64,000 nt of DNA from Caldicellulosiruptor danielii (GTDB lineage Bacteria; Bacillota; Thermoanaerobacteria; Caldicellulosiruptorales; Caldicellulosiruptoraceae): assembly GCF_034343125.1 (NCBI RefSeq), contig NZ_CP139957.1, positions 2,350,001 through 2,414,000 of the forward strand, written 5' to 3'. Shown here in pieces: positions 1 to 64,000 of this stretch (position 1 is its first letter; each line of letters opens with the position of its first letter). Under the pieces are notes generated by a model. That model ran no database searches. It worked only from the letters and a program-made list of their open reading frames with translations, and was not told where the DNA came from. A program made the position numbers and the translations under genes.

Positions 1-1
1 C

Positions 2-178
2 GAAGTTTGCGGCAAAAAAGTGTCGTTTGGAAATAAGGTCAGCCACTCAAACAAGAAATCAAGAAGAACATGGAAGCCAAATGTAAAGAAAATAAAAGTT
101 CTTCTGCAGAATGGTCAGAGAAAGAGAATATATGTGTGCACAAGCTGTATAAAGGCTGGCAAGGTTGTCCGTGCTTAA
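2..178 (+). CDS. rpmB: 50S ribosomal protein L28 (5' end cut by window)
   Basis: The frame beginning at base 2 gives 58 residues starting EVCGKKVSFGNKVSHSNKKS and ending KAGKVVRA before a TAA stop. This is the typical L28 zinc-ribbon-type protein: the start CGKKVSFG motif, a basic centre with RTWKPN, and the CTSCIKAGKV tail with a CxxC pair. L28 is a structural protein of the large ribosomal subunit. Only about four N-terminal residues (probably MAKC) lie outside the window. A strong hairpin terminator follows 7 bases after the stop, so rpmB is the last or only gene of its transcript. Confidence 0.95.
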   Translation, partial: EVCGKKVSFGNKVSHSNKKSRRTWKPNVKKIKVLLQNGQRKRIYVCTSCIKAGKVVRA

Positions 179-184
179 AAATAG

Positions 185-227
185 AAAAGTTCAAGATAAG
201 CAATCATAGTTTATCTTGAACTTTTTT
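185..227 (+). terminator. Rho-independent terminator of rpmB
   Basis: A 15-base stem (185-199 with 211-225), an 11-base loop and a T-rich tail lie directly after the rpmB stop. The A-run on the 5' side would also let it work on the minus strand. Confidence 0.85.
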
Positions 228-311
228 CTTTATTTATCATCACTTATTTTAAACAATTTTTTTATAAACCTACTTAAAAATCTTGGCATTTTAAACACCA
301 TTATTCTCATT

Positions 312-509
312 TTACTTCCATCTCCCATCTTTCAAAAATAGATATATCCCTGCACATATTAACAAGACTGCAATTATAAACGCTAAAAGCCATGGAGGCA
401 TCAGTAGCGATATTAAAATCCCTATACCAATTAGAAGCAGTGTAAGACCAAACCATTTTTTGTTTTTGTGCGAAAAATGCTTGCTCATACCATAAATATA
501 TTCTTTCAA
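312..509 (-). CDS. Small two-helix membrane protein, unknown function
   Basis: This 65-residue frame has a basic N-terminus (HKNKK) and two hydrophobic stretches at about residues 19-37 and 41-58 separated by a PP turn, ending in KDGRWK. The composition is that of a real small membrane protein rather than a random frame. The full frame opens with TTG at 509; an internal ATG at 486-488 (MSKHFSHKNKK) is an equally good start, because neither has a strong ribosome binding site. It lies downstream of the terminator of the hydrolase gene. No family recognised. Confidence 0.5.
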   Translation of the reverse strand: MKEYIYGMSKHFSHKNKKWFGLTLLLIGIGILISLLMPPWLLAFIIAVLLICAGIYLFLKDGRWK

Positions 510-554
510 TGTCTGGTTTTATTCTATTATATTCATTTGAAAAAAGATGGGTGA

Positions 555-590
555 CAAAAAAGGGTGGGAAATTCTTTCTCCCCACCCTTT
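555..590 (-). terminator. Terminator of the esterase transcript
   Basis: A perfect 10-bp stem (559-568 with 581-590, AAAGGGTGGG on the minus strand) is followed on the minus strand by a run of T. It lies 12 bases after the esterase stop and should end the whole 3462-603 minus-strand unit. Confidence 0.85.
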
Positions 591-602
591 ATGGATTTTT
601 CA

Positions 603-1362
603 TTAATCCTTTAAAAACTCCACCGTTTTATCAAGGACTAATCTTTCCCATTCATACTTGTTAAATGTATGGTCAGCACCTTCAATCTCAATAAGTTCAG
701 CCCTATCCCCTAAAATCTGTTTATATTTTCTTCCAACCTCGATGGGCACAGCTTGATCATTTGTACCGTGCAAAATCAAAACCTTGCCAGGATATCTTTT
801 TATTTCTTCAAAGAAATCATACTTTTGCAAATCGTAATAAAAATCTTGAGAAAGCAAAAGTCCTCCCAAGTCTATATATCCCTTCTCTTTTATGGTTGGG
901 TCTGATTCAACTACATTTTTTGCAATCTCTTTCATATTACCTGCAGGCGCCCACAGAACGACCTTGTAAAGTTTTTCTTTATACTCACCAGCAAGATAAG
1001 AGGATATTGCACCGCCAAGCGAAAGTCCAATTATTGAAATTTTCTGCTTGTCAACAAAATCAAGAGAAAATAGATACTCTAAAATACAGCGTGCATCGTC
1101 AATCTCACGCGTAACTGTCATGTCATAAAACTCTCCGTCTGACTCGCCAGAGCCCGCAAAGTCAAACCTCACGCTTGCAATCCCATACTGCTCTAAAAGA
1201 CGAGAGAGCTTTACAAAGATAAAATGCGGTTCCATTTTGTTTCCTGTAAACCCGTGAAATATAGCAACAGCAGGGATTTTCCCCTCGTATTCACTTAGGT
1301 GTATGCAAGTACCCTCTTAGCACCTGACCTATTTTGTTTTTAATCTCTACATGCTTTTGCAT
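603..1362 (-). pseudogene. Alpha/beta hydrolase, feruloyl/cinnamoyl esterase-like, frameshifted near the N-terminus
   Basis: The intact 3' part (from 1235) encodes FDFAGSGESDG, the nucleophile elbow GLSLGG, the acid loop LILHGTNDQAVP and the catalytic His in GADHTFN, so Ser-Asp-His is complete. Family resemblance is to Est1E/LJ0536-type esterases that release hydroxycinnamates from plant cell wall; this is inference. The usual N-terminus (EYEGKIPAVAIFHGFTG, with the oxyanion HGF) is encoded in the same frame further upstream. The real start is in another frame: ATG at 1360-1362 with AAGGGGG upstream, reading MQKHVEIKNKIGQVLRGYL and then hitting TGA at 1291-1293. A single-base indel between about 1316 and 1291 joins the two frames. 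It begins 25 bases after the LacI gene and is probably cotranscribed with it. Either a recent pseudogene or a base-call error. Confidence 0.8.
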
Positions 1363-1387
1363 TTTTTAATGGCCCCCTTAAAGTTTT

Positions 1388-2401
1388 TTAAATAGCTCTG
1401 CAGGTTTCCCCCTCAACAATTGAGTGTTCAACAATTAGTCTCTTGTATGTCTTGTAAGGCTCTTCAAGCTCTTTTATTAGCATCTCAGCAGCATAATATC
1501 CTAAGTAAAACACGTTAGTGTTGATGGTTGTCAGCCTTGGCGAGGATAGCTTCGAAAAAATTGACTCATTAAACCCTATGACAGACACATCATACCCCAC
1601 TTTCAAATCAAGCTCCCTGCACGCTCTCATTGCTGCATATGCAACAACCTCGTCAATACAAACAATAGCCGTTGGCCTGTTGGATAATTGCAACATCTGC
1701 TTTGCCTTTTCATACGAGCTTTGCTCATCAAACTCAGTAAACATGATATACTGGTTCTCAACTGGAATTTTGTATTTACTAAGTGCATTTTTGTAGCCAG
1801 AAAGCCTATCTTGAGTAAGAACAAGATTTTCCATTCCGCCCAAAAAACCTATCTGAGTATGTCCAAGTCGAATTAGATATTCTGTTGCATCAAACGCAGC
1901 TTTTTTGTTGTCGTTGTCAACCCAGTTTACATAGTCTTTGTCCTTGTCAGGCGATCCTATCAGCACAAAAGGAAATTTTAAATTTCGCAAATATTTTATT
2001 GCATAGTCGTTTATACGTGACGTCAGAAGTATAAACCCATCAACTTTCTTGCTTTTTATCAGCCTCTCCAAACTCTCTTTTTCCTTTTCTGGAGGCACAA
2101 TCGAAAGTACTATTTCATATTCAGTAGCGTTTATATAGCTGCAGATACCAGACACAACCTGGTCAAAAAATGTAGAAGTCAGTGTCTGCTCAAGCCTTCT
2201 TGGCATGAAAATACCCACCGAATAAGCCTTTTTCATAACAAGACTTTTCGCGCTTGCATTCGGAATATATCCAAGTTTTTCTATGGCTTCCATTACTCTT
2301 TTGGTGGTCTCTGGAGAAATCTTCGCTTTACCAGATAGCACTCTTGACACTGTGGAAGGTGAAACACCTGCTTCCCTTGCTATGTCTTTAATAGTTACCA
2401 T
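1388..2401 (-). CDS. LacI-family transcriptional regulator
   Basis: A 337-residue repressor. Residues 1-50 are a classic LacI helix-turn-helix and hinge (VTIKDIAREAGVSPSTVSRVL, then LGYIPNASAKSL). The rest is the periplasmic-binding-protein-like effector domain with SVIGFNES and the dimer interface near the C-terminus, so the ligand is probably a sugar. The frame extends upstream to TTG 2512, but the ATG at 2399-2401 begins exactly at the conserved HTH and has a GGGATGAG element upstream, so I place the start there. It lies between the kinase-like gene and the esterase in one minus-strand unit, and may control plant-polysaccharide genes. Target not identifiable from sequence. Confidence 0.9.
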   Translation of the reverse strand: MVTIKDIAREAGVSPSTVSRVLSGKAKISPETTKRVMEAIEKLGYIPNASAKSLVMKKAYSVGIFMPRRLEQTLTSTFFDQVVSGICSYINATEYEIVLSIVPPEKEKESLERLIKSKKVDGFILLTSRINDYAIKYLRNLKFPFVLIGSPDKDKDYVNWVDNDNKKAAFDATEYLIRLGHTQIGFLGGMENLVLTQDRLSGYKNALSKYKIPVENQYIMFTEFDEQSSYEKAKQMLQLSNRPTAIVCIDEVVAYAAMRACRELDLKVGYDVSVIGFNESIFSKLSSPRLTTINTNVFYLGYYAAEMLIKELEEPYKTYKRLIVEHSIVEGETCRAI

Positions 2402-2508
2402 TTTGCTCTCATCCCAACTCTTTTTTGCATTTTTCTTCTTAAAGCTTAATTTCAATAATACCAAATATTCAGAAAAATTGCAAATTAGACTGAAAAGTTT
2501 GATTAGTT

Positions 2509-3462
2509 TCAACTCTCAAAAGATTTTATCTCAGGTAAAGTCATCTCAATAACAAAATGTTTGTCACCAATTGAATATGTCAGCAGATATGTACCTTCAG
2601 GATAATACAGCGCAAATTTGTTTTTGAGAACATTCATCATTTCTTCAATCCTCTCATAGTTCTTTACAACGTCATTGTAATATATTCTAATATTCAATAT
2701 CCCTGATAGTTCAAATATCGAAAGCTGTATTACATTTTTAATTGGAAGCTGCCTTTCTGCACAACTGATAAAAAGTTTTGCTATAAAACTCAGAGTACTG
2801 TGAAGTATAAATCTTTCTTTTAAACTATCGTCGTGAAAATTTACAACTACTTCAAAATTATTCTTAAGTGAATAAACACAACCAGAAAGAATTGCTTGAA
2901 ATAATGTAACCTCATACCATAGCGGAACAAATATGCGGTTTGAATAGACACCTGCTTCTAAGGTGTCTAAAAGTGACCTTGCAAGCCTTTCAATTTCTTT
3001 TTGACCCTTTTCAGCTGCCATTGCATATATAAGCTGGATATTTCTTATTATCATCTCCTTGTAATCAGAAATAAATTGGTTCTCGGAAATACTTGCTTTA
3101 TTTAGCAAATTAAGTTTATTTTGTATTGTATGTACAGCATTTTCAAATTTTATATCATCTTCAGTTGAAAACTCAAAGCTACTGTCCAATGTTCTCAAAA
3201 CATCCTCTATTCTCTTAACTCGTCCACCAAATTCATTTATAATTGGCAAAATCCCAAAAACATATCCTGCAGCCACAACTAAGCTCAAACTTGTACAAAT
3301 CAAAATCCAAGATACTATACTGAATGTATGAGTTTGAAGTTGAATATACAAAACCATAGCAAAAAATAACAAAAGCTCAGTAAATGTGACTATTCCATAC
3401 ACTTTTCCAAACTTTTCTCTCATAAACTTCTCACCAACTGTCAATCCCTTTCTTGTATTCAT
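2509..3462 (-). CDS. Two-TM protein resembling a degenerate LytS/YesM-type sensor kinase
   Basis: The 317 residues start with a short basic segment, two membrane helices (about 22-42 and 50-73) and a HAMP-like or coiled-coil linker. A helical region (YKEMIIRNIQLIYAMAAEKG...ERLARSLLDTLEAG) aligns by eye with the dimerisation helices of LytS/YesM kinases. The following alpha/beta region resembles a GHKL ATPase fold, but the phospho-acceptor HFLFN motif and the N, G1 and G2 boxes (DxGxG, GxGL) are absent. It is therefore probably catalytically dead, acting as a signalling scaffold or sensor. It heads the unit with the LacI regulator and esterase. Not a confident family assignment. Confidence 0.55.
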   Translation of the reverse strand: MNTRKGLTVGEKFMREKFGKVYGIVTFTELLLFFAMVLYIQLQTHTFSIVSWILICTSLSLVVAAGYVFGILPIINEFGGRVKRIEDVLRTLDSSFEFSTEDDIKFENAVHTIQNKLNLLNKASISENQFISDYKEMIIRNIQLIYAMAAEKGQKEIERLARSLLDTLEAGVYSNRIFVPLWYEVTLFQAILSGCVYSLKNNFEVVVNFHDDSLKERFILHSTLSFIAKLFISCAERQLPIKNVIQLSIFELSGILNIRIYYNDVVKNYERIEEMMNVLKNKFALYYPEGTYLLTYSIGDKHFVIEMTLPEIKSFES

Positions 3463-3592
3463 TTAAGTATATACCCATATTTTTGAAGTATACGAGCAAA
3501 AAGTTTAACTTTTCTTTCATGAACACCTGCATGTTAATTCAATTTTAATATTATTCAAACGGTATTAGCAACTACTTTTTGATTGTAAAATT

Positions 3593-4810
3593 TCACAAAA
3601 ATTTAAACACAACCTTTATACTCTTTTCACTACCCTTAGATGACGCAACCTCAATGGCTTTCTGATAATCCTCAAGTTTAAAATAATGGGTAATAAGCTT
3701 CTCATAAGGAATTCCGTGCTGCTGAATAAGGCTCAGTGCAAGCTGATACGTAGACATTCTGTATTCATTTATATTTTCTGTGCTGTAACAGTAAGCACCT
3801 TTGACATTCAGTTCTTTAAACCAAATTGGAGTCAAATCTAAACTTTCTACAACCGATGCAAGTCCAACAAGAATATAACTTCCTCGCTGTTTTGTAAGCC
3901 ACATGCCATCCCTAATGGTCTTTCTTGACCCCACACAGTCAAATACCTTGTCAAACCCACCAAGCAAGACCTTATCACCAATCATTGGCTGAAATACTTT
4001 TGCCCCGGCTATCTTTGCAAGCTCATCTAAATACCCTTCCTTGGGCTTTACCACTCTGTTTGCACCAAACTCTATTGCTAAATCTGCCTGAAAGTCATAT
4101 TTTGCAATGGCTGTGATATCTGCTGAGCTTCCAAGCTTTCTCAAGCTCCAAATAACTAAAAGACCAATTATTCCAGCTCCATAAACCAAAACTTTTTCGC
4201 TATCCCTTGGAAAATTTCTCATAACAGGATGAAGAGCTGATGCTAACGGGTCGACAAGTATTGCCTCTTGGTCCTTGACAGTATCAGGTACCTTTATAAC
4301 CTGTGACTTATGTGCAACAAAATATTCACCCCACGACCCACCTGTTGTGCTGCACGCTCCCATAATAGTACCAGGTGAAAGCTTTCCTTCCGTTATATTA
4401 AGACAGGTTGAAAACTCCTCTTCCTGGCAAGAGCTGCATCTTGGAAGTTCTCGTGCATCACAGTCAAGTACCGGGTCAACAATGACCCTGTCACCTATTT
4501 CAAATTCGGAAACAGCTTTGCCTTTTTCAACTATCACTCCAAGATTCTCGTGCCCTATGACGAAAGGAAATGAAGCAAAAGGTGAGGTTGAGGGTGAGTC
4601 GTGCAAAAATATGAGATTTAAGTCAGATCCGCAAATTCCTGCATAGGTAGTCTTTATTTTAACATAGTTTTCTGAAGGAAGGTCGGGTTCAGGAATGTCT
4701 TTTAGCGCAATACATGAAAATCTATTGTAAAAAAACTTCTTGGAAATTTTGCCAAGTAAAAGAGTTCTTATATACTTTGCAACATTTGCATCAAACACAA
4801 CAGCTTTCAT
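3593..4810 (-). CDS. Zinc-dependent MDR dehydrogenase (threonine/polyol dehydrogenase-like)
   Basis: A 405-residue medium-chain dehydrogenase. Catalytic zinc ligands are visible in GICGSD and GHE (around residues 60 and 87). A four-cysteine structural-zinc lobe follows with unusual spacing (C-x7-C-x2-C-x7-C), as in a COG1063 subfamily rather than classical ADH. The NAD(P) Rossmann motif is GAGIIG near residue 212. It oxidises a secondary alcohol; the substrate cannot be read from the sequence. It lies last in a run with a glycine C-acetyltransferase-like enzyme, so L-threonine 3-dehydrogenase activity is attractive but unproven. A hairpin separates it from the preceding gene. ATG start with GGAGA just upstream. 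Confidence 0.85.
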   Translation of the reverse strand: MKAVVFDANVAKYIRTLLLGKISKKFFYNRFSCIALKDIPEPDLPSENYVKIKTTYAGICGSDLNLIFLHDSPSTSPFASFPFVIGHENLGVIVEKGKAVSEFEIGDRVIVDPVLDCDARELPRCSSCQEEEFSTCLNITEGKLSPGTIMGACSTTGGSWGEYFVAHKSQVIKVPDTVKDQEAILVDPLASALHPVMRNFPRDSEKVLVYGAGIIGLLVIWSLRKLGSSADITAIAKYDFQADLAIEFGANRVVKPKEGYLDELAKIAGAKVFQPMIGDKVLLGGFDKVFDCVGSRKTIRDGMWLTKQRGSYILVGLASVVESLDLTPIWFKELNVKGAYCYSTENINEYRMSTYQLALSLIQQHGIPYEKLITHYFKLEDYQKAIEVASSKGSEKSIKVVFKFL

Positions 4811-4852
4811 TCTTTAAATCTCCTTTCTTTCTAAGGATTTGCTGAAAACTTT

Positions 4853-4883
4853 AAGAGGCTGCACAGTACCATTGCAGCCTCTT
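4853..4883 (-). other. Intergenic stem-loop between the aminotransferase-like and dehydrogenase genes
   Basis: An 11-bp perfect stem (4853-4863 with 4873-4883) and 9-base loop lie 24 bases after one stop and 43 before the next start. The minus-strand tail (TTAAAGTTTTC) is a poor U-tract. It could be a leaky terminator or an mRNA processing/stability element lowering dehydrogenase expression. Confidence 0.6.
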
Positions 4884-4906
4884 TGTGTAATTTAAAAAGT
4901 ATACAC

Positions 4907-6157
4907 TTAAATTATACCGTATTTTTTGCCCAAGTGTTCAAGAACATCTAATGTTCTGTCAAGATGCTCTTTTGTATGCCCAGCTGTAACAGACATTCTA
5001 ATTCGCGAAAGTCTTCTTGGTACAGCAGGATAAAACACAGGATTTACATATATCCCTGCTTCATGAAGCTCTCTGCACATCTCTTTTACTTTATAATCAT
5101 CCCCTATAATTATTGGGAAAATAGCAGTTTGCTGGTTGCCAAGGTTAAAGCCGAGTTTCAAAAGGTTTTCCCTAAAATACCTGATGTTGTCCCAAAGTCT
5201 TTGTCTGAGCTCTGGTTCCTCTTCAATTACATTTAACGCTTCAATCAAAGAAGCGGTTGCCTGTGGGGTTGGTGCTGTTGAAAACATGTATGCTCTTGAA
5301 TAAAAGTGCAGGTAGTTTACAAGCTCTTTGTTTGTTGCAATAAATCCACCGACAGCACCAAGCGCTTTAGATAAAGTTCCTGCAACTATATCAACCTTGC
5401 CTTCCACGTTGCAATGTTCAGGTGTTCCTCTTCCGTTTTTGCCAATCACACCTGTTGCATGGGCTTCATCAACCATGACAAACGCACCGTAGGCATGTGC
5501 TATCTCAACAATCTGGTCAAGCGGTGCAATGTCACCGTCCATAGAATACACACCATCAACTATGACAAGTTTTGTGTTGTACTTGTCCTTAACCTTTTTC
5601 AATACCTTTTCCAAAGAATCCATATTGTTGTGTCTGAAAAACTCTACATTTGTGTTTCTACACCCATCAATTATGCTTGCGTGCACATACATGTCAAGTA
5701 TAGCAACGTCCTTTTCGTGCAGAATTGCTGAAATTGTCCCCAAATTTGAACCATAACCGCTTGTGTAAATTAGAGCATCTTCACAGCCTTTGAACTTTGC
5801 AAGCTTTTTTTCAAGCTCCACATGAATGTCAAGCGTTCCACCAAGAAGCGGCACAGACCCTGCACCCGTCCCATACTTTTTGACAGCTTCAATTCCTGCT
5901 TTAATTGTCCTTGGATGTTTTGTTAGGTTGAGATAATCGTTTGATGCAAGGTTTATCATCTCTTTAACCTGTCCTGTATAGTGGTCAATAATCTTCATGG
6001 TTGGACCAGACCCTGTGATTGAAACTCTTCTGTATTGATAATGTCTTCTTCTGACATAATCTTCCTTGTATTCCCAAAACTCTTTTGCAAGTTCCATAAT
6101 GTTTTTATCCTCACTCTTCATAAAATCTGCAAGTGAAAATTTTGTGGTATCAATCAT
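4907..6157 (-). CDS. kbl: Alpha-oxoamine synthase: glycine C-acetyltransferase / AONS-like
   Basis: A 416-residue PLP fold-type I enzyme of the KBL/BioF family, which condenses an acyl-CoA with an amino acid (KBL runs 2-amino-3-ketobutyrate + CoA to glycine + acetyl-CoA). Visible are NLASNDYLNLTKHP, GTGAGSVPLLGGT, the DEAHATGVIG cofactor loop and the PLP lysine in GTLSKALGAVGG. The start is the ATG at 6155-6157, preceded by a perfect AAGGAGG; the longer frame from 6193 has no such site. Upstream is formate-THF ligase and downstream a Zn dehydrogenase, which favours glycine/threonine metabolism over biotin synthesis. Exact acyl specificity is not readable. Confidence 0.85.
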   Translation of the reverse strand: MIDTTKFSLADFMKSEDKNIMELAKEFWEYKEDYVRRRHYQYRRVSITGSGPTMKIIDHYTGQVKEMINLASNDYLNLTKHPRTIKAGIEAVKKYGTGAGSVPLLGGTLDIHVELEKKLAKFKGCEDALIYTSGYGSNLGTISAILHEKDVAILDMYVHASIIDGCRNTNVEFFRHNNMDSLEKVLKKVKDKYNTKLVIVDGVYSMDGDIAPLDQIVEIAHAYGAFVMVDEAHATGVIGKNGRGTPEHCNVEGKVDIVAGTLSKALGAVGGFIATNKELVNYLHFYSRAYMFSTAPTPQATASLIEALNVIEEEPELRQRLWDNIRYFRENLLKLGFNLGNQQTAIFPIIIGDDYKVKEMCRELHEAGIYVNPVFYPAVPRRLSRIRMSVTAGHTKEHLDRTLDVLEHLGKKYGII

Positions 6158-6214
6158 TTTTTTCAACCTCCTTCTGAACACATTTTTGTGCACATGTATA
6201 ACCTAAAAAAAGAA

Positions 6215-7876
6215 TTATTTAAAAATTGGATTCCCACTACTGTCTATGTCAAGATGAAGAGCTGCAAAGTCTTTTCCAAGCCCCGGCATTGCAATTATAT
6301 CACCGCACATGACAACTACAAACCCAGCTCCATTTTTTATTTCTATATCTGTGACATTTAAGATAAAATCTTTTGGCCTTCCAAGTAATTTTGGGTCATC
6401 AGAAAGCGAATACTGAGTTTTTGACATACAAATGGGAAAATGTTCAATTCTAAGATTTTTTATAAGCTCAAGTTTTGACAAAGCCGCTTTAGAAAACTGT
6501 ACGTCTTTTGCACCATAGATGATGGTTGCAACTTTTTTAATTTTTTCTTCAATAGAATCACTGTCCTCATAAACAAAGTTTATCTTTCTTTTTTTATTGG
6601 TCGCCTCTATAACCTTTTCAGCAAGATCAAGCACACCTATAGAGCCGTGAGTATATGCAGTTGATACTGAAAATTCTACTCCCTTTTGCTCGCAAAAAGC
6701 CCTGATAAGCTCAATCTCCTCATCTGTATCATCCGGAAACTTATTTAAAGTCACTACTGTCTCAAGTCCCATGACTTTGAGATTTTCAATGTGCTTTTCT
6801 AAATTCTCAAATCCTCGTTGAATAGAATTTACATCACTCTGCAGCCCCCCATTTGCTTCAGCTGTTGCATGATGTTTTAAAGCCTTTGTTGTCACAACCA
6901 GAACAGCAGTGTGTGGATGTATCCCAGATTTTCTTGCAACAATATTAACAAACTTTTCTGCTCCCAAATCAGAACCAAAACCTGCTTCAACAACAACATA
7001 ATCAGCAAGTTTCTGAGCAATCTTTGTGGCAATAATGCTATTTGTACCGTGCGCAATGTTTGCAAACGGTCCACCATGGACAATTGCTGCGGTATTTTCA
7101 GACGTTTGAACAAGGTTCGGTTTTAGTGCATCTTTTAACAAAAGAGCCATGCTCCCATGGACGTTCAAATCCTTGGCATACACAGGTTTTTTGTCATAGG
7201 TAAAGCCTATCAAGATATTCCCGAGTCTTTCTTTGAGCTCATCATAGCTCATCGAAAGACACAAAACAGCCATCACTTCAGAAGCAACAGAGATAACAAA
7301 TCCATCTTCTCTTACAGCACCTTTTTGGTCATTTAAAAGTCCAACTATGATGTGCCGAAGGCTTCTATCATTCATATCCATTGCTCTTTTTATGGTTATA
7401 GACTTTGGATTTATTCCAAGGCTATTCCCATGATAAATATGATTATCAATGGCAGCACAAAGAAGATTGTTTGCAGAGGTCACAGCGTGAATATCTCCTG
7501 TAAAGTGAAGGTTTATATCAATTGAGGGCAAAATCTGACACGCACCGCCTCCTGTTGCCCCACCTTTCAAACCCAAAAACGGGCCTAAGGAAGGTTCTCT
7601 CAAAGTAACAATTGATTTAAATCCCAGCCTGTTTATTGCCATCGAAAGGCCAATTGCAGTGGTTGTTTTCCCCTCTCCAAAAGGTGTTGGATTGATAGAT
7701 GTTACCAGAATAACCTTTCCGTCTCCTACTTCTGCTTTTTTCTTGAGCACATCCAAACTTATTTTTGCTTTGTATTTCCCATAAAGCTCAAGATCATCCG
7801 CGTCAAGCCCTATTTTTTCTGCAATCTTGGATATAGGCTCAAGGGTGTTTTCCTGCACTTTTGATATGCTTTTCAT
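6215..7876 (-). CDS. fhs: Formate--tetrahydrofolate ligase
   Basis: A 553-residue enzyme making 10-formyl-THF from formate, ATP and THF. The N-terminal P-loop (NPTPFGEGKTTT), LREPSLGPFLGLKGGATGGG and HFTGDIHAVTSANNL are family hallmarks, and the length is normal. It starts with ATG 10 bases after the thioesterase stop, so the two are cotranscribed. With the KBL-like enzyme just downstream it links glycine and one-carbon metabolism. Cytoplasmic. Confidence 0.97.
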   Translation of the reverse strand: MKSISKVQENTLEPISKIAEKIGLDADDLELYGKYKAKISLDVLKKKAEVGDGKVILVTSINPTPFGEGKTTTAIGLSMAINRLGFKSIVTLREPSLGPFLGLKGGATGGGACQILPSIDINLHFTGDIHAVTSANNLLCAAIDNHIYHGNSLGINPKSITIKRAMDMNDRSLRHIIVGLLNDQKGAVREDGFVISVASEVMAVLCLSMSYDELKERLGNILIGFTYDKKPVYAKDLNVHGSMALLLKDALKPNLVQTSENTAAIVHGGPFANIAHGTNSIIATKIAQKLADYVVVEAGFGSDLGAEKFVNIVARKSGIHPHTAVLVVTTKALKHHATAEANGGLQSDVNSIQRGFENLEKHIENLKVMGLETVVTLNKFPDDTDEEIELIRAFCEQKGVEFSVSTAYTHGSIGVLDLAEKVIEATNKKRKINFVYEDSDSIEEKIKKVATIIYGAKDVQFSKAALSKLELIKNLRIEHFPICMSKTQYSLSDDPKLLGRPKDFILNVTDIEIKNGAGFVVVMCGDIIAMPGLGKDFAALHLDIDSSGNPIFK

Positions 7877-7885
7877 AGGTAGATT

Positions 7886-8284
7886 TCACCTGACCTTTTG
7901 ATAGGTTTTATTTAAAAATCTTTCGCGATTTACAATAAACCTTTCGTGAAACCCTTCCCCAATTTTTTCAAAGCTGTCATACGCCTCTACTTTAAATGTG
8001 AGCTTTCTGCCGTCAATAGCAATCAGTTGAGCAACTGCTTTTACTTTCATTCCCTTTGGAGTGGGCGCTAAATGCAAAACTTCTACTTTGCTTCCAACTG
8101 TGGTATAACCTTCTTCCAAGTAGCTTTCTACACAAAGAAGTGCTGCCTTTTCCATCAACGCTATCATTGAAGGAGTTGCAAAGACATCCAAAAATCCGCT
8201 CTGAAAATGAGAAGCAAGCATGCTGTCGCTAACTATTTCCTCAATCTCAAATTTAAGTCCAACTTGAAGTTCCAGCTTTTTCAA
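7886..8284 (-). CDS. Hotdog-fold thioesterase, FlK (fluoroacetyl-CoA thioesterase)-like
   Basis: A 132-residue single hotdog domain. The segment FATPSMIALMEKAA...YTTVGSKVEVLHLAPTPKG matches the FlK-like thioesterase family, with the conserved Thr/Glu in TPSMIALME and a His in HLAPTP. The start is TTG at 8284 with AAAGGAGG nine bases upstream. As first gene of the thioesterase-fhs-kbl run it probably hydrolyses a short acyl-CoA, perhaps as housekeeping for the acyl-CoA used downstream. Substrate unknown; FlK itself protects against fluoroacetate in Streptomyces, but most homologues are uncharacterised. Confidence 0.8.
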   Translation of the reverse strand: MKKLELQVGLKFEIEEIVSDSMLASHFQSGFLDVFATPSMIALMEKAALLCVESYLEEGYTTVGSKVEVLHLAPTPKGMKVKAVAQLIAIDGRKLTFKVEAYDSFEKIGEGFHERFIVNRERFLNKTYQKVR

Positions 8285-8437
8285 TTAAATGTGCCTCCTT
8301 TGAATCTCCATCTGTTCTTTTAGTATACAATTTTAAACATCCTGCCTTGGTGCACAATTTTGTTCACAATATATGCTTTAATAAATATATTACTTCTATT
8401 TTGTGGAATTGTCAATTATAATATGAAAAAGTTTGAC

Positions 8438-8466
8438 TTGAAAATGCTAATAAGATGAATTATAAT
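8438..8466 (+). promoter_or_regulatory. Sigma-A type promoter of tRNA-Ser
   Basis: TTGAAA (8438-8443), a 17-base spacer and TATAAT (8461-8466) lie 22 bases before the mature tRNA 5' end. Confidence 0.75.
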
Positions 8467-8488
8467 TGATTTTGCAAAATGAAAAGGC

Positions 8489-8581
8489 GGAGAGATGGCC
8501 GAGTGGTCGAAGGCACACGACTCGAAATCGTGCGTACCGTCAAAAGCGGTACCGTGGGTTCGAATCCCACTCTCTCCGCCA
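8489..8581 (+). tRNA. tRNA-Ser(CGA)
   Basis: The 7-bp acceptor stem GGAGAGA/TCTCTCC spans 8489-8495 and 8571-8577. The anticodon stem CACGA/TCGTG holds the loop CTCGAAA with anticodon CGA at 8523-8525. There is a long class II variable arm (GTACCG...CGGTAC), the TPsiC loop TTCGAATC, discriminator G and an encoded CCA end. It reads UCG serine codons. A consensus promoter lies just upstream. Confidence 0.96.
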
Positions 8582-8649
8582 TTTTTATTTTTGTGGTTTT
8601 GTAGCCCATACCTTTTGAGGATATTACAGAGGGATAGTTTTCTCTCCTC

Positions 8650-8815
8650 TCAATTTAGCATGGATTTTCTTAGCCCTTTAATTTTCTCAATCTCCAATTC
8701 TGTAAGTTCTGCAATCTCTTAATGGATAAAACCCCTTTTGTATTAACCTTTTTGCAAACTCAATTGTGGCTTCAAGTATACCTGCCACAAAATTTTTTGT
8801 CTTTGTCTCATCCAG
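8650..8815 (-). pseudogene. Decayed C-terminal fragment of an Rpn/PD-(D/E)XK transposase-like protein
   Basis: The minus strand reads KTKNFVAGILEATIEFAKRL in one frame and, after a frameshift, EIAELTELEIEKIKGLRKS in another, ending with TGA at 8650-8652. The composite matches the C-terminal tail common in Rpn/YhgA-like recombination-promoting nuclease proteins of clostridia (helical repeat followed by an xIAxLTGLSxEEIxxL motif). No catalytic domain remains. The rest of 8582-9056 shows no other gene. Assignment rests on a short fragment. Confidence 0.4.
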
Positions 8816-9056
8816 AAGTCATGCAACGTTAGAATACAAACCCACCCATAGTATCCACACCCGATATGCAAGTTTTATTTTTCAACAGACCCATTCTCAA
8901 AACATGTTTTTTCTTTAACTTTCCTATACGCCCAATTTTCGACTTTTGCAAATGGTTTGAAAATAGGCAGACAGTTTAAAATTTATGGTATAATAATATT
9001 CAATTCAACATTTTCTACCCAAAACAGCTTACAAAATTTTGAAGGAGATGAATACA

Positions 9057-9887
9057 ATGATTGCAGAAGTATTTGTTGTGTCAATTATTGCAGGATTTGT
9101 GGGTTCTCTTCTGGGAATTGGTGGTGGGCTTATTGTCATCCCATTTTTGTCAATTGTATTCAAGTTCAACATGCACCAGGCTGCAGCAGCCGGGCTTGTG
9201 TCAGTCATTGCAACATCGTCTGGGGCTGCATCTGCCTATGTCAAAGACAGGCTAACTCACCTAAGAATAGGAATGTTTTTGCAACTTGCAACAGTTATTG
9301 GTGGTGTACTTGGAGCAATTCTGAGTGGTTTTTTGCCAGCAAAAGTGTTGTCGTTCATATTTGGAATTCTACTTTTGTACAATTCATTTTTGATGATAAA
9401 AAATAGAAAGTCTGATGAAAAGCCACAATCATCAAGCCCTCAAATATCCAAATGGGCAAAGAAATTAGAACTTTATGGAAGCTATTTTGATAAGATTCAA
9501 AATAGAGAGATAGAATACAGTGCCCAGAACATCGCAGGTGGTTTCCTGATGATGACACTCGCAGGAATACTTTCAGGACTTTTGGGTATTGGTAGTGGAA
9601 TCTTCAAAGTTTTAGCTCTTGATACAATAATGAAACTGCCTTTTAAGGTTTCAACTGCAACAAGCAATTTCATGATGGGTGTGACTGCCCTGGCCAGTAT
9701 TAGCATATATCTTGCAAGAGGTGATATTGTGTATGATGCATGTGGGGCTGTTGCAGTTGGCGTGCTTGTAGGTTCTGCAATAGGTGCGCGACTTATGCCT
9801 TACATAAAATCAAAGTACCTTCGCATAGCATTTGCCCTGATTTTAATTTATACCTCTATTGAAATGATTAGAAAGGGGCTGTTTTAG
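9057..9887 (+). CDS. TauE/SafE family membrane transporter
   Basis: A 276-residue polytopic membrane protein with two internal repeats, each starting with a signature glycine motif (GFVGSLLGIGGG near the N-terminus and GILSGLLGIGSG near residue 174). This is the TauE/SafE family, exporting or importing sulfonates, sulfite or other organic anions. About eight membrane helices are visible, with a hydrophilic loop around residues 115-160. The ATG at 9057 is chosen because GAAGGAG sits nine to ten bases upstream; the frame reaches back to 9039. The stop abuts the start of the DUF1634 gene, so the two are translationally linked. Substrate unknown. Confidence 0.88.
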   Translation: MIAEVFVVSIIAGFVGSLLGIGGGLIVIPFLSIVFKFNMHQAAAAGLVSVIATSSGAASAYVKDRLTHLRIGMFLQLATVIGGVLGAILSGFLPAKVLSFIFGILLLYNSFLMIKNRKSDEKPQSSSPQISKWAKKLELYGSYFDKIQNREIEYSAQNIAGGFLMMTLAGILSGLLGIGSGIFKVLALDTIMKLPFKVSTATSNFMMGVTALASISIYLARGDIVYDACGAVAVGVLVGSAIGARLMPYIKSKYLRIAFALILIYTSIEMIRKGLF

Positions 9888-10187
9888 ATGGAAAATAAAA
9901 AAATAGCAACAATGGAAGATATAATAAGTTTTGTTTTGAGAGCTGGAGTGCTGGTTAGTATAATTATTATCTGTGCAGGACTTTTTTTGCACATTGTGCT
10001 AAAGCTTGCTGCGGGGAGTCTGATTATAAAAGTAGGGCTTTATATTCTTTTTCTTACTCCTTTTGCAAGGCTTATCGTCTCTCTTTTCATGTTCCTTATA
10101 GAAAAAGATTTGTTATACTTTGCCATTACGCTGGCTATAATTGTGATTATAGTGGTAAGCAACCTGCTTGTCTCGGTTAAAATTTGA
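9888..10187 (+). CDS. DUF1634 family membrane protein
   Basis: A 99-residue protein with three membrane helices (about 18-38, 45-65 and 74-96). Length, the N-terminal EDIISFVLRAGVLVS pattern and position directly after a TauE gene are typical of DUF1634, which recurrently accompanies TauE/SafE transporters and may be an accessory subunit. The ATG immediately follows the TauE stop with no gap. Confidence 0.8.
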   Translation: MENKKIATMEDIISFVLRAGVLVSIIIICAGLFLHIVLKLAAGSLIIKVGLYILFLTPFARLIVSLFMFLIEKDLLYFAITLAIIVIIVVSNLLVSVKI

Positions 10188-10215
10188 AAATTTGTGAGGA
10201 AAGGATGATAAAAAT

Positions 10216-11019
10216 ATGATACCACTTTGGGAAAACCAAAATGATATTCCTCTTTTTGACCCTGCAAACCCCTTTGTACCCCACCTTGTGCCTTACATAC
10301 TTGATAGCAGCAGACAGCTACCTTGCATAATTGTATTTCCTGGCGGTGGATACACACACAGAGCACAGCATGAATCAGACCCTGTTTGTCTGTGGCTAAA
10401 CTCAATTGGAATTTCAGCATTTGTACTAAATTACAGAGTACATCCTTACAAACACCCTGTTCCTCTTTTGGATGCCAAAAGAGCAATTCGACTTGTAAGA
10501 TACTTTTCAAAAAAATGGAATATTAACCCAAACAGAATTGGTGTTTTGGGTTTTTCTGCAGGTGGGCACTTGGCATCTCTGGCCAGTACACATTTTGACA
10601 GCGGTGACAAGAAAAATAATGACCCTGTTGAAAGAGTTTCATCAAGACCCGACTGTACAGTCCTGTGCTACCCTGTGATAAGCCTTGCTGAATTTGCCCA
10701 CGAAGGCAGTAAAAAAGCTCTGCTTGGTGAAAACCCCGACCCAGTGTTGGTGTGGACACTTTCATCACACAACATGGTTTCAAGCAAAACACCACCAACA
10801 TTCTTGTGGCATACAAGCGATGATAGTAGCGTCCCTGTCGAGAATTCTCTTTTGTTTGCAATGGCTCTAAAAAAACACGGGGTACCGTTTGAACTTCACA
10901 TCTTCCCTCATGGAAGACACGGACTTGGTCTTGCCAGCGAGACTTTATATGTTAAAGAGTGGACAAAACTCTGTGAAAAATGGTTTGAAAGCATAGGGTT
11001 TATAGGATATAATGTTTGA
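10216..11019 (+). CDS. Alpha/beta hydrolase, acetyl (xylan) esterase-like
   Basis: The 267 residues carry the oxyanion segment FPGGGYTHRA, the nucleophile elbow GFSAGGHLAS (Ser near 116), Asp in HTSDDSSVP and catalytic His in PHGRHGLGLA. This is the BD-FAE/acetylxylan-esterase-like branch of esterases that deacylate plant-polysaccharide or xylo-oligosaccharide esters. There is no signal peptide, so it would act on imported oligosaccharides. It starts 28 bases after the DUF1634 gene and may be cotranscribed, although the functions are not obviously linked. Substrate is inference. Confidence 0.8.
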   Translation: MIPLWENQNDIPLFDPANPFVPHLVPYILDSSRQLPCIIVFPGGGYTHRAQHESDPVCLWLNSIGISAFVLNYRVHPYKHPVPLLDAKRAIRLVRYFSKKWNINPNRIGVLGFSAGGHLASLASTHFDSGDKKNNDPVERVSSRPDCTVLCYPVISLAEFAHEGSKKALLGENPDPVLVWTLSSHNMVSSKTPPTFLWHTSDDSSVPVENSLLFAMALKKHGVPFELHIFPHGRHGLGLASETLYVKEWTKLCEKWFESIGFIGYNV

Positions 11020-11062
11020 TAAGAGAAGATGTAATTTATAATTTAAAAGAAAGGGATTGTAA

Positions 11063-11665
11063 ATGCTTCTTAGAAAAGAAGGAAGAAGGGCTCAAAAAAA
11101 GTTAATCAAAGAAAACAGGCTTTTAGATGCTGCATACAGCCTCTTCATTGAAAAAGGAATAACAGCCACTGCAATAGATGAAATTGTTAAAAAAGCTGGC
11201 GTTGCAAAGGGAACTTTTTATCTCTATTTCAAGGACAAAGAGGATATCCTGGAAAAGTTAATTCTCAAAAAAAGCAGCGAGATTGTCAAAAAAGCATTGC
11301 AGGAAATTTCTTCAAAAGAATTTCCTTCGCCTGTTGATAAATTCTTGTTTTTTCTTGAGTACATTATAGATTATCTTAGCAAAAACAGAGTGCTGTTTAA
11401 ATTCCTAAAAAAGGATTTTTCATGGGTGTTTTATAAAAAGATTACCGAAAATGTGCAATTCATTGAATTAAAAAATGCTAAAGAAATGTTTTTGAAAAAT
11501 TTCAAAACAAATTATTCAAAAGAAGAACTTGAAATTGTCATATTCATGATACTTGAGCTTGTAAGCTCACTCACTTACTCGAGCATTGTCAATAGCGAGC
11601 CTGCTCCAATCGAAAAGGTAAAACCCCTTCTTTTGGCTACAGTTCGAAAAATTCTTGAAAATTGA
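11063..11665 (+). CDS. TetR-family transcriptional regulator
   Basis: A 200-residue repressor. Residues 15-60 are a TetR helix-turn-helix (RLLDAAYSLFIEKGITATAI...AGVAKGTFYLYFKDKEDIL). The C-terminal part is the variable, helical ligand-binding domain. ATG at 11063 follows an AAAGGGA element. It lies between the esterase and the flavin electron-transfer pair on the same strand; either could be its target. Confidence 0.88.
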   Translation: MLLRKEGRRAQKKLIKENRLLDAAYSLFIEKGITATAIDEIVKKAGVAKGTFYLYFKDKEDILEKLILKKSSEIVKKALQEISSKEFPSPVDKFLFFLEYIIDYLSKNRVLFKFLKKDFSWVFYKKITENVQFIELKNAKEMFLKNFKTNYSKEELEIVIFMILELVSSLTYSSIVNSEPAPIEKVKPLLLATVRKILEN

Positions 11666-11786
11666 ATTTCACAATTTTTTAATCTCCCTTCACAATCTTT
11701 TCACAATTTGTTCACACACCATCTCTTTTTTTGCCTTATAATAGATATTACAAAAACAGACCAGAAGGAGCTTAAGAAAAACTTCA

Positions 11787-12779
11787 ATGGACACAGCATT
11801 GATTTCAAACGAGACAAAGTTTATAAAATCAATGTTTGCGCTGGGCACAGACATTCATTTTGTTTTTTATCAGCCAAACTTTGAAATTGCATTTGACAGG
11901 GCCCAAAGTCTCATTTTAGATATGGAGAACAAATTGTCCATTTTTAAGCCGAAGAGTTTGATATCAAAATTGAACAGATATGGAAGTTACATCCCTATAA
12001 AGATTTGTCCGGAGGTTTATGAGCTTATAAAAAAGTCGGTTGAGTACAGCCTATTTTCAGAAGGCTATTTTGATATAACGGTAAAAAGACTTATTGACCT
12101 GTGGAAAGAAGCAAAACAAAAAAGTCAGATGCCATCAAAAGAAGAAGTAGAACTTGTTCTTTTTTATACAGGCTCAGAAAATGTACAGCTTTTATCAAAT
12201 TATAGAGTAAAGCTCAAAAACAAAGTTAAGCTTGACTTTGGAGCTATTGCCAAAGGCTTTCTTGCAGACAAAATACGTAAGATTTTTGAAGATGAAGGTA
12301 TAAATTCAGCAATTGTCGACCTTGGCGGACACATACTAACAGTTGGGAAAAAACATGATAAGAGCCTTTGGAAGGTGGGGATTCGGCATCCTTTTAAAAC
12401 AACTCAAGTTATCCTGGGCTTTTTAGAGCTTGGTAGTACTTCAGTTGTAACATCCGCAAGTTATGAAAGGTATTTTACAATTGATGGCAAAAAACTTTCA
12501 CACATAATCAATCCAAAAACAGGATTTCCTGTAAATGATGATATCGCAAGTATAACCGTTGTTGACACAAACTCGACATTTGCAGATGCGATGTCAACTG
12601 CTCTTTTTGCTATGGGATTTAAAAAGGCCATAAACTTCATACAAGACAGCAAAACTATTGAAGCAGTTGTGGCTACTTTTTTTCGAGAAATATATATAAC
12701 ACCAAGGCTTGCAGAAAAGTTTACTCTGTGTGACAGCTCATTTAGAGTTATCAAGACAAATGAGGTGATTGTTCTGTGA
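11787..12779 (+). CDS. apbE: FAD:protein FMN transferase
   Basis: A 330-residue ApbE-family flavin transferase, which uses FAD to attach FMN covalently to a Thr of partner proteins. It shows MENKLSIFKPKSLISKLN, LDFGAIAKGFLADKI, VDLGGHILTVG and HIINPKTGFPV, with the metal-binding Asp in DAMSTALFAMG. No lipoprotein signal is present, unlike Gram-negative ApbE. The stop overlaps the GTG start of the next gene, whose product has an ApbE target motif, so the two form an enzyme-substrate pair. The AGAAGGAG element is about 16 bases from the ATG, a long spacing. Confidence 0.92.
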   Translation: MDTALISNETKFIKSMFALGTDIHFVFYQPNFEIAFDRAQSLILDMENKLSIFKPKSLISKLNRYGSYIPIKICPEVYELIKKSVEYSLFSEGYFDITVKRLIDLWKEAKQKSQMPSKEEVELVLFYTGSENVQLLSNYRVKLKNKVKLDFGAIAKGFLADKIRKIFEDEGINSAIVDLGGHILTVGKKHDKSLWKVGIRHPFKTTQVILGFLELGSTSVVTSASYERYFTIDGKKLSHIINPKTGFPVNDDIASITVVDTNSTFADAMSTALFAMGFKKAINFIQDSKTIEAVVATFFREIYITPRLAEKFTLCDSSFRVIKTNEVIVL

Positions 12780-14062
12780 CAAAAAAAGTAATGCCAACAC
12801 AAATACTAAGGTTTTTTATCCAGCTTATTTCCTTTATTTTTTTTCCTCTTTCTTTTGCAATGCTTCTATCTCAAATAAAAAGCCTGTATTTAGTCTTTTT
12901 GGGCAAGGAAAACTTCCAATTTAATCAGAACTTTATAATGCTTATTGTGACCCTGATTATCACAATCTTTTTGGGAAGGTTTTTTTGCGGCTGGGTATGT
13001 GCATTCGGAAGCATATTGGAATTGATACATTTTTTGAACAAGAAAATTGTTAAAAAAACATTTGAAATGCCTAAAAAATTAGATAGCTTTCTCAAAATGA
13101 CAAAATACTTTGTGCTTGTGTACCTCATTGTGATTGTGTGGACGTTTGGAAAAACTTTTTATGCTGACCCCTGGGATGCATTTGACAACCTGCTTTCTTT
13201 GAATTTTGACATAAAGACATACTTGCCAAGCTTTATATTTCTTGTGCTTGTATTAATATTGAGCTTATTTGTAAGCAGAGCCCATTGCAGATACTTCTGC
13301 CCACTTGGTGCAATCTTTAATATAATCTCCAGAGCAAAACTTTTATTTGTCAAAAAGGCAGACAAAAACTGTGGAAAGTGCAGCATATGTAGTAACACTT
13401 GCCCAATGGGAATAAATATGAACAATGTCGAAAATTACAAAGGCGAGTGCATTGCGTGTGTAAAATGTGTTGAAAGCTGTTCAAGGTTTAATATGCAGCT
13501 GAACATTGCAAAGACCCAAATAGATCCACGGTACACCTCCGCTGCAGCAATTGCAGGCGTGTTTTCACTTGCAAGCTTTTTTGCTACTGCTTCTTCTATT
13601 GAACCATTGGACCAAAAAATTACATCTTCAAAACCTTCAACAATTTTTTCGCAAAGTACTCAATCTGAAAATAACTCGAACTTGCAAAAAAATCAAACTG
13701 AATTAAAAAATACAAGCCCTTCTCCACAAAATTCTCAGGAAATCAACACACAAAAATCTACTTTTAAAATTTACAAAGACGGAACATATACTGGTGAAGG
13801 TTTTGGTTACAGACCAGGGCTTGTTGTTCAGATTACAATCAAAAACGATAAAATTACAGATATCCAGATAATCTCTCATCACGAAACACCAAGCTTTGCA
13901 CAGCTTCCATTTGAGATTATTCCAAAAGAGATAATAGAGTCTCAGTCAACAAATGTTGACATTATCTCTGGTGCAACAAGGACCTCTTATGGTATTATCA
14001 TGGCAGTAGAAGATGCACTCAGTAAGGCAAAGATTGAAAATACTGAACCTTCACAAAATTAA
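12776..14062 (+). CDS. Membrane 4Fe-4S protein fused to an FMN-binding domain (NapH/NosR/RnfG-like)
   Basis: This 428-residue fusion has membrane helices between about residues 10 and 185, with the NapH/NosR-type motifs FCGWVCAFGS and CRYFCPLGAI. Two 4Fe-4S clusters follow (CGKCSICSNTCPMG and CIACVKCVESC). Then come another helix (AAAIAGVFSLASFFATA), a Ser/Thr/Asn/Gln-rich linker, and a C-terminal FMN-binding domain with the flavinylation motif DIISGATRTS around residue 395. This describes a chain passing electrons across the membrane to an extracytoplasmic covalent FMN. Start is GTG 12776, overlapping apbE by 4 bases. Likely a flavin-based electron-transfer protein; electron donor and acceptor are unknown. 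Confidence 0.85.
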   Translation: MTKKVMPTQILRFFIQLISFIFFPLSFAMLLSQIKSLYLVFLGKENFQFNQNFIMLIVTLIITIFLGRFFCGWVCAFGSILELIHFLNKKIVKKTFEMPKKLDSFLKMTKYFVLVYLIVIVWTFGKTFYADPWDAFDNLLSLNFDIKTYLPSFIFLVLVLILSLFVSRAHCRYFCPLGAIFNIISRAKLLFVKKADKNCGKCSICSNTCPMGINMNNVENYKGECIACVKCVESCSRFNMQLNIAKTQIDPRYTSAAAIAGVFSLASFFATASSIEPLDQKITSSKPSTIFSQSTQSENNSNLQKNQTELKNTSPSPQNSQEINTQKSTFKIYKDGTYTGEGFGYRPGLVVQITIKNDKITDIQIISHHETPSFAQLPFEIIPKEIIESQSTNVDIISGATRTSYGIIMAVEDALSKAKIENTEPSQN

Positions 14063-14071
14063 AAAGCACAC

Positions 14072-14119
14072 GGGCTGCTCAAAATTAAGAGGGTTTAGCA
14101 GCCCATTTTTGTTTTTTCT
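14072..14119 (+). terminator. Terminator after the flavin electron-transfer pair
   Basis: An 8-bp stem GGGCTGCT/AGCAGCCC (14072-14079 with 14097-14104) is followed by a long T-rich tract that runs up to the convergent pabC stop. Confidence 0.85.
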
Positions 14120-14121
14120 TT

Positions 14122-14910
14122 TTAGCATACCCATGGTCGTTCCAAGGTTTCTATACTCAGTAAATATTCTGCAAAACTTCTCTGTTTAAACTCAATATTT
14201 TCAATCCGCAAAACAGGAAAAATGCCTGCTATGCTACTTGTTATAAAGCACTCATCCATTCCTTTTATATCTTCTATTTTCAAATAAGCCTTCTTTACCC
14301 GGTAGCCCAGCTCCTGAGAAATTCTTATAACTTTCTTCCTTACAACACCTGGAAGCAGCCCACACAAAACGTGGGGTGTGTAAATAACCTTATCTTTTCT
14401 GAAAAAGATGTTGGCAAACGCTGCCTCGCATATAAAATCATCTTGATTTAGAAAAAGACAGCTGTCAAATCCTTTTCTCCTGGCACTTTTTTCTTCAATT
14501 AAATTGACACCAATATTGGTAGTTTTTATATAGTTGAGTATATTAGCTTTATCTTTTCTTGTCCGTGCAATTTTCAGCTCAAATCCTTTTTGGAAAAGAT
14601 CTTTACTATACCTTATTTCCTTGTGTTCCAAAATCAAATTCCCATCAACATATAAAATCCTTACCCCACCATAATCTTTCCCACAAGAAACTATATACCT
14701 TTCTAAAGCTTCCTTGAACTTTTCAAACTTTAAATCAAATTCAACTCCAAGTATCCAAAAAGCTCTTTTAAATCTTACAAAGTGTTCATACAAAGAATGT
14801 GCACCTTTTTTGTCAAAATATATTGTCTCGAAAGGAAATAAACCAAAGCCATATGACTGGAGATATTCTACCAAATTTTGAACCTCCTTTTCAAACACCT
14901 GCAAAATCAT
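14122..14910 (-). CDS. pabC: Aminodeoxychorismate lyase (class IV aminotransferase fold)
   Basis: A 262-residue PLP fold-type IV protein. FGLFPFETIYF near the start, the PLP lysine in NYIKTTN and CEAAFANIFF are family features. It converts aminodeoxychorismate to p-aminobenzoate plus pyruvate for folate synthesis. It overlaps the end of pabB by 20 bases and completes a pabA-pabB-pabC operon, which decides between this role and a branched-chain or D-amino-acid aminotransferase. Confidence 0.87.
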   Translation of the reverse strand: MILQVFEKEVQNLVEYLQSYGFGLFPFETIYFDKKGAHSLYEHFVRFKRAFWILGVEFDLKFEKFKEALERYIVSCGKDYGGVRILYVDGNLILEHKEIRYSKDLFQKGFELKIARTRKDKANILNYIKTTNIGVNLIEEKSARRKGFDSCLFLNQDDFICEAAFANIFFRKDKVIYTPHVLCGLLPGVVRKKVIRISQELGYRVKKAYLKIEDIKGMDECFITSSIAGIFPVLRIENIEFKQRSFAEYLLSIETLERPWVC

Positions 14911-16210
14911 TTATCCCCAAAATCTCAAAAAATGGTTTCCCTTTGTGGATTGTCTCACACCACTCTTCCTCTTCTTGAGAGTCCCAAACAATTCCGCCGC
15001 CAACACTAAAATATGCTGTATCATCTTCCACAACAAGCGTTCTTATTGCAATGTTAAAATCTATGTTGAAATTATTTGAGATATAACCAATAGAGCCGCA
15101 GTATATTCCTCTGGGGCACTTTTCAAGCTCTTCTATAATCTTTATAGCATTTAGCTTTGGTGCGCCTGTTATTGACCCGCCCGGAAAGGTTGCTTCTATT
15201 ATCCTTTTTAAATCCATACCATTTAGAAGCTTTCCCTTTATGGTTGAGACAAGATGAAAAACTGTTGAATACTCTTCAACATCAAAGAGTTTTTCAACTT
15301 CAATGGACTGTGGTAAACATATCTTTGCAAAGTCGTTTCTCTCAAGGTCAACAATCATCAAAAGCTCTGACCTACACTTTATATCGTTATACAGTTTCTC
15401 TCTCAAAATTCTATCTTCTTCTGGTGTTTTTCCACGTTTAGATGTACCTTTTATCGGTTTGGTTATGATGGTATCCCCTCTTTTCCTCAAAAAAAGTTCT
15501 GGCGATGTTGATATAACAGATGCTTTCGGAAGTTTTATATACGCATGATAACACCCGTAGTTTCTTTTTCTGAGGTCAAAATATAAAAAGTCAGGTTCAA
15601 ATACACCTTTTACAAAAAAGCGCTGTGAAAGATTTACTTGGTAAACATCTCCTTCAAGAATATAATCCTTTATCTTTTTTACAGCCTGCATATATTCTGA
15701 CTTTTCAAAATTGCACCAAGCTCTTTCAACGTAAGGCTCTTTAAAGCTTGGCAGGACAAGGTTTTCACTTTTTAGTATCCTTTCAAACTCCATTGCCAAG
15801 GATTTTGATGTAAAAGAAGCATACGTCTTTTTTTCAAAGTGGTTAATGACCAAAAAATCTTCAAAATACCCAAAGAACGCTTTGGGCACAAAAGAGGTAT
15901 CTTTTTTCCTTTCAACTTCAAAAATGTCAACACCAAAGTTGTAAGAAAAGTATCCTGCAACTCCCCCATTGAAGACAAAATCGGAAGTGTTTTTATTTTT
16001 TTCTATTTTGTTTGAAAGAATTTCTAAGTACTCAAAAACATCATCGTCCTCATGGCAGATATAAACTTCCTTGGGCTTTAAAAACAAAAAAGAATATCTC
16101 CCATACTTTCTATTTCGCATACTGCTCTCAAGCAAGACTGAAAAATCGGTTTTCAGATGACAAAAAATCAAAAATGGGTCAGGTGCTATGTTATAAACCA
16201 AAATCTGCAT
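14891..16210 (-). CDS. pabB: Aminodeoxychorismate synthase component I
   Basis: A 439-residue chorismate-utilising enzyme. The PIKGT motif, with the Lys that distinguishes PabB from the PIAGT of anthranilate synthase, is present, along with STSPELF, ERNDFAKIC and PGGSITGAPKLNAIKIIEELE. It aminates chorismate using ammonia from the adjacent PabA. It is followed by overlapping pabC and preceded 9 bases upstream by pabA. The N-terminal half is diverged, as usual. Confidence 0.93.
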   Translation of the reverse strand: MQILVYNIAPDPFLIFCHLKTDFSVLLESSMRNRKYGRYSFLFLKPKEVYICHEDDDVFEYLEILSNKIEKNKNTSDFVFNGGVAGYFSYNFGVDIFEVERKKDTSFVPKAFFGYFEDFLVINHFEKKTYASFTSKSLAMEFERILKSENLVLPSFKEPYVERAWCNFEKSEYMQAVKKIKDYILEGDVYQVNLSQRFFVKGVFEPDFLYFDLRKRNYGCYHAYIKLPKASVISTSPELFLRKRGDTIITKPIKGTSKRGKTPEEDRILREKLYNDIKCRSELLMIVDLERNDFAKICLPQSIEVEKLFDVEEYSTVFHLVSTIKGKLLNGMDLKRIIEATFPGGSITGAPKLNAIKIIEELEKCPRGIYCGSIGYISNNFNIDFNIAIRTLVVEDDTAYFSVGGGIVWDSQEEEEWCETIHKGKPFFEILGINDFAGV

Positions 16211-16219
16211 TTCAAGTTC

Positions 16220-16783
16220 TCACCCTTTTAAAAAGTTTTCAATCATCAAAAGCCCCTGCTGTGTTGCAATTGACTCGGGATGAAACTGTACACCTTCTAT
16301 TTTAAATCTCTTGTGTCTTATACCCATAACCTCTCCCTCTTTTGATACTGCTGTGACGCTAAGCTGCGTGCTATCAATGTCATCTATCACAAGAGAGTGG
16401 TAACGAACAACACTCAGAGGGTTTTTGAGGTTTTCAAATACCCCTTTCTGGTCATGAAATATTATATCTACAATCCCGTGCATAGGCCTTTTTGCCTTCT
16501 TTAGTTTTGAACCAAAAAACATGCCAATTGCCTGATGTCCAAGACATACACCAAGAATACTTTTTGACTCTTTAAATTTATCAATGATTTCAAACAAAAT
16601 CTTATCGTCAGAAGGCCGCCCAGGTCCAGGCGAAAGAACAATGTGAGTAGGGTTTAGTTGCTGGATTTCTTCTATGGTTATCTTATCTCGATTTATCACA
16701 GTGGTAGATACTTTGAGTCTTAAAAAATAGTTGTAAAGGTTATAGGTAAACGAATCAAAGTTGTCAACAATCAGCACTTTCAT
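16220..16783 (-). CDS. pabA: Aminodeoxychorismate synthase component II (glutamine amidotransferase)
   Basis: A 187-residue class I amidotransferase: LIVDNFDSFTYNL, SPGPGRP, nucleophile Cys in GVCLGHQAIG, and the His/Glu pair in GVQFHPESI. It supplies ammonia to PabB. The ATG at 16781-16783 is preferred over the upstream TTG because a GAAGGGG site lies about ten bases before it. First gene of the pab operon; no separate trp genes are nearby, so it could also serve anthranilate synthase, as PabA does in Bacillus. Confidence 0.93.
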   Translation of the reverse strand: MKVLIVDNFDSFTYNLYNYFLRLKVSTTVINRDKITIEEIQQLNPTHIVLSPGPGRPSDDKILFEIIDKFKESKSILGVCLGHQAIGMFFGSKLKKAKRPMHGIVDIIFHDQKGVFENLKNPLSVVRYHSLVIDDIDSTQLSVTAVSKEGEVMGIRHKRFKIEGVQFHPESIATQQGLLMIENFLKG

Positions 16784-17022
16784 TGTCAAAACCCCTTCTT
16801 TTTTTAAGAAAAAAGGCCTTATTTAACACAGTATCCTTTTTTATACCTTATATCATAAAAGTGCATTCTTGTATTCTGCCACTTTTCACTATTATACTAT
16901 AACTTGCAAAAGCACACATCAATATTTTGCAACCTTCTGTTAAAATTGAGCTATTCACAAATCTCAAAAAAGGATTATAATTTTACTTACCTGAAAAATT
17001 TGAAAGGAGTTGAAAAGGAAAA

Positions 17023-18144
17023 ATGGCAAAATCAAAGGTGTATTTCACAGACTTTAAAACCAAACCAGGGTATAATATGCTTGATAAGCTCGAAAACCTT
17101 GTGAAAAAGGCAGGAATTGAAACAATCGATTTTAAAAACAAGTTTGTTGCTATCAAGGTCCACTTTGGAGAACCAGGAAACCTTGCGTATATAAGACCAA
17201 ACTACGTTGCAAGGATTGTAAAACTCATTAAAAGCCTTGGTGGCAAGCCTTTTGTAACAGATGCAAACACACTTTACACAGGAAGAAGAAGCAACGCTTT
17301 AGACCATTTAGAAGCTGCATATGAAAACGGGTTTAACCCGCTTGTGCTTGGCTGTCATGTAATAATTGCAGATGGCCTCAAAGGAACAGAGTATAGAGAA
17401 GTTGAGGTGAACCTCAAACACACACAAAAAGCAAAGATAGGTTCTGCAATTGCCGATGCTGACATTGTAATCTCAATGAACCACTTTAAAGGTCATGAGA
17501 TGACAGGGTTCGGTGGTGCTATTAAAAACATTGGAATGGGTTCTGGTTCTCGCGGTGGTAAGCTTTTTATGCATTCATCTTCAAAACCGGTTATAAAAAC
17601 TTCAAAATGTGTGGGCTGTGGAATGTGCGTCAAAAGCTGTGCACAGCTTGCCATTACACTCAATGAGAAAAAGAAAGCAGTTATTGATTATGAAAAGTGT
17701 GTCGGGTGTGGTCAGTGCGTTGCTGTGTGCCAGTTTGAAGCAGCAACAGTCAAGTGGGATGAGGCAGCATCAATCGCAAGTGAGAAGATTGCTGAGTATG
17801 CATATGCAGTTTTAAAAGACAAGCCCAATTTTCACATAAACTTTATAATGAACATATCTCCTGACTGTGACTGCTGGTCTCACAACGATATTCCTATTGC
17901 TCCTGACATTGGTATTGCTGCATCATTCGACCCTGTTGCGCTCGATAAAGCCTGTGTTGATCTTGTAAATAGCTCTACATTCACACCAGCTGGTTCTGTG
18001 CTTGAAAAGTCAAAACACATTGAGGTTGACGGCAAAATTGACAGGTTCAAGAGCGTTCACCCTGACACAGACTGGCAAGTAGCACTAAAGCATGCACAAG
18101 AGATTGGGCTTGGAAGTTTAGAATATGAGCTTGTGAAAGTATAG
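17023..18144 (+). CDS. DUF362 domain protein with two 4Fe-4S clusters
   Basis: A 373-residue cytoplasmic protein. The DUF362 part (VAIKVHFGEPGN, then NHFKGHEMTGFGGAIKN around residues 155-175) is interrupted by a ferredoxin insert with two CxxCxxCxxxC motifs (CVGCGMCVKSC, CVGCGQCVAVC). Such proteins are widespread in anaerobes and presumed redox proteins, but no reaction is established. The ATG has GGAG and GGA elements upstream. The gene after it has its own promoter and riboswitch, so cotranscription is partial at most. Confidence 0.88.
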   Translation: MAKSKVYFTDFKTKPGYNMLDKLENLVKKAGIETIDFKNKFVAIKVHFGEPGNLAYIRPNYVARIVKLIKSLGGKPFVTDANTLYTGRRSNALDHLEAAYENGFNPLVLGCHVIIADGLKGTEYREVEVNLKHTQKAKIGSAIADADIVISMNHFKGHEMTGFGGAIKNIGMGSGSRGGKLFMHSSSKPVIKTSKCVGCGMCVKSCAQLAITLNEKKKAVIDYEKCVGCGQCVAVCQFEAATVKWDEAASIASEKIAEYAYAVLKDKPNFHINFIMNISPDCDCWSHNDIPIAPDIGIAASFDPVALDKACVDLVNSSTFTPAGSVLEKSKHIEVDGKIDRFKSVHPDTDWQVALKHAQEIGLGSLEYELVKV

Positions 18145-18154
18145 ACATACTTAC

Positions 18155-18183
18155 TTGCCAAACTGCTGCTTTTCTGGTATGAT
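18155..18183 (+). promoter_or_regulatory. Promoter of the c-di-AMP riboswitch transcript
   Basis: TTGCCA (18155-18160), a 17-base spacer and TATGAT (18178-18183) give a predicted start near 18190, about 20 bases before the aptamer. Confidence 0.7.
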
Positions 18184-18211
18184 AAAAATCATAATAAAAA
18201 ATTAAAATCAA

Positions 18212-18346
18212 AAAAGCTGAATTCCTGTGGCAAAAATCCACAGGATAGGGGGGACCCAAACATTTTGGGGTGAATCAAGGCATCTTGCCTTGTAGGGCAA
18301 AGATTCCCTTTCTGCCCGAACCCGTCAGCTAACCCCCGAAGCTTTG
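18212..18346 (+). ncRNA. Cyclic di-AMP riboswitch (ydaO-yuaA type)
   Basis: Conserved ydaO aptamer elements occur in order: GCTGAA, GGGGGACCCA...TGGGGTGAATC, GTAGGGC, GCCCGAACCCGTCAGCTAAC, and the 3' half of P1. P1 pairs AAAGCT (18213-18218) with AGCTTT (18340-18345). The element resembles the B. subtilis ydaO leader closely. No terminator lies between it and the gene. Instead the ribosome binding site starts exactly where P1 ends, and TCCCTTTC inside the aptamer (18305-18312) is perfectly complementary to GAAAGGGA of the ribosome site (18346-18353), suggesting translational control. Confidence 0.93.
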
Positions 18347-18364
18347 AAAGGGAGGTTTGTTTTT

Positions 18365-19723
18365 ATGAATGTCAAATTTAATCCAAAGACTCATATTCTT
18401 GAGATTGAGTATCAGTTCAGAGATGTTGAAGAGCCAAATCTTTTCAGGAACATCTATCCTTACAATGAAGTGCCAAGGCTTGTTTTCAACCACAGGATTG
18501 TTCCCATGAACGTGCCTGAACGTCTTTACATCACAGACACAACCTTCAGAGACGGTCAGCAATCACGCTCGCCTTACACTGTTGATCAAATCTGTAGAAT
18601 TTATGACTACTTGCATGAGCTTGACAACGGAAGTGGTGTTATTCTTCACACAGAGTTTTTTGTGTACTCAAAACAGGACAAAGAGGCAGTTTTAAAGTGT
18701 TTGGAAAAAGGTTATGACTTTCCAAAGGTGACCGCTTGGATTCGCGCAAAAAAAGAGGATTTTGAGATTGTAAAGAGCCTTGGTATCAAGGAAACAGGAA
18801 TACTTGTTTCATGCTCGGACTACCACATTTTTAAGAAGCTCAAGATGACACGAAGCCAGGCAATGAAACAGTACTTAGAGATTGTGTCATCAGCACTTGA
18901 GGCAGGAATTATACCACGCTGCCACTTTGAAGACATCACAAGAGCCGACTTTTACGGATTTGTTCTGCCATTTATAAATGAGCTTATGAAGCTCTCGAAA
19001 GAGGCAAAAATGCCTGTTAAAATCAGAGCATGTGACACACTTGGTCTTGGCTCACCCATACCTGGTGTTGCTCTGCCAAGAAGCGTGCCTCAAATAATCT
19101 ATGGGATTGTGAACTATGGAGAGGTGCCATCTGAGTGGCTTGAGTGGCATGGTCATAACGACTTTTACAAGGCTGTTATAAACTCTACAATGGCATGGCT
19201 TTATGGTGCCTCAATGGTAAACACATCTCTTTTGGGAATAGGTGAGCGAACTGGCAATACTCCTTTAGAAGCAATGGTGATGGAATATATTCAGATAAGA
19301 GGGTCGGCAGATGGTATGAATGTTGCTGTGATATCTGAGATTGCCGAATATTTCAAAAAAGAAATAGGCTATGAAATTCCGCCAATGACGCCTTTTGTCG
19401 GTGAGAATTTTAACGCAACACGGGCTGGAATTCATGCAGATGGGCTTATGAAGGATGAGGAAATCTACAATATATTTGATACAGGTAAAATTTTGGGAAG
19501 ACCACCAAAGGTTATTATAGATGCATATTCAGGCATCGCAGGAATTGTAATCTGGATAAACAGGTATTTTAAAGACAGCGGCATTGACATTCAGGTTGAC
19601 AAAAAAGACCCAAGGGTTCAGAAGGTCAAAGAGTGGGTAGATAGTCAATATGAAAATGGGAGAAATACATCAATAAGTGATGAAGAGTTAAAAGAGGTTG
19701 TAAGTAGAATATTTGGATTGTAA
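18365..19723 (+). CDS. HMGL-family acyltransferase: Re-citrate/homocitrate synthase-like
   Basis: A 452-residue member of the isopropylmalate/homocitrate/Re-citrate synthase family, which condenses acetyl-CoA with a 2-oxo acid. The TIM-barrel motifs are DTTFRDGQQSRSP near residue 57, CHFEDITRADFYGF, the metal-binding HGHNDF, and GIGERTGNTPLE. The C-terminal regulatory LeuA domain is absent, and the approximately 55-residue N-terminal extension resembles clostridial proteins that include Re-citrate synthase; that specific activity is inference. The ATG at 18365 follows AAAGGGAGG. The gene is directly under a c-di-AMP riboswitch and has its own promoter. Alternatives: homocitrate or isopropylmalate synthase. 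Confidence 0.75.
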   Translation: MNVKFNPKTHILEIEYQFRDVEEPNLFRNIYPYNEVPRLVFNHRIVPMNVPERLYITDTTFRDGQQSRSPYTVDQICRIYDYLHELDNGSGVILHTEFFVYSKQDKEAVLKCLEKGYDFPKVTAWIRAKKEDFEIVKSLGIKETGILVSCSDYHIFKKLKMTRSQAMKQYLEIVSSALEAGIIPRCHFEDITRADFYGFVLPFINELMKLSKEAKMPVKIRACDTLGLGSPIPGVALPRSVPQIIYGIVNYGEVPSEWLEWHGHNDFYKAVINSTMAWLYGASMVNTSLLGIGERTGNTPLEAMVMEYIQIRGSADGMNVAVISEIAEYFKKEIGYEIPPMTPFVGENFNATRAGIHADGLMKDEEIYNIFDTGKILGRPPKVIIDAYSGIAGIVIWINRYFKDSGIDIQVDKKDPRVQKVKEWVDSQYENGRNTSISDEELKEVVSRIFGL

Positions 19724-19762
19724 AAAAACAAGCAAGGCTGCCACTTGAAAACGGCAGCCTTG
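19724..19762 (-). terminator. Terminator of the ara operon (possibly bidirectional)
   Basis: A 10-bp perfect stem (19733-19742 with 19753-19762) is followed on the minus strand by GCTTGTTTTTTT. It ends araD and may also end the convergent synthase gene. Confidence 0.8.
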
Positions 19763-19808
19763 TGCTGTATATGCTACAACCATTTTGTGCTGGGGGAGTT
19801 CAAAAACT

Positions 19809-20453
19809 TTATTTCTGTCCGTACTTTGCCATATACCTCTCATGAGCTCTTTTTACCTCCTCAGGCGGAATCTCGATAGGCTCGCCCATCATCTTCGCAA
19901 TAAACACTGTTTTTGCAACATCTTCTACCATAACAGCCGCTTTTACTGCCTCATCAACAGTCCTTCCTATTGTAAAAACTCCATGGTTTTGAAGAAGAAT
20001 TGCCGGACTTGAACCTATATATTCAACTATTACCTTCCCTATGTCTTCACCACCAATCTGAGCATACGGTCCGCATGGAATCTCACAGCCAAACTCATCG
20101 GCAATTGCTGTTAAGTACACTTTTATTGGCTGGCCCAGTGCTGCAAACGCTGTTGCATAGTTAGAATGTGTATGGACAACAGCATTTATGTGTGGCATGT
20201 GTTTGTATACATAAAGATGTGTGAGTGTGTCTGTAGATGGTTTTAAATTCCCTTCAACAACATTTCCGTCCATGTCAACCACAACCATCTTGTCAGGTGT
20301 CAAATCGTCGTACATGACACCAGATGGCTTTATGACAACAAGGTTTGTCTCAGGGTCACGCGTCGAGACATTCCCTGATGTCCATGTGACAAGGCCATAT
20401 TTTGGAAGATAAAGATTGTATTTGCAAACAAGTTCTTTTAAGCTTTCAAGCAT
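19809..20453 (-). CDS. araD: L-ribulose-5-phosphate 4-epimerase
   Basis: A 214-residue class II aldolase/epimerase. TSGNVSTRD and KPSGVMYDDL bind the phosphate; HTHSNYATAF supplies two zinc His ligands and LQNHGVFTIG the third. It converts L-ribulose-5-phosphate to D-xylulose-5-phosphate. A strong AAAAGGAGG site precedes the ATG inside the end of araR (2-base gap), so the genes are translationally close. It is the third gene of araB-araR-araD. L-fuculose-phosphate aldolase is the family alternative, but the neighbours favour AraD. Confidence 0.9.
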   Translation of the reverse strand: MLESLKELVCKYNLYLPKYGLVTWTSGNVSTRDPETNLVVIKPSGVMYDDLTPDKMVVVDMDGNVVEGNLKPSTDTLTHLYVYKHMPHINAVVHTHSNYATAFAALGQPIKVYLTAIADEFGCEIPCGPYAQIGGEDIGKVIVEYIGSSPAILLQNHGVFTIGRTVDEAVKAAVMVEDVAKTVFIAKMMGEPIEIPPEEVKRAHERYMAKYGQK

Positions 20454-20455
20454 TT

Positions 20456-21511
20456 TTAAAATCCTCCTTTTGTTGAATTTCTGAAGATTATCTCACATTC
20501 AACCTCTTCCTTTACACCACTTCTGTTCTTCTTTATCATAGCAACTGCTGCTTTTGCTGCCATCTCGCCAAGCTTTTCTTTTGGGTGCTCAACTGTTGTG
20601 AGCTTTATATCTGTAAGTGTAGAAAGAAGTGAATTGTCATATCCTGTAACTGATATATCTTGAGGAATTTTAAATCCCATCTCTTTTAGCTTCACACAAA
20701 GAGGAAGAGCAATCTTGTCGTTGTAGCAAACAGCTGCATCAAATCTTTCTCTTGATATGACTTCAGCTGCTCTGTTATGAACAAAATTGTACTCCTCACT
20801 TGTAAAAAAGATTGCATCAAACTCTGCCTGTGCCTCCCTGCACGCTTTTTCAAACCCACTATACCTTTTTATCCCCTGCAAATCGTCGCCTTTGAAAATG
20901 CCAAGAAGCTTTTTGCACCCGTTTTTTATGAGGCTCTGGGTAAGTTTGTAAACAGCTGACTGGTCTTTGGTTATTATGTAGTTTTGAGCAATGTCTCGTA
21001 AAATAGTGTTGATGAAAATCACAGGAATGTCTTTTTGTATAAGTTTTCTGTAAAGGTCTTGATTCTTAGAAGGCAAGGCGCTTTTTGTAGGCTCTATTAT
21101 GACAGCGTCTATGTTTGGGTTGTTTATGATACTCTCCAAGTGATATCTTTCAAATTCATAGCTGTTGTCGGTGGAAAATAGCAAAAGCCCGTACCCTTCA
21201 TGTGCTATTACCTTTTCAATTCCTCTTATAATCAGGGGAAAGATATAGTCGGATATAAATGTTGTCAGAACAGCAATGCATTTAGAGCCGTCTGCAGTTT
21301 TCTTTGCAACAAACGTTCCTCTTCCTTTCTGGGATACCAAAAGTCCCTCAAATTCAAGTTCCATTAAAGCTCTTCTTACAGTGTGCCGTGAAACCTTGAA
21401 TTTTCGTGATAGCATATTTTCTGAATAAATCTTCTCGCCCTCTTTGAACTTGCCAGAGTTAATTCCTTCAATAATGAAATCTTTTATAACCTCATATTTG
21501 GTTTTGCTCAT
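20456..21511 (-). CDS. araR: AraR-type regulator (GntR helix-turn-helix plus LacI effector domain)
   Basis: Residues 1-70 are a GntR winged helix (KYEVIKDFIIEGINSGKF...YSENMLSRKFKVSRHTVRRAL...GRGTFVA). The rest is a LacI/PBP-like sugar-binding domain (TGYDNSLLSTLTDIKLTTVEHP). This composite is diagnostic of AraR, the arabinose repressor of Firmicutes. The frame extends to an ATG at 21550; I favour the ATG at 21511 because it starts at the winged helix, although neither has a clear ribosome site. Located between araB and araD. Candidate binding sites lie at 23436-23449 and 59196-59219. Confidence 0.87.
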   Translation of the reverse strand: MSKTKYEVIKDFIIEGINSGKFKEGEKIYSENMLSRKFKVSRHTVRRALMELEFEGLLVSQKGRGTFVAKKTADGSKCIAVLTTFISDYIFPLIIRGIEKVIAHEGYGLLLFSTDNSYEFERYHLESIINNPNIDAVIIEPTKSALPSKNQDLYRKLIQKDIPVIFINTILRDIAQNYIITKDQSAVYKLTQSLIKNGCKKLLGIFKGDDLQGIKRYSGFEKACREAQAEFDAIFFTSEEYNFVHNRAAEVISRERFDAAVCYNDKIALPLCVKLKEMGFKIPQDISVTGYDNSLLSTLTDIKLTTVEHPKEKLGEMAAKAAVAMIKKNRSGVKEEVECEIIFRNSTKGGF

Positions 21512-21591
21512 TTTATCATCATCTTGTCCATACAAGTTTATTTTTATCATACCACTTAAAAATTTTTAAATCAATACCATTATTTAACTTG

Positions 21592-21639
21592 CAGGCTACC
21601 CTTTAAAAGCCCGGAAAGCTTTTTAAAAAGGGTAGCCTG
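21592..21639. other. Stem-loop between araB and araR
   Basis: A 13-bp perfect stem (21592-21604 with 21627-21639) encloses a 22-base loop. The T-tract is on the plus strand, where no gene needs a terminator. On the transcribed minus strand no U-run follows, so it looks like an mRNA stability/processing element or partial terminator. Confidence 0.6.
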
Positions 21640-21667
21640 TTTTTGAAAAGTAAAACACTCAAAAGCT

Positions 21668-23338
21668 TTACATTCTCGAAACTTTTTCTTTTATCTCTTT
21701 TAGCCTCTTCATCACATCATTTGCTCCACGGCCAAAATAGTCGTGAAGAATTCTGTATTCCCTGTAGAGCTTTTTATAAATCTCATGGTTTTGTGGATTT
21801 GGCTTGTAAGAATAGTCTTTTAGTTTTGCCATCTTCTTTGCAGCCTCGAAAATGCTGTCGTATCCACCTTTTTCTTTTCCTGCAGCAACTGCACCGAACA
21901 TAGCAGAGCCGAGTGCTGGCGTCTGAGGCGATGCTGACACTTTTATCTCAAGCCCTGTCACATCAGCATAAATCTGCATCAAAAGTTCATCTTTTTCAGC
22001 AATTCCACCGCACGCATAAAGTTCTCTTACCTCAACACCGTGTTCATTGAAGTTGTCAATTATTATCTTTGTGCCGTACGCCGTTGCCTCAATCAAGGCT
22101 CTATACATCTCCTCTGGCTTTGTAGTTAAGGTCATGCCAAGCATCATACCAGTGAGGTCTGCATCAACCAAAATTGACCTGTTGCCATTCCACCAGTCAA
22201 GTGCTAAAAGCCCACTCTGGCCAGGTTTTAGCGCCTTTGCCTTTTCTTTTAGAAGTTGATAGATGTTGAGCCCTTTTTGTTTTGCCTCATCGTGATATTG
22301 AGCTGGCACGCAGTTTTCAACAAACCACTCAAAATGGTCACCAACACAGCTCTGCCCTGCTTCATACCCATAAAAGCCAGGTAAAATTCCATCTTCAACA
22401 CAACCACAAATACCAGGCACCATCTTCTCTTCATTCCACAAAAGCATATGACATGTAGATGTCCCAATTATCATTAGCATCTTGCCAATGTCAGTAATTC
22501 CAACAGCAGGAACAGACACATGCGCATCAACATTTGCAATTGCAACAGCAGTTCCAGGATTTAAGCCCATCAGTTTTGCCATCTCTTCTGTGAGCTCTCC
22601 TGCTTTCTGGCCGATTGGGTAGATGTCGCGTGATAGCTTCTCATCAACAACATTTTCAAGCCTTGGATGAAGTGCCCTGAAAAACTCTTTTGAAGGATAT
22701 CCTTCCCTCTTGCTCCAGATAGCTTTGTACCCAGCTGTGCAAGAGTTTCTCTTCTCAACCCCAGTCATCTTAAACACAATCCAGTCAGCAGCCTCAATAA
22801 ACTTGTCTGCCTCATCATACACCTCTGGTGCTTCTTCTAAAATCTGCATGATTTTGGGGAATAGCCATTCAGATGAAATCTTCCCACCATATCTTTGTAA
22901 AAATTTTTCTCCTCTTTCCTGAGCAATCTGGTTTAACCTGTTTGCATACTTCTGAGCAGCATGGTGTTTCCACAGTTTCACATAGGCATGAGGATTTGAC
23001 TTGAACTTGTCTATCATGCAAAGTGGAGTCCCATCCTTTTTGATAGGAAGCATTGTGCAGGCTGTAAAGTCAATTCCTATTCCAATCACATCGTCCTTTG
23101 AAACACCTGCTTTTTTCAAAACATCTGGAACAGTTGTTGCCAAGACTTCTATATAATCCTGTGGATGTTGAAGAGCCCAATCGTGAGGAAGTTTTGTCCC
23201 ATCTGGTAAGCTCTCATCCATAACTCCATGAGTGTACTCTTTCACACTTGTTGCAACCTCTTCACCTGTCTCAACATTTACAAGCACTGCTCTTCCTGAC
23301 TGCGTTCCAAAGTCAATTCCAATACTGAACTTTGCCAT
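21668..23338 (-). CDS. araB: Ribulokinase
   Basis: A 556-residue FGGY-family kinase phosphorylating L-ribulose. It starts [20 protein letters not shown] (phosphate-1 motif with the AraB-type GTQSGR), then [31 protein letters not shown] and [16 protein letters not shown]; the length is normal for AraB. The ATG at 23336-23338 has GAAGGGGGA upstream, whereas the longer frame from 23374 has none. First gene of araB-araR-araD, with an AraR-like operator 98 bases upstream. No araA isomerase lies in this window. Confidence 0.93.
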
Positions 23339-23435
23339 AAAAATCCCCCTTCTCTCCTTTGCTTGTGCATACATGTTTCTTTAAGAATATAGTAACATAT
23401 ATACAAAAAGAACAAAAGAGAAGGAGTGAAAAAAG

Positions 23436-23449
23436 TTGTACGTGAACAA
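23436..23449. promoter_or_regulatory. AraR-like operator upstream of araB
   Basis: TTGTACGTGAACAA is an imperfect palindrome resembling the TTGTACGTACAA-type AraR box of Bacillus. The wider site AAAAGTTGTACGTGAACAAT matches the palindrome at 59196-59219 at most positions. It lies about 100 bases before araB. The rest of 23375-23638 shows no gene. Confidence 0.6.
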
Positions 23450-23638
23450 TTTCACATCCTTCTCTTTTAGTTTCTAAAATGCGCTGGATTCAATACCAAA
23501 ATTACCTTTCCTTCGTAGTCAATCGAAGTGGCTAAAAGAAGTTTACTTTGCTTTTTAATTTTTATAAGTAATTATCTTTTTTATATGGGAAAATATGAAA
23601 ACATAGTACTATCTTTATTGTATTTCAAGACTCCCATC

Positions 23639-25348
23639 TTACTTTATAAGCTCAGCTACCTCTTCTATTCTCATCGGCTTTGAAAAATAATAGCCCTGAA
23701 ATTCATCGCATCCCAATTCCTTTAATATCTCATATTGTTCTTTTCTTTCAACACCCTCAGCAATTGTTTTCAAATTCATTTCTTTTGCCATATAAATGAT
23801 ATTTTTAACAATAACATATTCATTACCAAAAAACTCTATTTTGTTGATAAACTTTTTGTCAATTTTGAGTGCATGAACAGGAAGTGTCAAAAGCAGCTCA
23901 AGGGACGAATAACCAGTACCAAAATCATCTATTGAAATCCTAATGCCTTTTTTATAAAGTTTATTAAAAATCTCTTTTGAAAGTTCTAAATTAGTCAAAA
24001 TTACCCTTTCAGTTACTTCTATCTCAATATCTTCCGGAGTCACGTTGTGTTTTTCCAAATATTTGCCCAAAATACCTATCATATTATACATAGCAAACTC
24101 TTTGCCTGACAAATTTATTGCAACCGGCACTTTCTTGAAACCATTTTCTTTCATATATTTTATATCTCTGCAAACAATATCCAATATGACCCTGTTTAAA
24201 TCATACACAAGGCCGCTCTCTTCTGCAATCTGGATAAACTTGTCTGTGGCCAAGATCCCTCTCGGAGAGTTCCATCTCAGAAGTGCCTCAAAACCGACTA
24301 CCGTCCTACCATCACGGGATACTTTTGGTTGATATACTAAAAAGAACTGTTTATTTTGAATTCCTCTCAAGATTTTAGACTCAATTTCAACTCTTCTCAA
24401 AATCTCTTCTGTCATAGACCTTTCGTAAAACTCATAAAGACTTTTGCCCATATCCTTGCCACGCTTTTTGGCCACTGTGAGGGCAATTTCTGCATTTTTC
24501 AAAATTGTATCTGCTTCTGTACCATCCTGCGGGTATCCAGCAATCCCTATGTTGATGCTTGTATACAACCACTTTCCCATCACACTCCAACTTCTTGAAA
24601 ATCTTTCTACAAGATTTTCTACAATTTGTACAACCAAAGCTTTCTCTACATCTGTTGTCACTACTACAAATTCATCCCCACCAAATCTGCTGAATATCCA
24701 TTCTCTTGGCAAAAACTTTTTTATCTCCATTGCTATTGACTTTAAAAATTCATCTCCGACTGCGTGCCCAAATACTTCATTGATATAACCAAAATTATCA
24801 ACTTCAATAAATATTGTCCAAAATTTTGAATTTTCTTTCTTGCTCTCCTCTATTCTCTCTCTAATCTTTTCGTTTAAAAAGTTTCTATTTGGAAGCCCCG
24901 TTACATCATCATAGTATGCAATAAGTTCAATATACCTGCTCAGTCTCAAATCACATGAAACATGGGGTGTTACATCTTCAAATGTCCCCACTATCCTAAA
25001 TGGTGTGGCCTTTTTATAGAGGATGGTGGCACAAACAAAAATCCATCTGCCTTCCTTTAGTTTTACTCTGACAGAAAAACCATTTTGTTTATTCTCTACA
25101 CTTTCTTTTGCAAGATTTAAAAGGTGGATAAATTCATTTTCAGCCATAAGCTTTTTGACATAGTCCTCAATATTCTCACTTTGTATTGTAAGATACACAA
25201 CGCCGTCTGACAGATAAATCTTTTTTTCTTTGATATCGTATAGCCAAAATCCTCTTTCTGATTTTATTGCCTGCTCAAACCTTTCAAACTGAGTATCAGT
25301 AAGCTCTATAAAATCCTTTATCCATAAATCAACCGAAGTTTCTTTCAT
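23639..25348 (-). CDS. PAS-GGDEF-EAL cyclic-di-GMP signalling protein
   Basis: A 569-residue soluble protein. Residues about 20-135 form a PAS-like sensor (WLYDIKEKKIYLSDG, IVGTFEDVT). Residues 145-310 are GGDEF, with DVTGLPNRNFLNEKI and an intact RFGGDEFVV active loop. Residues 320-565 are EAL, with GFEALLRW, INLSGKEF, EVTERVI, DDFGTGYSS, KIDKKFI, AEGVE and QGYYFSKP, all key catalytic positions present. It could both make and degrade c-di-GMP. No membrane helix or signal peptide. Single gene with an unclear signal. Confidence 0.92.
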   Translation of the reverse strand: MKETSVDLWIKDFIELTDTQFERFEQAIKSERGFWLYDIKEKKIYLSDGVVYLTIQSENIEDYVKKLMAENEFIHLLNLAKESVENKQNGFSVRVKLKEGRWIFVCATILYKKATPFRIVGTFEDVTPHVSCDLRLSRYIELIAYYDDVTGLPNRNFLNEKIRERIEESKKENSKFWTIFIEVDNFGYINEVFGHAVGDEFLKSIAMEIKKFLPREWIFSRFGGDEFVVVTTDVEKALVVQIVENLVERFSRSWSVMGKWLYTSINIGIAGYPQDGTEADTILKNAEIALTVAKKRGKDMGKSLYEFYERSMTEEILRRVEIESKILRGIQNKQFFLVYQPKVSRDGRTVVGFEALLRWNSPRGILATDKFIQIAEESGLVYDLNRVILDIVCRDIKYMKENGFKKVPVAINLSGKEFAMYNMIGILGKYLEKHNVTPEDIEIEVTERVILTNLELSKEIFNKLYKKGIRISIDDFGTGYSSLELLLTLPVHALKIDKKFINKIEFFGNEYVIVKNIIYMAKEMNLKTIAEGVERKEQYEILKELGCDEFQGYYFSKPMRIEEVAELIK

Positions 25349-25451
25349 ACATCCTTTTCATCCTTTCTAAACGTGAATTTATCTATTGCCCCTTTCGTTA
25401 GTCTAATTTTACCCTTTTTACCTTTCCAATTCAATGGTTTTTACACACAAT

Positions 25452-25637
25452 ATGGCTCACCATCCTATGTTGTTCATTTTTCGCCCCCCTCAAGCTGTCC
25501 CAAATGTGGCAGAAGGATGCAAAATTTTTGTAGGTGTTTTGAAAGAGCTTGCCAAGGCATCAGGCACCACTGAAATTAGTGCTCAAACAGTTAGAAACAA
25601 GATTTCAAAGGGTAAAAAGAAGGATGACAAAAAATAA
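25452..25637 (+). CDS. Possible small hypothetical protein
   Basis: From the ATG at 25452 the frame gives 61 residues, with a hydrophobic start (MAHHPMLFIFRPPQAVPNVA), a helical centre and a Lys-rich tail. There is no clear ribosome binding site and no recognised family. It lies in a 365-base stretch between convergent-free genes, so chance occurrence is possible. Confidence 0.25.
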   Translation: MAHHPMLFIFRPPQAVPNVAEGCKIFVGVLKELAKASGTTEISAQTVRNKISKGKKKDDKK

Positions 25638-25713
25638 TACTGATAGTCATTTTTTTCGAAGAGTGATATAATAATTATTGGAACATATATTCAAAATTCT
25701 TGGAGGTGAAATA

Positions 25714-26766
25714 ATGAAAAGGGCTGCAAGGGTAATTTCAGTGATTGTGACAGTTTGCTTTATAACCTTTTTGCTATCATCTTCAATTTTTGCTGCATCG
25801 AGTCAGCAGGCCCAAGCTTCCTTGTTAGAAAAAACTTTCAAAGCAGAGATTTCAAAAATTCTAAACCCTGACACTCCTCTTTCGTGTGACATAATAACTA
25901 CCACAACCGGGCAAAAGTCAGTCGGATTTGGCTTAAATCTTATTGTCAATGAGACAAAAACTTGCAAAATTGCTTTTGACAGAAAAAATAGAAAGATTTT
26001 TGTTGAGACTAAAAAAGACAATATAAATCAAATAGTCTTCTTGAATGGACAAAAAATTTACACCTTAGACCCAAAAGATAACAAGTATATCCTTAGCACC
26101 ATACCAACTACTCTCTGGATGAGCATCAATATGCTTGACAGCTCGATTTCTCAGCCTGTAAGCAAGTTTTACCAAACCATATTGAACTACTTAAACTCCC
26201 AAGCATCTTCAATTGTAAAAAGCGCGTACAAGACTACAACATCTGTTGGTTCAAAAAAGATAAGCTGCTGGCAACTTAGCGCTATCCTGCCGAGCAAGGC
26301 TTTAGAGCCTGCGTTTAAAGAATTTTTAAGTACAGCTTCAAAATCTGCACTTTCTCAGCTAAGCATTATGCTCGATGTTTATTTAAAATCTTTGACAGAC
26401 GATGAAAAGAAGGCTTTGAGCTCTTTAAACATCGATGTAAGTAAACTCTCATCAAGCGAGATTTCAAAACAGCTTGAAAGCAATCTTTCCAAGTTTATTA
26501 GCTTAATAAAATTGGATGATTATAAGATAAGCTTTTATCTTGAGGAAAAGACAGGAAAAGTTGTAAAGATAATAATTAAAAATTCATCTGCAACCGGTGG
26601 TAGAGTTTCATCAAGAGTTGAAATAACAAATATCTTGGCAGGAAATGATGTTAAGTTTCCTCAAATTTCTCAAAATATGATAAAACAACAGTCCAGTCAG
26701 GTAGACATGGTCGGTCTTTTGAAATTGATTGAGAATTTTATTGCTAAAATGCAGCAGATTAAATAA
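25714..26766 (+). CDS. Secreted protein of unknown function (350 aa)
   Basis: ATG at 25714 with GGAGGTGAAATA upstream. The N-terminus is a clear signal peptide (MKRAARVISVIVTVCFITFL... ending ...FAASS, about 28 residues). The mature part has beta-type segments rich in KIAFDRKNRKIFVETK / IVFLNGQKIYTLDPKDNKY, reminiscent of the LolA/LppX-like fold found in Gram-positive secreted proteins, followed by Ser/Lys-rich helices. No cysteine lipobox. It is a single gene with its own terminator. Function not recognised. Confidence 0.8.
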   Translation: MKRAARVISVIVTVCFITFLLSSSIFAASSQQAQASLLEKTFKAEISKILNPDTPLSCDIITTTTGQKSVGFGLNLIVNETKTCKIAFDRKNRKIFVETKKDNINQIVFLNGQKIYTLDPKDNKYILSTIPTTLWMSINMLDSSISQPVSKFYQTILNYLNSQASSIVKSAYKTTTSVGSKKISCWQLSAILPSKALEPAFKEFLSTASKSALSQLSIMLDVYLKSLTDDEKKALSSLNIDVSKLSSSEISKQLESNLSKFISLIKLDDYKISFYLEEKTGKVVKIIIKNSSATGGRVSSRVEITNILAGNDVKFPQISQNMIKQQSSQVDMVGLLKLIENFIAKMQQIK

Positions 26767-26790
26767 ATGGAATATACAAATAAAGAGGCA

Positions 26791-26838
26791 AGACTGCCAC
26801 ATGATTGATATCATAAAAAGATGTGGCAGTCTTTTTTT
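26791..26838 (+). terminator. Terminator of the secreted-protein gene
   Basis: A 12-bp perfect stem AGACTGCCACAT (26791-26802) with 26821-26832, followed by seven T. Confidence 0.92.
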
Positions 26839-26968
26839 GTCCAATTTACAAAACATATTGTCTTAACTAATTTTTGTAATTTTCTTTTAAACAAAATCAC
26901 ACAAACTACATTTATAATTTTGTTATTGCGACGTCTTTTAAGTGTGCTTAAAAGAAGGTGACACGACA

Positions 26969-27258
26969 ATGAAAAAGGGATTCTATATTTTAGCACTAAC
27001 TTTAGTAGCGTTTGCAGTCACAGTAGTCTTTCCTGCGCAAACTCTTGCACAAAAGGATCAGATTAAGATTCCCGTGCTTGTGTATCCTTACTTTACAAAA
27101 GACTTAAAAGAGGCACAAGAGTATAATTCCTCTGCGGTTGTGGATATTCAGAATTTTGAAAAGTAGATGGAATATCTTTATAAAAACAACTTCAAAACTT
27201 TAACAATGGAAGAGCTGTACAAATTTTTAAAAGGTGAATATATTCCACCTAAAAAAGC
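26969..27258 (+). pseudogene. Polysaccharide deacetylase, N-terminal remnant with internal stop
   Basis: ATG 26969 with AGAAGGTG upstream encodes a signal peptide (MKKGFYILALTLVAFAVTVV, cleavage near LAQ) and IPVLVYPYFTKDLKEAQEYNSS...VVDIQNFEK. It then meets TAG at 27164 and continues in frame as MEYLYKNNFKTLTMEELYKF. This is the start of a Gram-positive polysaccharide (peptidoglycan/chitin) deacetylase. The catalytic TFDDG region and everything after are missing: the sequence stops being recognisable at about 27258, where the convergent GH127 gene ends. Doubly broken, so non-functional. Confidence 0.75.
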
Positions 27259-27265
27259 CTCCTTT

Positions 27266-29224
27266 TTATTTTCCAAACAGCCACACTCTCATCTCATTAG
27301 CTCCCCTATTGGCCCAGGCATAATAAGGAATTAGCTTTATTTTTGCTGGCACAAACTTTGGCTTGTGGCTCTTGTAAAGCTCTTGCCCAAAATCATCTTC
27401 TGCCATCCTAAAACCATCAATTTCAACTGTGTACAATCCTTCCAAAATATTGCTATCGAATTCTAACTTGCACTTGCTATTTACATCAACAAAAAGTAGA
27501 TGCAAATTCTTGCCATTGTCTGCTTCCTCTGCACAAAATACAACAGGGCCTTTCACAACTGCCACTTTACCTACATTGCTCCTTATCTGCGGGTGTGAAC
27601 TTACTATTTTAACTTCTGTTGGTATTTTTAATATAACTTGGTCATTCTTTCCCCACAACTTCTCGATGCAAACATAGCCGCTTGGTAGTTTCTGCATTTC
27701 TTCTTTCTTCCCATTTACGAGAACTTCATAGTTTTCACACCAGCTCGGAATTCTAAGACAAAGCTTAAATCTTGCCTCTTTTGAAGGTTTTAAATCTATC
27801 TTGACCATGTCTTCAAAAGGATAACTTGACACTTGCTGGAGCAAAACCTTAACACCACCTACTTCAACCTGGACACTGCTGCCAATGTATAAATTCACGT
27901 AAATCCCATCATGGTTGTAGCTATAAACATGCCTTCCCAAAGACGCTAAAAGCCTTGCAACATTTGGCGGACAGCACGCACATCCAAACCACGGCTGGCG
28001 CTCAGGCTTTACATGGTGTCTGTCAAACCTTTTTTCTGCTTCTTTTGGAAATACCTCAAGAGGGTTAACATAAAAATACTTTTTGCCATCTTGTGAGATA
28101 GATCCTATTATAGTGTTATAAAGAGCTCTTTCTATAACATCATAATACTTGCGGTGTGGTTTTATTCTATTCATCCGATGTGCAAAAAAGACAAGCCCTA
28201 CAGATGCGCAAGTCTCAGCATACGCAGCAGCATTTGGCAAATCGTATTCAAATGTAAATGCCTCACCATGCGCAGATGAACCAATTGCACCTGTAATATA
28301 CATCTTTCTATTTCTTATATCCTCAAACAGCACCTCACAAACATCATAAAGCTCTTTATCTTTTGTATAATAAGCAACATCAGCCATGCCAGAATACAGA
28401 TAAACTGCTCTGACAGCATGTCCTACAGCTTCTCTTTGCTCTCGAACAGGCTTATGTGCTTGCAAATACTCTCTTCCAAGTCCTTTAAAGCCTTTCCAAT
28501 GCTCTTTTTTGCCTCTTTTTTCCCACTCTATATCAAAGTAGTATGGTTCTTGCCCTCTCTCATCAATAAAAAACTTTGCAAGTTCAAGGTATTTGCTATT
28601 GTTTGTTACTTCATACAGCTTTACAAGAGCAAGTTCTATTTCTGGATGTCCATCATAGCCTCTGATCTTACCCTCTTCTTTTCCAAATACACTATAAATA
28701 TGGTCTGCAAGCCTGCAAACAATATCTAAAAGCTTAGTCTTTCCAGTTGCTTTAAAGTGGGCAACACCAGCTTCAATCATATGTCCTGCTGTGTAAAGTT
28801 CATGACATTCCTCTAAATTTGTCCATCTTTTGCCCTTTTCTTTGATAGTAAAATATGTATTCAAATACCCATCTTCCCACTGAGCCTTCTCAATTATATC
28901 AATGACCTCATCAACCTTTTTCTCCAAATCAGGATTTGGATACTTTTCAAGAACATATGATGCTGCTTCAAGCCACTTTGCAACATCACTGTCTTGAAAA
29001 ACAAATCCCTCAAATTCACCGTTTTCAAGACCCGTTGCTATTTTGAAATTCTTTATTGCATGGCTTTTGACAGGAATATCAACAAGATCGTTCAAAATTT
29101 TCCACTGATATGGCACAACTACATCACGAACAAGATCTATATACCTTCCCCAGAATGGGTCTTTGATAGTAACATTTTTTATTTCTGGGGATTTCAAATA
29201 ATTTGTAAAAGGATTTTCAGTCAT
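27266..29224 (-). CDS. GH127-family beta-L-arabinofuranosidase-like glycosidase
   Basis: A 652-residue DUF1680/GH127 protein without a signal peptide. The (alpha/alpha)6 barrel carries the Cys-rich active site, with Glu in AAAYAETCASVG and the vicinal cysteines in GCACCPPNVARLL, matching the zinc/cysteine nucleophile site of HypBA1. C-terminal beta domains follow. The family cleaves beta-L-arabinofuranosides from arabinooligosaccharides of plant glycoproteins. Its cytoplasmic location and the ara genes in the same window fit intracellular arabinose release. Start ATG 29224 with GGTGG upstream. No regulator adjacent. Confidence 0.9.
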   Translation of the reverse strand: MTENPFTNYLKSPEIKNVTIKDPFWGRYIDLVRDVVVPYQWKILNDLVDIPVKSHAIKNFKIATGLENGEFEGFVFQDSDVAKWLEAASYVLEKYPNPDLEKKVDEVIDIIEKAQWEDGYLNTYFTIKEKGKRWTNLEECHELYTAGHMIEAGVAHFKATGKTKLLDIVCRLADHIYSVFGKEEGKIRGYDGHPEIELALVKLYEVTNNSKYLELAKFFIDERGQEPYYFDIEWEKRGKKEHWKGFKGLGREYLQAHKPVREQREAVGHAVRAVYLYSGMADVAYYTKDKELYDVCEVLFEDIRNRKMYITGAIGSSAHGEAFTFEYDLPNAAAYAETCASVGLVFFAHRMNRIKPHRKYYDVIERALYNTIIGSISQDGKKYFYVNPLEVFPKEAEKRFDRHHVKPERQPWFGCACCPPNVARLLASLGRHVYSYNHDGIYVNLYIGSSVQVEVGGVKVLLQQVSSYPFEDMVKIDLKPSKEARFKLCLRIPSWCENYEVLVNGKKEEMQKLPSGYVCIEKLWGKNDQVILKIPTEVKIVSSHPQIRSNVGKVAVVKGPVVFCAEEADNGKNLHLLFVDVNSKCKLEFDSNILEGLYTVEIDGFRMAEDDFGQELYKSHKPKFVPAKIKLIPYYAWANRGANEMRVWLFGK

Positions 29225-29398
29225 ATTTTTTCACCACCTAATCATTTAATTTTATTCTTTATCTTTATTTTCTGACATTACTCTTACTTTTTCAAGTTGA
29301 AAAAACAATAATTTTGGTGGAAAAATTTGATTTAACTTTTCACCTTGGTTTTGTAGTCATGATTATAGAATTAGGTCTTTTTATCAGCATTTAAATCA

Positions 29399-30988
29399 TT
29401 ACCACTTTTTGTCTCGAAGCTTTGTCGGTTGTGAGGCCATGATAGATAATTCTTCGTTTAAATCTAAAATTTTATTCTCATTTGTCAGAACAACTAAATA
29501 ATCCCCAGCTAAAATCTTAGTCTCACCTCTTGGTATTAGCTCTGAGGAACCCCTTCTGATGCTTACAAGCAAACAATCAGATGGCCACTCAATGTCTTTT
29601 ATTCTTTTCCCATCAATTGCAGAACCAACACCAACAGGTACTTCAAATAATATTTTGTTCTCTTCATCTCTTTCTACTTTCGCATAGCCATTTTCAAGTA
29701 AACGCTCCAGCAATGCTTCATAAATCGGTTTGTTTCTTAATATTTCCGAAGTTAAATATGCCAAGATAGAAACTGTGCTCAGTGCTAATAAATGTCTAAA
29801 AGAACCGGTCATTTCTGTAACTAATAATGCACCTGTTATCGGTGCTTTTACAATTGCTGCAAAATTTCCCGCCATTGCTATAATAGCAAAGTCCTGAATG
29901 AACCTGGGATTTAAATGAAAAAACTTGCTTACACAAATTCCATAAATGTTCCCTACTAAAGCCCCAATAAGAAGAAGTGGCATAAAAATACCACCTGGAG
30001 CACCAGATCCATAACTGACCATGGTAAATAAAAACTTCACCACTAACAAAGTTAAAACAAAAAACAGCCCATAATTAGAGTTATTCAGTGACCTGATTAC
30101 ATTTTCTCCCCCACCTAAGGCATCTGGCATGAATAAACCAACAAAAATAGAAAGTAAAAATGGTATTAAAAGCTTAATCTCTGCCTTTAGCTTGGCTTTT
30201 TTATATATTCCTTGAGTTTTTAATAACGCCATATTAAAAGCAAAGCCCATGAATCCCATTATTATTCCGAGCATTATTAAATAAGGATAATTATCAAGTG
30301 GAATAGGTGTAAGATAACTAAAATCAAAAAGAGGTTTTAGTCCAAAAAAGCTCGAAGAAACAAAATCTGCTGTAAGGGATGAAATCATTGCTGAAACCAA
30401 AACAAGTGGCGAAAAGTTTTTATGTAATTCTTCAAGTGCAAAGACAACTCCAGCCAAAGGCGCATTAAATGCGGCTGAAAGTCCGGCACTTGCACCACAT
30501 GTAATAAGATATTTTTCTTCAACCCTAAATCGTTTTAAAAATCTGCTTATTCCTTGTCCTATTGCTGCTCCTAATTGAATCGAAGGACCTTCTCGTCCTA
30601 AAGACAATCCACTTCCTATGCACAACACCCCTCCTAAAAATTTACAAAAAAGTATTTTAAACCAGTCAACTTTTAACAATCCCCTCACTATACCACTTAC
30701 TTGAGGTATTCCACTTCCGCTTATCATTGGTTCTTTTTTCAAAATTATCCCGCTGATATAAGCCACAATAATTAAAACAATTGCCCAGCCTAAAATCCAA
30801 AAATGTCTTGTATTTAGAACAACGTAAATATTTTTAACAACCTCAGAGAGTTTTTCTAATATGTATCTGAATAAGGTAACCCCGGCTCCTGCGAAAATAC
30901 CCACTACAAATGCTTCCAATATCATTCTTTTGCGAAAAGTTATCCATTCGCTCAATATTTTGTATGTGAGACTTTTGCTCTTTCTCAA
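29399..30988 (-). CDS. ClC-family anion channel/antiporter with C-terminal TrkA-C domain
   Basis: A 529-residue protein with ClC selectivity motifs GSGIPQV, GREGPSIQLGA (gating Glu) and GAPGGIFMP over about ten or more membrane helices. A TrkA-C/RCK-C ligand-binding domain (about 455-525: VPVGVGSAIDGKRIKDI...SELIPRGETKILAGDYLVVLT) follows. It moves chloride, or possibly another halide, against protons. I start at TTG 30988, which has GGAG nine bases upstream; the frame runs to 31021. An IS607-type element ends just upstream, so its original promoter may be displaced. The family includes fluoride exporters, but the visible GREGP motif is the Cl- type. Confidence 0.9.
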   Translation of the reverse strand: MRKSKSLTYKILSEWITFRKRMILEAFVVGIFAGAGVTLFRYILEKLSEVVKNIYVVLNTRHFWILGWAIVLIIVAYISGIILKKEPMISGSGIPQVSGIVRGLLKVDWFKILFCKFLGGVLCIGSGLSLGREGPSIQLGAAIGQGISRFLKRFRVEEKYLITCGASAGLSAAFNAPLAGVVFALEELHKNFSPLVLVSAMISSLTADFVSSSFFGLKPLFDFSYLTPIPLDNYPYLIMLGIIMGFMGFAFNMALLKTQGIYKKAKLKAEIKLLIPFLLSIFVGLFMPDALGGGENVIRSLNNSNYGLFFVLTLLVVKFLFTMVSYGSGAPGGIFMPLLLIGALVGNIYGICVSKFFHLNPRFIQDFAIIAMAGNFAAIVKAPITGALLVTEMTGSFRHLLALSTVSILAYLTSEILRNKPIYEALLERLLENGYAKVERDEENKILFEVPVGVGSAIDGKRIKDIEWPSDCLLVSIRRGSSELIPRGETKILAGDYLVVLTNENKILDLNEELSIMASQPTKLRDKKW

Positions 30989-31013
30989 CGAACTTCTCTC
31001 CTGGTCAACCAAA

Positions 31014-31031
31014 CTGTGCAAAATTGCACAG
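31014..31031. promoter_or_regulatory. 18-bp perfect inverted repeat at the clc/IS607 junction
   Basis: CTGTGCAA-AA-TTGCACAG (31014-31031) lies 26 bases upstream of the clc start and directly beside the GC-rich end of the IS607-type element. It could be an operator of clc or part of the transposon end; the sequence cannot decide. Confidence 0.5.
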
Positions 31032-31035
31032 TATT

Positions 31036-31142
31036 GGCGGCTGGGGTATTTGTAATCCGCCTTTCAGGCTTTCCCAGCCCCAGCAGGCGGTATTTGGGAA
31101 AGCCATAGCCCCTGTCCCAAGAAACAGGAACTCACGCCCTTT
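31036..31142 (-). ncRNA. Candidate TnpB guide (omega/reRNA-like) RNA region
   Basis: The segment after the tnpB stop is unusually GC-rich and holds three perfect complementary pairs: 31040-31046 with 31078-31084, 31057-31062 with 31085-31090, and 31067-31076 with 31095-31104. There is also a CCTGT/ACAGG hairpin. The three pairs interleave, implying pseudoknots or alternative folds. TnpB guide RNAs are known to come from the 3' end of tnpB and the transposon right end, so position and structure fit. Expression is not shown. Confidence 0.4.
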
Positions 31143-32606
31143 TTAGCCGGGTCTCCCCACTTGCCCTGAAATCATTATCGATTTCAGGACAGACATGTCA
31201 CGCAATACCCTGTCAGGGGAGAGTGGCGTTACCACCGCTACCCTGAGAACTTGCCAGGGATTGTGGTTTTTCCCACGACTACCCGCACTTGTTCCATCCA
31301 GAGGCACGGATAGCCTCCCTGCCTCACTCCCAGAGCTTTGTAAAATCCCTATCACCCTATCTATCGCTCTGAGTTGCTTTCTCCTCAGATGTTTGTTCTT
31401 GACTACCTTCCTTACATACTCTTTTAGCTCTTCCAGATTGTTTACATCAAGCCTACTGAGGAGTAGCATGTAGTTGTGCGGTATCCTCTCCTTCATTCCA
31501 AGTCCTCTTCGCGCTATTACATACGCTGCCGCAATATCCTTGCTCACCATATACTGCGGTGCATACTTCAACATCCCTATCACAGAAGTATACGCCGGGT
31601 CTACTTCTATAACCTCTATCCCTTCTCGCTTTGCCAGAAGTTTTACCTTCTCCAAAAGTGACCTGCTCCCAAAATAGTGCCTTATCCGTCTTGATTTTCT
31701 ACCTGAAAAGTCTCCTCTTCTTCCCCTGTCCTGTATGCTGAGGCTCTCAATCACTATAGCTTTTTGCTTCTCTTTCGCCATTTGTACTATCATGTGTGCA
31801 TACTGCCACCTGTAATACTCTCTTTTTTCAAAGCTGCCACTCTCAAGCTTCTCAAGTGGTATCCTGCCATATCCCAGAAGCTGTCCGTGCTCATCTGTTT
31901 CTACCCATGCAACATTCTTTGGATATGCATTAGTGTCTATCCCTATAACTCCATTTGCTCTTGTTATCGCAGGCTGTGGGAAAACTTCTTCAACAGCAAA
32001 GTAGGCGTATACTACACCATTCTTGAGTTTCAGCTCAGCAGAGTAGGGCTGCCCAGAGATACTTATCGCCCCAAGAAGTTGATTTCTATCAATGTACGTT
32101 CCATCTTTTATCTTCCATCCAGACTGTATCCTCGCATATACATACTCCCTTTCTCCCACGTTGATTCTAAGTTTCGTACAATCTTCATCTATCTCAATCC
32201 TTGTATTGAGATTACCTTTCTTGCTCCTGTCTCCTCTTGAATACAGATTCCCCTTCCTTTTCTCCTGCCACTTAAGTTGAAGTTTCGTGTATTGTTCGCC
32301 GTTTATATGCCTCCTCTTTAGCTTTTCAAAAAGTTGCCTGCCACCAAAAATGACCTTTTCAGGATTTTCGCCTCTTTCTTTGCATGAGGTCAAGATGCTT
32401 TTTGCTTTCATTATCGCATCATCGACGTATCGAGAATTAAGATTGAAAATTCCCTGCAACTCTCTTTTGAGTTCATTCCTTTTATGCCCTTCCAGTAACC
32501 TCTTGTATGCATACCTCATACAAGAGGACCATCTTCTCATAAGATCTAATACCTTTTGCTTATCTTCGCTGCTGTCAAAAATTAGCTTAGTCTGAACTGT
32601 TACCAT
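31143..32606 (-). CDS. tnpB: IS607-type TnpB (RuvC-like RNA-guided nuclease family) without zinc ribbon
   Basis: 487 residues from the ATG at 32606 (GAGGTG upstream, overlapping the tnpA 3' end). The RuvC-like core shows Asp in GVIGIDTNAYPKN, Glu in AIVIESLSIQD and a final Asp in SKDIAAAYVIARRG. The usual CxxC...CxxC zinc ribbon between motifs II and III is absent (VDPAYTSVIGMLKYAPQY instead), as in a diverged TnpB group of thermophiles. The last roughly 80 residues (from about SSGSEAGRLSVPL) look non-globular and read into the structured 3' end. Probably still a competent nuclease. Confidence 0.85.
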   Translation of the reverse strand: MVTVQTKLIFDSSEDKQKVLDLMRRWSSCMRYAYKRLLEGHKRNELKRELQGIFNLNSRYVDDAIMKAKSILTSCKERGENPEKVIFGGRQLFEKLKRRHINGEQYTKLQLKWQEKRKGNLYSRGDRSKKGNLNTRIEIDEDCTKLRINVGEREYVYARIQSGWKIKDGTYIDRNQLLGAISISGQPYSAELKLKNGVVYAYFAVEEVFPQPAITRANGVIGIDTNAYPKNVAWVETDEHGQLLGYGRIPLEKLESGSFEKREYYRWQYAHMIVQMAKEKQKAIVIESLSIQDRGRRGDFSGRKSRRIRHYFGSRSLLEKVKLLAKREGIEVIEVDPAYTSVIGMLKYAPQYMVSKDIAAAYVIARRGLGMKERIPHNYMLLLSRLDVNNLEELKEYVRKVVKNKHLRRKQLRAIDRVIGILQSSGSEAGRLSVPLDGTSAGSRGKNHNPWQVLRVAVVTPLSPDRVLRDMSVLKSIMISGQVGRPG

Positions 32607-33182
32607 GTCTTTTAGCACCTCTTTGCCCATAAATCCTCGCTGCAAAAGATGTTTACTGCTGCTATTAAGTCCTCTGCCAGTTCTCTGTTAATATCTTCTT
32701 CATTTTCTCTGCCATTTAACACTACAAGTTCTACCCCAAAACTCTCCATGAAAAACTTAAGATATTCAAATCCAAACCTTGCAAGTCTGCCAGGATACTC
32801 TATTACAACTTTTGCAACTTCCCCTCTTTTGATTTTGTTCAAAAGTTTTAATAGTCCTCTCCTGTTTTCATTCACTCCGCTGGCTATTTCAGATATAACT
32901 TCATACTGCCAACCTTACAACTTGGCATATTCTTCAAGTCTTCTAATTTGGTTTTTAAGGTACTCTTCTTGCTTTTTAGTGGAAACTCTTGCATACAAAA
33001 CAACGGTTGGTTTTGGTTTTTCCTCTATCATGCCAAGTAGTTTTTCTATGTCTTCTTTTTTTATACCTTCTCCTTCCCATAGGTAGCCTGAGAGGTGTTA
33101 TTAACCCTTCCTTCTCCCAGTTTATTAGTGTTCTTCGACAGATAGCATATATCTCTTTAACTTTTTGCACACTTAGCAACAT
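32587..33182 (-). pseudogene. tnpA: IS607 TnpA serine recombinase, broken by two frameshifts and a stop
   Basis: From ATG 33182 a MerR-like HTH is readable (MLLSVQKVKEIYAICRRTLI ... PMGRRRYKK). A 7-A tract then shifts frame; with six A it continues EDIEKLLGMIEEKPKPTVV, then YARVSTKKQEE, the serine-recombinase start. CAA has become TAA within AKLQGWQYEV. After NENRRGLLKLL...DRLAR-like EYPGRLARFG and GRENEEDINRELAEDLIA a second frameshift precedes SFAARIYGQRGAKRHG, ending with the stop at 32587. Three independent lesions show real decay rather than a single read error. Confidence 0.85.
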
Positions 33183-33515
33183 TCAATATTACCTGGTCAA
33201 AATTATACCTTTTGCATTGTTATTTTCAACTGTTGTGACCTCCTTTGCGAATATGCTTTGTTTTTCATTTTAGCAAAGAAAAGTATTCTTGTTAAGTTTT
33301 TGTAAAAATTTAACAAGTAGGATAACGTGGTGTGTGAGTGTTTTTTGAATTAGTATGAAAGTAATGAAAGAAGTAGATCAAATAAAAGTTCTACCGAAAA
33401 AACTTATTTTTTCACTTCATTATGCATTTCCTACAACTTGTTACTCTCAGTTTTGTGCATATTTTTATTGCCTTTTTTTGGCTTAAATTTTAAAAGTCTC
33501 AGAAAAATAAACCAC

Positions 33516-33545
33516 TTGAGCTATTTTTCAGTTAGCTCAATTTTT
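33516..33545 (+). terminator. Orphan terminator-like hairpin in the leader of the KimA-like gene
   Basis: An 8-bp perfect stem TTGAGCTA/TAGCTCAA (33516-33523 with 33533-33540) is followed by five T. No plus-strand gene ends upstream, so it sits in the 33260-33685 leader of the permease gene, 140 bases before its start. The rest of this non-coding stretch shows another hairpin (33289-33296 with 33310-33317) but no recognised riboswitch. Confidence 0.55.
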
Positions 33546-33685
33546 AGTGCATAATCTCTACAACCTATATATTTTACTATCTGTAAAACATCAAAATAAC
33601 AATTGAATTAAAACTTTTAGGGGAATATAATTTTGTAATCATGTGAAAGTTACTTAAATCAACTACTCAGAGGGGGAGTTTCGGC

Positions 33686-35575
33686 TTGTTTGAAAAACTA
33701 AAAAGAATCCTTATAGGAAAACCTTTGCCAAATGAAGCAGAAAAAACAGAAAAGTATGGTGTTTTATGGGGATTGCCAATTTTGTCAAGTGATGCTATAT
33801 CATCAGTTGCGTACGCTGGACAAGAAATTCTGTATGTACTCTTGCCTGCAATAGGATTTCTCGCTTTTAAAGAAATATCTGTTGTAACTTCTGCAATCAT
33901 AATACTTCTTTTTATTTTAATGCTCTCTTACAGACAAACTATTGAAAACTATCCAAATGGTGGCGGTGCTTTCATTGTCGCAAAGGACAACCTCGGCGTT
34001 TTGGCAGGCATTGTGGCAGGGGCTGCTTTGTCGGTTGACTACATCTTGACAGTGGCAGTTTCTATTTCTTCAGGTGTTGATCAGATTGTAACTGCGCTTC
34101 AATTTCTGAAACCTTATAAAATTGCTCTATGCTTATTTTTAGTCTTATTTTTGATGATTGGAAACCTTCGGGGAATAAGAGAGTCATCCAGAATATTTGG
34201 AATACCTGCTTATGCTTTTATGTTTTCAATCTTAGCTCTAATCATAGCCGGGTATATAAAACTAAGGATGGGATTTGTTCCGCCAGAGCCAAAGATAAAT
34301 TATTCCCCCCATCCTGTTACTCTCGTTTTACTTTTAAAGGCATTTGCAAGTGGGTGCACAGCTTTGACTGGAATTGAGGCTGTGTCAAACGCTGTTCCAA
34401 ACTTTAAAGACCCGGCAACAAAACATGCTAAAACTGTTTTGCTTTTATTGTCGTTAGTAATTCTCGTTCTATTTGGCGGAACAACGCTTTTGGCAACACA
34501 CTATCATATAGTCCCTACTGAAGGTGCTATGCTTGTTTTGATGGCACAAGAAATATTTGGAAAAAGTTTCATGTATTATATCGTCGCTGCAACAACCTTT
34601 ATAATCCTTGTTTTTGCTGCAAACACTGCATTTTCGGGCTTTCCGATGCTTGTTGCTGTCATGGCAAAAGAAGAATTTGTGCCAAGGCAGCTCAGCCTCA
34701 AAGGTGATAAGCTTAGCTATTCAAATGGAATTATCATACTTGCTTTGGTATCCGCACTTTTGATTGTAGCATTTAATGGTAATGTCACAGCACTCATTGG
34801 TCTTTATGCTGTTGGAGTTTTTATATCATTTACACTATCTCAATCAGGTATGTTTGTAAGATGGCTTAAGAACAAAGGTAGTCATTGGCACATAAAAGCA
34901 TTTATAAACGGATTTGGTGCACTCACAACATTTGTCGTTGTTATTATAATTGCAATAACCAAGTTTAAAGAAGGGGCCTGGATTGTTGTTCTTTTAATTC
35001 CTCTACTTGTCTTTGCAATGATAAAGGTAAAGCTTCATTATATTGCTGTTGCCGATCAGCTGAGAGTAACACCTGCTGACAAAGAACTTTTGGATGTTGA
35101 GCACAATATCTACAGAAACAGAGTTATAGTACCGATTGAAAGTTTAAATAAAGCAAGCATCCGTGCTTTGAGATTTGCAAAGACAATCTCAGACAATGTA
35201 ATTGCTTTTAATGTATCAATAAATGAAGAACAGGCAAAAAAGCTTCAAGAAAGGTATAAAATGCTCAACTGCTCTATTCCACTTGTAATAAGGTATTCAC
35301 CTTATAGAAAAATATTAGAACCGCTTTTGGAATATATAAAGTCAGAAGAGTACAACTATCAAAAGGGGGACATGATAACAGTAATAATTCCAAAATTCAC
35401 AGTACAAAGATGGTGGCAAAAGATTTTACACAACCATACATGGCTGTTTATAGAAAAAGAGCTATTAAAACACAAGCACATTGTTGTATCTGTCATGCCG
35501 TTGCAGTTAAAGGATGATAACGTGGTTTTGAAGAAAAAGAATAAACCTCTGTGGAAGATATTAGAGGAAGATTAG
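33686..35575 (+). CDS. KimA-like potassium permease (APC superfamily)
   Basis: A 629-residue protein with about 12 membrane helices and a soluble C-terminal domain from about residue 455. The N-terminus (LIGKPLPNEAEKTEKYGVLW, LSSDAISSVAYAGQEI, SYRQTIENYPNGGGAFIVAK) closely follows B. subtilis KimA (formerly YdaO), a high-affinity K+/H+ symporter inhibited by c-di-AMP. The start is TTG 33686 with AGAGGGGGAG upstream. In Bacillus kimA is itself under the ydaO riboswitch; no such aptamer is visible here, but an orphan hairpin lies in the leader. K+ transport is inferred from similarity. Confidence 0.85.
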   Translation: MFEKLKRILIGKPLPNEAEKTEKYGVLWGLPILSSDAISSVAYAGQEILYVLLPAIGFLAFKEISVVTSAIIILLFILMLSYRQTIENYPNGGGAFIVAKDNLGVLAGIVAGAALSVDYILTVAVSISSGVDQIVTALQFLKPYKIALCLFLVLFLMIGNLRGIRESSRIFGIPAYAFMFSILALIIAGYIKLRMGFVPPEPKINYSPHPVTLVLLLKAFASGCTALTGIEAVSNAVPNFKDPATKHAKTVLLLLSLVILVLFGGTTLLATHYHIVPTEGAMLVLMAQEIFGKSFMYYIVAATTFIILVFAANTAFSGFPMLVAVMAKEEFVPRQLSLKGDKLSYSNGIIILALVSALLIVAFNGNVTALIGLYAVGVFISFTLSQSGMFVRWLKNKGSHWHIKAFINGFGALTTFVVVIIIAITKFKEGAWIVVLLIPLLVFAMIKVKLHYIAVADQLRVTPADKELLDVEHNIYRNRVIVPIESLNKASIRALRFAKTISDNVIAFNVSINEEQAKKLQERYKMLNCSIPLVIRYSPYRKILEPLLEYIKSEEYNYQKGDMITVIIPKFTVQRWWQKILHNHTWLFIEKELLKHKHIVVSVMPLQLKDDNVVLKKKNKPLWKILEED

Positions 35576-35602
35576 CTTTTTAAGATTTAATCTTAAAATA
35601 AT

Positions 35603-35636
35603 AAAAAGGGAGCTGACCTTCTGGTCAGCTCCTTGT
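35603..35636. terminator. Bidirectional terminator between the permease and xylanase genes
   Basis: A 10-bp perfect stem GGAGCTGACC (35609-35618) with 35623-35632 and a TTCT loop. The minus-strand tail is CCCTTTTTATT (strong, for the xylanase); the plus-strand tail is weaker. Confidence 0.9.
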
Positions 35637-35641
35637 TTATG

Positions 35642-38600
35642 TTATTTTTTTAGACTATTGAGAGTTCTAAAGAGCAGTGTCAAAAATTCGGCTCTTGTAA
35701 TTGTATTCTGAGGTCTGAATGTCCCATCTGGATACCCCTTGACAATTCCAAGTTTGTATGCTTTAGCAAGATATTCAACATCAGTAGATGACTGTTCAAG
35801 CAAGTCACTAAATTCAATCTCTGCAGGTTCCACATTAACTCCGATCTTTTCTAATACTTTCATAATTATTGATACAGCTTCGATCCTTGTAAGTGGCTTA
35901 TTAGCATCGCTAACTTCTAAGATTATTTCATTGTCAAGTAAAGCTTTAATAGCTGAAGCTGCCCAGTCAGGAACATTCGCAGGTTTGCTCATATCCTTTG
36001 GCTGAACTTCAAATGCTCTCTGAACAATTACAGCTGCTTCAGCAAGTGTTACATTCTTTGAAGGTTTTAATGTCATGTCGTTGTAGCCCACAATTAAACC
36101 GGATGTTACTGCTTGCTTAAATGTGTCGTATGCCCAGTGTGTCTTTGTTATATCTTTATACGCTTCATCTAATTTTGCCGCAACTACAATGATTGTTCCC
36201 TCTTTCGGTGTATTTATTACTACTCTATTTACCTCTTTCCTTACTGGAACAAGTGATGGTTTATTTGTATCATCTATGACAAATGCAATTGGTATTCGCT
36301 CATCTTTAAATGATACTGGATCAACTTTCACCTCAACTGGAACAGATTTTACAAGTTCCGCATTTTCAATATTGACTTTAATGGCAGGAGCAATAGTCGT
36401 ACCCAACCCAATGCCAGTAGATACCTTTTCAATCTTTTCTACTTTGATGACTGCATTTTTGTTTGTAACAGCATCAGGTGAAACAACAACTTTTATGTCC
36501 TGTCCCAGATTAATGGTTGCTGGCTTGTCAGCTTCAAGTTTAATTGTTACCACATTTTGGGAAGCTGTAGAAGTTATTTGTTGTTGCTGCTGTGTTGGAG
36601 TTTGCATCTGCTGCTGAGTCTGCTGTTGTTGCTGGGTTTGTTGTTGCTGTTGGGTTGTAGTTTGCCCAGAAGGCGTTGTTGGCGTTATGATATATGTTAT
36701 TGTTGTTGACGTTGAAGGCAATGTCGATGGTTGTTGTGGAGCTGGTTGTTGTACAGGTGCAGCAATGAGCTCTAAGCAACCAAACTTAGTTGTGTCTCTC
36801 CAATTGTTACCAATCTTATCATTCCATGTAAGAACACCAACTCTCTTTCCTGTATGGTCAGCATCATTTACTTGGATATCAAAACCTATTACCATTCCTT
36901 CTGAGAGCTTTGTTGTCCTCATATAAACCTGTGCTTCTACAATATATCCGTTTGGAATTATCTTGGTCGCTGTAATAAAGTTCTTAGCATCCCCATTTGT
37001 TCCAAATGTTTGAGTATTTTCATAGTTTACTCTGTATTGAACATCATCGTCTTCATAGTAAGGCGTCTTATGGTTGTTTTCATCAATAAATATTTCGATA
37101 GAATCCTGTTCCCAAGGATTTGTGTTTGCCTTGTTCAAAAGTGGATCGTACACAACTGCATATACATAGATGCAATTTTCATCCCACATCATCCTTGCTT
37201 TTGCATATGCTGAATCATATACTGTGCCTGTTACCGTTACTTTTGTGTCAGTTACTATCTCCTGTGCATTTTTCCATGCATCATCTAATTCTGCATCAAT
37301 CTTTGGCGTTCCCTTCGGTGCTGAAGCAAATTTTACACTGTCTGCCATTGTTAAAATACCATAGTTGTCTGTTTCGACAAGTTGTGAATTTGTCTTATCG
37401 TTCCAGCTATATTGTACTCCATTGTCAACAACTGCAATGTCAAATCCTATGCTTGAATTTACTGCTAAGCTATTATTCAGAAGAAGTTTTATCTCTACTA
37501 CATATCCATTTAGTTGTTGCAATACTACATAATCTTTCACATAACCAATCTTTGACTCAGTCTTTGCACCTGTTCTTGAAATTGAAACCCAGTAGTCATC
37601 ATCTTTTAATTCTGGCAATTTCCCATTGTCTTGATCAACGAAAATCATAATCTTGTCATTGTTAACATCCACACTTGCATCGTTTACTGTAATATAAAGG
37701 CTAAGCTCATTGCCATTCCATAATGACCTTACCTGAGCAATATCCTGCCCTGCATTGTGTTGAATGATAACTGGGATAGTGCCTTTGTATTCTTTATCCA
37801 TAAGACCATCAATTCTTGGCTGTGCATTGTTCGCATATGCTTTATTTATTGCAAGAGGCAACACTGAAGGTTCAACAATAGCCCAATAGTTATATTTTGC
37901 TTGATAGTTGCTATCGAAAAGCAGTGGCCAGTTGTTTCTATCTTTTGACAGCCATGAATAATCATCTTTAAGACCCCAAAGTGTGACATTTGTTATTCTG
38001 TCGCTGTGGCGCTTTAACATTTCAAAAAGCTCTTTAAATTTTAAAGCCTGTTTAATCATAATATCTTGTGGTAATGTGTCATATCGCTGACTGCTGCTTG
38101 TATACACACTAATATCAAGCTCTGTAATTTGAATTTGAAGACCCGGTATTGTGCTAAACAAATTGATAGTATCCTCAATTTCTTTGACTGTTGGCGAATC
38201 CACATTAATGTGTCCCTGTAGACCAACACCATCTATAAGCCCTCTGTCATGCAAAGCTTTGACCATGTTGTAAATAAACTGCCTCTTCTTTGGATTTTCA
38301 GTGCTGTAGTCATTGTAGAAAAGTTTTGCGTTCGGGTCTGCTTCTCGTGCATATTGGAATGCCAGGATTATATACTCGGGTATTCCGCCTGTTTCCGGAG
38401 TTGGTCCTAAAATTCTGTACCATTCACTTCTTCTATATCCATCTGGTTGATTTTCATCAATTGCTTCATTTACAACATCCCATGCATAAACTTTTCCTTT
38501 ATATCTTCCAACAAGTGTTTGAATGTGTGTCTTTAATCTATCTCTCAAAAGCTGCTTATCATCAGGGTTGTTTGGGTCAAGCGACGTACCATCCGAATGC

Positions 38601-40417
38601 TGGAAAAACCAATTCGGAGTTTGTTGATGCCAAACCAGGGTATGTCCTCTTATTCCAATATTATTGCTCTGTGCAAAGTTAACATATTGGTCTGCAATAC
38701 TGAAATTGAACTGCCCTTCAGTCTTTTGTATAGCATCAGGTTTCATCTCATTTTCAGCTGTGATACTATTGAAGTGTTTTAACACCATTGCACTTTCCAC
38801 TGGGTTTTGGAGCACTTTGTATGGTATTGCAACACCAATTGAAAAATATTGACTGTATTGCTGACAAAGTGATGGAATTTCCCACTCCGGCTCTTTTGCT
38901 GCAGTTGGAATTGTAATTGGGTTTTTGTCTATCACTGTGAAGTCATCAAGGTAGAAACTCAAGTTAGCATTTGGTGACTCAACATAGAACACAAGCTGAG
39001 TTGCTGTCATAGGCACTTGGTATGAACCTGAGACCTCTGTCCATGTGCCTGACGGAACTGTCTGCTGGTATTTTATGGTATCATAATTTGAGGTGTTGTC
39101 TGTATTCTTTCTCTCCATCGTAAGTGTTATCTTTTGGTCACTGCCACTGTCCTGATAAACCCATATGCTGAATTGATAATCCTTACCTTTTTCAAGAAGA
39201 CTTGTTAAATCTATTTGAGCACCCTGCCATGTTGCTGTTCTACCTGCCACATATAGCGCCTTTATCCCAGAGTGATAATAAACATTATCATAAACTGTAA
39301 GTGTTACGGTACTTCCTCTTGGAACAAAATCTTCAGTTGTTCCACTTTCAAATGTACATGATTTTATCAGACCTGGATTTACAACAGGTGGGTTTTTATC
39401 TACTGCTGAAAAATCATCAATATAAAAGTCAAAATCAAGTGCTGGTGATTCTACATAAAATATAAGCTGTGTGGCTGTTTGAGGAACTGTGTATGAACCA
39501 GAAACTTCTGTCCAAACCCCCGATGGGACTGTCTGCTGCCATTTTATGGTATCATAATTTGTGGTGTTGTCTGTATTCTTTCTCTCCATCGTAAGTGTTA
39601 TCTTTTGGTCGCTTCCACTGTTCTGATAAACCCATATGCTAAATTGATACTCCTTCCCCTTTTCAAGAATGTTTGTCAGATCTATTTGAGCACCCTGCCA
39701 TGTTTGAGCCCTTCCTGTAACATATAAACTCTTGCTACCTGAATGTGCAACTGTATCAACTACAGAAACCTGAGCATCAGAACCCGTTCCCCTTGCCTGC
39801 CATCCTTCAGTGCTACCGCTTTCAAACGTAGATGACTTTACAATGCCTGATGAAGTTGGCTGAGCAGATGTTACAATCACACTGTCAAGATAAAATTCAA
39901 GTGACTTGTTAGAAGGAATACACACAAGAAGTTTAACACTTTGGAGAGGATTGGGGGTAGTAATTGTAAATTTACCAAATATTTGTTTCCAATAATTGGG
40001 CATTACTATTTTGTCTGCTATTTGTATATATTTTTCACTTGCACTGTCTTTTACATATGCATATACTGAAAATCTTTGCGGCTTTGGATCAGTGTGATAA
40101 ACAAAGACAGAAACAGTATACGTAGTATTTGCCGAAATGTTAGGAGTGATATCAACAACTGCCCCATCCCATGATGAATTTCTGCCTGAAACTTTTAAAG
40201 AATAGTCACCCTCATAAGCCACTCCGTAAACGGTTGCAACAGTAGTTGAGGTCCCTCTTGCTGTCCACCCCTGGATACCGTTTTCAAAGTCAAATTTTAA
40301 ATTAGTTTGACTACTTTGAGCTTTTGCAACTGGTGTCAAAAATGATTGGTACATTGGATTTAGCAATGAGACGAGAAATATTAGCGTCACAAGAAATGCG
40401 ATAAGTCGCTTTTTCAT
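35642..40417 (-). CDS. S-layer-anchored modular xylanase CBM22x3-GH10-CBM9x2-SLHx3
   Basis: 1591 residues from ATG 40417 (GGGAGGGAAG upstream). The order is: signal peptide (1 to about 34, ending AKAQ); CBM22 domains at about 37-185, 193-345 and 351-500; GH10 at about 512-845 with acid/base Glu651 in DVVNEA and nucleophile Glu766 in ITELDIS; CBM9 domains at about 860-1030 and 1036-1214; a Pro/Thr/Gln linker to 1287; an unassigned beta-type module at 1288-1415; and three SLH repeats at 1417-1591. It hydrolyses xylan while bound to the cell surface through the S-layer; CBM22 and CBM9 bind xylan and sugar ends. This architecture is typical of Caldicellulosiruptor. Single-gene unit with its own terminator. 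Confidence 0.95.
38920..39850 (-). repeat. Tandem duplication of a CBM22-encoding unit
   Basis: The second and third CBM22 modules are near-identical at DNA level over long stretches (for example 39066-39182 against 39536-39652, differing at only a few positions), with a period of 470 bases. The first CBM22 is much more diverged, pointing to a recent internal duplication or gene conversion. Confidence 0.8.
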
Positions 40418-40577
40418 TATTCTATCTTCCCTCCCTTTATTTTGGCTTGAGAATAATATATAACACCAAATTTCAAACTTAAACCCCAAAAATTTGACTA
40501 AAATCTCCTAAAAATTAAATTAAATTTGATTTCAATATTGACTAAATTTTTCTAATATTCTTTAATATTTCATTTAT

Positions 40578-40620
40578 AACAAACAAAATAAGCACAGCAG
40601 TTTTTACTTCTGCTGTGCTT
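40578..40620 (-). terminator. Terminator of the iron alcohol dehydrogenase gene
   Basis: An 11-bp perfect stem (40590-40600 with 40610-40620) is followed on the minus strand by TATTTTGTTTG. It lies 31 bases after the stop. Confidence 0.85.
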
Positions 40621-40651
40621 GAATAATATAAACTTATCTAAATTCTACAAT

Positions 40652-41839
40652 TTATTTATATGCATTTTTCATTATCTGCACAGTTTCTTCAAAAGAAAGC
40701 TTATACGGGTCAACCTCAAAAAGTCCGCCCATTGTTTTTATAGCGTTGTCGGCAAGCTTTTCAATTTCATCCTCTTTAATTCCATAGTCAGACATCTTCA
40801 AATTCCCAACACCACACTCTTCCTGTAGCTTTTTCATTGCCTTGACAAATGCAAATGGTCTTTCATCCTCTGGTAAGCTGTCAACATCAATGCCCATTGC
40901 TCTTGCAAGCTGGATATATCTTTGAGGCACCTTTGATGCAAAGAATGTATGATAAGCCTCGGATAGCATTATAAGCCCTGCACCATGTGGCAAATCCGGG
41001 TGAAAGGCAGAAAGAGCATGTTCCATTGAATGTTCTGATGTACAGCTTGAAGTTGACTCAACAAAGCCTGCTAAAGTGTTTGCCAAAGCGACATACGTCC
41101 TTGCCTCAAGATTGCTGCCATCTTTAACGCAAATCGGCAGATACTTTGCAATGAGTTCAACGCTCTTTAGTGCAAATGCATCGCTGATTGGCGTCGCAAT
41201 CTTTGCAATATACCCTTCAACTGCATGAAAGAAAGCATCAAACCCTTGGTATGCTGTAAGATGCGGCGGCACACTTAGCATAAGCTCTGGGTCAACCACA
41301 GAAAGTGTTGGGAATGTATACTGATTGCCATAGCCTATTTTTTCGTTTGTTTCTTCATTTGTTATAACAGTCCACGGGTCAGCTTCTGTCCCAGTGCCTG
41401 CTGTTGTTGTTATTGCAACAATTGGCAGTGCACCATTTGTTGGTAATTTGCCTTTGCCTGTTCCACCCACAATATAGTCCCAGTAATCGCCATCGTGTTT
41501 TGCCATCAGAGCAATGCTTTTTGCAGAATCTATACTGCTTCCACCACCAAGCCCAATTACAAAGTCGCATCCTTCTTCCTTTGCTAATTTTGCACCTTCC
41601 ATAACATGTTTTTTGATAGGATTTGGCAAAATTTTGTCAAACACCACATAGTCTATCCCTTTTTCTTTCAGTATAGAAGTTAGCCTGTCCAAGTATCCAT
41701 ACTTTTTCATAGATGTACCTGCTGATATGACAATCAAAGCCTTTTTGCCCGGCAAATTTTCGTCCTTGAGCCTGTTTAAAGACCCTGGTCCAAATAGGAT
41801 TTTTGTAGGCATAAAATAGTTAAACACCAAATTTTCCAT
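40652..41839 (-). CDS. Iron-containing alcohol dehydrogenase
   Basis: A 395-residue group III (Fe-ADH) enzyme. ILFGPGSLNRL, the NAD(P)-binding GGGSSIDSAKSIA, TTTAGTGTEADPWTVI, and iron ligands in AFHPDLPHGAGL and EHSMEHALSAFH are family hallmarks. It reduces aldehydes or ketones to alcohols, likely as an electron sink; butanol or 1,3-propanediol dehydrogenase-like specificity cannot be separated. Divergent from an HxlR regulator, with a control region holding a cre-like site on its promoter and a palindrome on the other. Start ATG 41839 with GGAGGGG upstream. Confidence 0.92.
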   Translation of the reverse strand: MENLVFNYFMPTKILFGPGSLNRLKDENLPGKKALIVISAGTSMKKYGYLDRLTSILKEKGIDYVVFDKILPNPIKKHVMEGAKLAKEEGCDFVIGLGGGSSIDSAKSIALMAKHDGDYWDYIVGGTGKGKLPTNGALPIVAITTTAGTGTEADPWTVITNEETNEKIGYGNQYTFPTLSVVDPELMLSVPPHLTAYQGFDAFFHAVEGYIAKIATPISDAFALKSVELIAKYLPICVKDGSNLEARTYVALANTLAGFVESTSSCTSEHSMEHALSAFHPDLPHGAGLIMLSEAYHTFFASKVPQRYIQLARAMGIDVDSLPEDERPFAFVKAMKKLQEECGVGNLKMSDYGIKEDEIEKLADNAIKTMGGLFEVDPYKLSFEETVQIMKNAYK

Positions 41840-41900
41840 AGTTTTACCCCTCCAAAATTATAAATTTCAAAAACTCAAACCCAAAATACCTTTTAAGTTT

Positions 41901-41928
41901 AGTATAATATTCTTGTCAACGTTTACAA
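41901..41928 (-). promoter_or_regulatory. Fe-ADH promoter with cre/LacI-type operator
   Basis: On the minus strand TTGTAA (41928-41923) and TATACT (41906-41901) are spaced by 16 bases. The -35 overlaps TTGTAAACGTTGACA (41928-41914), which fits the CcpA cre consensus WTGNAANCGNWNNCW and is nearly palindromic around AACGTT. Which LacI-type protein would use it is unknown. Confidence 0.55.
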
Positions 41929-41950
41929 GAGTGCACTTTTTGGATATAAA
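41922..41950 (+). promoter_or_regulatory. Promoter of the HxlR gene
   Basis: TTTACA (41922-41927), a 17-base spacer and TATAAA (41945-41950). Its -35 overlaps the -35 of the divergent Fe-ADH promoter. Confidence 0.6.
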
Positions 41951-41967
41951 GTATCATAGATGATACT
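41950..41967. promoter_or_regulatory. Perfect 18-bp palindrome, likely HxlR operator
   Basis: AGTATCAT-AG-ATGATACT begins at the last base of the -10 element of the HxlR promoter, an ideal autorepression position. HxlR-type regulators bind such dyads as dimers. Confidence 0.7.
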
Positions 41968-41987
41968 AAAGGAAGGTGTTTTTTGAT

Positions 41988-42380
41988 ATGGCTCAAAAGC
42001 AGAAAATTAAGGAAGCAACATGCGAAATAGAAGTTGCATTTGAGGTAATAGGCGGGAAATGGAAACCACTTATTTTGTGGTATTTAGGTGAATATGGAAT
42101 ACTAAGATTTGCTCAGCTGCAACACTTAATCCCTGATATTACACACAGAATTTTGACAAAACAGCTTCGTGAGCTTGAGGAGCATGGTTTGATTTTGCGC
42201 AAAGTATATCCTGAGGTGCCTGTAAAGGTGGAATATAGCCTTACTGAAAAAGGAAAAGAGGTTTTACCAATACTTGATATGATGTGCGACTGGGCAGATA
42301 AGTATGACTATTTTGGATATAAGCTAAAATATTGTCTTTGTAATGACAACTCCTGCGAGATTGCTCAGGATGATTCCTGA
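41988..42380 (+). CDS. HxlR-family transcriptional regulator
   Basis: A 130-residue winged-helix protein: CEIEVAFEVIGGKWKPLILWYL, FAQLQHLIPDITHRILTKQLRELEEHGLI and the wing EYSLTEKGKEVLPIL are the HxlR signature. There is a Cys near position 12 and four near the C-terminus (YCLCNDNSCEIA plus MMCDW), so thiol, metal or electrophile sensing is possible. The ATG at 41988 follows AAGGAAGGTG by nine bases. Divergent from the Fe-ADH, the likely target. Confidence 0.92.
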   Translation: MAQKQKIKEATCEIEVAFEVIGGKWKPLILWYLGEYGILRFAQLQHLIPDITHRILTKQLRELEEHGLILRKVYPEVPVKVEYSLTEKGKEVLPILDMMCDWADKYDYFGYKLKYCLCNDNSCEIAQDDS

Positions 42381-42430
42381 ACACAAAAGAAAATTTGCTG
42401 GCAAAATTTTTCAATTAAAAAGGGGGATAT

Positions 42431-42793
42431 TTGCAAGTGTACCTTTTCGTCTATGGCAGCCTTCTTTCTCATAACAGCCACAACTTTCTGCTAAATGGTT
42501 GTAAATTCATAGGGAAAGCCATTTTAGAAGACTTTGGACTTTACAAGGTAAGCTGGTACCCTGCAATAGTGCCAAAAGAAAACTCAAAGGTGCTTGGTGA
42601 GGTTTACCAAATTGACCCAAGCACCTTAAAAAAGATAGATGAATTTGAAGATGAAGGTGAGCTTTACAAAAGAAAAGAGGTTGAGGTTGTACTTGAGAAA
42701 GGTGACATTTTGAAAGCTTGGACTTATGTGTATTTGTTTGATGTTGATGAGGATAACTACGTTCCTTTTGAGAATCAGCCATGGAGGGGGTAA
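42431..42793 (+). CDS. Gamma-glutamylcyclotransferase-like (AIG2/GGCT fold) protein
   Basis: A 120-residue protein starting LFVYGSLLSHNSHNFLL, the substrate-binding YGSL motif of the GGCT/AIG2 family. The catalytic Glu is probable in DEFEDEGELYKRKEVEV. Members cyclise gamma-glutamyl peptides or amines, but many are uncharacterised. The start is TTG 42431 with AGGGGGATA upstream (GTG six bases later is possible). Same strand as HxlR, 50 bases after it. Confidence 0.8.
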   Translation: MQVYLFVYGSLLSHNSHNFLLNGCKFIGKAILEDFGLYKVSWYPAIVPKENSKVLGEVYQIDPSTLKKIDEFEDEGELYKRKEVEVVLEKGDILKAWTYVYLFDVDEDNYVPFENQPWRG

Positions 42794-42921
42794 AGCTTTA
42801 AAATTTTAATTTTATTTATTAATAGATGTGATTGGACTTTTTATAAAAGATGATATAATAAAGCTAAAGGCTGTTGTTTTGTTCTTAATAAAGAAAAATT
42901 TTTTAAAGGAGAGAACTTTTT

Positions 42922-43629
42922 ATGAAAGTAATAGTAACAGGGACAAATAAAGGACTTGGTTTATGTCTTGTAAAAAAGTTTGCGCAAATGGGGCACAGCG
43001 TAGTTGCTGGGTTTTATGAAAAAGATGATATTAGCAAACTGCAAGAATTCGTGAATTCCAAAAATTATAATGGTGAAGTCTTTCTGGTGCCCATGGATGT
43101 TTCAGACGAAAAGTCAGTTTCACAAGCTGTTAGTATTATAAAAGAAAAATACAGTCAAATAGATGCTGTTATTCACAATGCTGCTGTGCTTTTTCCATCC
43201 GATAGAAACTCAGATATTCTCAACACTGATATTGATATTTTAAGAAAAACCCTGGAAGTAAATACAATTGGAACAGTAATAGTTATGAAACATATTTACG
43301 ATATTGTTAGAAAAGATGGTAAAGGAATTATGATTTTTATAACATCTGATGCTGCTTCAATAACCAATACTGGCAGTAGTTTCCCTGCTTATTCTATCTC
43401 AAAAGCAGCTGCTAACAAAGCTGTGATAATTTTAAAAAGAACAATTGGTGATGCTTGCAGAATTTACGCTATGCATCCTGGCTGGATGAAAACAGATATG
43501 GGTGGCGAAGGTGCGCAAATTGACCCTATGGAATCTGCCCAAGGTATTTATGACATAATAGTAGGCAACGTAAAGATAGATAAAGATGTGTGGTATATAA
43601 ATTATAAAGGTGAACAGATGATAGTGTAG
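42922..43629 (+). CDS. Short-chain dehydrogenase/reductase
   Basis: A 235-residue classical SDR: TGTNKGLGLCL for cofactor binding, NAAVL, catalytic Ser in ITSDAASI and YSISKAAANKA (YxxxK). PGWMKTDMGG is conserved after the active site. NAD(P)-dependent oxidoreductase of unknown substrate. ATG after AAAGGAGAG. The DUF421 gene starts 15 bases after its stop, so they may be cotranscribed. Confidence 0.88.
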   Translation: MKVIVTGTNKGLGLCLVKKFAQMGHSVVAGFYEKDDISKLQEFVNSKNYNGEVFLVPMDVSDEKSVSQAVSIIKEKYSQIDAVIHNAAVLFPSDRNSDILNTDIDILRKTLEVNTIGTVIVMKHIYDIVRKDGKGIMIFITSDAASITNTGSSFPAYSISKAAANKAVIILKRTIGDACRIYAMHPGWMKTDMGGEGAQIDPMESAQGIYDIIVGNVKIDKDVWYINYKGEQMIV

Positions 43630-43644
43630 TGAGGTTTTATCAAT

Positions 43645-44149
43645 ATGGCAAAATACTGGTATATAGCGTTTAGTTCAGTTTGTATATATTTTTTCATAAT
43701 TTTTGCAATCCGTCTCTTTGGTAAAAAAGATGTTTCTCAATTATCTTTGAGTGATTTAGTTTTTATACTCTTGCTTGGTAATTCTGTCCAAAATGCAATG
43801 GTAGGACAAGACTCCTCATTGGTAGGTGGTCTTGTCTCTGCTTTTTCTTTATTTTTGGCAAATTACTTCATGAAAAAAAACTTACCGTTTTCCAAAAATT
43901 GAAAGATTAATAGAAGGTGAACCTTTGTTGCTGATTTATAATGGGAAAATTAACATTGAGAATCTCTCTAAAGCTAAAATTACAGGGGATGAGTTGCTTG
44001 AAGCTATAAGAGAACATGGTGCCCTGTCAATTGAAGAAGTTGAACTTGGAGTTCTTGAAATGGATGGTAATATAAGCATTATCACTCAGCGGTCAAAAGA
44101 TGAATATGTAAAAAAGAAGATACCCTTGAGGGCAGAGAGAAGAGAATGA
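43645..44149 (+). pseudogene. DUF421 (YetF-like) membrane protein split by a frameshift in an A-tract
   Basis: The first part (43645-43902) has the N-terminal helices (YWYIAFSSVCIYFFIIFAIR, LSLSDLVFILLLGNSVQNAM) and ends falsely at NLPFSKN. In the next frame the family continues TYRFPKIERLIEGEPLLLIY, ELLEAIREHG, EEVELGVLEMDGNISII. The shift falls at a run of eight A (43873-43880); nine would restore the frame. The joined product has normal DUF421 layout. Possible reasons: a sequencing miscall, a real mutation, or slippage at the A-tract restoring some full protein. Confidence 0.82.
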
Positions 44150-44186
44150 AAAAATGTAACCAAATTTTTAGCTTAACTTTGTAGTT

Positions 44187-44597
44187 CTAAGCCGTATCTA
44201 CAATTTCCACATTAAGTCTTGAAAAATGCTTTTTATCAAAAGTGAATATCCTGTTGTTTCCTGACTTTGCCATGTGATTAGAAAGATATGCATCAATGAA
44301 ATCAACATTGCTTTCCTTATAACTTTTGAGTGCAAAAAGAACAACATCCTCTTCTTCTACTTCAATACCATCTGAGCATATGAATGCACTAAGAATATCA
44401 GCTATTTCATTCTTCGGTATCTTATAAAACGACTCAAGAGTCCATACAACCTCTGCGATTGTAATTGGTGCAACAAGCAGTTTTAATTTTCCTTGCTCGG
44501 CCTTAAGCATAATCTTCTGAGCTTTCTGAAAAAACTCCTCGTGGTCATGCAAAAGATATCTCAAAATTACATTCGCATCAATCCATACTTTTTCCAT
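44187..44597 (-). CDS. PIN-domain toxin (VapC-like)
   Basis: A 136-residue PIN nuclease: the first acidic residue in WIDANVILRYLL, Glu in TIAEVVWTLESFY, and the acidic pair in VDFIDAYLSNHMA and FTFDKKHF. It would cleave RNA. It overlaps the antitoxin gene by 20 bases, the usual toxin-antitoxin layout. Confidence 0.88.
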   Translation of the reverse strand: MEKVWIDANVILRYLLHDHEEFFQKAQKIMLKAEQGKLKLLVAPITIAEVVWTLESFYKIPKNEIADILSAFICSDGIEVEEEDVVLFALKSYKESNVDFIDAYLSNHMAKSGNNRIFTFDKKHFSRLNVEIVDTA

Positions 44598-44865
44598 TAT
44601 GCTGTGTCCCCTTTACTCTTTTGCTTACCCAGATTTCTTTTGTAGCCTCAGCTTCATGTTCCAAATCTGTAAATACGACTGATGACTTTAGAGAACCCCC
44701 AAGCTCTGATAGTTTTCGCTTTTTTATAACTTCAATTACAACCTTGCCATCGTCTTGCACGGTGAAAAGCACACTGTCTCCAACATCTGCTCCAATAATC
44801 CTTCTTATCTCAGCTGGTAACTGTACTTGTCCCCTCCCAGTAATTTTCGACGTTGCACGTATCAT
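44578..44865 (-). CDS. AbrB/MazE-type antitoxin of the PIN toxin
   Basis: A 95-residue protein with a swapped-hairpin AbrB domain at the start (TSKITGRGQVQLPAEIRRII, GADVGDSVLFTVQDDGKVVI) and a Lys/Glu-rich tail that would wrap the toxin. The ATG at 44863-44865 has GAGGTG upstream; the frame runs back to 44910. It likely represses its own promoter. The 44911-45179 stretch upstream holds no gene. Confidence 0.88.
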   Translation of the reverse strand: MIRATSKITGRGQVQLPAEIRRIIGADVGDSVLFTVQDDGKVVIEVIKKRKLSELGGSLKSSVVFTDLEHEAEATKEIWVSKRVKGTQHNGKSMD

Positions 44866-45179
44866 ACAAAACACCTCATCAACAATTGTTCTAAATTTAT
44901 TATAATTCATGAAATTTTAAATTTCAATGATCTGATTTACTGTTCATTAAATATCAATAAAATATGATTTGCCTCTATGAAAAAACAAAATATTTCTCTT
45001 GATTGTATTGCATCAAATTATGATTTGTTAACAAGAAATAGATTTTCATATTTATACCGAACTATTCGAAACTCTTTTAAATAACACTATTCTTTATTTG
45101 GCTATATTTACCTCTAAACATATTTATTGTATAATATTAGGGTAAGTAATATGGAGTCTATTTTGGAGGTATCATAGAA

Positions 45180-45761
45180 GTGAAAAAAAGGAAAATTCTA
45201 ATTTTAGTTACCTTTTTAACCATAGTTAGTTGTATAATATTTATTTTTATCGGCACAAAAAGTATTCAAAAATTGAATATTGAGAAAGAGAAAATAAAGA
45301 AAACAGTCATAGGAGCTTTAAAGATAGATCAATTAATTATCTTTCCTGCCGAATACACAAAGTCACCAGATATTCAAATTCCTAAGGAAGTTGTTGATAA
45401 AAAACTTAAAGAAGTTGAGCAAGCATGTGAAAAATACCTGAGCAAAAAATCTGGTTGGTTTGCAAACAGGTTGAAGGTTTATCAAAAAGCAGTACTTGCT
45501 GAAGCATATCCTTCTTCGGATATAAGAGCTGTTGAGCTTAAAATATCCGATATAAAATTTTTGAAAATAAAAGTTAAAGGCAAAAAAGCAGCAGTTGTAG
45601 TTGACATATTTGGCGAGTATATGTCTGTAATGAACAAGGGACATATTGCTCACAACTATATAAAAGTTGGTGAAAGGCATTATTTCGATTTAGAAAAAGA
45701 AAATGGTGACTGGAAGATTACTTCAGAAACTTTTAATTTTCTTCCCGGATACGAGCCATAA
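45180..45761 (+). CDS. Membrane-anchored extracytoplasmic protein, unknown
   Basis: 193 residues from a GTG start with TTGGAGGT about 12 bases upstream. A basic N-terminus and one helix (ILILVTFLTIVSCIIFIFIG) anchor a 165-residue outer domain with a Lys-rich charged sequence and a mixed alpha/beta pattern (VELKISDIKFLKIKVKGKKA, AVVVDIFGEYM, ENGDWKITSETFNFLPGY). The layout is like NTF2-type small extracytoplasmic domains. No family recognised; single gene with its own terminator. Confidence 0.75.
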   Translation: MKKRKILILVTFLTIVSCIIFIFIGTKSIQKLNIEKEKIKKTVIGALKIDQLIIFPAEYTKSPDIQIPKEVVDKKLKEVEQACEKYLSKKSGWFANRLKVYQKAVLAEAYPSSDIRAVELKISDIKFLKIKVKGKKAAVVVDIFGEYMSVMNKGHIAHNYIKVGERHYFDLEKENGDWKITSETFNFLPGYEP

Positions 45762-45769
45762 AATTAAGT

Positions 45770-45799
45770 GGGGCTGTCACATTGAACAGCCCCTTTTGT
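45770..45799 (+). terminator. Terminator between the membrane-protein gene and convergent cysS
   Basis: An 8-bp perfect stem GGGGCTGT/ACAGCCCC (45770-45777 with 45786-45793) followed by TTTTGTT. Confidence 0.88.
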
Positions 45800-45803
45800 T
45801 CAA

Positions 45804-47201
45804 TTACTTCACCCTCTCAACTTTTGTCCCCTGTGGTGTGTCAAGAACAATATAGCCTAAGCTTTTGAGCTCATCTCTTATCCTGTCTGCTTCAAGAAAG
45901 TTTTTAGCTTTTCTTGCCTCATTTCGCTTTTCAACAAGTTCTAAAATCTCAGGTGGAATTTCATCCTTTTTCTCTTCATATTGCTCTAAGATTCCTAAAA
46001 TGCTGCAAAGCTCTTTTAAAGTGTCTTTTGCAAAAATCAGCACATCTTTTGAACATGTATTTGCATGTGTATTGATTTCCCTTACCATCTCAAAAAGATA
46101 TCCTGTCGCCTCAGCAGTGTTGATGTCATCTTCCATTGCCTCTATAAACTTTGCTTTTAGCTCTTCTAAGACAGCTTTAAGTGTACTGTCGCTACTATTT
46201 GACATTGTTCCATTTTTGATTAGATATTCAAGGTTTTCATAACATGTGTAGATTCTCTTCAAGGCACTTTCTGCCTGTTCAATCAAATCAAGAGAAAAGT
46301 TCAAAGGCTTTCTGTAATGAGCTTGGAGCATAAAAAGCCTCAGTGCCTCTGGATGGTACTTTTCAATGATTTCTCTTACAGTAAAGAAGTTCCCTAAGGA
46401 CTTTGACATCTTTTCATTGTTTATATTCACATACCCATTGTGAAGCCAAAAACGTGCAAAAGGTTTTCCTGTTGCTGCTTCACTTTGTGCAATCTCATTT
46501 TCATGATGAGGAAAGATCAAATCCTGCCCACCTGCGTGAATGTCTATAGTCTGCCCAAGGTACTTCATTGCCATAACAGAACACTCTATATGCCAGCCGG
46601 GTCTGCCCTCGCCCCAGGGTGAGAGCCATGCCGGCTCACCTTCTTTTTTTGCCTTCCACAGAGCAAAGTCAAGCGGGTCTTCTTTCTTCTCGCTTGGGTC
46701 AACGCGCGCACCAGCCATTAGCTCTTCAATATTCTTGTGAGAAAGTTTTCCATACTCTGCAAATTTTCTTGTTCTAAAATACACATCTCCATCAACAACA
46801 TATGCATATCCTTTGTCTATAAGCCTTTGAATAAGGCTTATCATATCTTCAATCTCTTCTGTTGCTCTTGGATTTTTGGTTGCTCGCTTGACATTTAGCC
46901 TGTCTGCGTCTTTGTAATACTCCTTTATAAACCTTTCAGCAAGCTCAAAGACGGTTATCCCCTCTTTGTTTGCTCTGTTTATCATCTTGTCTTCAATATC
47001 AGTAAAGTTTTGGATGTATATGACCTCATAGCCTTTGTATTCAAAATATCGCCTTAACGTGTCAAACACAATCAAAGGTCTTGCATTGCCAATGTGAATA
47101 AAGTCATACACTGTCGGTCCACACACATACATCTTCACTATGCCTTCTTCTAAGGGTTCAAACTCCTCTTTTGTCATTGTCAGAGTGTTGTAAAGCTTCA
47201 T
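45804..47201 (-). CDS. cysS: Cysteinyl-tRNA synthetase
   Basis: A 465-residue class I synthetase: [19 protein letters not shown] (HIGH region with a zinc Cys), [29 protein letters not shown] and the KMSKS loop in [12 protein letters not shown], with the DALR-type C-terminal helices. ATG at 47201 with GAAAGGAG upstream, overlapping the cysE 3' end by 44 bases. It forms a gltX-cysE-cysS cluster as in Bacillus. No T-box leader is visible. Confidence 0.97.
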
Positions 47202-47862
47202 ACTCTTTTAATCTCCTTTCATACTCGGCAAGTTTTTTCTCTAAGGCTTCTATTCTTGCTTCAAGCCTGCAAATCTGCATTGCAAGCGGGTCGGGAAATC
47301 TTACTTGGTCAAGCTGCTCTTCAACAGATGGTTTTTCCTTTTTTTCTTTTCTGACAACCCTTCCTGGCACACCAACAACAGTTGAGTTGTCTTCAACCTC
47401 ACGAAGAACAACTGCATTTGCACCAATTTTTGTATTGTCCCCAACCTTAAAAGGACCTAACACCTTTGCACCAGCACCAATTAAGACATTGTTGCCAATT
47501 GTAGGATGGCGTTTGCCCTTTTCTTTACCTGTTCCACCTAATGTAACACCTTGATAAATCAGCACATCATCGCCAATCTCAGCTGTCTCACCAATTACAA
47601 CACCCATGCCATGGTCAATAAATACACGTCTGCCAATCTTTGCCCCAGGGTGTATCTCAATTCCTGTTTTGTGGCGTGCTCGCTGAGAAATCCAGCGGGC
47701 AATAAAGTACATCCTTCTTTGATAAAACCAGTGAGCAATCCTGTGATAAATTATTGCCCAAAGGCTTGGGTATAAAAGCGTCTCAAGCCTGCTTTTGCAA
47801 GCAGGGTCTTTTTCCATAATGACATCCATTTCTTCTTTTATCATCCTTATGAATTTAAACAT
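47158..47862 (-). CDS. cysE: Serine O-acetyltransferase with C-terminal coiled coil
   Basis: A 234-residue left-handed beta-helix acetyltransferase, first enzyme of cysteine synthesis: [50 protein letters not shown] and GVPGRVVR. The extra C-terminal segment ([14 protein letters not shown]...[20 protein letters not shown]) is a coiled coil seen in some Gram-positive CysE. Its end overlaps cysS, so Cys synthesis and Cys-tRNA charging are coupled in expression. Confidence 0.95.
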
Positions 47863-47906
47863 ACTTCTTCTTAACTCCTTCTAAAAAAGCTCAAAATAAA
47901 TCTAAT

Positions 47907-49364
47907 CTAATTATACCACGTTTTGAAGAATTCCAATCGTTTTAGTATGTTTTCTTTACCCAAGATTTCTATTATTTCAACAAGCTCAGGACCGTGAGTT
48001 TTACCTGTCAAGACAACTCTTATTGGCATAAACAGGTTTTTTCCTTTATAGCCAGTTTCTTTTTGAATCTCTTTGAAAAGAGCTTTGATGGTGTCAACGG
48101 TCAAATCCCCAGCTTCTTTTATTTTATTTTCAAAGACGTCAATCAAATGCTTTACATGCTCCCACTTTAAGACCTCTTTTGCCTCATCGTCTTCTATTTT
48201 AACTTCATTGTCAAAGAATATGCCTACTTTGTCTTTAATCTGTGCAAGATAGTCAAGCCCTTCATATACAGATTTTACAATCTTTGTTAGCCACTCAAAT
48301 TTTTCCTTTACTTCATCTTCTTTTACATACCCTGCTTCAACAAGGTATGGGATGCAAAGTTCTGTCAGTTCATCTAAGGATTTTTGTTTTATATGCTGAG
48401 AGTTTATATAGTTTAGTTTGTCAAGGTCAAATATTGCAGGGTTTTTAGAAACCCTCTCAAGTGAAAAGTTTTCAATAAGATACTGCATGTCAAATATCTC
48501 TATATTCTCTTCTGGCGACCAGCCAAGAAGAGCAAGAAAATTTATAAGTCCTTCCTTCAAATACCCCTGTTCTCTGTACTGCTCAACCCAGGTTGAGCCA
48601 TGGCGCTTCGACATCTTTGTCCTGTCTTTTCCTAAAATCAAAGACACGTGTGCAAACTGCGGCAAGTCAAAGCCGAGTGCGTTGTAAATTAAAATCTGTC
48701 GTGGTGTATTTGAAAGATGCTCTTCACCTCTTATAACATGCGAAATCTTCATCAAATGGTCATCTATAACAACTGCAAAGTTATATGTTGGAATTCCATC
48801 AGACTTGACAATTACAAAATCGCCAATGTCATCGCTTAAAAACTCAACATTGCCCCTTACCAAATCATGAACAACTATTTTCACACCTTCTGGCACTCTA
48901 AATCGAACAGTTGGTTTTCTCCCCTCCGCCTCAAGCTTTCTCTTTTCTGCATCTGTCAGGTTTCTGCACTTTCCAAGATATCTTGGCATCTGACCTTGAC
49001 TTAGAAGCTGCTGGCGCTGATATTCTAACTCTTCTTCTGTGCAGTAGCAATGATATGCGTATCCTTTCTCAAATAGAATGTCAACATATTTTTTGTAGAT
49101 ATCAACTCTTTCTGTTGATCGGTATGGTCCATATGGACCGCCAACTTCAACGCCTTCGTCCCATTCAATCCCAAGCCACTTTAAACTTTCTATTATAACC
49201 CTTTCTGACTCACTTGAGGAGCGCTCTAAGTCTGTATCTTCTATTCTCAATATGAACTTTCCGCCGTGTTTTTTTGCAAAAAGGTAGTTAAAAAGAGCTG
49301 TTCTTGCACCGCCAATGTGAAGGTGTCCTGTCGGGCTTGGCGCAAATCTTGTTCTGATTTCCAC
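47907..49364 (-). CDS. gltX: Glutamyl-tRNA synthetase
   Basis: A 485-residue class I synthetase: RFAPSPTGHLHIGGARTALF (HIGH), EDTDLERSSSES, the zinc-like CYC segment YAYHCYCTEEEL and KMSKR in KDRTKMSKRHG, followed by the helical anticodon-binding domain. First gene of gltX-cysE-cysS on the minus strand. In organisms lacking GlnRS it also charges tRNA-Gln; that cannot be judged here. Confidence 0.97.
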   Translation of the reverse strand: MEIRTRFAPSPTGHLHIGGARTALFNYLFAKKHGGKFILRIEDTDLERSSSESERVIIESLKWLGIEWDEGVEVGGPYGPYRSTERVDIYKKYVDILFEKGYAYHCYCTEEELEYQRQQLLSQGQMPRYLGKCRNLTDAEKRKLEAEGRKPTVRFRVPEGVKIVVHDLVRGNVEFLSDDIGDFVIVKSDGIPTYNFAVVIDDHLMKISHVIRGEEHLSNTPRQILIYNALGFDLPQFAHVSLILGKDRTKMSKRHGSTWVEQYREQGYLKEGLINFLALLGWSPEENIEIFDMQYLIENFSLERVSKNPAIFDLDKLNYINSQHIKQKSLDELTELCIPYLVEAGYVKEDEVKEKFEWLTKIVKSVYEGLDYLAQIKDKVGIFFDNEVKIEDDEAKEVLKWEHVKHLIDVFENKIKEAGDLTVDTIKALFKEIQKETGYKGKNLFMPIRVVLTGKTHGPELVEIIEILGKENILKRLEFFKTWYN

Positions 49365-49716
49365 TTTATCATTCAGTCCTTTCTTTTGAATTTTATGAAT
49401 TATTCTCTATCTTAACAAGTCATTTATTTTATCTTAGAGAGATTAAAACATATTCTCTTTTTTAAAGTATAAACTTTGAAAAATCTGTAGTCAATCAAAA
49501 AATAAAAGAGGTGAATATTAGAAAAGGCTCAGGAGAAGATACTTTAGCCCCATAAATGGTAATGTATAAATTTACAATAAACTTTAATAACTGAATATTG
49601 TGAAGAAAGCATGAGAAGCTGCCTTTTTAAATCGTCTTCCTCAGAATTACTTTGCTGTAATTGATATGCCATTAGAAATTCTAACCATAATAACCACCTC
49701 AAACTTAGTTAATATT
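49365..49716. other. Non-coding stretch upstream of gltX
   Basis: No convincing gene, T-box, riboswitch or terminator is visible in these 352 bases. They must hold the gltX promoter on the minus strand, but no consensus pair stands out. Confidence 0.4.
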
Positions 49717-49905
49717 TTATCTTGTTAAATCGAGAATAATTTGGGAGATTTCGTTTTTTAATTTTGTAATTTTCTCCAATACTTTTTGATTGGATTGCAT
49801 CTTCTTTTCCAACTCACTTTTGCTTTTATTAAAATCTTCTTTTGAATTTCTCAAAAGCTCGGTTATAATGCCACAAACCTGTGATATTTTCTCCTCCATA
49901 TCCAT
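49717..49905 (-). pseudogene. C-terminal fragment of a dynamin-like GTPase
   Basis: 62 residues forming one amphipathic coiled coil (EEKISQVCGIITELLRNSKE, KSELEKKMQSNQKVLEKITK, LKNEISQIILDL), with the heptad pattern found at the C-terminus of bacterial dynamin-like GTPases. It starts right at the end of the IS200/IS605 element, while the GTPase N-terminus lies on the other side (51785-52117) in the same orientation. I read the two as remnants of one gene whose middle part, some hundreds of residues, is gone. Alternative: an independent small coiled-coil protein. Confidence 0.55.
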
Positions 49906-50067
49906 CTTGAAAGCGTGAAGTTACCCACGACTAAATCGCAGGCTTCCTGCTTCATCGACCAGGCTTGCTACGGAAAGTTGGAAAATTCCCAACCCCCAGT
50001 AGTAGAGGTCCAATCTCCACAGGCATCGCCATTACTGGCTCGGAGCCCACCACCCCTACTTTGTAAT

Positions 50068-51234
50068 CTATACACTTATAGTTATGCCTAACCGTGATAA
50101 CCCTTCTTTTAGTAGGTTTTTTGCTGCGTTCTCTTCTCTGTCGTGTACCATCCCACAAACCGGACATTGCCATACCCTTATTTTCAGGTCTTTCACCTGC
50201 TCATTCCTGTACCCACAATTGCTACAAATCTGCGATGATGGGAAGTTCGATGGCACTCTCATAAATGTCCTGCCATACCACTCCGATTTGTACTCAAGCA
50301 TCTCTACAAACTTTGACCATGATACATCCAATATGCTTTTTGCAAAATTGTGATTTCTTACAAGGTTCTTTGTCTTCAGGTCTTCACAGATTATCACTTG
50401 GTTTTCGTGAACAATCTGTGAAGATAACTTGTGCAGATAATCCAACCTAATATTTGCTACCTTTTCATAAAGTTTTGCAAGTTTTAATCTTGTCTTCTCA
50501 AAGTTCCTACTGCCTACCTTCTTCCTTGAAAGTTCTCTTTGAAGTTTCTTTATTCTTTTCTCGTACTTTGACAGTATCTTAGGATTTTCTATATGTCTAC
50601 CATTGCTGTCTACCACAAACTCTTTAACCCCAAGGTCAAAAGCAATAGCAAAATTTGCAGGTGTTTTTGGCATATTAGGATTATCAACCACATCCTGCTC
50701 TACTGCTATTGACACATAAAAATAGCCATTTGGAAGCAGTTTTACTGTTGCTGTTTTGATTTTACCCTCAAAAATTCTGTGAATTCTTGCTTTTACCCAG
50801 CCAAGTTTGGGAAGTTTTATCCTTCCCCAGCAACGTTTCTTCTTAGGGTCTGTTGCCAGCTCACCAAAATCTATTTCTATGTTACCGTTTGTGAAATTTG
50901 TTGTGTATGAAAAATAGTTGCTTTTCTTTCTCTTAAACTTTGGGTATTTTGCCTGCTTGTTAAAAAATTTCTCAAATGCCTCTACAAGTCTTTTGATTTG
51001 GTTCTCAAGCGCAAACTTGTCTACTTCTTTCAACCATGGATACTCTTTTTTGAGATGTTTTTGCAAGTGCCTTATCCACTCATAAGTATTCGGTGATACC
51101 TTCTGAGTTTTATAAATTTCGTTCTGACGTGCTAAAAAATAATTCCATACAAATCTGACACAACCAAAAGTCTTCTTTAACTTCCTCTCTTGCTCTTTTG
51201 TAGGGTATATCCTATATCTGTATGTGACTATCAT
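50068..51234 (-). CDS. tnpB: IS605-type TnpB (RNA-guided nuclease family)
   Basis: A 388-residue TnpB with the N-terminal HTH (YRIYPTKEQERKLKKTFGCV, RFVWNYFL), RuvC motif I Asp in AFDLGVKEF, motif II Glu in QVIICEDLKTKNLV, a zinc ribbon (CSNCG...CPVCG) and motif III Asp in HDREENAAKNLL. All catalytic residues are present. TnpB nucleases cut at transposon-donor sites guided by an RNA from the element right end, aiding element retention. GTG/ATG overlap with tnpA; start ATG 51234. Confidence 0.93.
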   Translation of the reverse strand: MIVTYRYRIYPTKEQERKLKKTFGCVRFVWNYFLARQNEIYKTQKVSPNTYEWIRHLQKHLKKEYPWLKEVDKFALENQIKRLVEAFEKFFNKQAKYPKFKRKKSNYFSYTTNFTNGNIEIDFGELATDPKKKRCWGRIKLPKLGWVKARIHRIFEGKIKTATVKLLPNGYFYVSIAVEQDVVDNPNMPKTPANFAIAFDLGVKEFVVDSNGRHIENPKILSKYEKRIKKLQRELSRKKVGSRNFEKTRLKLAKLYEKVANIRLDYLHKLSSQIVHENQVIICEDLKTKNLVRNHNFAKSILDVSWSKFVEMLEYKSEWYGRTFMRVPSNFPSSQICSNCGYRNEQVKDLKIRVWQCPVCGMVHDREENAAKNLLKEGLSRLGITISV

Positions 51235-51641
51235 ATACCTTGCTTCTCCTTCTGAGAATTGATATACTCTCTTATTTGTTCTTCAGTATTTTCACTCACC
51301 GTTGCAACAAAGTATGAAGGATTCCATAAATGTCCGCCCCAGAGTTTTGATTTGAGCTCTGGAAAGAACTGAAACAACCTTCTTGCGCTAACTCCTTTCA
51401 GAGCTTTTATTAAATCAGGTATATAATGCTGAGGTGAACAATCTATTAAAAGGTGAACATGGTCTTGATTTGTTTCCATTGCTATTATTTCAAAACCCTG
51501 TTCTTTTGCTATTTCCAGAAGTATTTCTTTCAATTTTGTTTCTATTTCACCGTGCAATATTTTATGCCTGTACTTTACGCACCAAACTATATGGTACTGA
51601 AGTGAATATACGTATCCTCTCCCGTGATGAACTGTTGCCAT
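51231..51641 (-). CDS. tnpA: IS200-type Y1 (HUH) transposase
   Basis: 136 residues: YHIVWCVKYRHKIL at the start, the metal-binding HUH motif in DHVHLLIDCSPQ, LWGGHLWNPSYFV and the catalytic Tyr in EEQIREYINSQ. This is the complete single-strand-DNA transposase of the IS200/IS605 family. It overlaps tnpB by 4 bases. Confidence 0.95.
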   Translation of the reverse strand: MATVHHGRGYVYSLQYHIVWCVKYRHKILHGEIETKLKEILLEIAKEQGFEIIAMETNQDHVHLLIDCSPQHYIPDLIKALKGVSARRLFQFFPELKSKLWGGHLWNPSYFVATVSENTEEQIREYINSQKEKQGI

Positions 51642-51736
51642 TATATCTCATCTCCTCTATATATATTATAACATATGCAAAGATGATAAACAAGTATTTG
51701 CTGTGGTTTTCTCTATTACTGTATTGACATAATAAT

Positions 51737-51778
51737 GACGCCTTTACTCACGTCTGAAGACATGAGTGTGCAGGCGTC
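51737..51778. repeat. Left-end hairpin of the IS200/IS605 element
   Basis: GACGCCT (51737-51743) pairs with AGGCGTC (51772-51778), with an inner imperfect stem ACTCAcGTCT/AGACaTGAGT. Such subterminal hairpins are the TnpA recognition structures. Confidence 0.7.
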
Positions 51779-51784
51779 TATTAA

Positions 51785-52117
51785 TCAATCAACTGGAATT
51801 TCTTTTTTTACACCACTTTCAAAAATTACATCTACTTTAACCTCAGGACTGTAATAAATCTTTGTTATTACTGAGGTCAAAGGAAGAACTCCGGTTGGTA
51901 GTAAATTTGCACCAAGCATGTAATTTACAAGCGTCGATTTTCCCCTTTTAAACTGACCCAATACAACCAGATAAAATGCATTCTTTTCAATCTTTTCCTT
52001 AATACTCCCTGCTAACTTTTTAATAGATTCTGAATTAATTTCATTTGAAATCTCTTGGACTTGCTCAGTAAAGTTTCTAATCATATCTTGCACAACATCA
52101 TATTCTATAGTCCTCAT
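51785..52117 (-). pseudogene. N-terminal fragment of a dynamin-like GTPase cut by the IS element
   Basis: 110 residues: a helical start (MIRNFTEQVQEISNEINSES), then the P-loop GQFKRGKSTLVNYMLG, the switch region LLPTGVLPLTSVIT and the beta-hairpin KVDVIFESGVKKEIPVD, ending at TGA 51785 next to the IS left end. This is exactly the first part of the dynamin_N domain; the remaining G motifs and stalk are missing. It lies 55 bases after the DUF6062 gene and so in the fluoride-switch transcript. A matching C-terminal coiled coil lies beyond the IS. Confidence 0.8.
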
Positions 52118-52172
52118 CCTAAATCACCTCATTTTATCATCATCACAAAGCATTTGCGTGTCTGACAATGAG

Positions 52173-52805
52173 CTACTGCGTACCTGCCACAAACTCAACA
52201 GCCATGTGCCATGCTCTGACCTCATCAGCTGTGTAGTTGATGTGAATGTTTCGATAGTCATTTTTTTCTTTTATTCTCTCAAGATGATTCAAGATTTTGT
52301 CTATCTTAGACCCTAAAATTGACAAAAGCTCCTTTTGAACAGATACAGAAGTTGTCTTCTCCAAAACTTGATTTAAGTGCTTTTGACATATAAAACCTCT
52401 TTCAGTAAATGCAGATTTAAATTGAGACTGGGTAGCAAAAAAGTAGGAAAACGCTCTTGTGTAGGTGTCTTCAAAGCCTTGTTCTTTTTCACAAAAGACG
52501 CAAATATTTTGTCCTTGAGTTTTCTTTTTACGAGGCAATATCTCAATATGGTGGTTGTTTTTAAAACTTCTAAGCAAATCCGAATATATAATGGCATGGG
52601 CAAGCACATCTCCAAACGACTCTAATTTTCTTGCATGTCTTGGACAGATTCCACCCTTTCTTATTTTGTCACGTAAGCTGTAGTCGTTTACTGATTCATA
52701 CAGAAAATCATCAAAAAACTTATCCATTGCCTTGTTTTTAAGATGACATATAATGCACTTATCTTCTTTGAAGTTTTCTATCATCTCAAAATACACTATG
52801 TCCAA
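52173..52805 (-). CDS. DUF6062 family protein under fluoride riboswitch control
   Basis: 210 residues from TTG 52805, with GGGGGG upstream. Cysteine pairs appear in EDKCIICHLK and NICVFCEKEQG, with CxxH-type motifs GGICPRHARKL and GFICQKHLNQVL, all suggesting a metal site in a helical protein. The start EMIENFKEDKCIICHLKNKA fits DUF6062. The frame extends to 53018, but that part is the riboswitch and its terminator, so it is not translated. Upstream are a promoter, fluoride aptamer and terminator; downstream is the broken dynamin-like gene. Function unknown; a fluoride-stress role is inferred only from the switch. Confidence 0.85.
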   Translation of the reverse strand: MDIVYFEMIENFKEDKCIICHLKNKAMDKFFDDFLYESVNDYSLRDKIRKGGICPRHARKLESFGDVLAHAIIYSDLLRSFKNNHHIEILPRKKKTQGQNICVFCEKEQGFEDTYTRAFSYFFATQSQFKSAFTERGFICQKHLNQVLEKTTSVSVQKELLSILGSKIDKILNHLERIKEKNDYRNIHINYTADEVRAWHMAVEFVAGTQ

Positions 52806-52848
52806 GGTCAATCCCCCCAAAGTACTCAAAAATAAGAGCCTATAAAAG

Positions 52849-52886
52849 CAAAAAACTCCTGCCCGCATCTTATACGGACAGGAGTT
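52849..52886 (-). terminator. Expression-platform terminator of the fluoride riboswitch
   Basis: AACTCCTG (52886-52879) pairs with CAGGAGTT (52861-52854), extended by a weak inner stem, followed by TTTTTT on the minus strand. The ACTCC strand is also the 3' strand of the aptamer pseudoknot, so ligand binding and termination are mutually exclusive: an ON switch. Confidence 0.9.
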
Positions 52887-52945
52887 ATCAGCCACAAGGT
52901 ATTTTTTATTCTTGTGGCATTTTAAGGCGAACTCCATCGCCCTGG
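52876..52945 (-). ncRNA. Fluoride riboswitch (crcB motif)
   Basis: Read on the minus strand the conserved order is GGGCGATG-GAGTT-CGCC, then AAAATGCC, a P3 stem (CCACAAG/CTTGTGG), and GGCTGATA-ACTCC. The GAGT/ACTC pseudoknot is intact. It aligns part by part with the Thermotoga petrophila fluoride aptamer. The start is about 17-25 bases after a consensus promoter. Confidence 0.95.
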
Positions 52946-52968
52946 TATTTACTTTTTCCTTTATATTA

Positions 52969-52997
52969 ATTATATGAGGTTTTGAAAGATAAATCAA
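52969..52997 (-). promoter_or_regulatory. Promoter of the fluoride riboswitch transcript
   Basis: On the minus strand TTGATT (52997-52992), a 17-base spacer and TATAAT (52974-52969). The predicted start near 52962 lies just before the aptamer. Confidence 0.85.
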
Positions 52998-53044
52998 TAT
53001 GGGTGGGTATTTTACCACTTACAAATTTAGTTTAAACACCTTTT

Positions 53045-53191
53045 TTACTTCTTCAAAGGCTGCACCTTTTTCCCTTTTGTAATTTCCTCTTTTGCTAATT
53101 CTATCTGTTTGATTTCTTTATCTGTTAGTTATTCATCAATTATCCCTTTGACTTTTTTCGCATTTTTAGGACTTGAAAAGGCAGTCTTCAT
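53045..53191 (-). pseudogene. Remnant of a small basic protein with internal stop
   Basis: ATG 53191 reads MKTAFSSPKNAKKVKGIIDE, then TAA, then LTDKEIKQIELAKEEITKGK to a second stop at 53045. The continuity of charged helical sequence across the stop suggests a decayed small gene (antitoxin-like in composition). Family not established. Confidence 0.35.
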
Positions 53192-53249
53192 TTAATATAA
53201 GACTCCAATTCGATGTTATCTTGATTTTAGTAATTTTGTTATATCATAT

Positions 53250-53789
53250 CTACACCATTATAAACTCTTGTTGCTTTAAAAATGCAATTGCTTCACTTAT
53301 TTGTTGCTCAGAATACTTATTGCCTTTTAATCTAATAACCTTTTCTATAACTACTTTTTGATTCTCCTCATCAATTTTGTTAATCCTCATTTGATTAATA
53401 ATATAGTCTACAGTCGCAATAAGTTCTAAGTCTTTAGCACTAAAGCTACATAATTTTTTTATTAGATCTTTATTTTTATCTTCCAGTACCTCAGCTAATT
53501 TTAAATTATCTACTATATTCTGGGCAGGAGTTATCTTATGAGTATACCCATCATTTTCGACATTTATCAAACCCTGTATCTCTAATCTGTAAACATCATA
53601 TTCCAACTGACTACTGTATGGTCCGTAATAATGAATGGAAAAATTGTACCCCAAATTTAAGCCCTTCCTCTGGACCAAATATATAATCTTTTGAAGCAGT
53701 TTTTTCCCAACTTTATTCCCTGTCTGTGTGCAATACTTTGAAATTTCACTTATTAATCCCAAAAGTCTTTCTATACGAACATCTGTCAT
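53250..53789 (-). CDS. YwgA-family protein
   Basis: 179 residues. KKLLQKIIYLVQRKGLNLGY and FSIHYYGPYSSQLEYDVYRL are the YwgA signature, a helical fold related to SocA-type regulators. The next gene upstream is an HD hydrolase, the same pairing as ywgA-ywfO in Bacillus. Unknown function; perhaps an accessory of the HD enzyme. Start ATG 53789, 18 bases after the HD gene stop. Confidence 0.75.
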   Translation of the reverse strand: MTDVRIERLLGLISEISKYCTQTGNKVGKKLLQKIIYLVQRKGLNLGYNFSIHYYGPYSSQLEYDVYRLEIQGLINVENDGYTHKITPAQNIVDNLKLAEVLEDKNKDLIKKLCSFSAKDLELIATVDYIINQMRINKIDEENQKVVIEKVIRLKGNKYSEQQISEAIAFLKQQEFIMV

Positions 53790-53807
53790 GGGCTTCTCCC
53801 CCTCATT

Positions 53808-55091
53808 TTATTTACTCATTTTTTCCATCATCTCACTCACAATTTTTATTGCTTCTTCTTTCTTATCTTCATAAACGTATATTCTTTTTATGTTTATAGG
53901 CTCTGTCATTTTTCTTATAACTTCAGAGGCAACACTAACTGGTATCACTTTTTTGTCATTTTCAGTAATCACAGGAATTGCTTTCTCGCTATCAAGCTCA
54001 TACCTCACTGGCATTTGATGTACAAGTTTATCGGCTGAATCTAAAATAAAATATTCTTCGCCAATCCTTTCCACTAAGTTGTTTTTAATTAAGTTGAAAA
54101 TTTGTCGATCTTTTTCAGAAGTATGAACAGGAGTTTCATAGACTTTGCTTAGTATCTTTCTTTTTAAAATTCGTTCTGCCCATTCATTTTGTTTTATATT
54201 TTGTTTCATAAGTTCTAACACATAAATATCATCATACTTCAAAAATTCTTGAATATCTTCTGGATACTTTCCATTTGGAAGCACTCCTTTTAAAAAATAC
54301 AAAAGAGCATTATCTAAAAACCCTCTTGTTTTATGAAAATAAACTTGGGTAAACATAAAATATCTTGCAAGAACAAACTCTTCGAAAGCATGCATTCCAC
54401 CTTTTTCAATAGCAAGGTAAAGCACTCCTTCTTCATTTTCCCAAACAGTGAAAGTATTAATAAGCCTTTCTAAATCAAATTTTCCATAACTAACTCCACA
54501 ATATAATGAGTCTCGTAATAAATAATCCATTTTATCACAATCGAGTTCGCTATCCATAAACTTCTTCAGAAATATAAAATCAGGATTTTCTATGTTTTCT
54601 CCTTTATATATGGAAGATATCAATTCTGGTGTAATATCATACTCCTCACCATATTGCTTTTTAAACCATTCCCCAATCTCACTAATACAATCAGCAACTT
54701 CTGTTTGTGTTACTATCATATGGGTATAGTCTTCATGTGAAAAACCATCCGGCAAAAGCTCTTCTGAAGCATGAGAAAATGGTGCATGTCCCAAATCATG
54801 AACTAATGCTATAATTCTCAATATTTGAGTATACCACTCTTTCGTAGCAATATCAAAGATTTATGTTTTTTCAGTTACTGTATTAAAAGCTCTTGTAACA
54901 AGATGCATAACTCCTAATGAATGTCCAAACCTCGAATGTTCAGCACCATGGTAGATATAATGTGAAAAGGCTAACTGTTTTATGTTTCGCAATCTTTGAA
55001 ATGGAAAAGAATCAATGAGCTTAAGTTCTAAAGGTCGAACATAAATGAATCCGTGAACTGGGTCACGAAACTTATATAATTTTTCACTCAT
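53808..55091 (-). pseudogene. HD-superfamily phosphohydrolase (YwfO-like) with an in-frame stop
   Basis: The frame from ATG 55091 gives KFRDPVHGFIYVRPLELKLI, RLRNIKQLAFSHYIYHGAEH, SRFGHSLGVMHLV, then TAA at 54861-54863. Without any frameshift it continues IFDIATKEWYTQILRIIALV, HDLGHAPFSHASEE and the rest to 53808. The metal-binding H...HD set is thus complete but split between two frames-in-register. The whole is about 427 codons, normal for YwfO-type dNTPase-like HD proteins. Either a nonsense mutation (CAA/GAA/AAA to TAA) or a miscall. TTG 54821 might restart a shorter, probably inactive product. Confidence 0.85.
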
Positions 55092-55243
55092 TTTTTCTCT
55101 CCAATTTTTAATTTTTAGAAATTTCTACTTTTTTATAATATTTTGTTCATGAATCAAAGTGAAAATTTGTTCACTATTTTTATTATACTAAAAGGTTTAC
55201 ACCTGAGCAATAGGATTGTCGGAACATAGATATAAGATTATCA

Positions 55244-55287
55244 CAGTAAAAGAGCCCCTTTGCCCAAAGTGGACAAGAGGCTCTTTA
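55244..55287 (-). terminator. Terminator of the CUT2 sugar transporter operon
   Basis: A long, slightly imperfect stem (AAAGAGCC at 55286-55279 with 55256-55249, extended by CTTGTCC/GGGCAAAG) followed on the minus strand by TTTTAC, 19 bases after the binding-protein gene. Confidence 0.85.
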
Positions 55288-55305
55288 AGACATATTTTAA
55301 TTCAT

Positions 55306-56343
55306 TTACTTTATCACATTAACCTTATAGAACGCATCCACATTCTGCTTTGTTACAACCATTGTACCTGTATCGACGTATGGCGGAAGTGGATTTATAC
55401 CAAACTTCTTCCAATTATCAACTGGATTAACAATACCATGTTTTAAGTAGAACAGGAATGTCATGCCCCAGAAGCCCATGTTCCACGTACCCTGGGCAAT
55501 CGATGCATCAATAACTCCCTGTTTAATTAAATCGAGCGTGCCTTTGTCTGTGTCAAAGCTTACTATCTTAATCTTACCAACCTTGTTAGCCTCTTTGATA
55601 GCTGTTGCAACACCAACACCACCAGGAGCGTCTGTGCAGAATATTCCTTTGATATTTGGATGAGCTTGGAGCATAGCTGCTACTCCTCTTGCTGCTTTTG
55701 TTGAGTCATTTTCGTCGTTGACAATTGAAACAACCTTAATTTTTGGAAACTCTTTCTTGAGAGTATCTATAAATCCTTGTTTTCTCTGCTCGTGATTTAG
55801 CTGTGCAGCAACTGTTGAAATACCCACTTCACCTTTTCCACCCAAAAGCTTTCCTAAGTATCTTGCAGCCATTGCACCTGCGTTATAGTTTCCTGTCTCC
55901 AAAACAGAATATCTACTGGACTTGGGTGAGTCAGCATCGAAGGTCAAGACCGGAATTCCTTTTTTGATCGCCTCATCAATTGGAGCTTTTAGCGCATCAG
56001 GGTTTGCACATGTAACTAAAATCCCTGCTGGTTTTTTAGCAATAACTTGGCGAAGAACAGTAACCTCTTGGTTTACATCAAACTGTGGTGCACCTGTGTA
56101 GATTGCTTTTACACCATACAGGTCTGCTGCTGCCTTCATTCCTTTAAAGCAACCTTTCCAGTACTCAATACCTGACGCAAAGGTCACCATGTAATACTCT
56201 TCTTTTGGACTTCCTTTTAGTTTTGGGTTGCCACTGCTTGCCTGTGTGACATCTTTTGAGCCTGGAACAAGCGCATAAGCCAAAGACACAATGAGAGCAA
56301 TCGCCAGAAAGATTGAAAGGTACTTGTAAAAGTTCTTCTTCAT
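55306..56343 (-). CDS. Sugar ABC transporter substrate-binding protein (RbsB-like, CUT2)
   Basis: 345 residues: an N-terminal hydrophobic signal/anchor (YLSIFLAIALIVSLAYALVP) and a type I periplasmic-binding fold (VTFASGIEYWKGCFKGMKAA, LVTCANPDALKAPIDEA, VLTFDADSPKS, AIKEANKVGKIKIVSFDTD). No lipobox Cys follows the helix, unlike most Gram-positive binding proteins, so it may stay anchored by the uncleaved helix or be released. Last gene of ATPase-permease-binding protein; a hairpin precedes it. Pentose binding is suggested by the shared AraR-like operator. Confidence 0.9.
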   Translation of the reverse strand: MKKNFYKYLSIFLAIALIVSLAYALVPGSKDVTQASSGNPKLKGSPKEEYYMVTFASGIEYWKGCFKGMKAAADLYGVKAIYTGAPQFDVNQEVTVLRQVIAKKPAGILVTCANPDALKAPIDEAIKKGIPVLTFDADSPKSSRYSVLETGNYNAGAMAARYLGKLLGGKGEVGISTVAAQLNHEQRKQGFIDTLKKEFPKIKVVSIVNDENDSTKAARGVAAMLQAHPNIKGIFCTDAPGGVGVATAIKEANKVGKIKIVSFDTDKGTLDLIKQGVIDASIAQGTWNMGFWGMTFLFYLKHGIVNPVDNWKKFGINPLPPYVDTGTMVVTKQNVDAFYKVNVIK

Positions 56344-56386
56344 AGCCTATCAAACCCTCCTCCAATTTAGTTTTTATTTATTTTAA

Positions 56387-56429
56387 CCCCTGATGCCTAC
56401 AAAGCTTTTCTCAATGCAGGCAACAGGAG
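56387..56429 (-). other. Intra-operon stem-loop before the binding-protein gene
   Basis: Arms at 56387-56399 and 56417-56429 pair with few mismatches (CCTGTTGCCT/AGGCATCAGG). No U-tract follows on the minus strand. It probably stabilises the binding-protein part of the mRNA, giving it higher expression than the membrane parts. Confidence 0.5.
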
Positions 56430-56458
56430 TTAAAACCAATCTTTTCTTTAAAAATTCT

Positions 56459-57445
56459 TTATGACTTTTTTTGATGTGTAAGATAGTCAATTGTCACAGC
56501 CGCAATCAAAATCACACCGCTGACTAAGTTTTGCCAGTAGACAGAGACGTTCAAGAGCACAAGCGCATTGTTGATGATTCCGACAAGGATTGTACCAAGG
56601 ATTGCTCCAAGGACAGTACCTTCGCCACCTGCAAGCGACGCACCGCCGATGACACACGCAGAGATTGCATTCAGTTCTGAGCCATTACCTGCCGTTGGTG
56701 CTGCAACTGAAAACCTTGAGAGAGTAAATATCCCAGCAATTCCTGCTAAGATTGACATCAGAACATATACAGAGACCTTTACCTTTGGAACATTTATACC
56801 AGATAATTTTGCTGCATTTTCGTTGCTGCCTACATAGTACACAAGCCTAAATGGTGCTGATTTTCTCATCAAAAAGTCAAACAAGATAATGAGAAGTATA
56901 AAGAACACGATGAAAAATGGAATCCCTAAAATCTTTCCTTGTCCTAAAAATTCAAATCCTTTGAGATTACCATACAGTGCAAGTGGTGAGCCTTGGGTCA
57001 AAACATAAGCTGCACCACGAGCTATTCCCATCATAGCCAATGTAACAATTAAAGGTGGAATACCAACTCTTGCGATAAAATAGCCATTGAAAAGTCCAAT
57101 CAAAGCACAAACAATAAGTGCGATTAAGGACCCAATCCAGATATTAATTCCGAAGCTTAAATAAAGCCCACCTGCTATGACAGCCGAAAGTCCCAGAACA
57201 GAACCAACAGAAAGATCTACGCCACCTGAGACAAGCACAACAGTCATACCTATTGCGAGTATTCCATCTGCTGCAAGGCCCAAAGCTGTTGTTATAAGGT
57301 TTTCTGCAGTCAAGAAGTTTGGACTCAATATTGATATAATGGCGCTTATTACAATTATGATAAAAATTAAAGTAATTTCTCTAAACCCCATTAACTTTTT
57401 GAAAAAGCTCTTACTTGCTGCCTGATTTGAAGACTGTACTGACAT
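56459..57445 (-). CDS. Sugar ABC transporter permease (RbsC-like)
   Basis: A 328-residue BPD_transp_2 permease: about eight to ten helices, with GMTVVLVSGGVDLSVGSVLGLSA, the typical GGVDLSVGS motif, and the coupling segment AKLSGINVPKVKVSVY...FSVAAPTAGNGSELNAIAA-like region. The ATG at 57445 has AAGGAGG upstream; the frame extends to 57490 inside the ATPase gene. It works as a homodimer with the ATPase and binding protein of this operon. Confidence 0.9.
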   Translation of the reverse strand: MSVQSSNQAASKSFFKKLMGFREITLIFIIIVISAIISILSPNFLTAENLITTALGLAADGILAIGMTVVLVSGGVDLSVGSVLGLSAVIAGGLYLSFGINIWIGSLIALIVCALIGLFNGYFIARVGIPPLIVTLAMMGIARGAAYVLTQGSPLALYGNLKGFEFLGQGKILGIPFFIVFFILLIILFDFLMRKSAPFRLVYYVGSNENAAKLSGINVPKVKVSVYVLMSILAGIAGIFTLSRFSVAAPTAGNGSELNAISACVIGGASLAGGEGTVLGAILGTILVGIINNALVLLNVSVYWQNLVSGVILIAAVTIDYLTHQKKS

Positions 57446-57473
57446 TTCAATTCTTGCCTCCTTTTGCTCAGAA

Positions 57474-58973
57474 TTATTTGTGTGCAGCAAGCTGCATGAT
57501 GTTCTCTTCGGTGATTTTGTCTCCAGAAAGCTCGCCTGTTATCCTGCCCTCTCTCATGACAAGAACTCTATCACACATTCCAATGATTTCTGGCATCTCA
57601 GATGAAATCAGAATAATTCCTATGCCACTTTTGGCAAGTTCCCTGAGCAAGTTATGTATCTCTGCCTTTGCGCCAACGTCTATTCCACGCGTTGGCTCAT
57701 CCAAAATCAAAATCCTTGGGTTTATCGCAAGCCACTTTGCAATCATTACCTTTTGCTGGTTTCCGCCAGAAAGACTCATAACAAGCTGAAGATATGAAGA
57801 AGTCTTTACATTGAGTTTTTTTACAAACTCCTGCACAAGCCCTATCTCCATATGCCTGTCAATCAAAAGTCTGTTGTAGTCATACTTAAGATAAATAGCC
57901 GAGACATTGTAGGCAACAGGAAGCTTTAGAAAAAGACCATACTGTTTTCTGTCTTCTGTAACATATCCGATTTTATGTCTGATAGCATCTTCGAATGAAT
58001 TTATCTCAATCTTTTTCCCCTCAAGATAAATTTCCCCAGCGTGGCGCGGTAAAATTCCACAGATTGTCTGAGCAAGCTCAGTTCTTCCGCTTCCTACAAG
58101 ACCTGCAAAACCCAAAATCTCACCTTCGTGCAGGGCAAATGATACATTCTGGACCTTATCTGAGCTAATATTCTCTACCCTGAAAACTTCTCTTCCAATT
58201 TTACTGCTCTTTGGTGGGTACATCTCTTTGATTTCTCTTCCAACCATCAGGCTTACAACCTGGTTGGGGTTTGTCTCAGCTGTATTTAGCGTTGTAATGT
58301 ATCTTCCATCTCGAAGGACAGTGATTCTGTCTGCAAGCTCAAAAATCTCTCGCAGCCTGTGAGAGATGTAAAGAATGCTAATGCCTTTAGATTTTAACTC
58401 TCTTATTATCTTAAAAAGCACAGCTGCATCCGCTTCAGACAGAGCTGACGTTGGCTCATCCAAGATCAAAAGTTTACAGTTAAATGTAATCGCCTTTGCA
58501 ATTTCAACTATCTGCTGCTGGGCAACATTTAAATCTGCTACTTTATCTGTTGGCTTTATATTCACCTCATCAAAAAGCGCCAAAATCTCTTCAGACATCT
58601 TATTGAGCTTTTTGTAATCAACAATCTTGCCAGACTTTTGAGGAAGCCTTCCTATGTAGATATTCTCAGCAACAGTGAGGTGCGGGCAAAGTGCAAGTTC
58701 CTGGTGAACAATGCTGATACCAAGATTTTGTGCATCTCTTGGAGATCTGATATTAACCTTTTTGCCCTCAAGGTATATCTCACCTTTGTCTGGAAGAAAG
58801 CTTCCTGAAATGATGTTCATCAAAGTAGACTTTCCAGCACCGTTTTCGCCAACTACCGCATGAATCTCTGCCCTGTTTACTGAAAATGACACATCAGAAA
58901 GCGCCACAGTGCCAGGAAATGTCTTGGTTATACCATTTAGCCTAAGTAGTTCAACAGATGCAGAATCCTTCAC
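57474..58973 (-). CDS. Sugar ABC transporter ATPase (RbsA/XylG/AraG-like)
   Basis: A 499-residue protein with two nucleotide-binding domains. NBD1 has Walker A GENGAGKSTL, signature-like LNVAQQQIVEIAKA and Walker B LLILDEPTSAL. NBD2 has the family-typical degenerate Walker A GLVGSGRTEL, LSGGNQQKVMIAKWL and LILDEPTRGIDVGAK. First gene of the transporter operon; the control region at 58974-59263 is shared with the divergent DeoR gene. ATG 58973 with GGTGAACC upstream. Confidence 0.92.
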   Translation of the reverse strand: MKDSASVELLRLNGITKTFPGTVALSDVSFSVNRAEIHAVVGENGAGKSTLMNIISGSFLPDKGEIYLEGKKVNIRSPRDAQNLGISIVHQELALCPHLTVAENIYIGRLPQKSGKIVDYKKLNKMSEEILALFDEVNIKPTDKVADLNVAQQQIVEIAKAITFNCKLLILDEPTSALSEADAAVLFKIIRELKSKGISILYISHRLREIFELADRITVLRDGRYITTLNTAETNPNQVVSLMVGREIKEMYPPKSSKIGREVFRVENISSDKVQNVSFALHEGEILGFAGLVGSGRTELAQTICGILPRHAGEIYLEGKKIEINSFEDAIRHKIGYVTEDRKQYGLFLKLPVAYNVSAIYLKYDYNRLLIDRHMEIGLVQEFVKKLNVKTSSYLQLVMSLSGGNQQKVMIAKWLAINPRILILDEPTRGIDVGAKAEIHNLLRELAKSGIGIILISSEMPEIIGMCDRVLVMREGRITGELSGDKITEENIMQLAAHK

Positions 58974-59147
58974 ACAGGTTCACCTCGCTTTGTTTTAGCA
59001 TTACAAACTTTTGGTTAATCATGTGCATGGTTGATTTAATTTTGTGTCTTGTAATTATATATATTCTACATTCAAATCAAAAATCCTTCTTTTTTAATCA
59101 AAAATTTTTTATTTTTTTGAACGTTGTTATCAAAAGTGTTCATTATG

Positions 59148-59176
59148 TTGACATACTTGATAAAATATAATACACT
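59148..59176 (+). promoter_or_regulatory. Promoter of the DeoR/second-ATPase unit
   Basis: TTGACA (59148-59153), a 17-base spacer and TACACT (59171-59176). A TGAAC...GTTCA dyad (59118-59122, 59138-59142) lies just upstream, and a 24-base palindrome begins 20 bases downstream. Confidence 0.65.
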
Positions 59177-59195
59177 GATGGAAAGAAAGATTTAT

Positions 59196-59219
59196 AAAAG
59201 TTGTATGTGTACAACTTTT
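59196..59219. promoter_or_regulatory. AraR-like operator palindrome in the sugar-transporter control region
   Basis: AAAAGTTGTA-TGTG-TACAACTTTT has 10-bp perfect arms. The core TTGTATGTGTACAA differs from the araB operator core at 23436-23449 (TTGTACGTGAACAA) at only two of 14 positions, and the left flank AAAAG is shared. It sits right after the predicted start site of the plus-strand promoter, suited to repression. Confidence 0.7.
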
Positions 59220-59263
59220 TTCAAAGCCAAAAATGATACAATTGTAAAAGTGGTGAATATTAA

Positions 59264-60044
59264 ATGCTTGTTGCTGAGAGGTTAAAGAAAATAAAAGAGA
59301 TTTTGCTGCAAAAAAAGCACATTGATGTTGCAACGCTTGCTGAGCTTTTGAATGTCTCTGAGGTGACAATAAGGCGGGATTTAGACAAGCTTGAGAGCGA
59401 AGGTTTTTTGATAAAAACCTATGGGCGGTGCAATTTTGAAAGAAGAGGCAACAAAGCTTCTATCACCAATTATAGAAGAAAATTCAGAAAAAGAAGCAAT
59501 TGCAAAGGTTTGTTCATACATGATTGAGGACAATCAGGCAATAATCTTAACAGGTGGTAATATATGCCGGCTTGTGCCAAAGTATATAAAAGATAAAAAG
59601 AACATAATAGTTTTAACAAATGACCTTCTGCTGGCGTTAGAGTGTGGAAAACTTTCAATCCAGACAATTGTGACAGGCGGATACCTCATTGGAAATACAT
59701 TTATGTTGGCAGGGCCAATGCTTGTAAATCCTAATATGGACATATTTGTGGACAAGGCGTTCATAGAGGTTGATGGAGTGTCCTTAGAGCGCGGTTTTAC
59801 TGTCAACAATGTTGAGTTTGCAAATGCTTATAAATACTTTAAATCTATCTCAAAAGAAACAATTATTGTTGCTGACTCCTCCAAGTTTGATAAAATTTCT
59901 CTTTTCCAGATTGCAAAGGTTGATGAAATCAAAAAGGTGATAAGCGACACAAATGTGCCTGATGAATATAAATCCTTCTTCTTTGAAAATGGAACACAGA
60001 TTTTTTGCAGTTTTGACTTTTCTGACCTTGAAAGAGAGGTTTGA
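59264..60044 (+). pseudogene. DeoR-family sugar regulator, frameshifted
   Basis: From ATG 59264 the DeoR HTH is intact (LVAERLKKIKEILLQKKHID, VATLAELLNVSEVTIRRDLDKL), then IKTYG. In the next frame the protein resumes GGAILKEEATKLLSPII, with DeoR sugar-phosphate motifs (LTGGNICRLVPKYI, VDKAFIEVDGVSLERGFT, VADSSKFDKISLFQIAKVDE). The shift lies at GGG 59423-59425, where GG would keep the frame. The conserved Asp/Gly-rich effector segment is present but diverged. Either a disrupted regulator or a one-base error. It ends 7 bases before the second ATPase gene. Confidence 0.82.
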
Positions 60045-60051
60045 AGCTGTT

Positions 60052-61539
60052 ATGTCAATTGTTTTAGAAAATGTATCAAAGAAGTTTGAAGAGTTTTATG
60101 CCCTAAAGAGAATAAACCTTGAGTTTTTTGAAGGCGAAGTGCATGTAATATTAGGTAAAAACGGTTCTGGCAAAACTACTCTAACAAAGGTTATAAACGG
60201 AACATGTCAGCCATCTGAGGGAAAAGTTATAGTAGATGGCAAGGCTTTTTCAAGCCTAAATCCTCTTTTGGCAAAGTCGCTTGGGATTTTCACTGTGCAT
60301 CAGGAGCTTTTGTACTTTCCCCACCTTTCTGTTGCAGAAAATATCTTCATTGAAAATAAGCCAAAAAACAGTCTTGGATTTATCAGTACAAAAAAGATGA
60401 TAAAGCTCTCTTCTGAAATCCTTGCTAAAATGGGTGTTAATATTAATCCAGAGGCAATCTGCAAAAACCTTGGCACATCTCAGCTTCAGGTGATAGAGAT
60501 TTGCCGTGCACTTGTACAAGATGCAAAGGCAATTATTTTTGATGAGCCAACAGCCGGCCTTACTTCGTATGAGATAGAAAACCTCTTTAGAATCATCAAA
60601 GAGCTCAAGCAAAAAGGAATCATCATTATTTTTGTTACAAACATGGTGGAAGAAGCACTTTCTATTGCTGATAGAATAACCATCCTGCGCGACGGTGAGG
60701 TTGTGGCATCTGATAAAGTGACAAGTTTTAATCTAAACAGAGTAATTTCCCTCATATTTGGAAGAATAAACAGAACATATCCAAAGCTAAAAGTAGAAAA
60801 AGGACCGGTTATTTTTAGTGTTAAAAATTTAACTAAGTCTGGTATAATAGAGGATATATCATTTGAGGTAAGAAGCGGTGAGGTGTATGGAATAGCAGGG
60901 CTTGTTGGGTCTGGTAGAAGCTTTCTGGCAAAAGCACTTTTTGGTGCCGAAAAGGTAGACTCAGGTGAGATTTATATTAAAGGAAATCTTTTGAAGCTTT
61001 CAAGCCCATCTGATGCAATCAAAAATGGCATTGCGTTTATGAGCGAAGATAGGATTGGTACAGGGCTTTTTAAGACTTTGAACATTGCAGATAACATCAT
61101 CTCATCTAATATCTGGAATATTGTAAATGGGTTTTTCATTGACTCATCACGTCAGGAGAAGATTGCAAATTTTTTTATAAAGCGGCTTGGGATAAAGCCA
61201 AAGGAAATATCTCAAAAGATAGCAACTCTTTCTGGTGGTAATCAGCAAAAGGTCTTGATTGCAAAGTGGTTATTTTCCCAGTCGATAGTGTTTATTTTGG
61301 ATGAGCCAACAAAGGGTTTGGATTTAGCATCAAAGGTTGAGGTATATAACATCATAAACGAACTTGCGCGAATTGGCTGTGCGATTATCTTTATCTCCTC
61401 TGAATTTTCAGAGCTAATTGGCATGTGTGATAGGATTTTGGTTTTGAGAGAGGGCAAAAAAGTTCATGAGTTTTCTAAGAAGGAAATGGACTATGATAGA
61501 ATTTTAAAAAGTGCAATGGGAATTTTAGAACATAAATAA
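60052..61539 (+). CDS. Second RbsA-like sugar ABC ATPase without its own permease
   Basis: A 495-residue duplicated ATPase. NBD1: Walker A GKNGSGKTTL, HQELLYFPHLSVAENIF, degraded signature LGTSQLQVIEICRALV, Walker B AIIFDEPTAGL. NBD2: GLVGSGRSFLAKAL, LSGGNQQKVLIAKWL, FILDEPTKGLDLAS. Both sites look able to bind ATP. The ATG at 60052 follows GAGAGG; the frame extends back into deoR. No permease or binding protein follows before the terminator, so it either serves the divergent transporter or is an orphan left after gene loss. Confidence 0.88.
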   Translation: MSIVLENVSKKFEEFYALKRINLEFFEGEVHVILGKNGSGKTTLTKVINGTCQPSEGKVIVDGKAFSSLNPLLAKSLGIFTVHQELLYFPHLSVAENIFIENKPKNSLGFISTKKMIKLSSEILAKMGVNINPEAICKNLGTSQLQVIEICRALVQDAKAIIFDEPTAGLTSYEIENLFRIIKELKQKGIIIIFVTNMVEEALSIADRITILRDGEVVASDKVTSFNLNRVISLIFGRINRTYPKLKVEKGPVIFSVKNLTKSGIIEDISFEVRSGEVYGIAGLVGSGRSFLAKALFGAEKVDSGEIYIKGNLLKLSSPSDAIKNGIAFMSEDRIGTGLFKTLNIADNIISSNIWNIVNGFFIDSSRQEKIANFFIKRLGIKPKEISQKIATLSGGNQQKVLIAKWLFSQSIVFILDEPTKGLDLASKVEVYNIINELARIGCAIIFISSEFSELIGMCDRILVLREGKKVHEFSKKEMDYDRILKSAMGILEHK

Positions 61540-61540
61540 C

Positions 61541-61572
61541 AAAAAATCTTGATGGTATACACCACCAAGATT
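61541..61572 (-). terminator. Bidirectional terminator between ATPase and DUF3794 cluster
   Basis: AATCTTG-A-TGGT (61545-61556) pairs with ACCA-C-CAAGATT (61561-61572). TTTTTTG follows on the minus strand and a weaker AAAACTTTTC on the plus. Confidence 0.8.
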
Positions 61573-61580
61573 AAAACTTT

Positions 61581-61931
61581 TCACTCTTCATTGTCATATT
61601 GGGGCATAGCATGATAGGGATGAGGCTTTTCTTTCTTTATTATAGTAGCCTTAAACTCTCTTATCATATCAAGCTTTTTGATTATGATATTTTGCTTTTG
61701 AATGAGCTTTTCTAAAATCTCTGCTATAAGTTTTTGAAGACTAAGTAGCTGTGAAAAATCCTCAGCCTTTGGAAGATCATGGCTTGCAACAACTCTTTTT
61801 ATCTTTTCAGCCTCCGCATTCATAAGATTTGCAATAGCCATCTCTTCCTTCGCGATGGACTCTAAGATTTCATTTATTATCTCATCCCTTGGCTTTCTAA
61901 CAAACTCTGGACCACTCAAAACTATCATCAC
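61581..61931 (-). CDS. Small helical protein of spore-coat-associated type
   Basis: A 116-residue alpha-helical protein: EIINEILESIAKEEMAIANL, MNAEAEKIKRVV and LLSLQKLIAEILEKLIQKQN. This pattern (an IAxEExAxAxxxNAEGEK-like helix followed by LLxxxKxxxxxLxxxIKKxxxLxxKL) recurs in clostridial spore-surface/collagen-like protein loci. The tail is His/Pro-rich (KPHPYHAMPQYD). Last gene of the DUF3794 cluster, starting 4 bases from the next stop. Function inferred weakly from context. Confidence 0.6.
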   Translation of the reverse strand: MMIVLSGPEFVRKPRDEIINEILESIAKEEMAIANLMNAEAEKIKRVVASHDLPKAEDFSQLLSLQKLIAEILEKLIQKQNIIIKKLDMIREFKATIIKKEKPHPYHAMPQYDNEE

Positions 61932-61935
61932 TTCC

Positions 61936-62406
61936 TTACTTTACAGACTTGCACTTGGCAGTTATCAACACTAAAAAGCACCCTTTGATTTTTCTTTTGT
62001 CTACTACCTCAAGATCAGCCCATTCAATGTACATCTTAACATCACAGCAGCCACAAAAGCTTTTGTGAGTTTCTTCCAAGCATTTGATGTTTATAAAAGC
62101 ATCAACATCGTGGCACAAATGTACATTGTGAACAGACTGCTGAGGGTTTGCAGCTGTGTACATCACATTTAAGTTTATTGTACCTGAGACAACTATTTTG
62201 TCACCAAGTGGTCCACAAATTAGCTTACATTTTTTTCTTGTAATCTGCATCACAATGGACGAAAAATCTTCTATCTCTGGCTTTGACTCTGGAATTTCAA
62301 ACTCGGCCTTTGTCAGCACTTGTTTATAAACATGTGTCTTTTTTACATCGTCATACTCATGTGGCTCAATTATCCCTAAGTATGCACAACCTTTTTGTAT
62401 TTCCAT
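61936..62406 (-). CDS. DUF3794 (SPOCS) domain protein, Cys-rich
   Basis: A 156-residue single SPOCS domain: KPEIEDFSSIVMQITRKKCK, IVVSGTINLNVMYTAANPQQ, SVHNVHLCHDVDAFINI. It carries an unusual Cys-rich loop (ETHKSFCGCCDVKMYIEW) and C-terminal Cys residues that could bind metal or crosslink. SPOCS domains occur in spore-coat/engulfment proteins (SipL/SpoVID-type). More diverged than the two paralogues upstream. Confidence 0.82.
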   Translation of the reverse strand: MEIQKGCAYLGIIEPHEYDDVKKTHVYKQVLTKAEFEIPESKPEIEDFSSIVMQITRKKCKLICGPLGDKIVVSGTINLNVMYTAANPQQSVHNVHLCHDVDAFINIKCLEETHKSFCGCCDVKMYIEWADLEVVDKRKIKGCFLVLITAKCKSVK

Positions 62407-62481
62407 CTTTTCCTATAGACCTTTTTAACATTGTTCTAATGTTGATTTTATGGCAACTTCTCCTATTTTATGATACTAAAT

Positions 62482-63003
62482 TTAGCCAAGTACAGTTGAT
62501 AGCGCAGCATTTAATGTTGCCCAGATGAAAAGGACTGTGCATTTTTCAATTGTTCTTGGATCAAGAAGTGATACTGTCACATCTTCAATCAGCACGTTGG
62601 GTTTTCCAACCAAAACATCGTTTAAAGTGATACCTAATGTCTGCAAAAGCTGCAATGTGTTTGTACCAGCAGGAAGCTTAAGTGGCACTTCAATGAATGT
62701 GCAAAATGGCTCTGTGTACAAAACAGAGTGAACAGACTGCTCAGGGACATTGGCTGTGTATATGATCTTTTGTTTTAGCTCCCCATCAACAACAATTTTT
62801 AGTCCAACGGGTGTAGGAATTACTCTTGAGTCTGTCACCTTTGCTTCAATCAAAACTGTGTTTATTTGCTCAACATCAGGCTTTTCTTGAGGAATCGTGA
62901 GCTTTTCTTCTACAATATATTCTGTGTTAGGATTTGTCGGAAGTAAAGTCGGAAAGCTTGATGGGTCTGCAATTCCGATTATGTCAACAAAATTTCTAAG
63001 CAT
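62482..63003 (-). CDS. DUF3794 (SPOCS) domain protein
   Basis: 173 residues: MLRNFVDIIGIADPSSFPTL, EEKLTIPQEKPDVEQINTVL, LKIVVDGELKQKIIYTANVP, EQSVHSVLYTEPFCTFIEVP. The C-terminal part (LLQTLGITLNDVLVGKPNVL) and end are nearly colinear with the next gene upstream. A tandem paralogue pair implies a shared surface or coat assembly role. ATG 63003 with GGAGGTGTGAG upstream. Confidence 0.85.
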   Translation of the reverse strand: MLRNFVDIIGIADPSSFPTLLPTNPNTEYIVEEKLTIPQEKPDVEQINTVLIEAKVTDSRVIPTPVGLKIVVDGELKQKIIYTANVPEQSVHSVLYTEPFCTFIEVPLKLPAGTNTLQLLQTLGITLNDVLVGKPNVLIEDVTVSLLDPRTIEKCTVLFIWATLNAALSTVLG

Positions 63004-63034
63004 TCTTACTCACACCTCCATAAAATCAATTGTT

Positions 63035-63559
63035 CTAAGCTGGTAAGTAGGTTGCCAATAACGCGTTTACTCTTACCCATGCAAAGAGTATTGTACATTT
63101 TTTGGCTTTTCTTGTGTCAATCTGGGATATAGAAAAGTCTTCTATAATGATATTAGGTGGTACGCTGATTACATCATCTAAGGTAATTCCAAGAGTTTGC
63201 AAAAGGTTTAGTACATTCTGACCAGATGGAAGATTGAGCGGTATATCTATAAAGTTGCAAAAGTCTGTTATAAACATTGCTGAGTGAATAGACTGTGTAG
63301 GTTCATTTGCAACATATGTTATCTTTTGCTTAAGTTCACCTTCGATAATTACTTTCAGTCCAGTTGGTGTTGCAATTGCATAGTAGTTTTTTATGCTTGC
63401 CTCTACCATAACAGATACAATTTGCTCCATCTCAGGCTTTTCTGCAGGTATTGTAACTTGTTCTTCAACCTCAAACTGATTGTATCTATCAAGAGTTGTA
63501 AGTGTGGGAAATTCAGATACATTTGCAACCCCTTCAATACTGACAAAGTTTTTGAGCAT
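63035..63559 (-). CDS. DUF3794 (SPOCS) domain protein, tandem paralogue
   Basis: 174 residues from ATG 63559 (CGGAGATGATGG upstream): MLKNFVSIEGVANVSEFPTL, VTIPAEKPEMEQIVSVMVEA, VIIEGELKQKITYVANEPTQ, SIHSAMFITDFCNFIDIPLN. The frame runs back to 63667, but the extra part is hydrophobic junk without a ribosome site. First gene of the four-gene cluster. The 63668-63858 stretch upstream shows no gene. Confidence 0.85.
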   Translation of the reverse strand: MLKNFVSIEGVANVSEFPTLTTLDRYNQFEVEEQVTIPAEKPEMEQIVSVMVEASIKNYYAIATPTGLKVIIEGELKQKITYVANEPTQSIHSAMFITDFCNFIDIPLNLPSGQNVLNLLQTLGITLDDVISVPPNIIIEDFSISQIDTRKAKKCTILFAWVRVNALLATYLPA

Positions 63560-63858
63560 CAAACCATCATCTCCGTTTTTATTGTGTTTACATAAGCATA
63601 ATATGAAATGAAGCAAAAATGTGTGATAGGAATTTTTGGAAAGAAAAAAGATAATGTAAAATGGCATAAAAAAATGAAGGGGTTAGAGAGGTTAAAAGAT
63701 TTGAAAAATGAGTATAAATTGCTAAAAGAAGACGAATAATATGTATTAAAGAAAAGTAAAAGGAACAATCTAAGTGATGCCATCGCCCAATTTTTTTAGA
63801 GGGTTAAAAAATGGACTTGTGATAAGCATTTTGTTGTGGGTGGTTATAATCGTTTTGG

Positions 63859-64000
63859 TTAGGGTTTTGGTTTTAGTGTGTGGTATATTTTAAAGATGAA
63901 TTTGTAAAGTCCAATTCCTATCAAAGCTCCAATACCATCAATTAAAACATCATAAACCTCTGTACCTCTGCCTGGTACGAATAGCTGGTGTATTTCATCA
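63859..64000 (-). CDS. VanZ-like family protein, C-terminal part (cut by window)
   Basis: The minus strand from the window edge reads DEIHQLFVPGRGTEVYDVLI, DGIGALIGIGLYKFIFKIYH and stops with TAA at 63859. DExHQ-FVPGR-xxxxDVLID-xGAxxG is the C-terminal VanZ signature with the last membrane helix. VanZ homologues are small membrane proteins of mostly unknown role. The N-terminal helices lie outside the window. Confidence 0.85.
   Translation of the reverse strand, partial: DEIHQLFVPGRGTEVYDVLIDGIGALIGIGLYKFIFKIYHTLKPKP

Follow-up and report, generated by a model that had tools for sequence, protein, structure and literature searches.

The window, by which we mean the whole stretch of 64,000 nucleotides of Caldicellulosiruptor danielii that was analysed, contains on its minus strand an apparent fluoride riboswitch followed by a gene of the protein family DUF6062. 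This arrangement raises the question of whether a family known only by its DUF number belongs to the cellular response to fluoride. The gene families under fluoride switches have told what fluoride does in cells, revealing export, pH, glycolysis, phosphate and DNA repair as its concerns. In published accounts (PMC11139923, PMC2864571), the regulon reported so far comprises FluC/CrcB, CLC-F, Na+/H+ antiporters, enolase and pyrophosphatase, together with formate hydrogen lyase, chorismate mutase, HAD and MutS kinds. A literature search, limited to the accessible parts of its sources, returned no paper naming DUF6062, which may still stand as an unnamed 'hypothetical' entry in Baker et al. 2012 or in supplementary tables. 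The same search returned no paper coupling fluoride riboswitches to dynamin.

The leader and the gene that follows it

A preliminary description of this locus had read a complete chain on the minus strand, consisting of a consensus promoter, a crcB-motif aptamer with intact pseudoknot, a terminator sharing the ACTCC strand, a G6 ribosome site and a Cys-rich DUF6062 gene. All of these elements were recovered (Table 1). The aptamer matches RF01734 with 48.0 bits (E=3e-10, gathering cut-off 34 bits), and P1, P3 and the long-range pseudoknot are intact. In a comparison of 25 aptamers 98.7% of cells were paired. Every cell pairs in the pseudoknot, and three of its five pairs change on both sides, out of six aptamer pairs at which such changes were seen. 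The score of the promoter alone is not above chance (3 found vs 2.4 expected in a consensus scan). However, an alignment of leaders revealed that its -10 element is conserved in nearly all members of the genus, an exception to promoter conservation being G002, where the upstream DNA has diverged. Aptamer, terminator, ribosome-binding site and TTG start are conserved alongside the promoter, and the G6 site lies 7 nt before the start codon.

Table 1. Features of the fluoride-switch locus, with positions given in the window.
Feature	Position	Strand	Basis
Promoter, TTGATT-17-nt spacer-TATAAT	52969..52997	(-)	consensus scan; -10 kept in nearly all genus leaders
Fluoride riboswitch aptamer (crcB motif, RF01734), extended P3, GGAGT/ACTCC pseudoknot	52872..52950	(-)	Rfam, covariation, leader alignment
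Expression platform: intrinsic terminator (15 pairs) and T-rich tail	52846..52886	(-)	fold, terminator scan, leader alignment
Terminator stem	52854..52886	(-)	fold, terminator scan
Ribosome-binding site GGGGGG	52813..52818	(-)	sequence; kept in genus
DUF6062 gene, TTG start (52805), 210 aa, two CxxC...CxxH repeats	52173..52805	(-)	Pfam, dN/dS, AlphaFold, internal duplication
Dynamin-like GTPase, N-terminal fragment, disrupted; later gene of ancestral operon	51785..52117	(-)	Pfam PF00350; intact orthologues
IS200/IS605-type insertion inside dynamin gene	50068..51641	(-)	ORFs, position between dynamin remnants
tnpA-like	51231..51641	(-)	within IS200/IS605-type insertion
tnpB-like	50068..51234	(-)	within IS200/IS605-type insertion
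Dynamin C-terminal remnant (FKMDMEEKISQVCGIITELL...ILDLTR*)	49717..49911	(-)	translation matches C-terminus of intact G002 orthologue

The terminator is followed by a T-run, and is kept both across the genus and in G012, from a second genus of the family, with changed stem bases. Its 5' strand starts with the ACTCC of the pseudoknot, such that an RF01734 expression platform is coupled to the aptamer through a common strand. This overlap implies an ON switch in which fluoride binding should block termination. Judged by its sequence, the leader is a genuine fluoride riboswitch and an ordinary member of its class. Fluoride binding and induction would be expected from this established riboswitch family and, with both the known class and the shared strand behind it, a fluoride-controlled switching step is highly probable.

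The 210-aa product matches PF19538 (DUF6062) with 62.5 bits (E=5e-17, gathering cut-off 27 bits) over residues 8-187, which correspond to positions 10-218 of the 243 in the profile and hence most of it. An ORF of 281 aa was rejected as the gene, being a mechanical longest frame that runs back through the aptamer. The Cys motifs of the preliminary description are real, with eight invariant residues (C17, C20, C54, H57, C102, C105, C140 and H143) making up two CxxC and two CxxH pairs. Profile comparison with hhalign indicates that the two halves of the protein are homologous (probability 96.6, E 5e-10), and a C-terminal DYR motif is shared with the Pfam family. The dN/dS against relatives is 0.06-0.12, and the gene is under strong purifying selection in the present genome. 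The invariant pairs suggest that the protein binds metal, two Cys3His zinc sites being the natural and most likely reading of the motifs.

The structure predicted by AlphaFold is all-helical (mean pLDDT 92.2, pTM 0.85). A Foldseek search of the PDB with this model gave no match at E under 1, and the best VIA-align score against the PDB (Z 5.3 over 87 residues) falls in the noise range of helical proteins. The absence of a match to the predicted model does not prove that the fold is new. Profile searches of PDB sequences returned weak matches only, the best being ribosomal protein S18 (E=0.02, to the second CxxC/CxxH half), which was treated as chance. No NCBIfam model was found for the protein.

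An operon decayed around DUF6062

The genome (G000, 2.82 Mb) contains two fluoride switches in total, the other of which (G000:C1:621445-621508 (+), locus L033) precedes two tandem crcB (FluC) genes. In three relatives (G001, G002 and G009) genes for DUF6062, an antiporter, a universal stress protein (USP) and a dynamin-like GTPase come in turn after the switch, although the USP position of G009 is without an intact ORF in our map. The full order in G001 is switch, DUF6062, exchanger, USP, dynamin, c10 and zinc-ribbon/HEAT gene. In the present genome the exchanger and USP genes are missing and the dynamin gene, whose intact orthologues in the equivalent operon of these relatives encode 589-592 aa, has been destroyed. 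An insertion, assigned by eye to the IS200/IS605 family from its protein sequences, separates the two dynamin remnants, and comparison with the intact G002 orthologue revealed that the middle of the gene is deleted. DUF6062 alone is intact among the genes of the ancestral operon.

Similar fluoride islands, with DUF6062 at their head, were found elsewhere. Neighbours of DUF6062 within them include the Na+/H+ exchanger (PF00999), the universal stress protein (PF00582), MutS domain V (PF00488) and an MFS transporter (PF07690). The exchanger and MutS kinds are themselves established fluoride-switch genes (PMC11139923, PMC2864571). The dynamin-like GTPase (PF00350) is present in 16 loci, e.g. L052:3843-5615 (+), and adjoins DUF6062 in several families. 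A small zinc-ribbon/HEAT protein (PF13646), for which NCBIfam holds no model, is present in 14 loci, e.g. L161:6770-7195 (-). Between DUF6062/dynamin and the zinc-ribbon/HEAT gene lies a 112-aa family with neither a Pfam nor an NCBIfam match, found in eight islands (e.g. L156:8198-8536 (+), L034, L036). Frame-broken traces of this family seem to lie at 49690-49650 of the window.

Two further observations concern the surroundings. Upstream of the fluoride switch, the product of a gene at 53250-53789 (-) aligns with the C-terminal portion of the DarG antitoxin model (50 bits vs a cut-off of 250), and is possibly a stand-alone domain adjoining an HD-domain gene (53808-54821). Elsewhere in the window a strong c-di-AMP (ydaO) riboswitch (18205-18359 (+), 91.5 bits in Rfam) stands directly before a gene at 18344-19723 (+), whose 459-aa product resembles by eye the citrate/homocitrate/isopropylmalate synthase family, an unusual ydaO target.

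Recurrence of the pairing

Recurrence in related genomes had been set beforehand as a test of the proposal that DUF6062 should be added to the fluoride regulon. Each of the 12 genomes in the genus has such a long-P3 switch, and in 11 of them it is followed by DUF6062 at a distance of about 60-150 nt. The gene is broken in G006. G003 has lost it, the pseudoknot there reads GAAAT vs ACTCC and the promoter, including the -10, has decayed; where the gene is lost, the switch decays. In G007 the entire leader occurs a second time before gltX in a partly decayed form (L046:10881-10959 (-), pseudoknot GGAAT), and the start region of DUF6062 is still recognisable there. Outside the genus, the unit is present in G012, where the protein is 60% identical. 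Within genus g5, from another family of the class, about ten genomes have DUF6062 after a switch; most possess an intact gene, G030 and G033 a broken one, and in G028 it lies 700 nt from the switch. In G021 DUF6062 follows a switch twice.

The search was extended to a phylum sample of 398 genomes, where the neighbourhoods of 47 DUF6062 genes from outside the class were inspected. Eleven of these genes, spread over nine genomes and eight family codes, lie directly under a same-strand switch, where about 0.002 would be expected, and a switch stands within 6 kb of 22 (about 0.14 expected), both expectations being rough estimates from switch density. Switches in this sample were located with an aptamer model made for this analysis, and most are independently backed by Rfam, several above the cut-off. 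The aptamers of L114, L117, L119, L120, L125 and L141 score 20-30.5 bits, below the Rfam cut-off, so that their genomic position carries part of the argument. An apparent DUF6062 match inside a 1219-aa frame (L171) was excluded as doubtful.

Beyond the phylum, evidence comes from 36 loci. Among named genomes, DUF6062 has a switch directly before it in Omnitrophota (L178, 55.7 bits), UBP3 (L173, 46.4 bits) and Armatimonadota (L201, 41.9 bits; L202, 32.8 bits and just below the cut-off). A Thermotogota contig has a same-strand switch 4 kb upstream (28.5 bits), and switches near DUF6062 were also found in Chloroflexota. Placement of DUF6062 immediately below a fluoride switch thus recurs across unrelated lineages, comprising a second genus, another family of the class, eight more families from the phylum sample and three or more further phyla, and this recurrence supports the membership that had been proposed. 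On the DUF6062 tree the switch label is scattered, and the starred (well-supported) branches force at least 5-6 changes, indicating that the pairing arose or was lost repeatedly. Twenty-five of the 47 genes have no switch within 6 kb and the present genome encodes a second DUF6062 copy without a switch, showing that the family is not exclusively fluoride-regulated.

A probable place for DUF6062 in the fluoride response

Taken together, these data make a fluoride-activated transcription unit, with DUF6062 as its conserved target, the very likely explanation of the locus as a whole. At low fluoride the nascent leader would fold the terminator and transcription would stop. Mg-bound fluoride would stabilise the aptamer, the pseudoknot would hold ACTCC and leave the terminator incomplete, and DUF6062 would be transcribed, ancestrally together with the antiporter, USP, dynamin-like, small and zinc-ribbon/HEAT genes. 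The product would be a soluble all-helical protein with two CxxC...CxxH units and most likely two Zn sites, acting in the intracellular fluoride response beside the FluC exporter and not replacing it. Given the leader and its recurrence, fluoride regulation of DUF6062 is very likely, and the same recurrence argues that the protein very probably helps in fluoride stress.

Whether such help would be specific to fluoride is less clear-cut. DUF6062 might instead be a general stress or pH protein with several inducers, fluoride among them, responding for example to the acid stress of HF entry. The genes beside it in the islands serve general pH and stress functions, a link between fluoride and acid stress is described in PMC11139923, and many DUF6062 genes lack a switch. 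With roughly half of the family outside the class lacking a nearby switch, this reading is a serious rival, with an appreciable but minority chance of being correct. It sits less easily with the finding of the gene, again and again, under fluoride switches across unrelated families and phyla, at times as the sole gene.

A different reading of the operon in G001, G002 and G009 is that the switch serves the antiporter and USP genes, DUF6062 being merely first in line. However, no gene other than DUF6062 stands under the switch in G012, G148 (contig 15) and G122, the antiporter has its own switch in several genomes (L114, L121, L156, L161, L163), and DUF6062 has been kept at low dN/dS in the present genome whilst other operon genes were lost. 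As the one intact gene here and the sole switched gene in those three genomes, it is unlikely to be a mere passenger, and the alternative is quite improbable. Least probable of all, and very unlikely, is that the unit is a relic on its way to loss like the adjoining dynamin gene, broken here by insertion and deletion, and like DUF6062 itself in G006 and G003, since no part of the unit (aptamer, terminator, promoter, ribosome-binding site or gene) is damaged here, every part is conserved, and the dN/dS of the gene is low.

If DUF6062 is indeed a conserved target of fluoride activation, its biochemical part can be sketched in outline. It may have a protective or adaptor role. It could, tentatively, be a Zn-dependent adaptor or chaperone working with the islands' membrane and stress proteins. 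A broader and equally speculative proposal is that DUF6062 is an unrecognised, widespread non-transport fluoride-tolerance protein, with a fold unseen in solved structures and two metal sites, which joins the dynamin-like GTPase and the zinc-ribbon/HEAT partner in a fluoride-induced module of membrane or metal protection. The company of the dynamin-like GTPase points to membranes. Four phyla or more have this uncharacterised family under fluoride switches, in some cases as the sole target, and it hereby gains its first functional handle. Caldicellulosiruptor and Thermoanaerobacterium include species with genetic tools, and the role of DUF6062 is therefore directly testable.

Set against the reported fluoride regulon, DUF6062 likewise lies directly under switches or in islands with them, and co-occurs with the antiporter and MutS kinds. 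Together with the dynamin-like GTPase and the zinc-ribbon/HEAT protein, it is unnamed in the regulon gene lists contained in the accessible portions of PMC11139923 and PMC2864571. The protein resembles Pfam DUF6062 in matching the family over most of its length and in the invariant CxxC/CxxH pairs; however, it falls within a divergent branch scoring 57-62 bits, against 232 bits for the paralogue that this genome encodes without a switch. The closest counterpart of the leader is the terminator-type fluoride riboswitch of Bacillus cereus crcB. Whilst the present genus differs in its long P3 and in the control of DUF6062 and no exporter, the two are alike in aptamer consensus, in the pseudoknot, in the overlap of a pseudoknot strand by the terminator and in ON logic.
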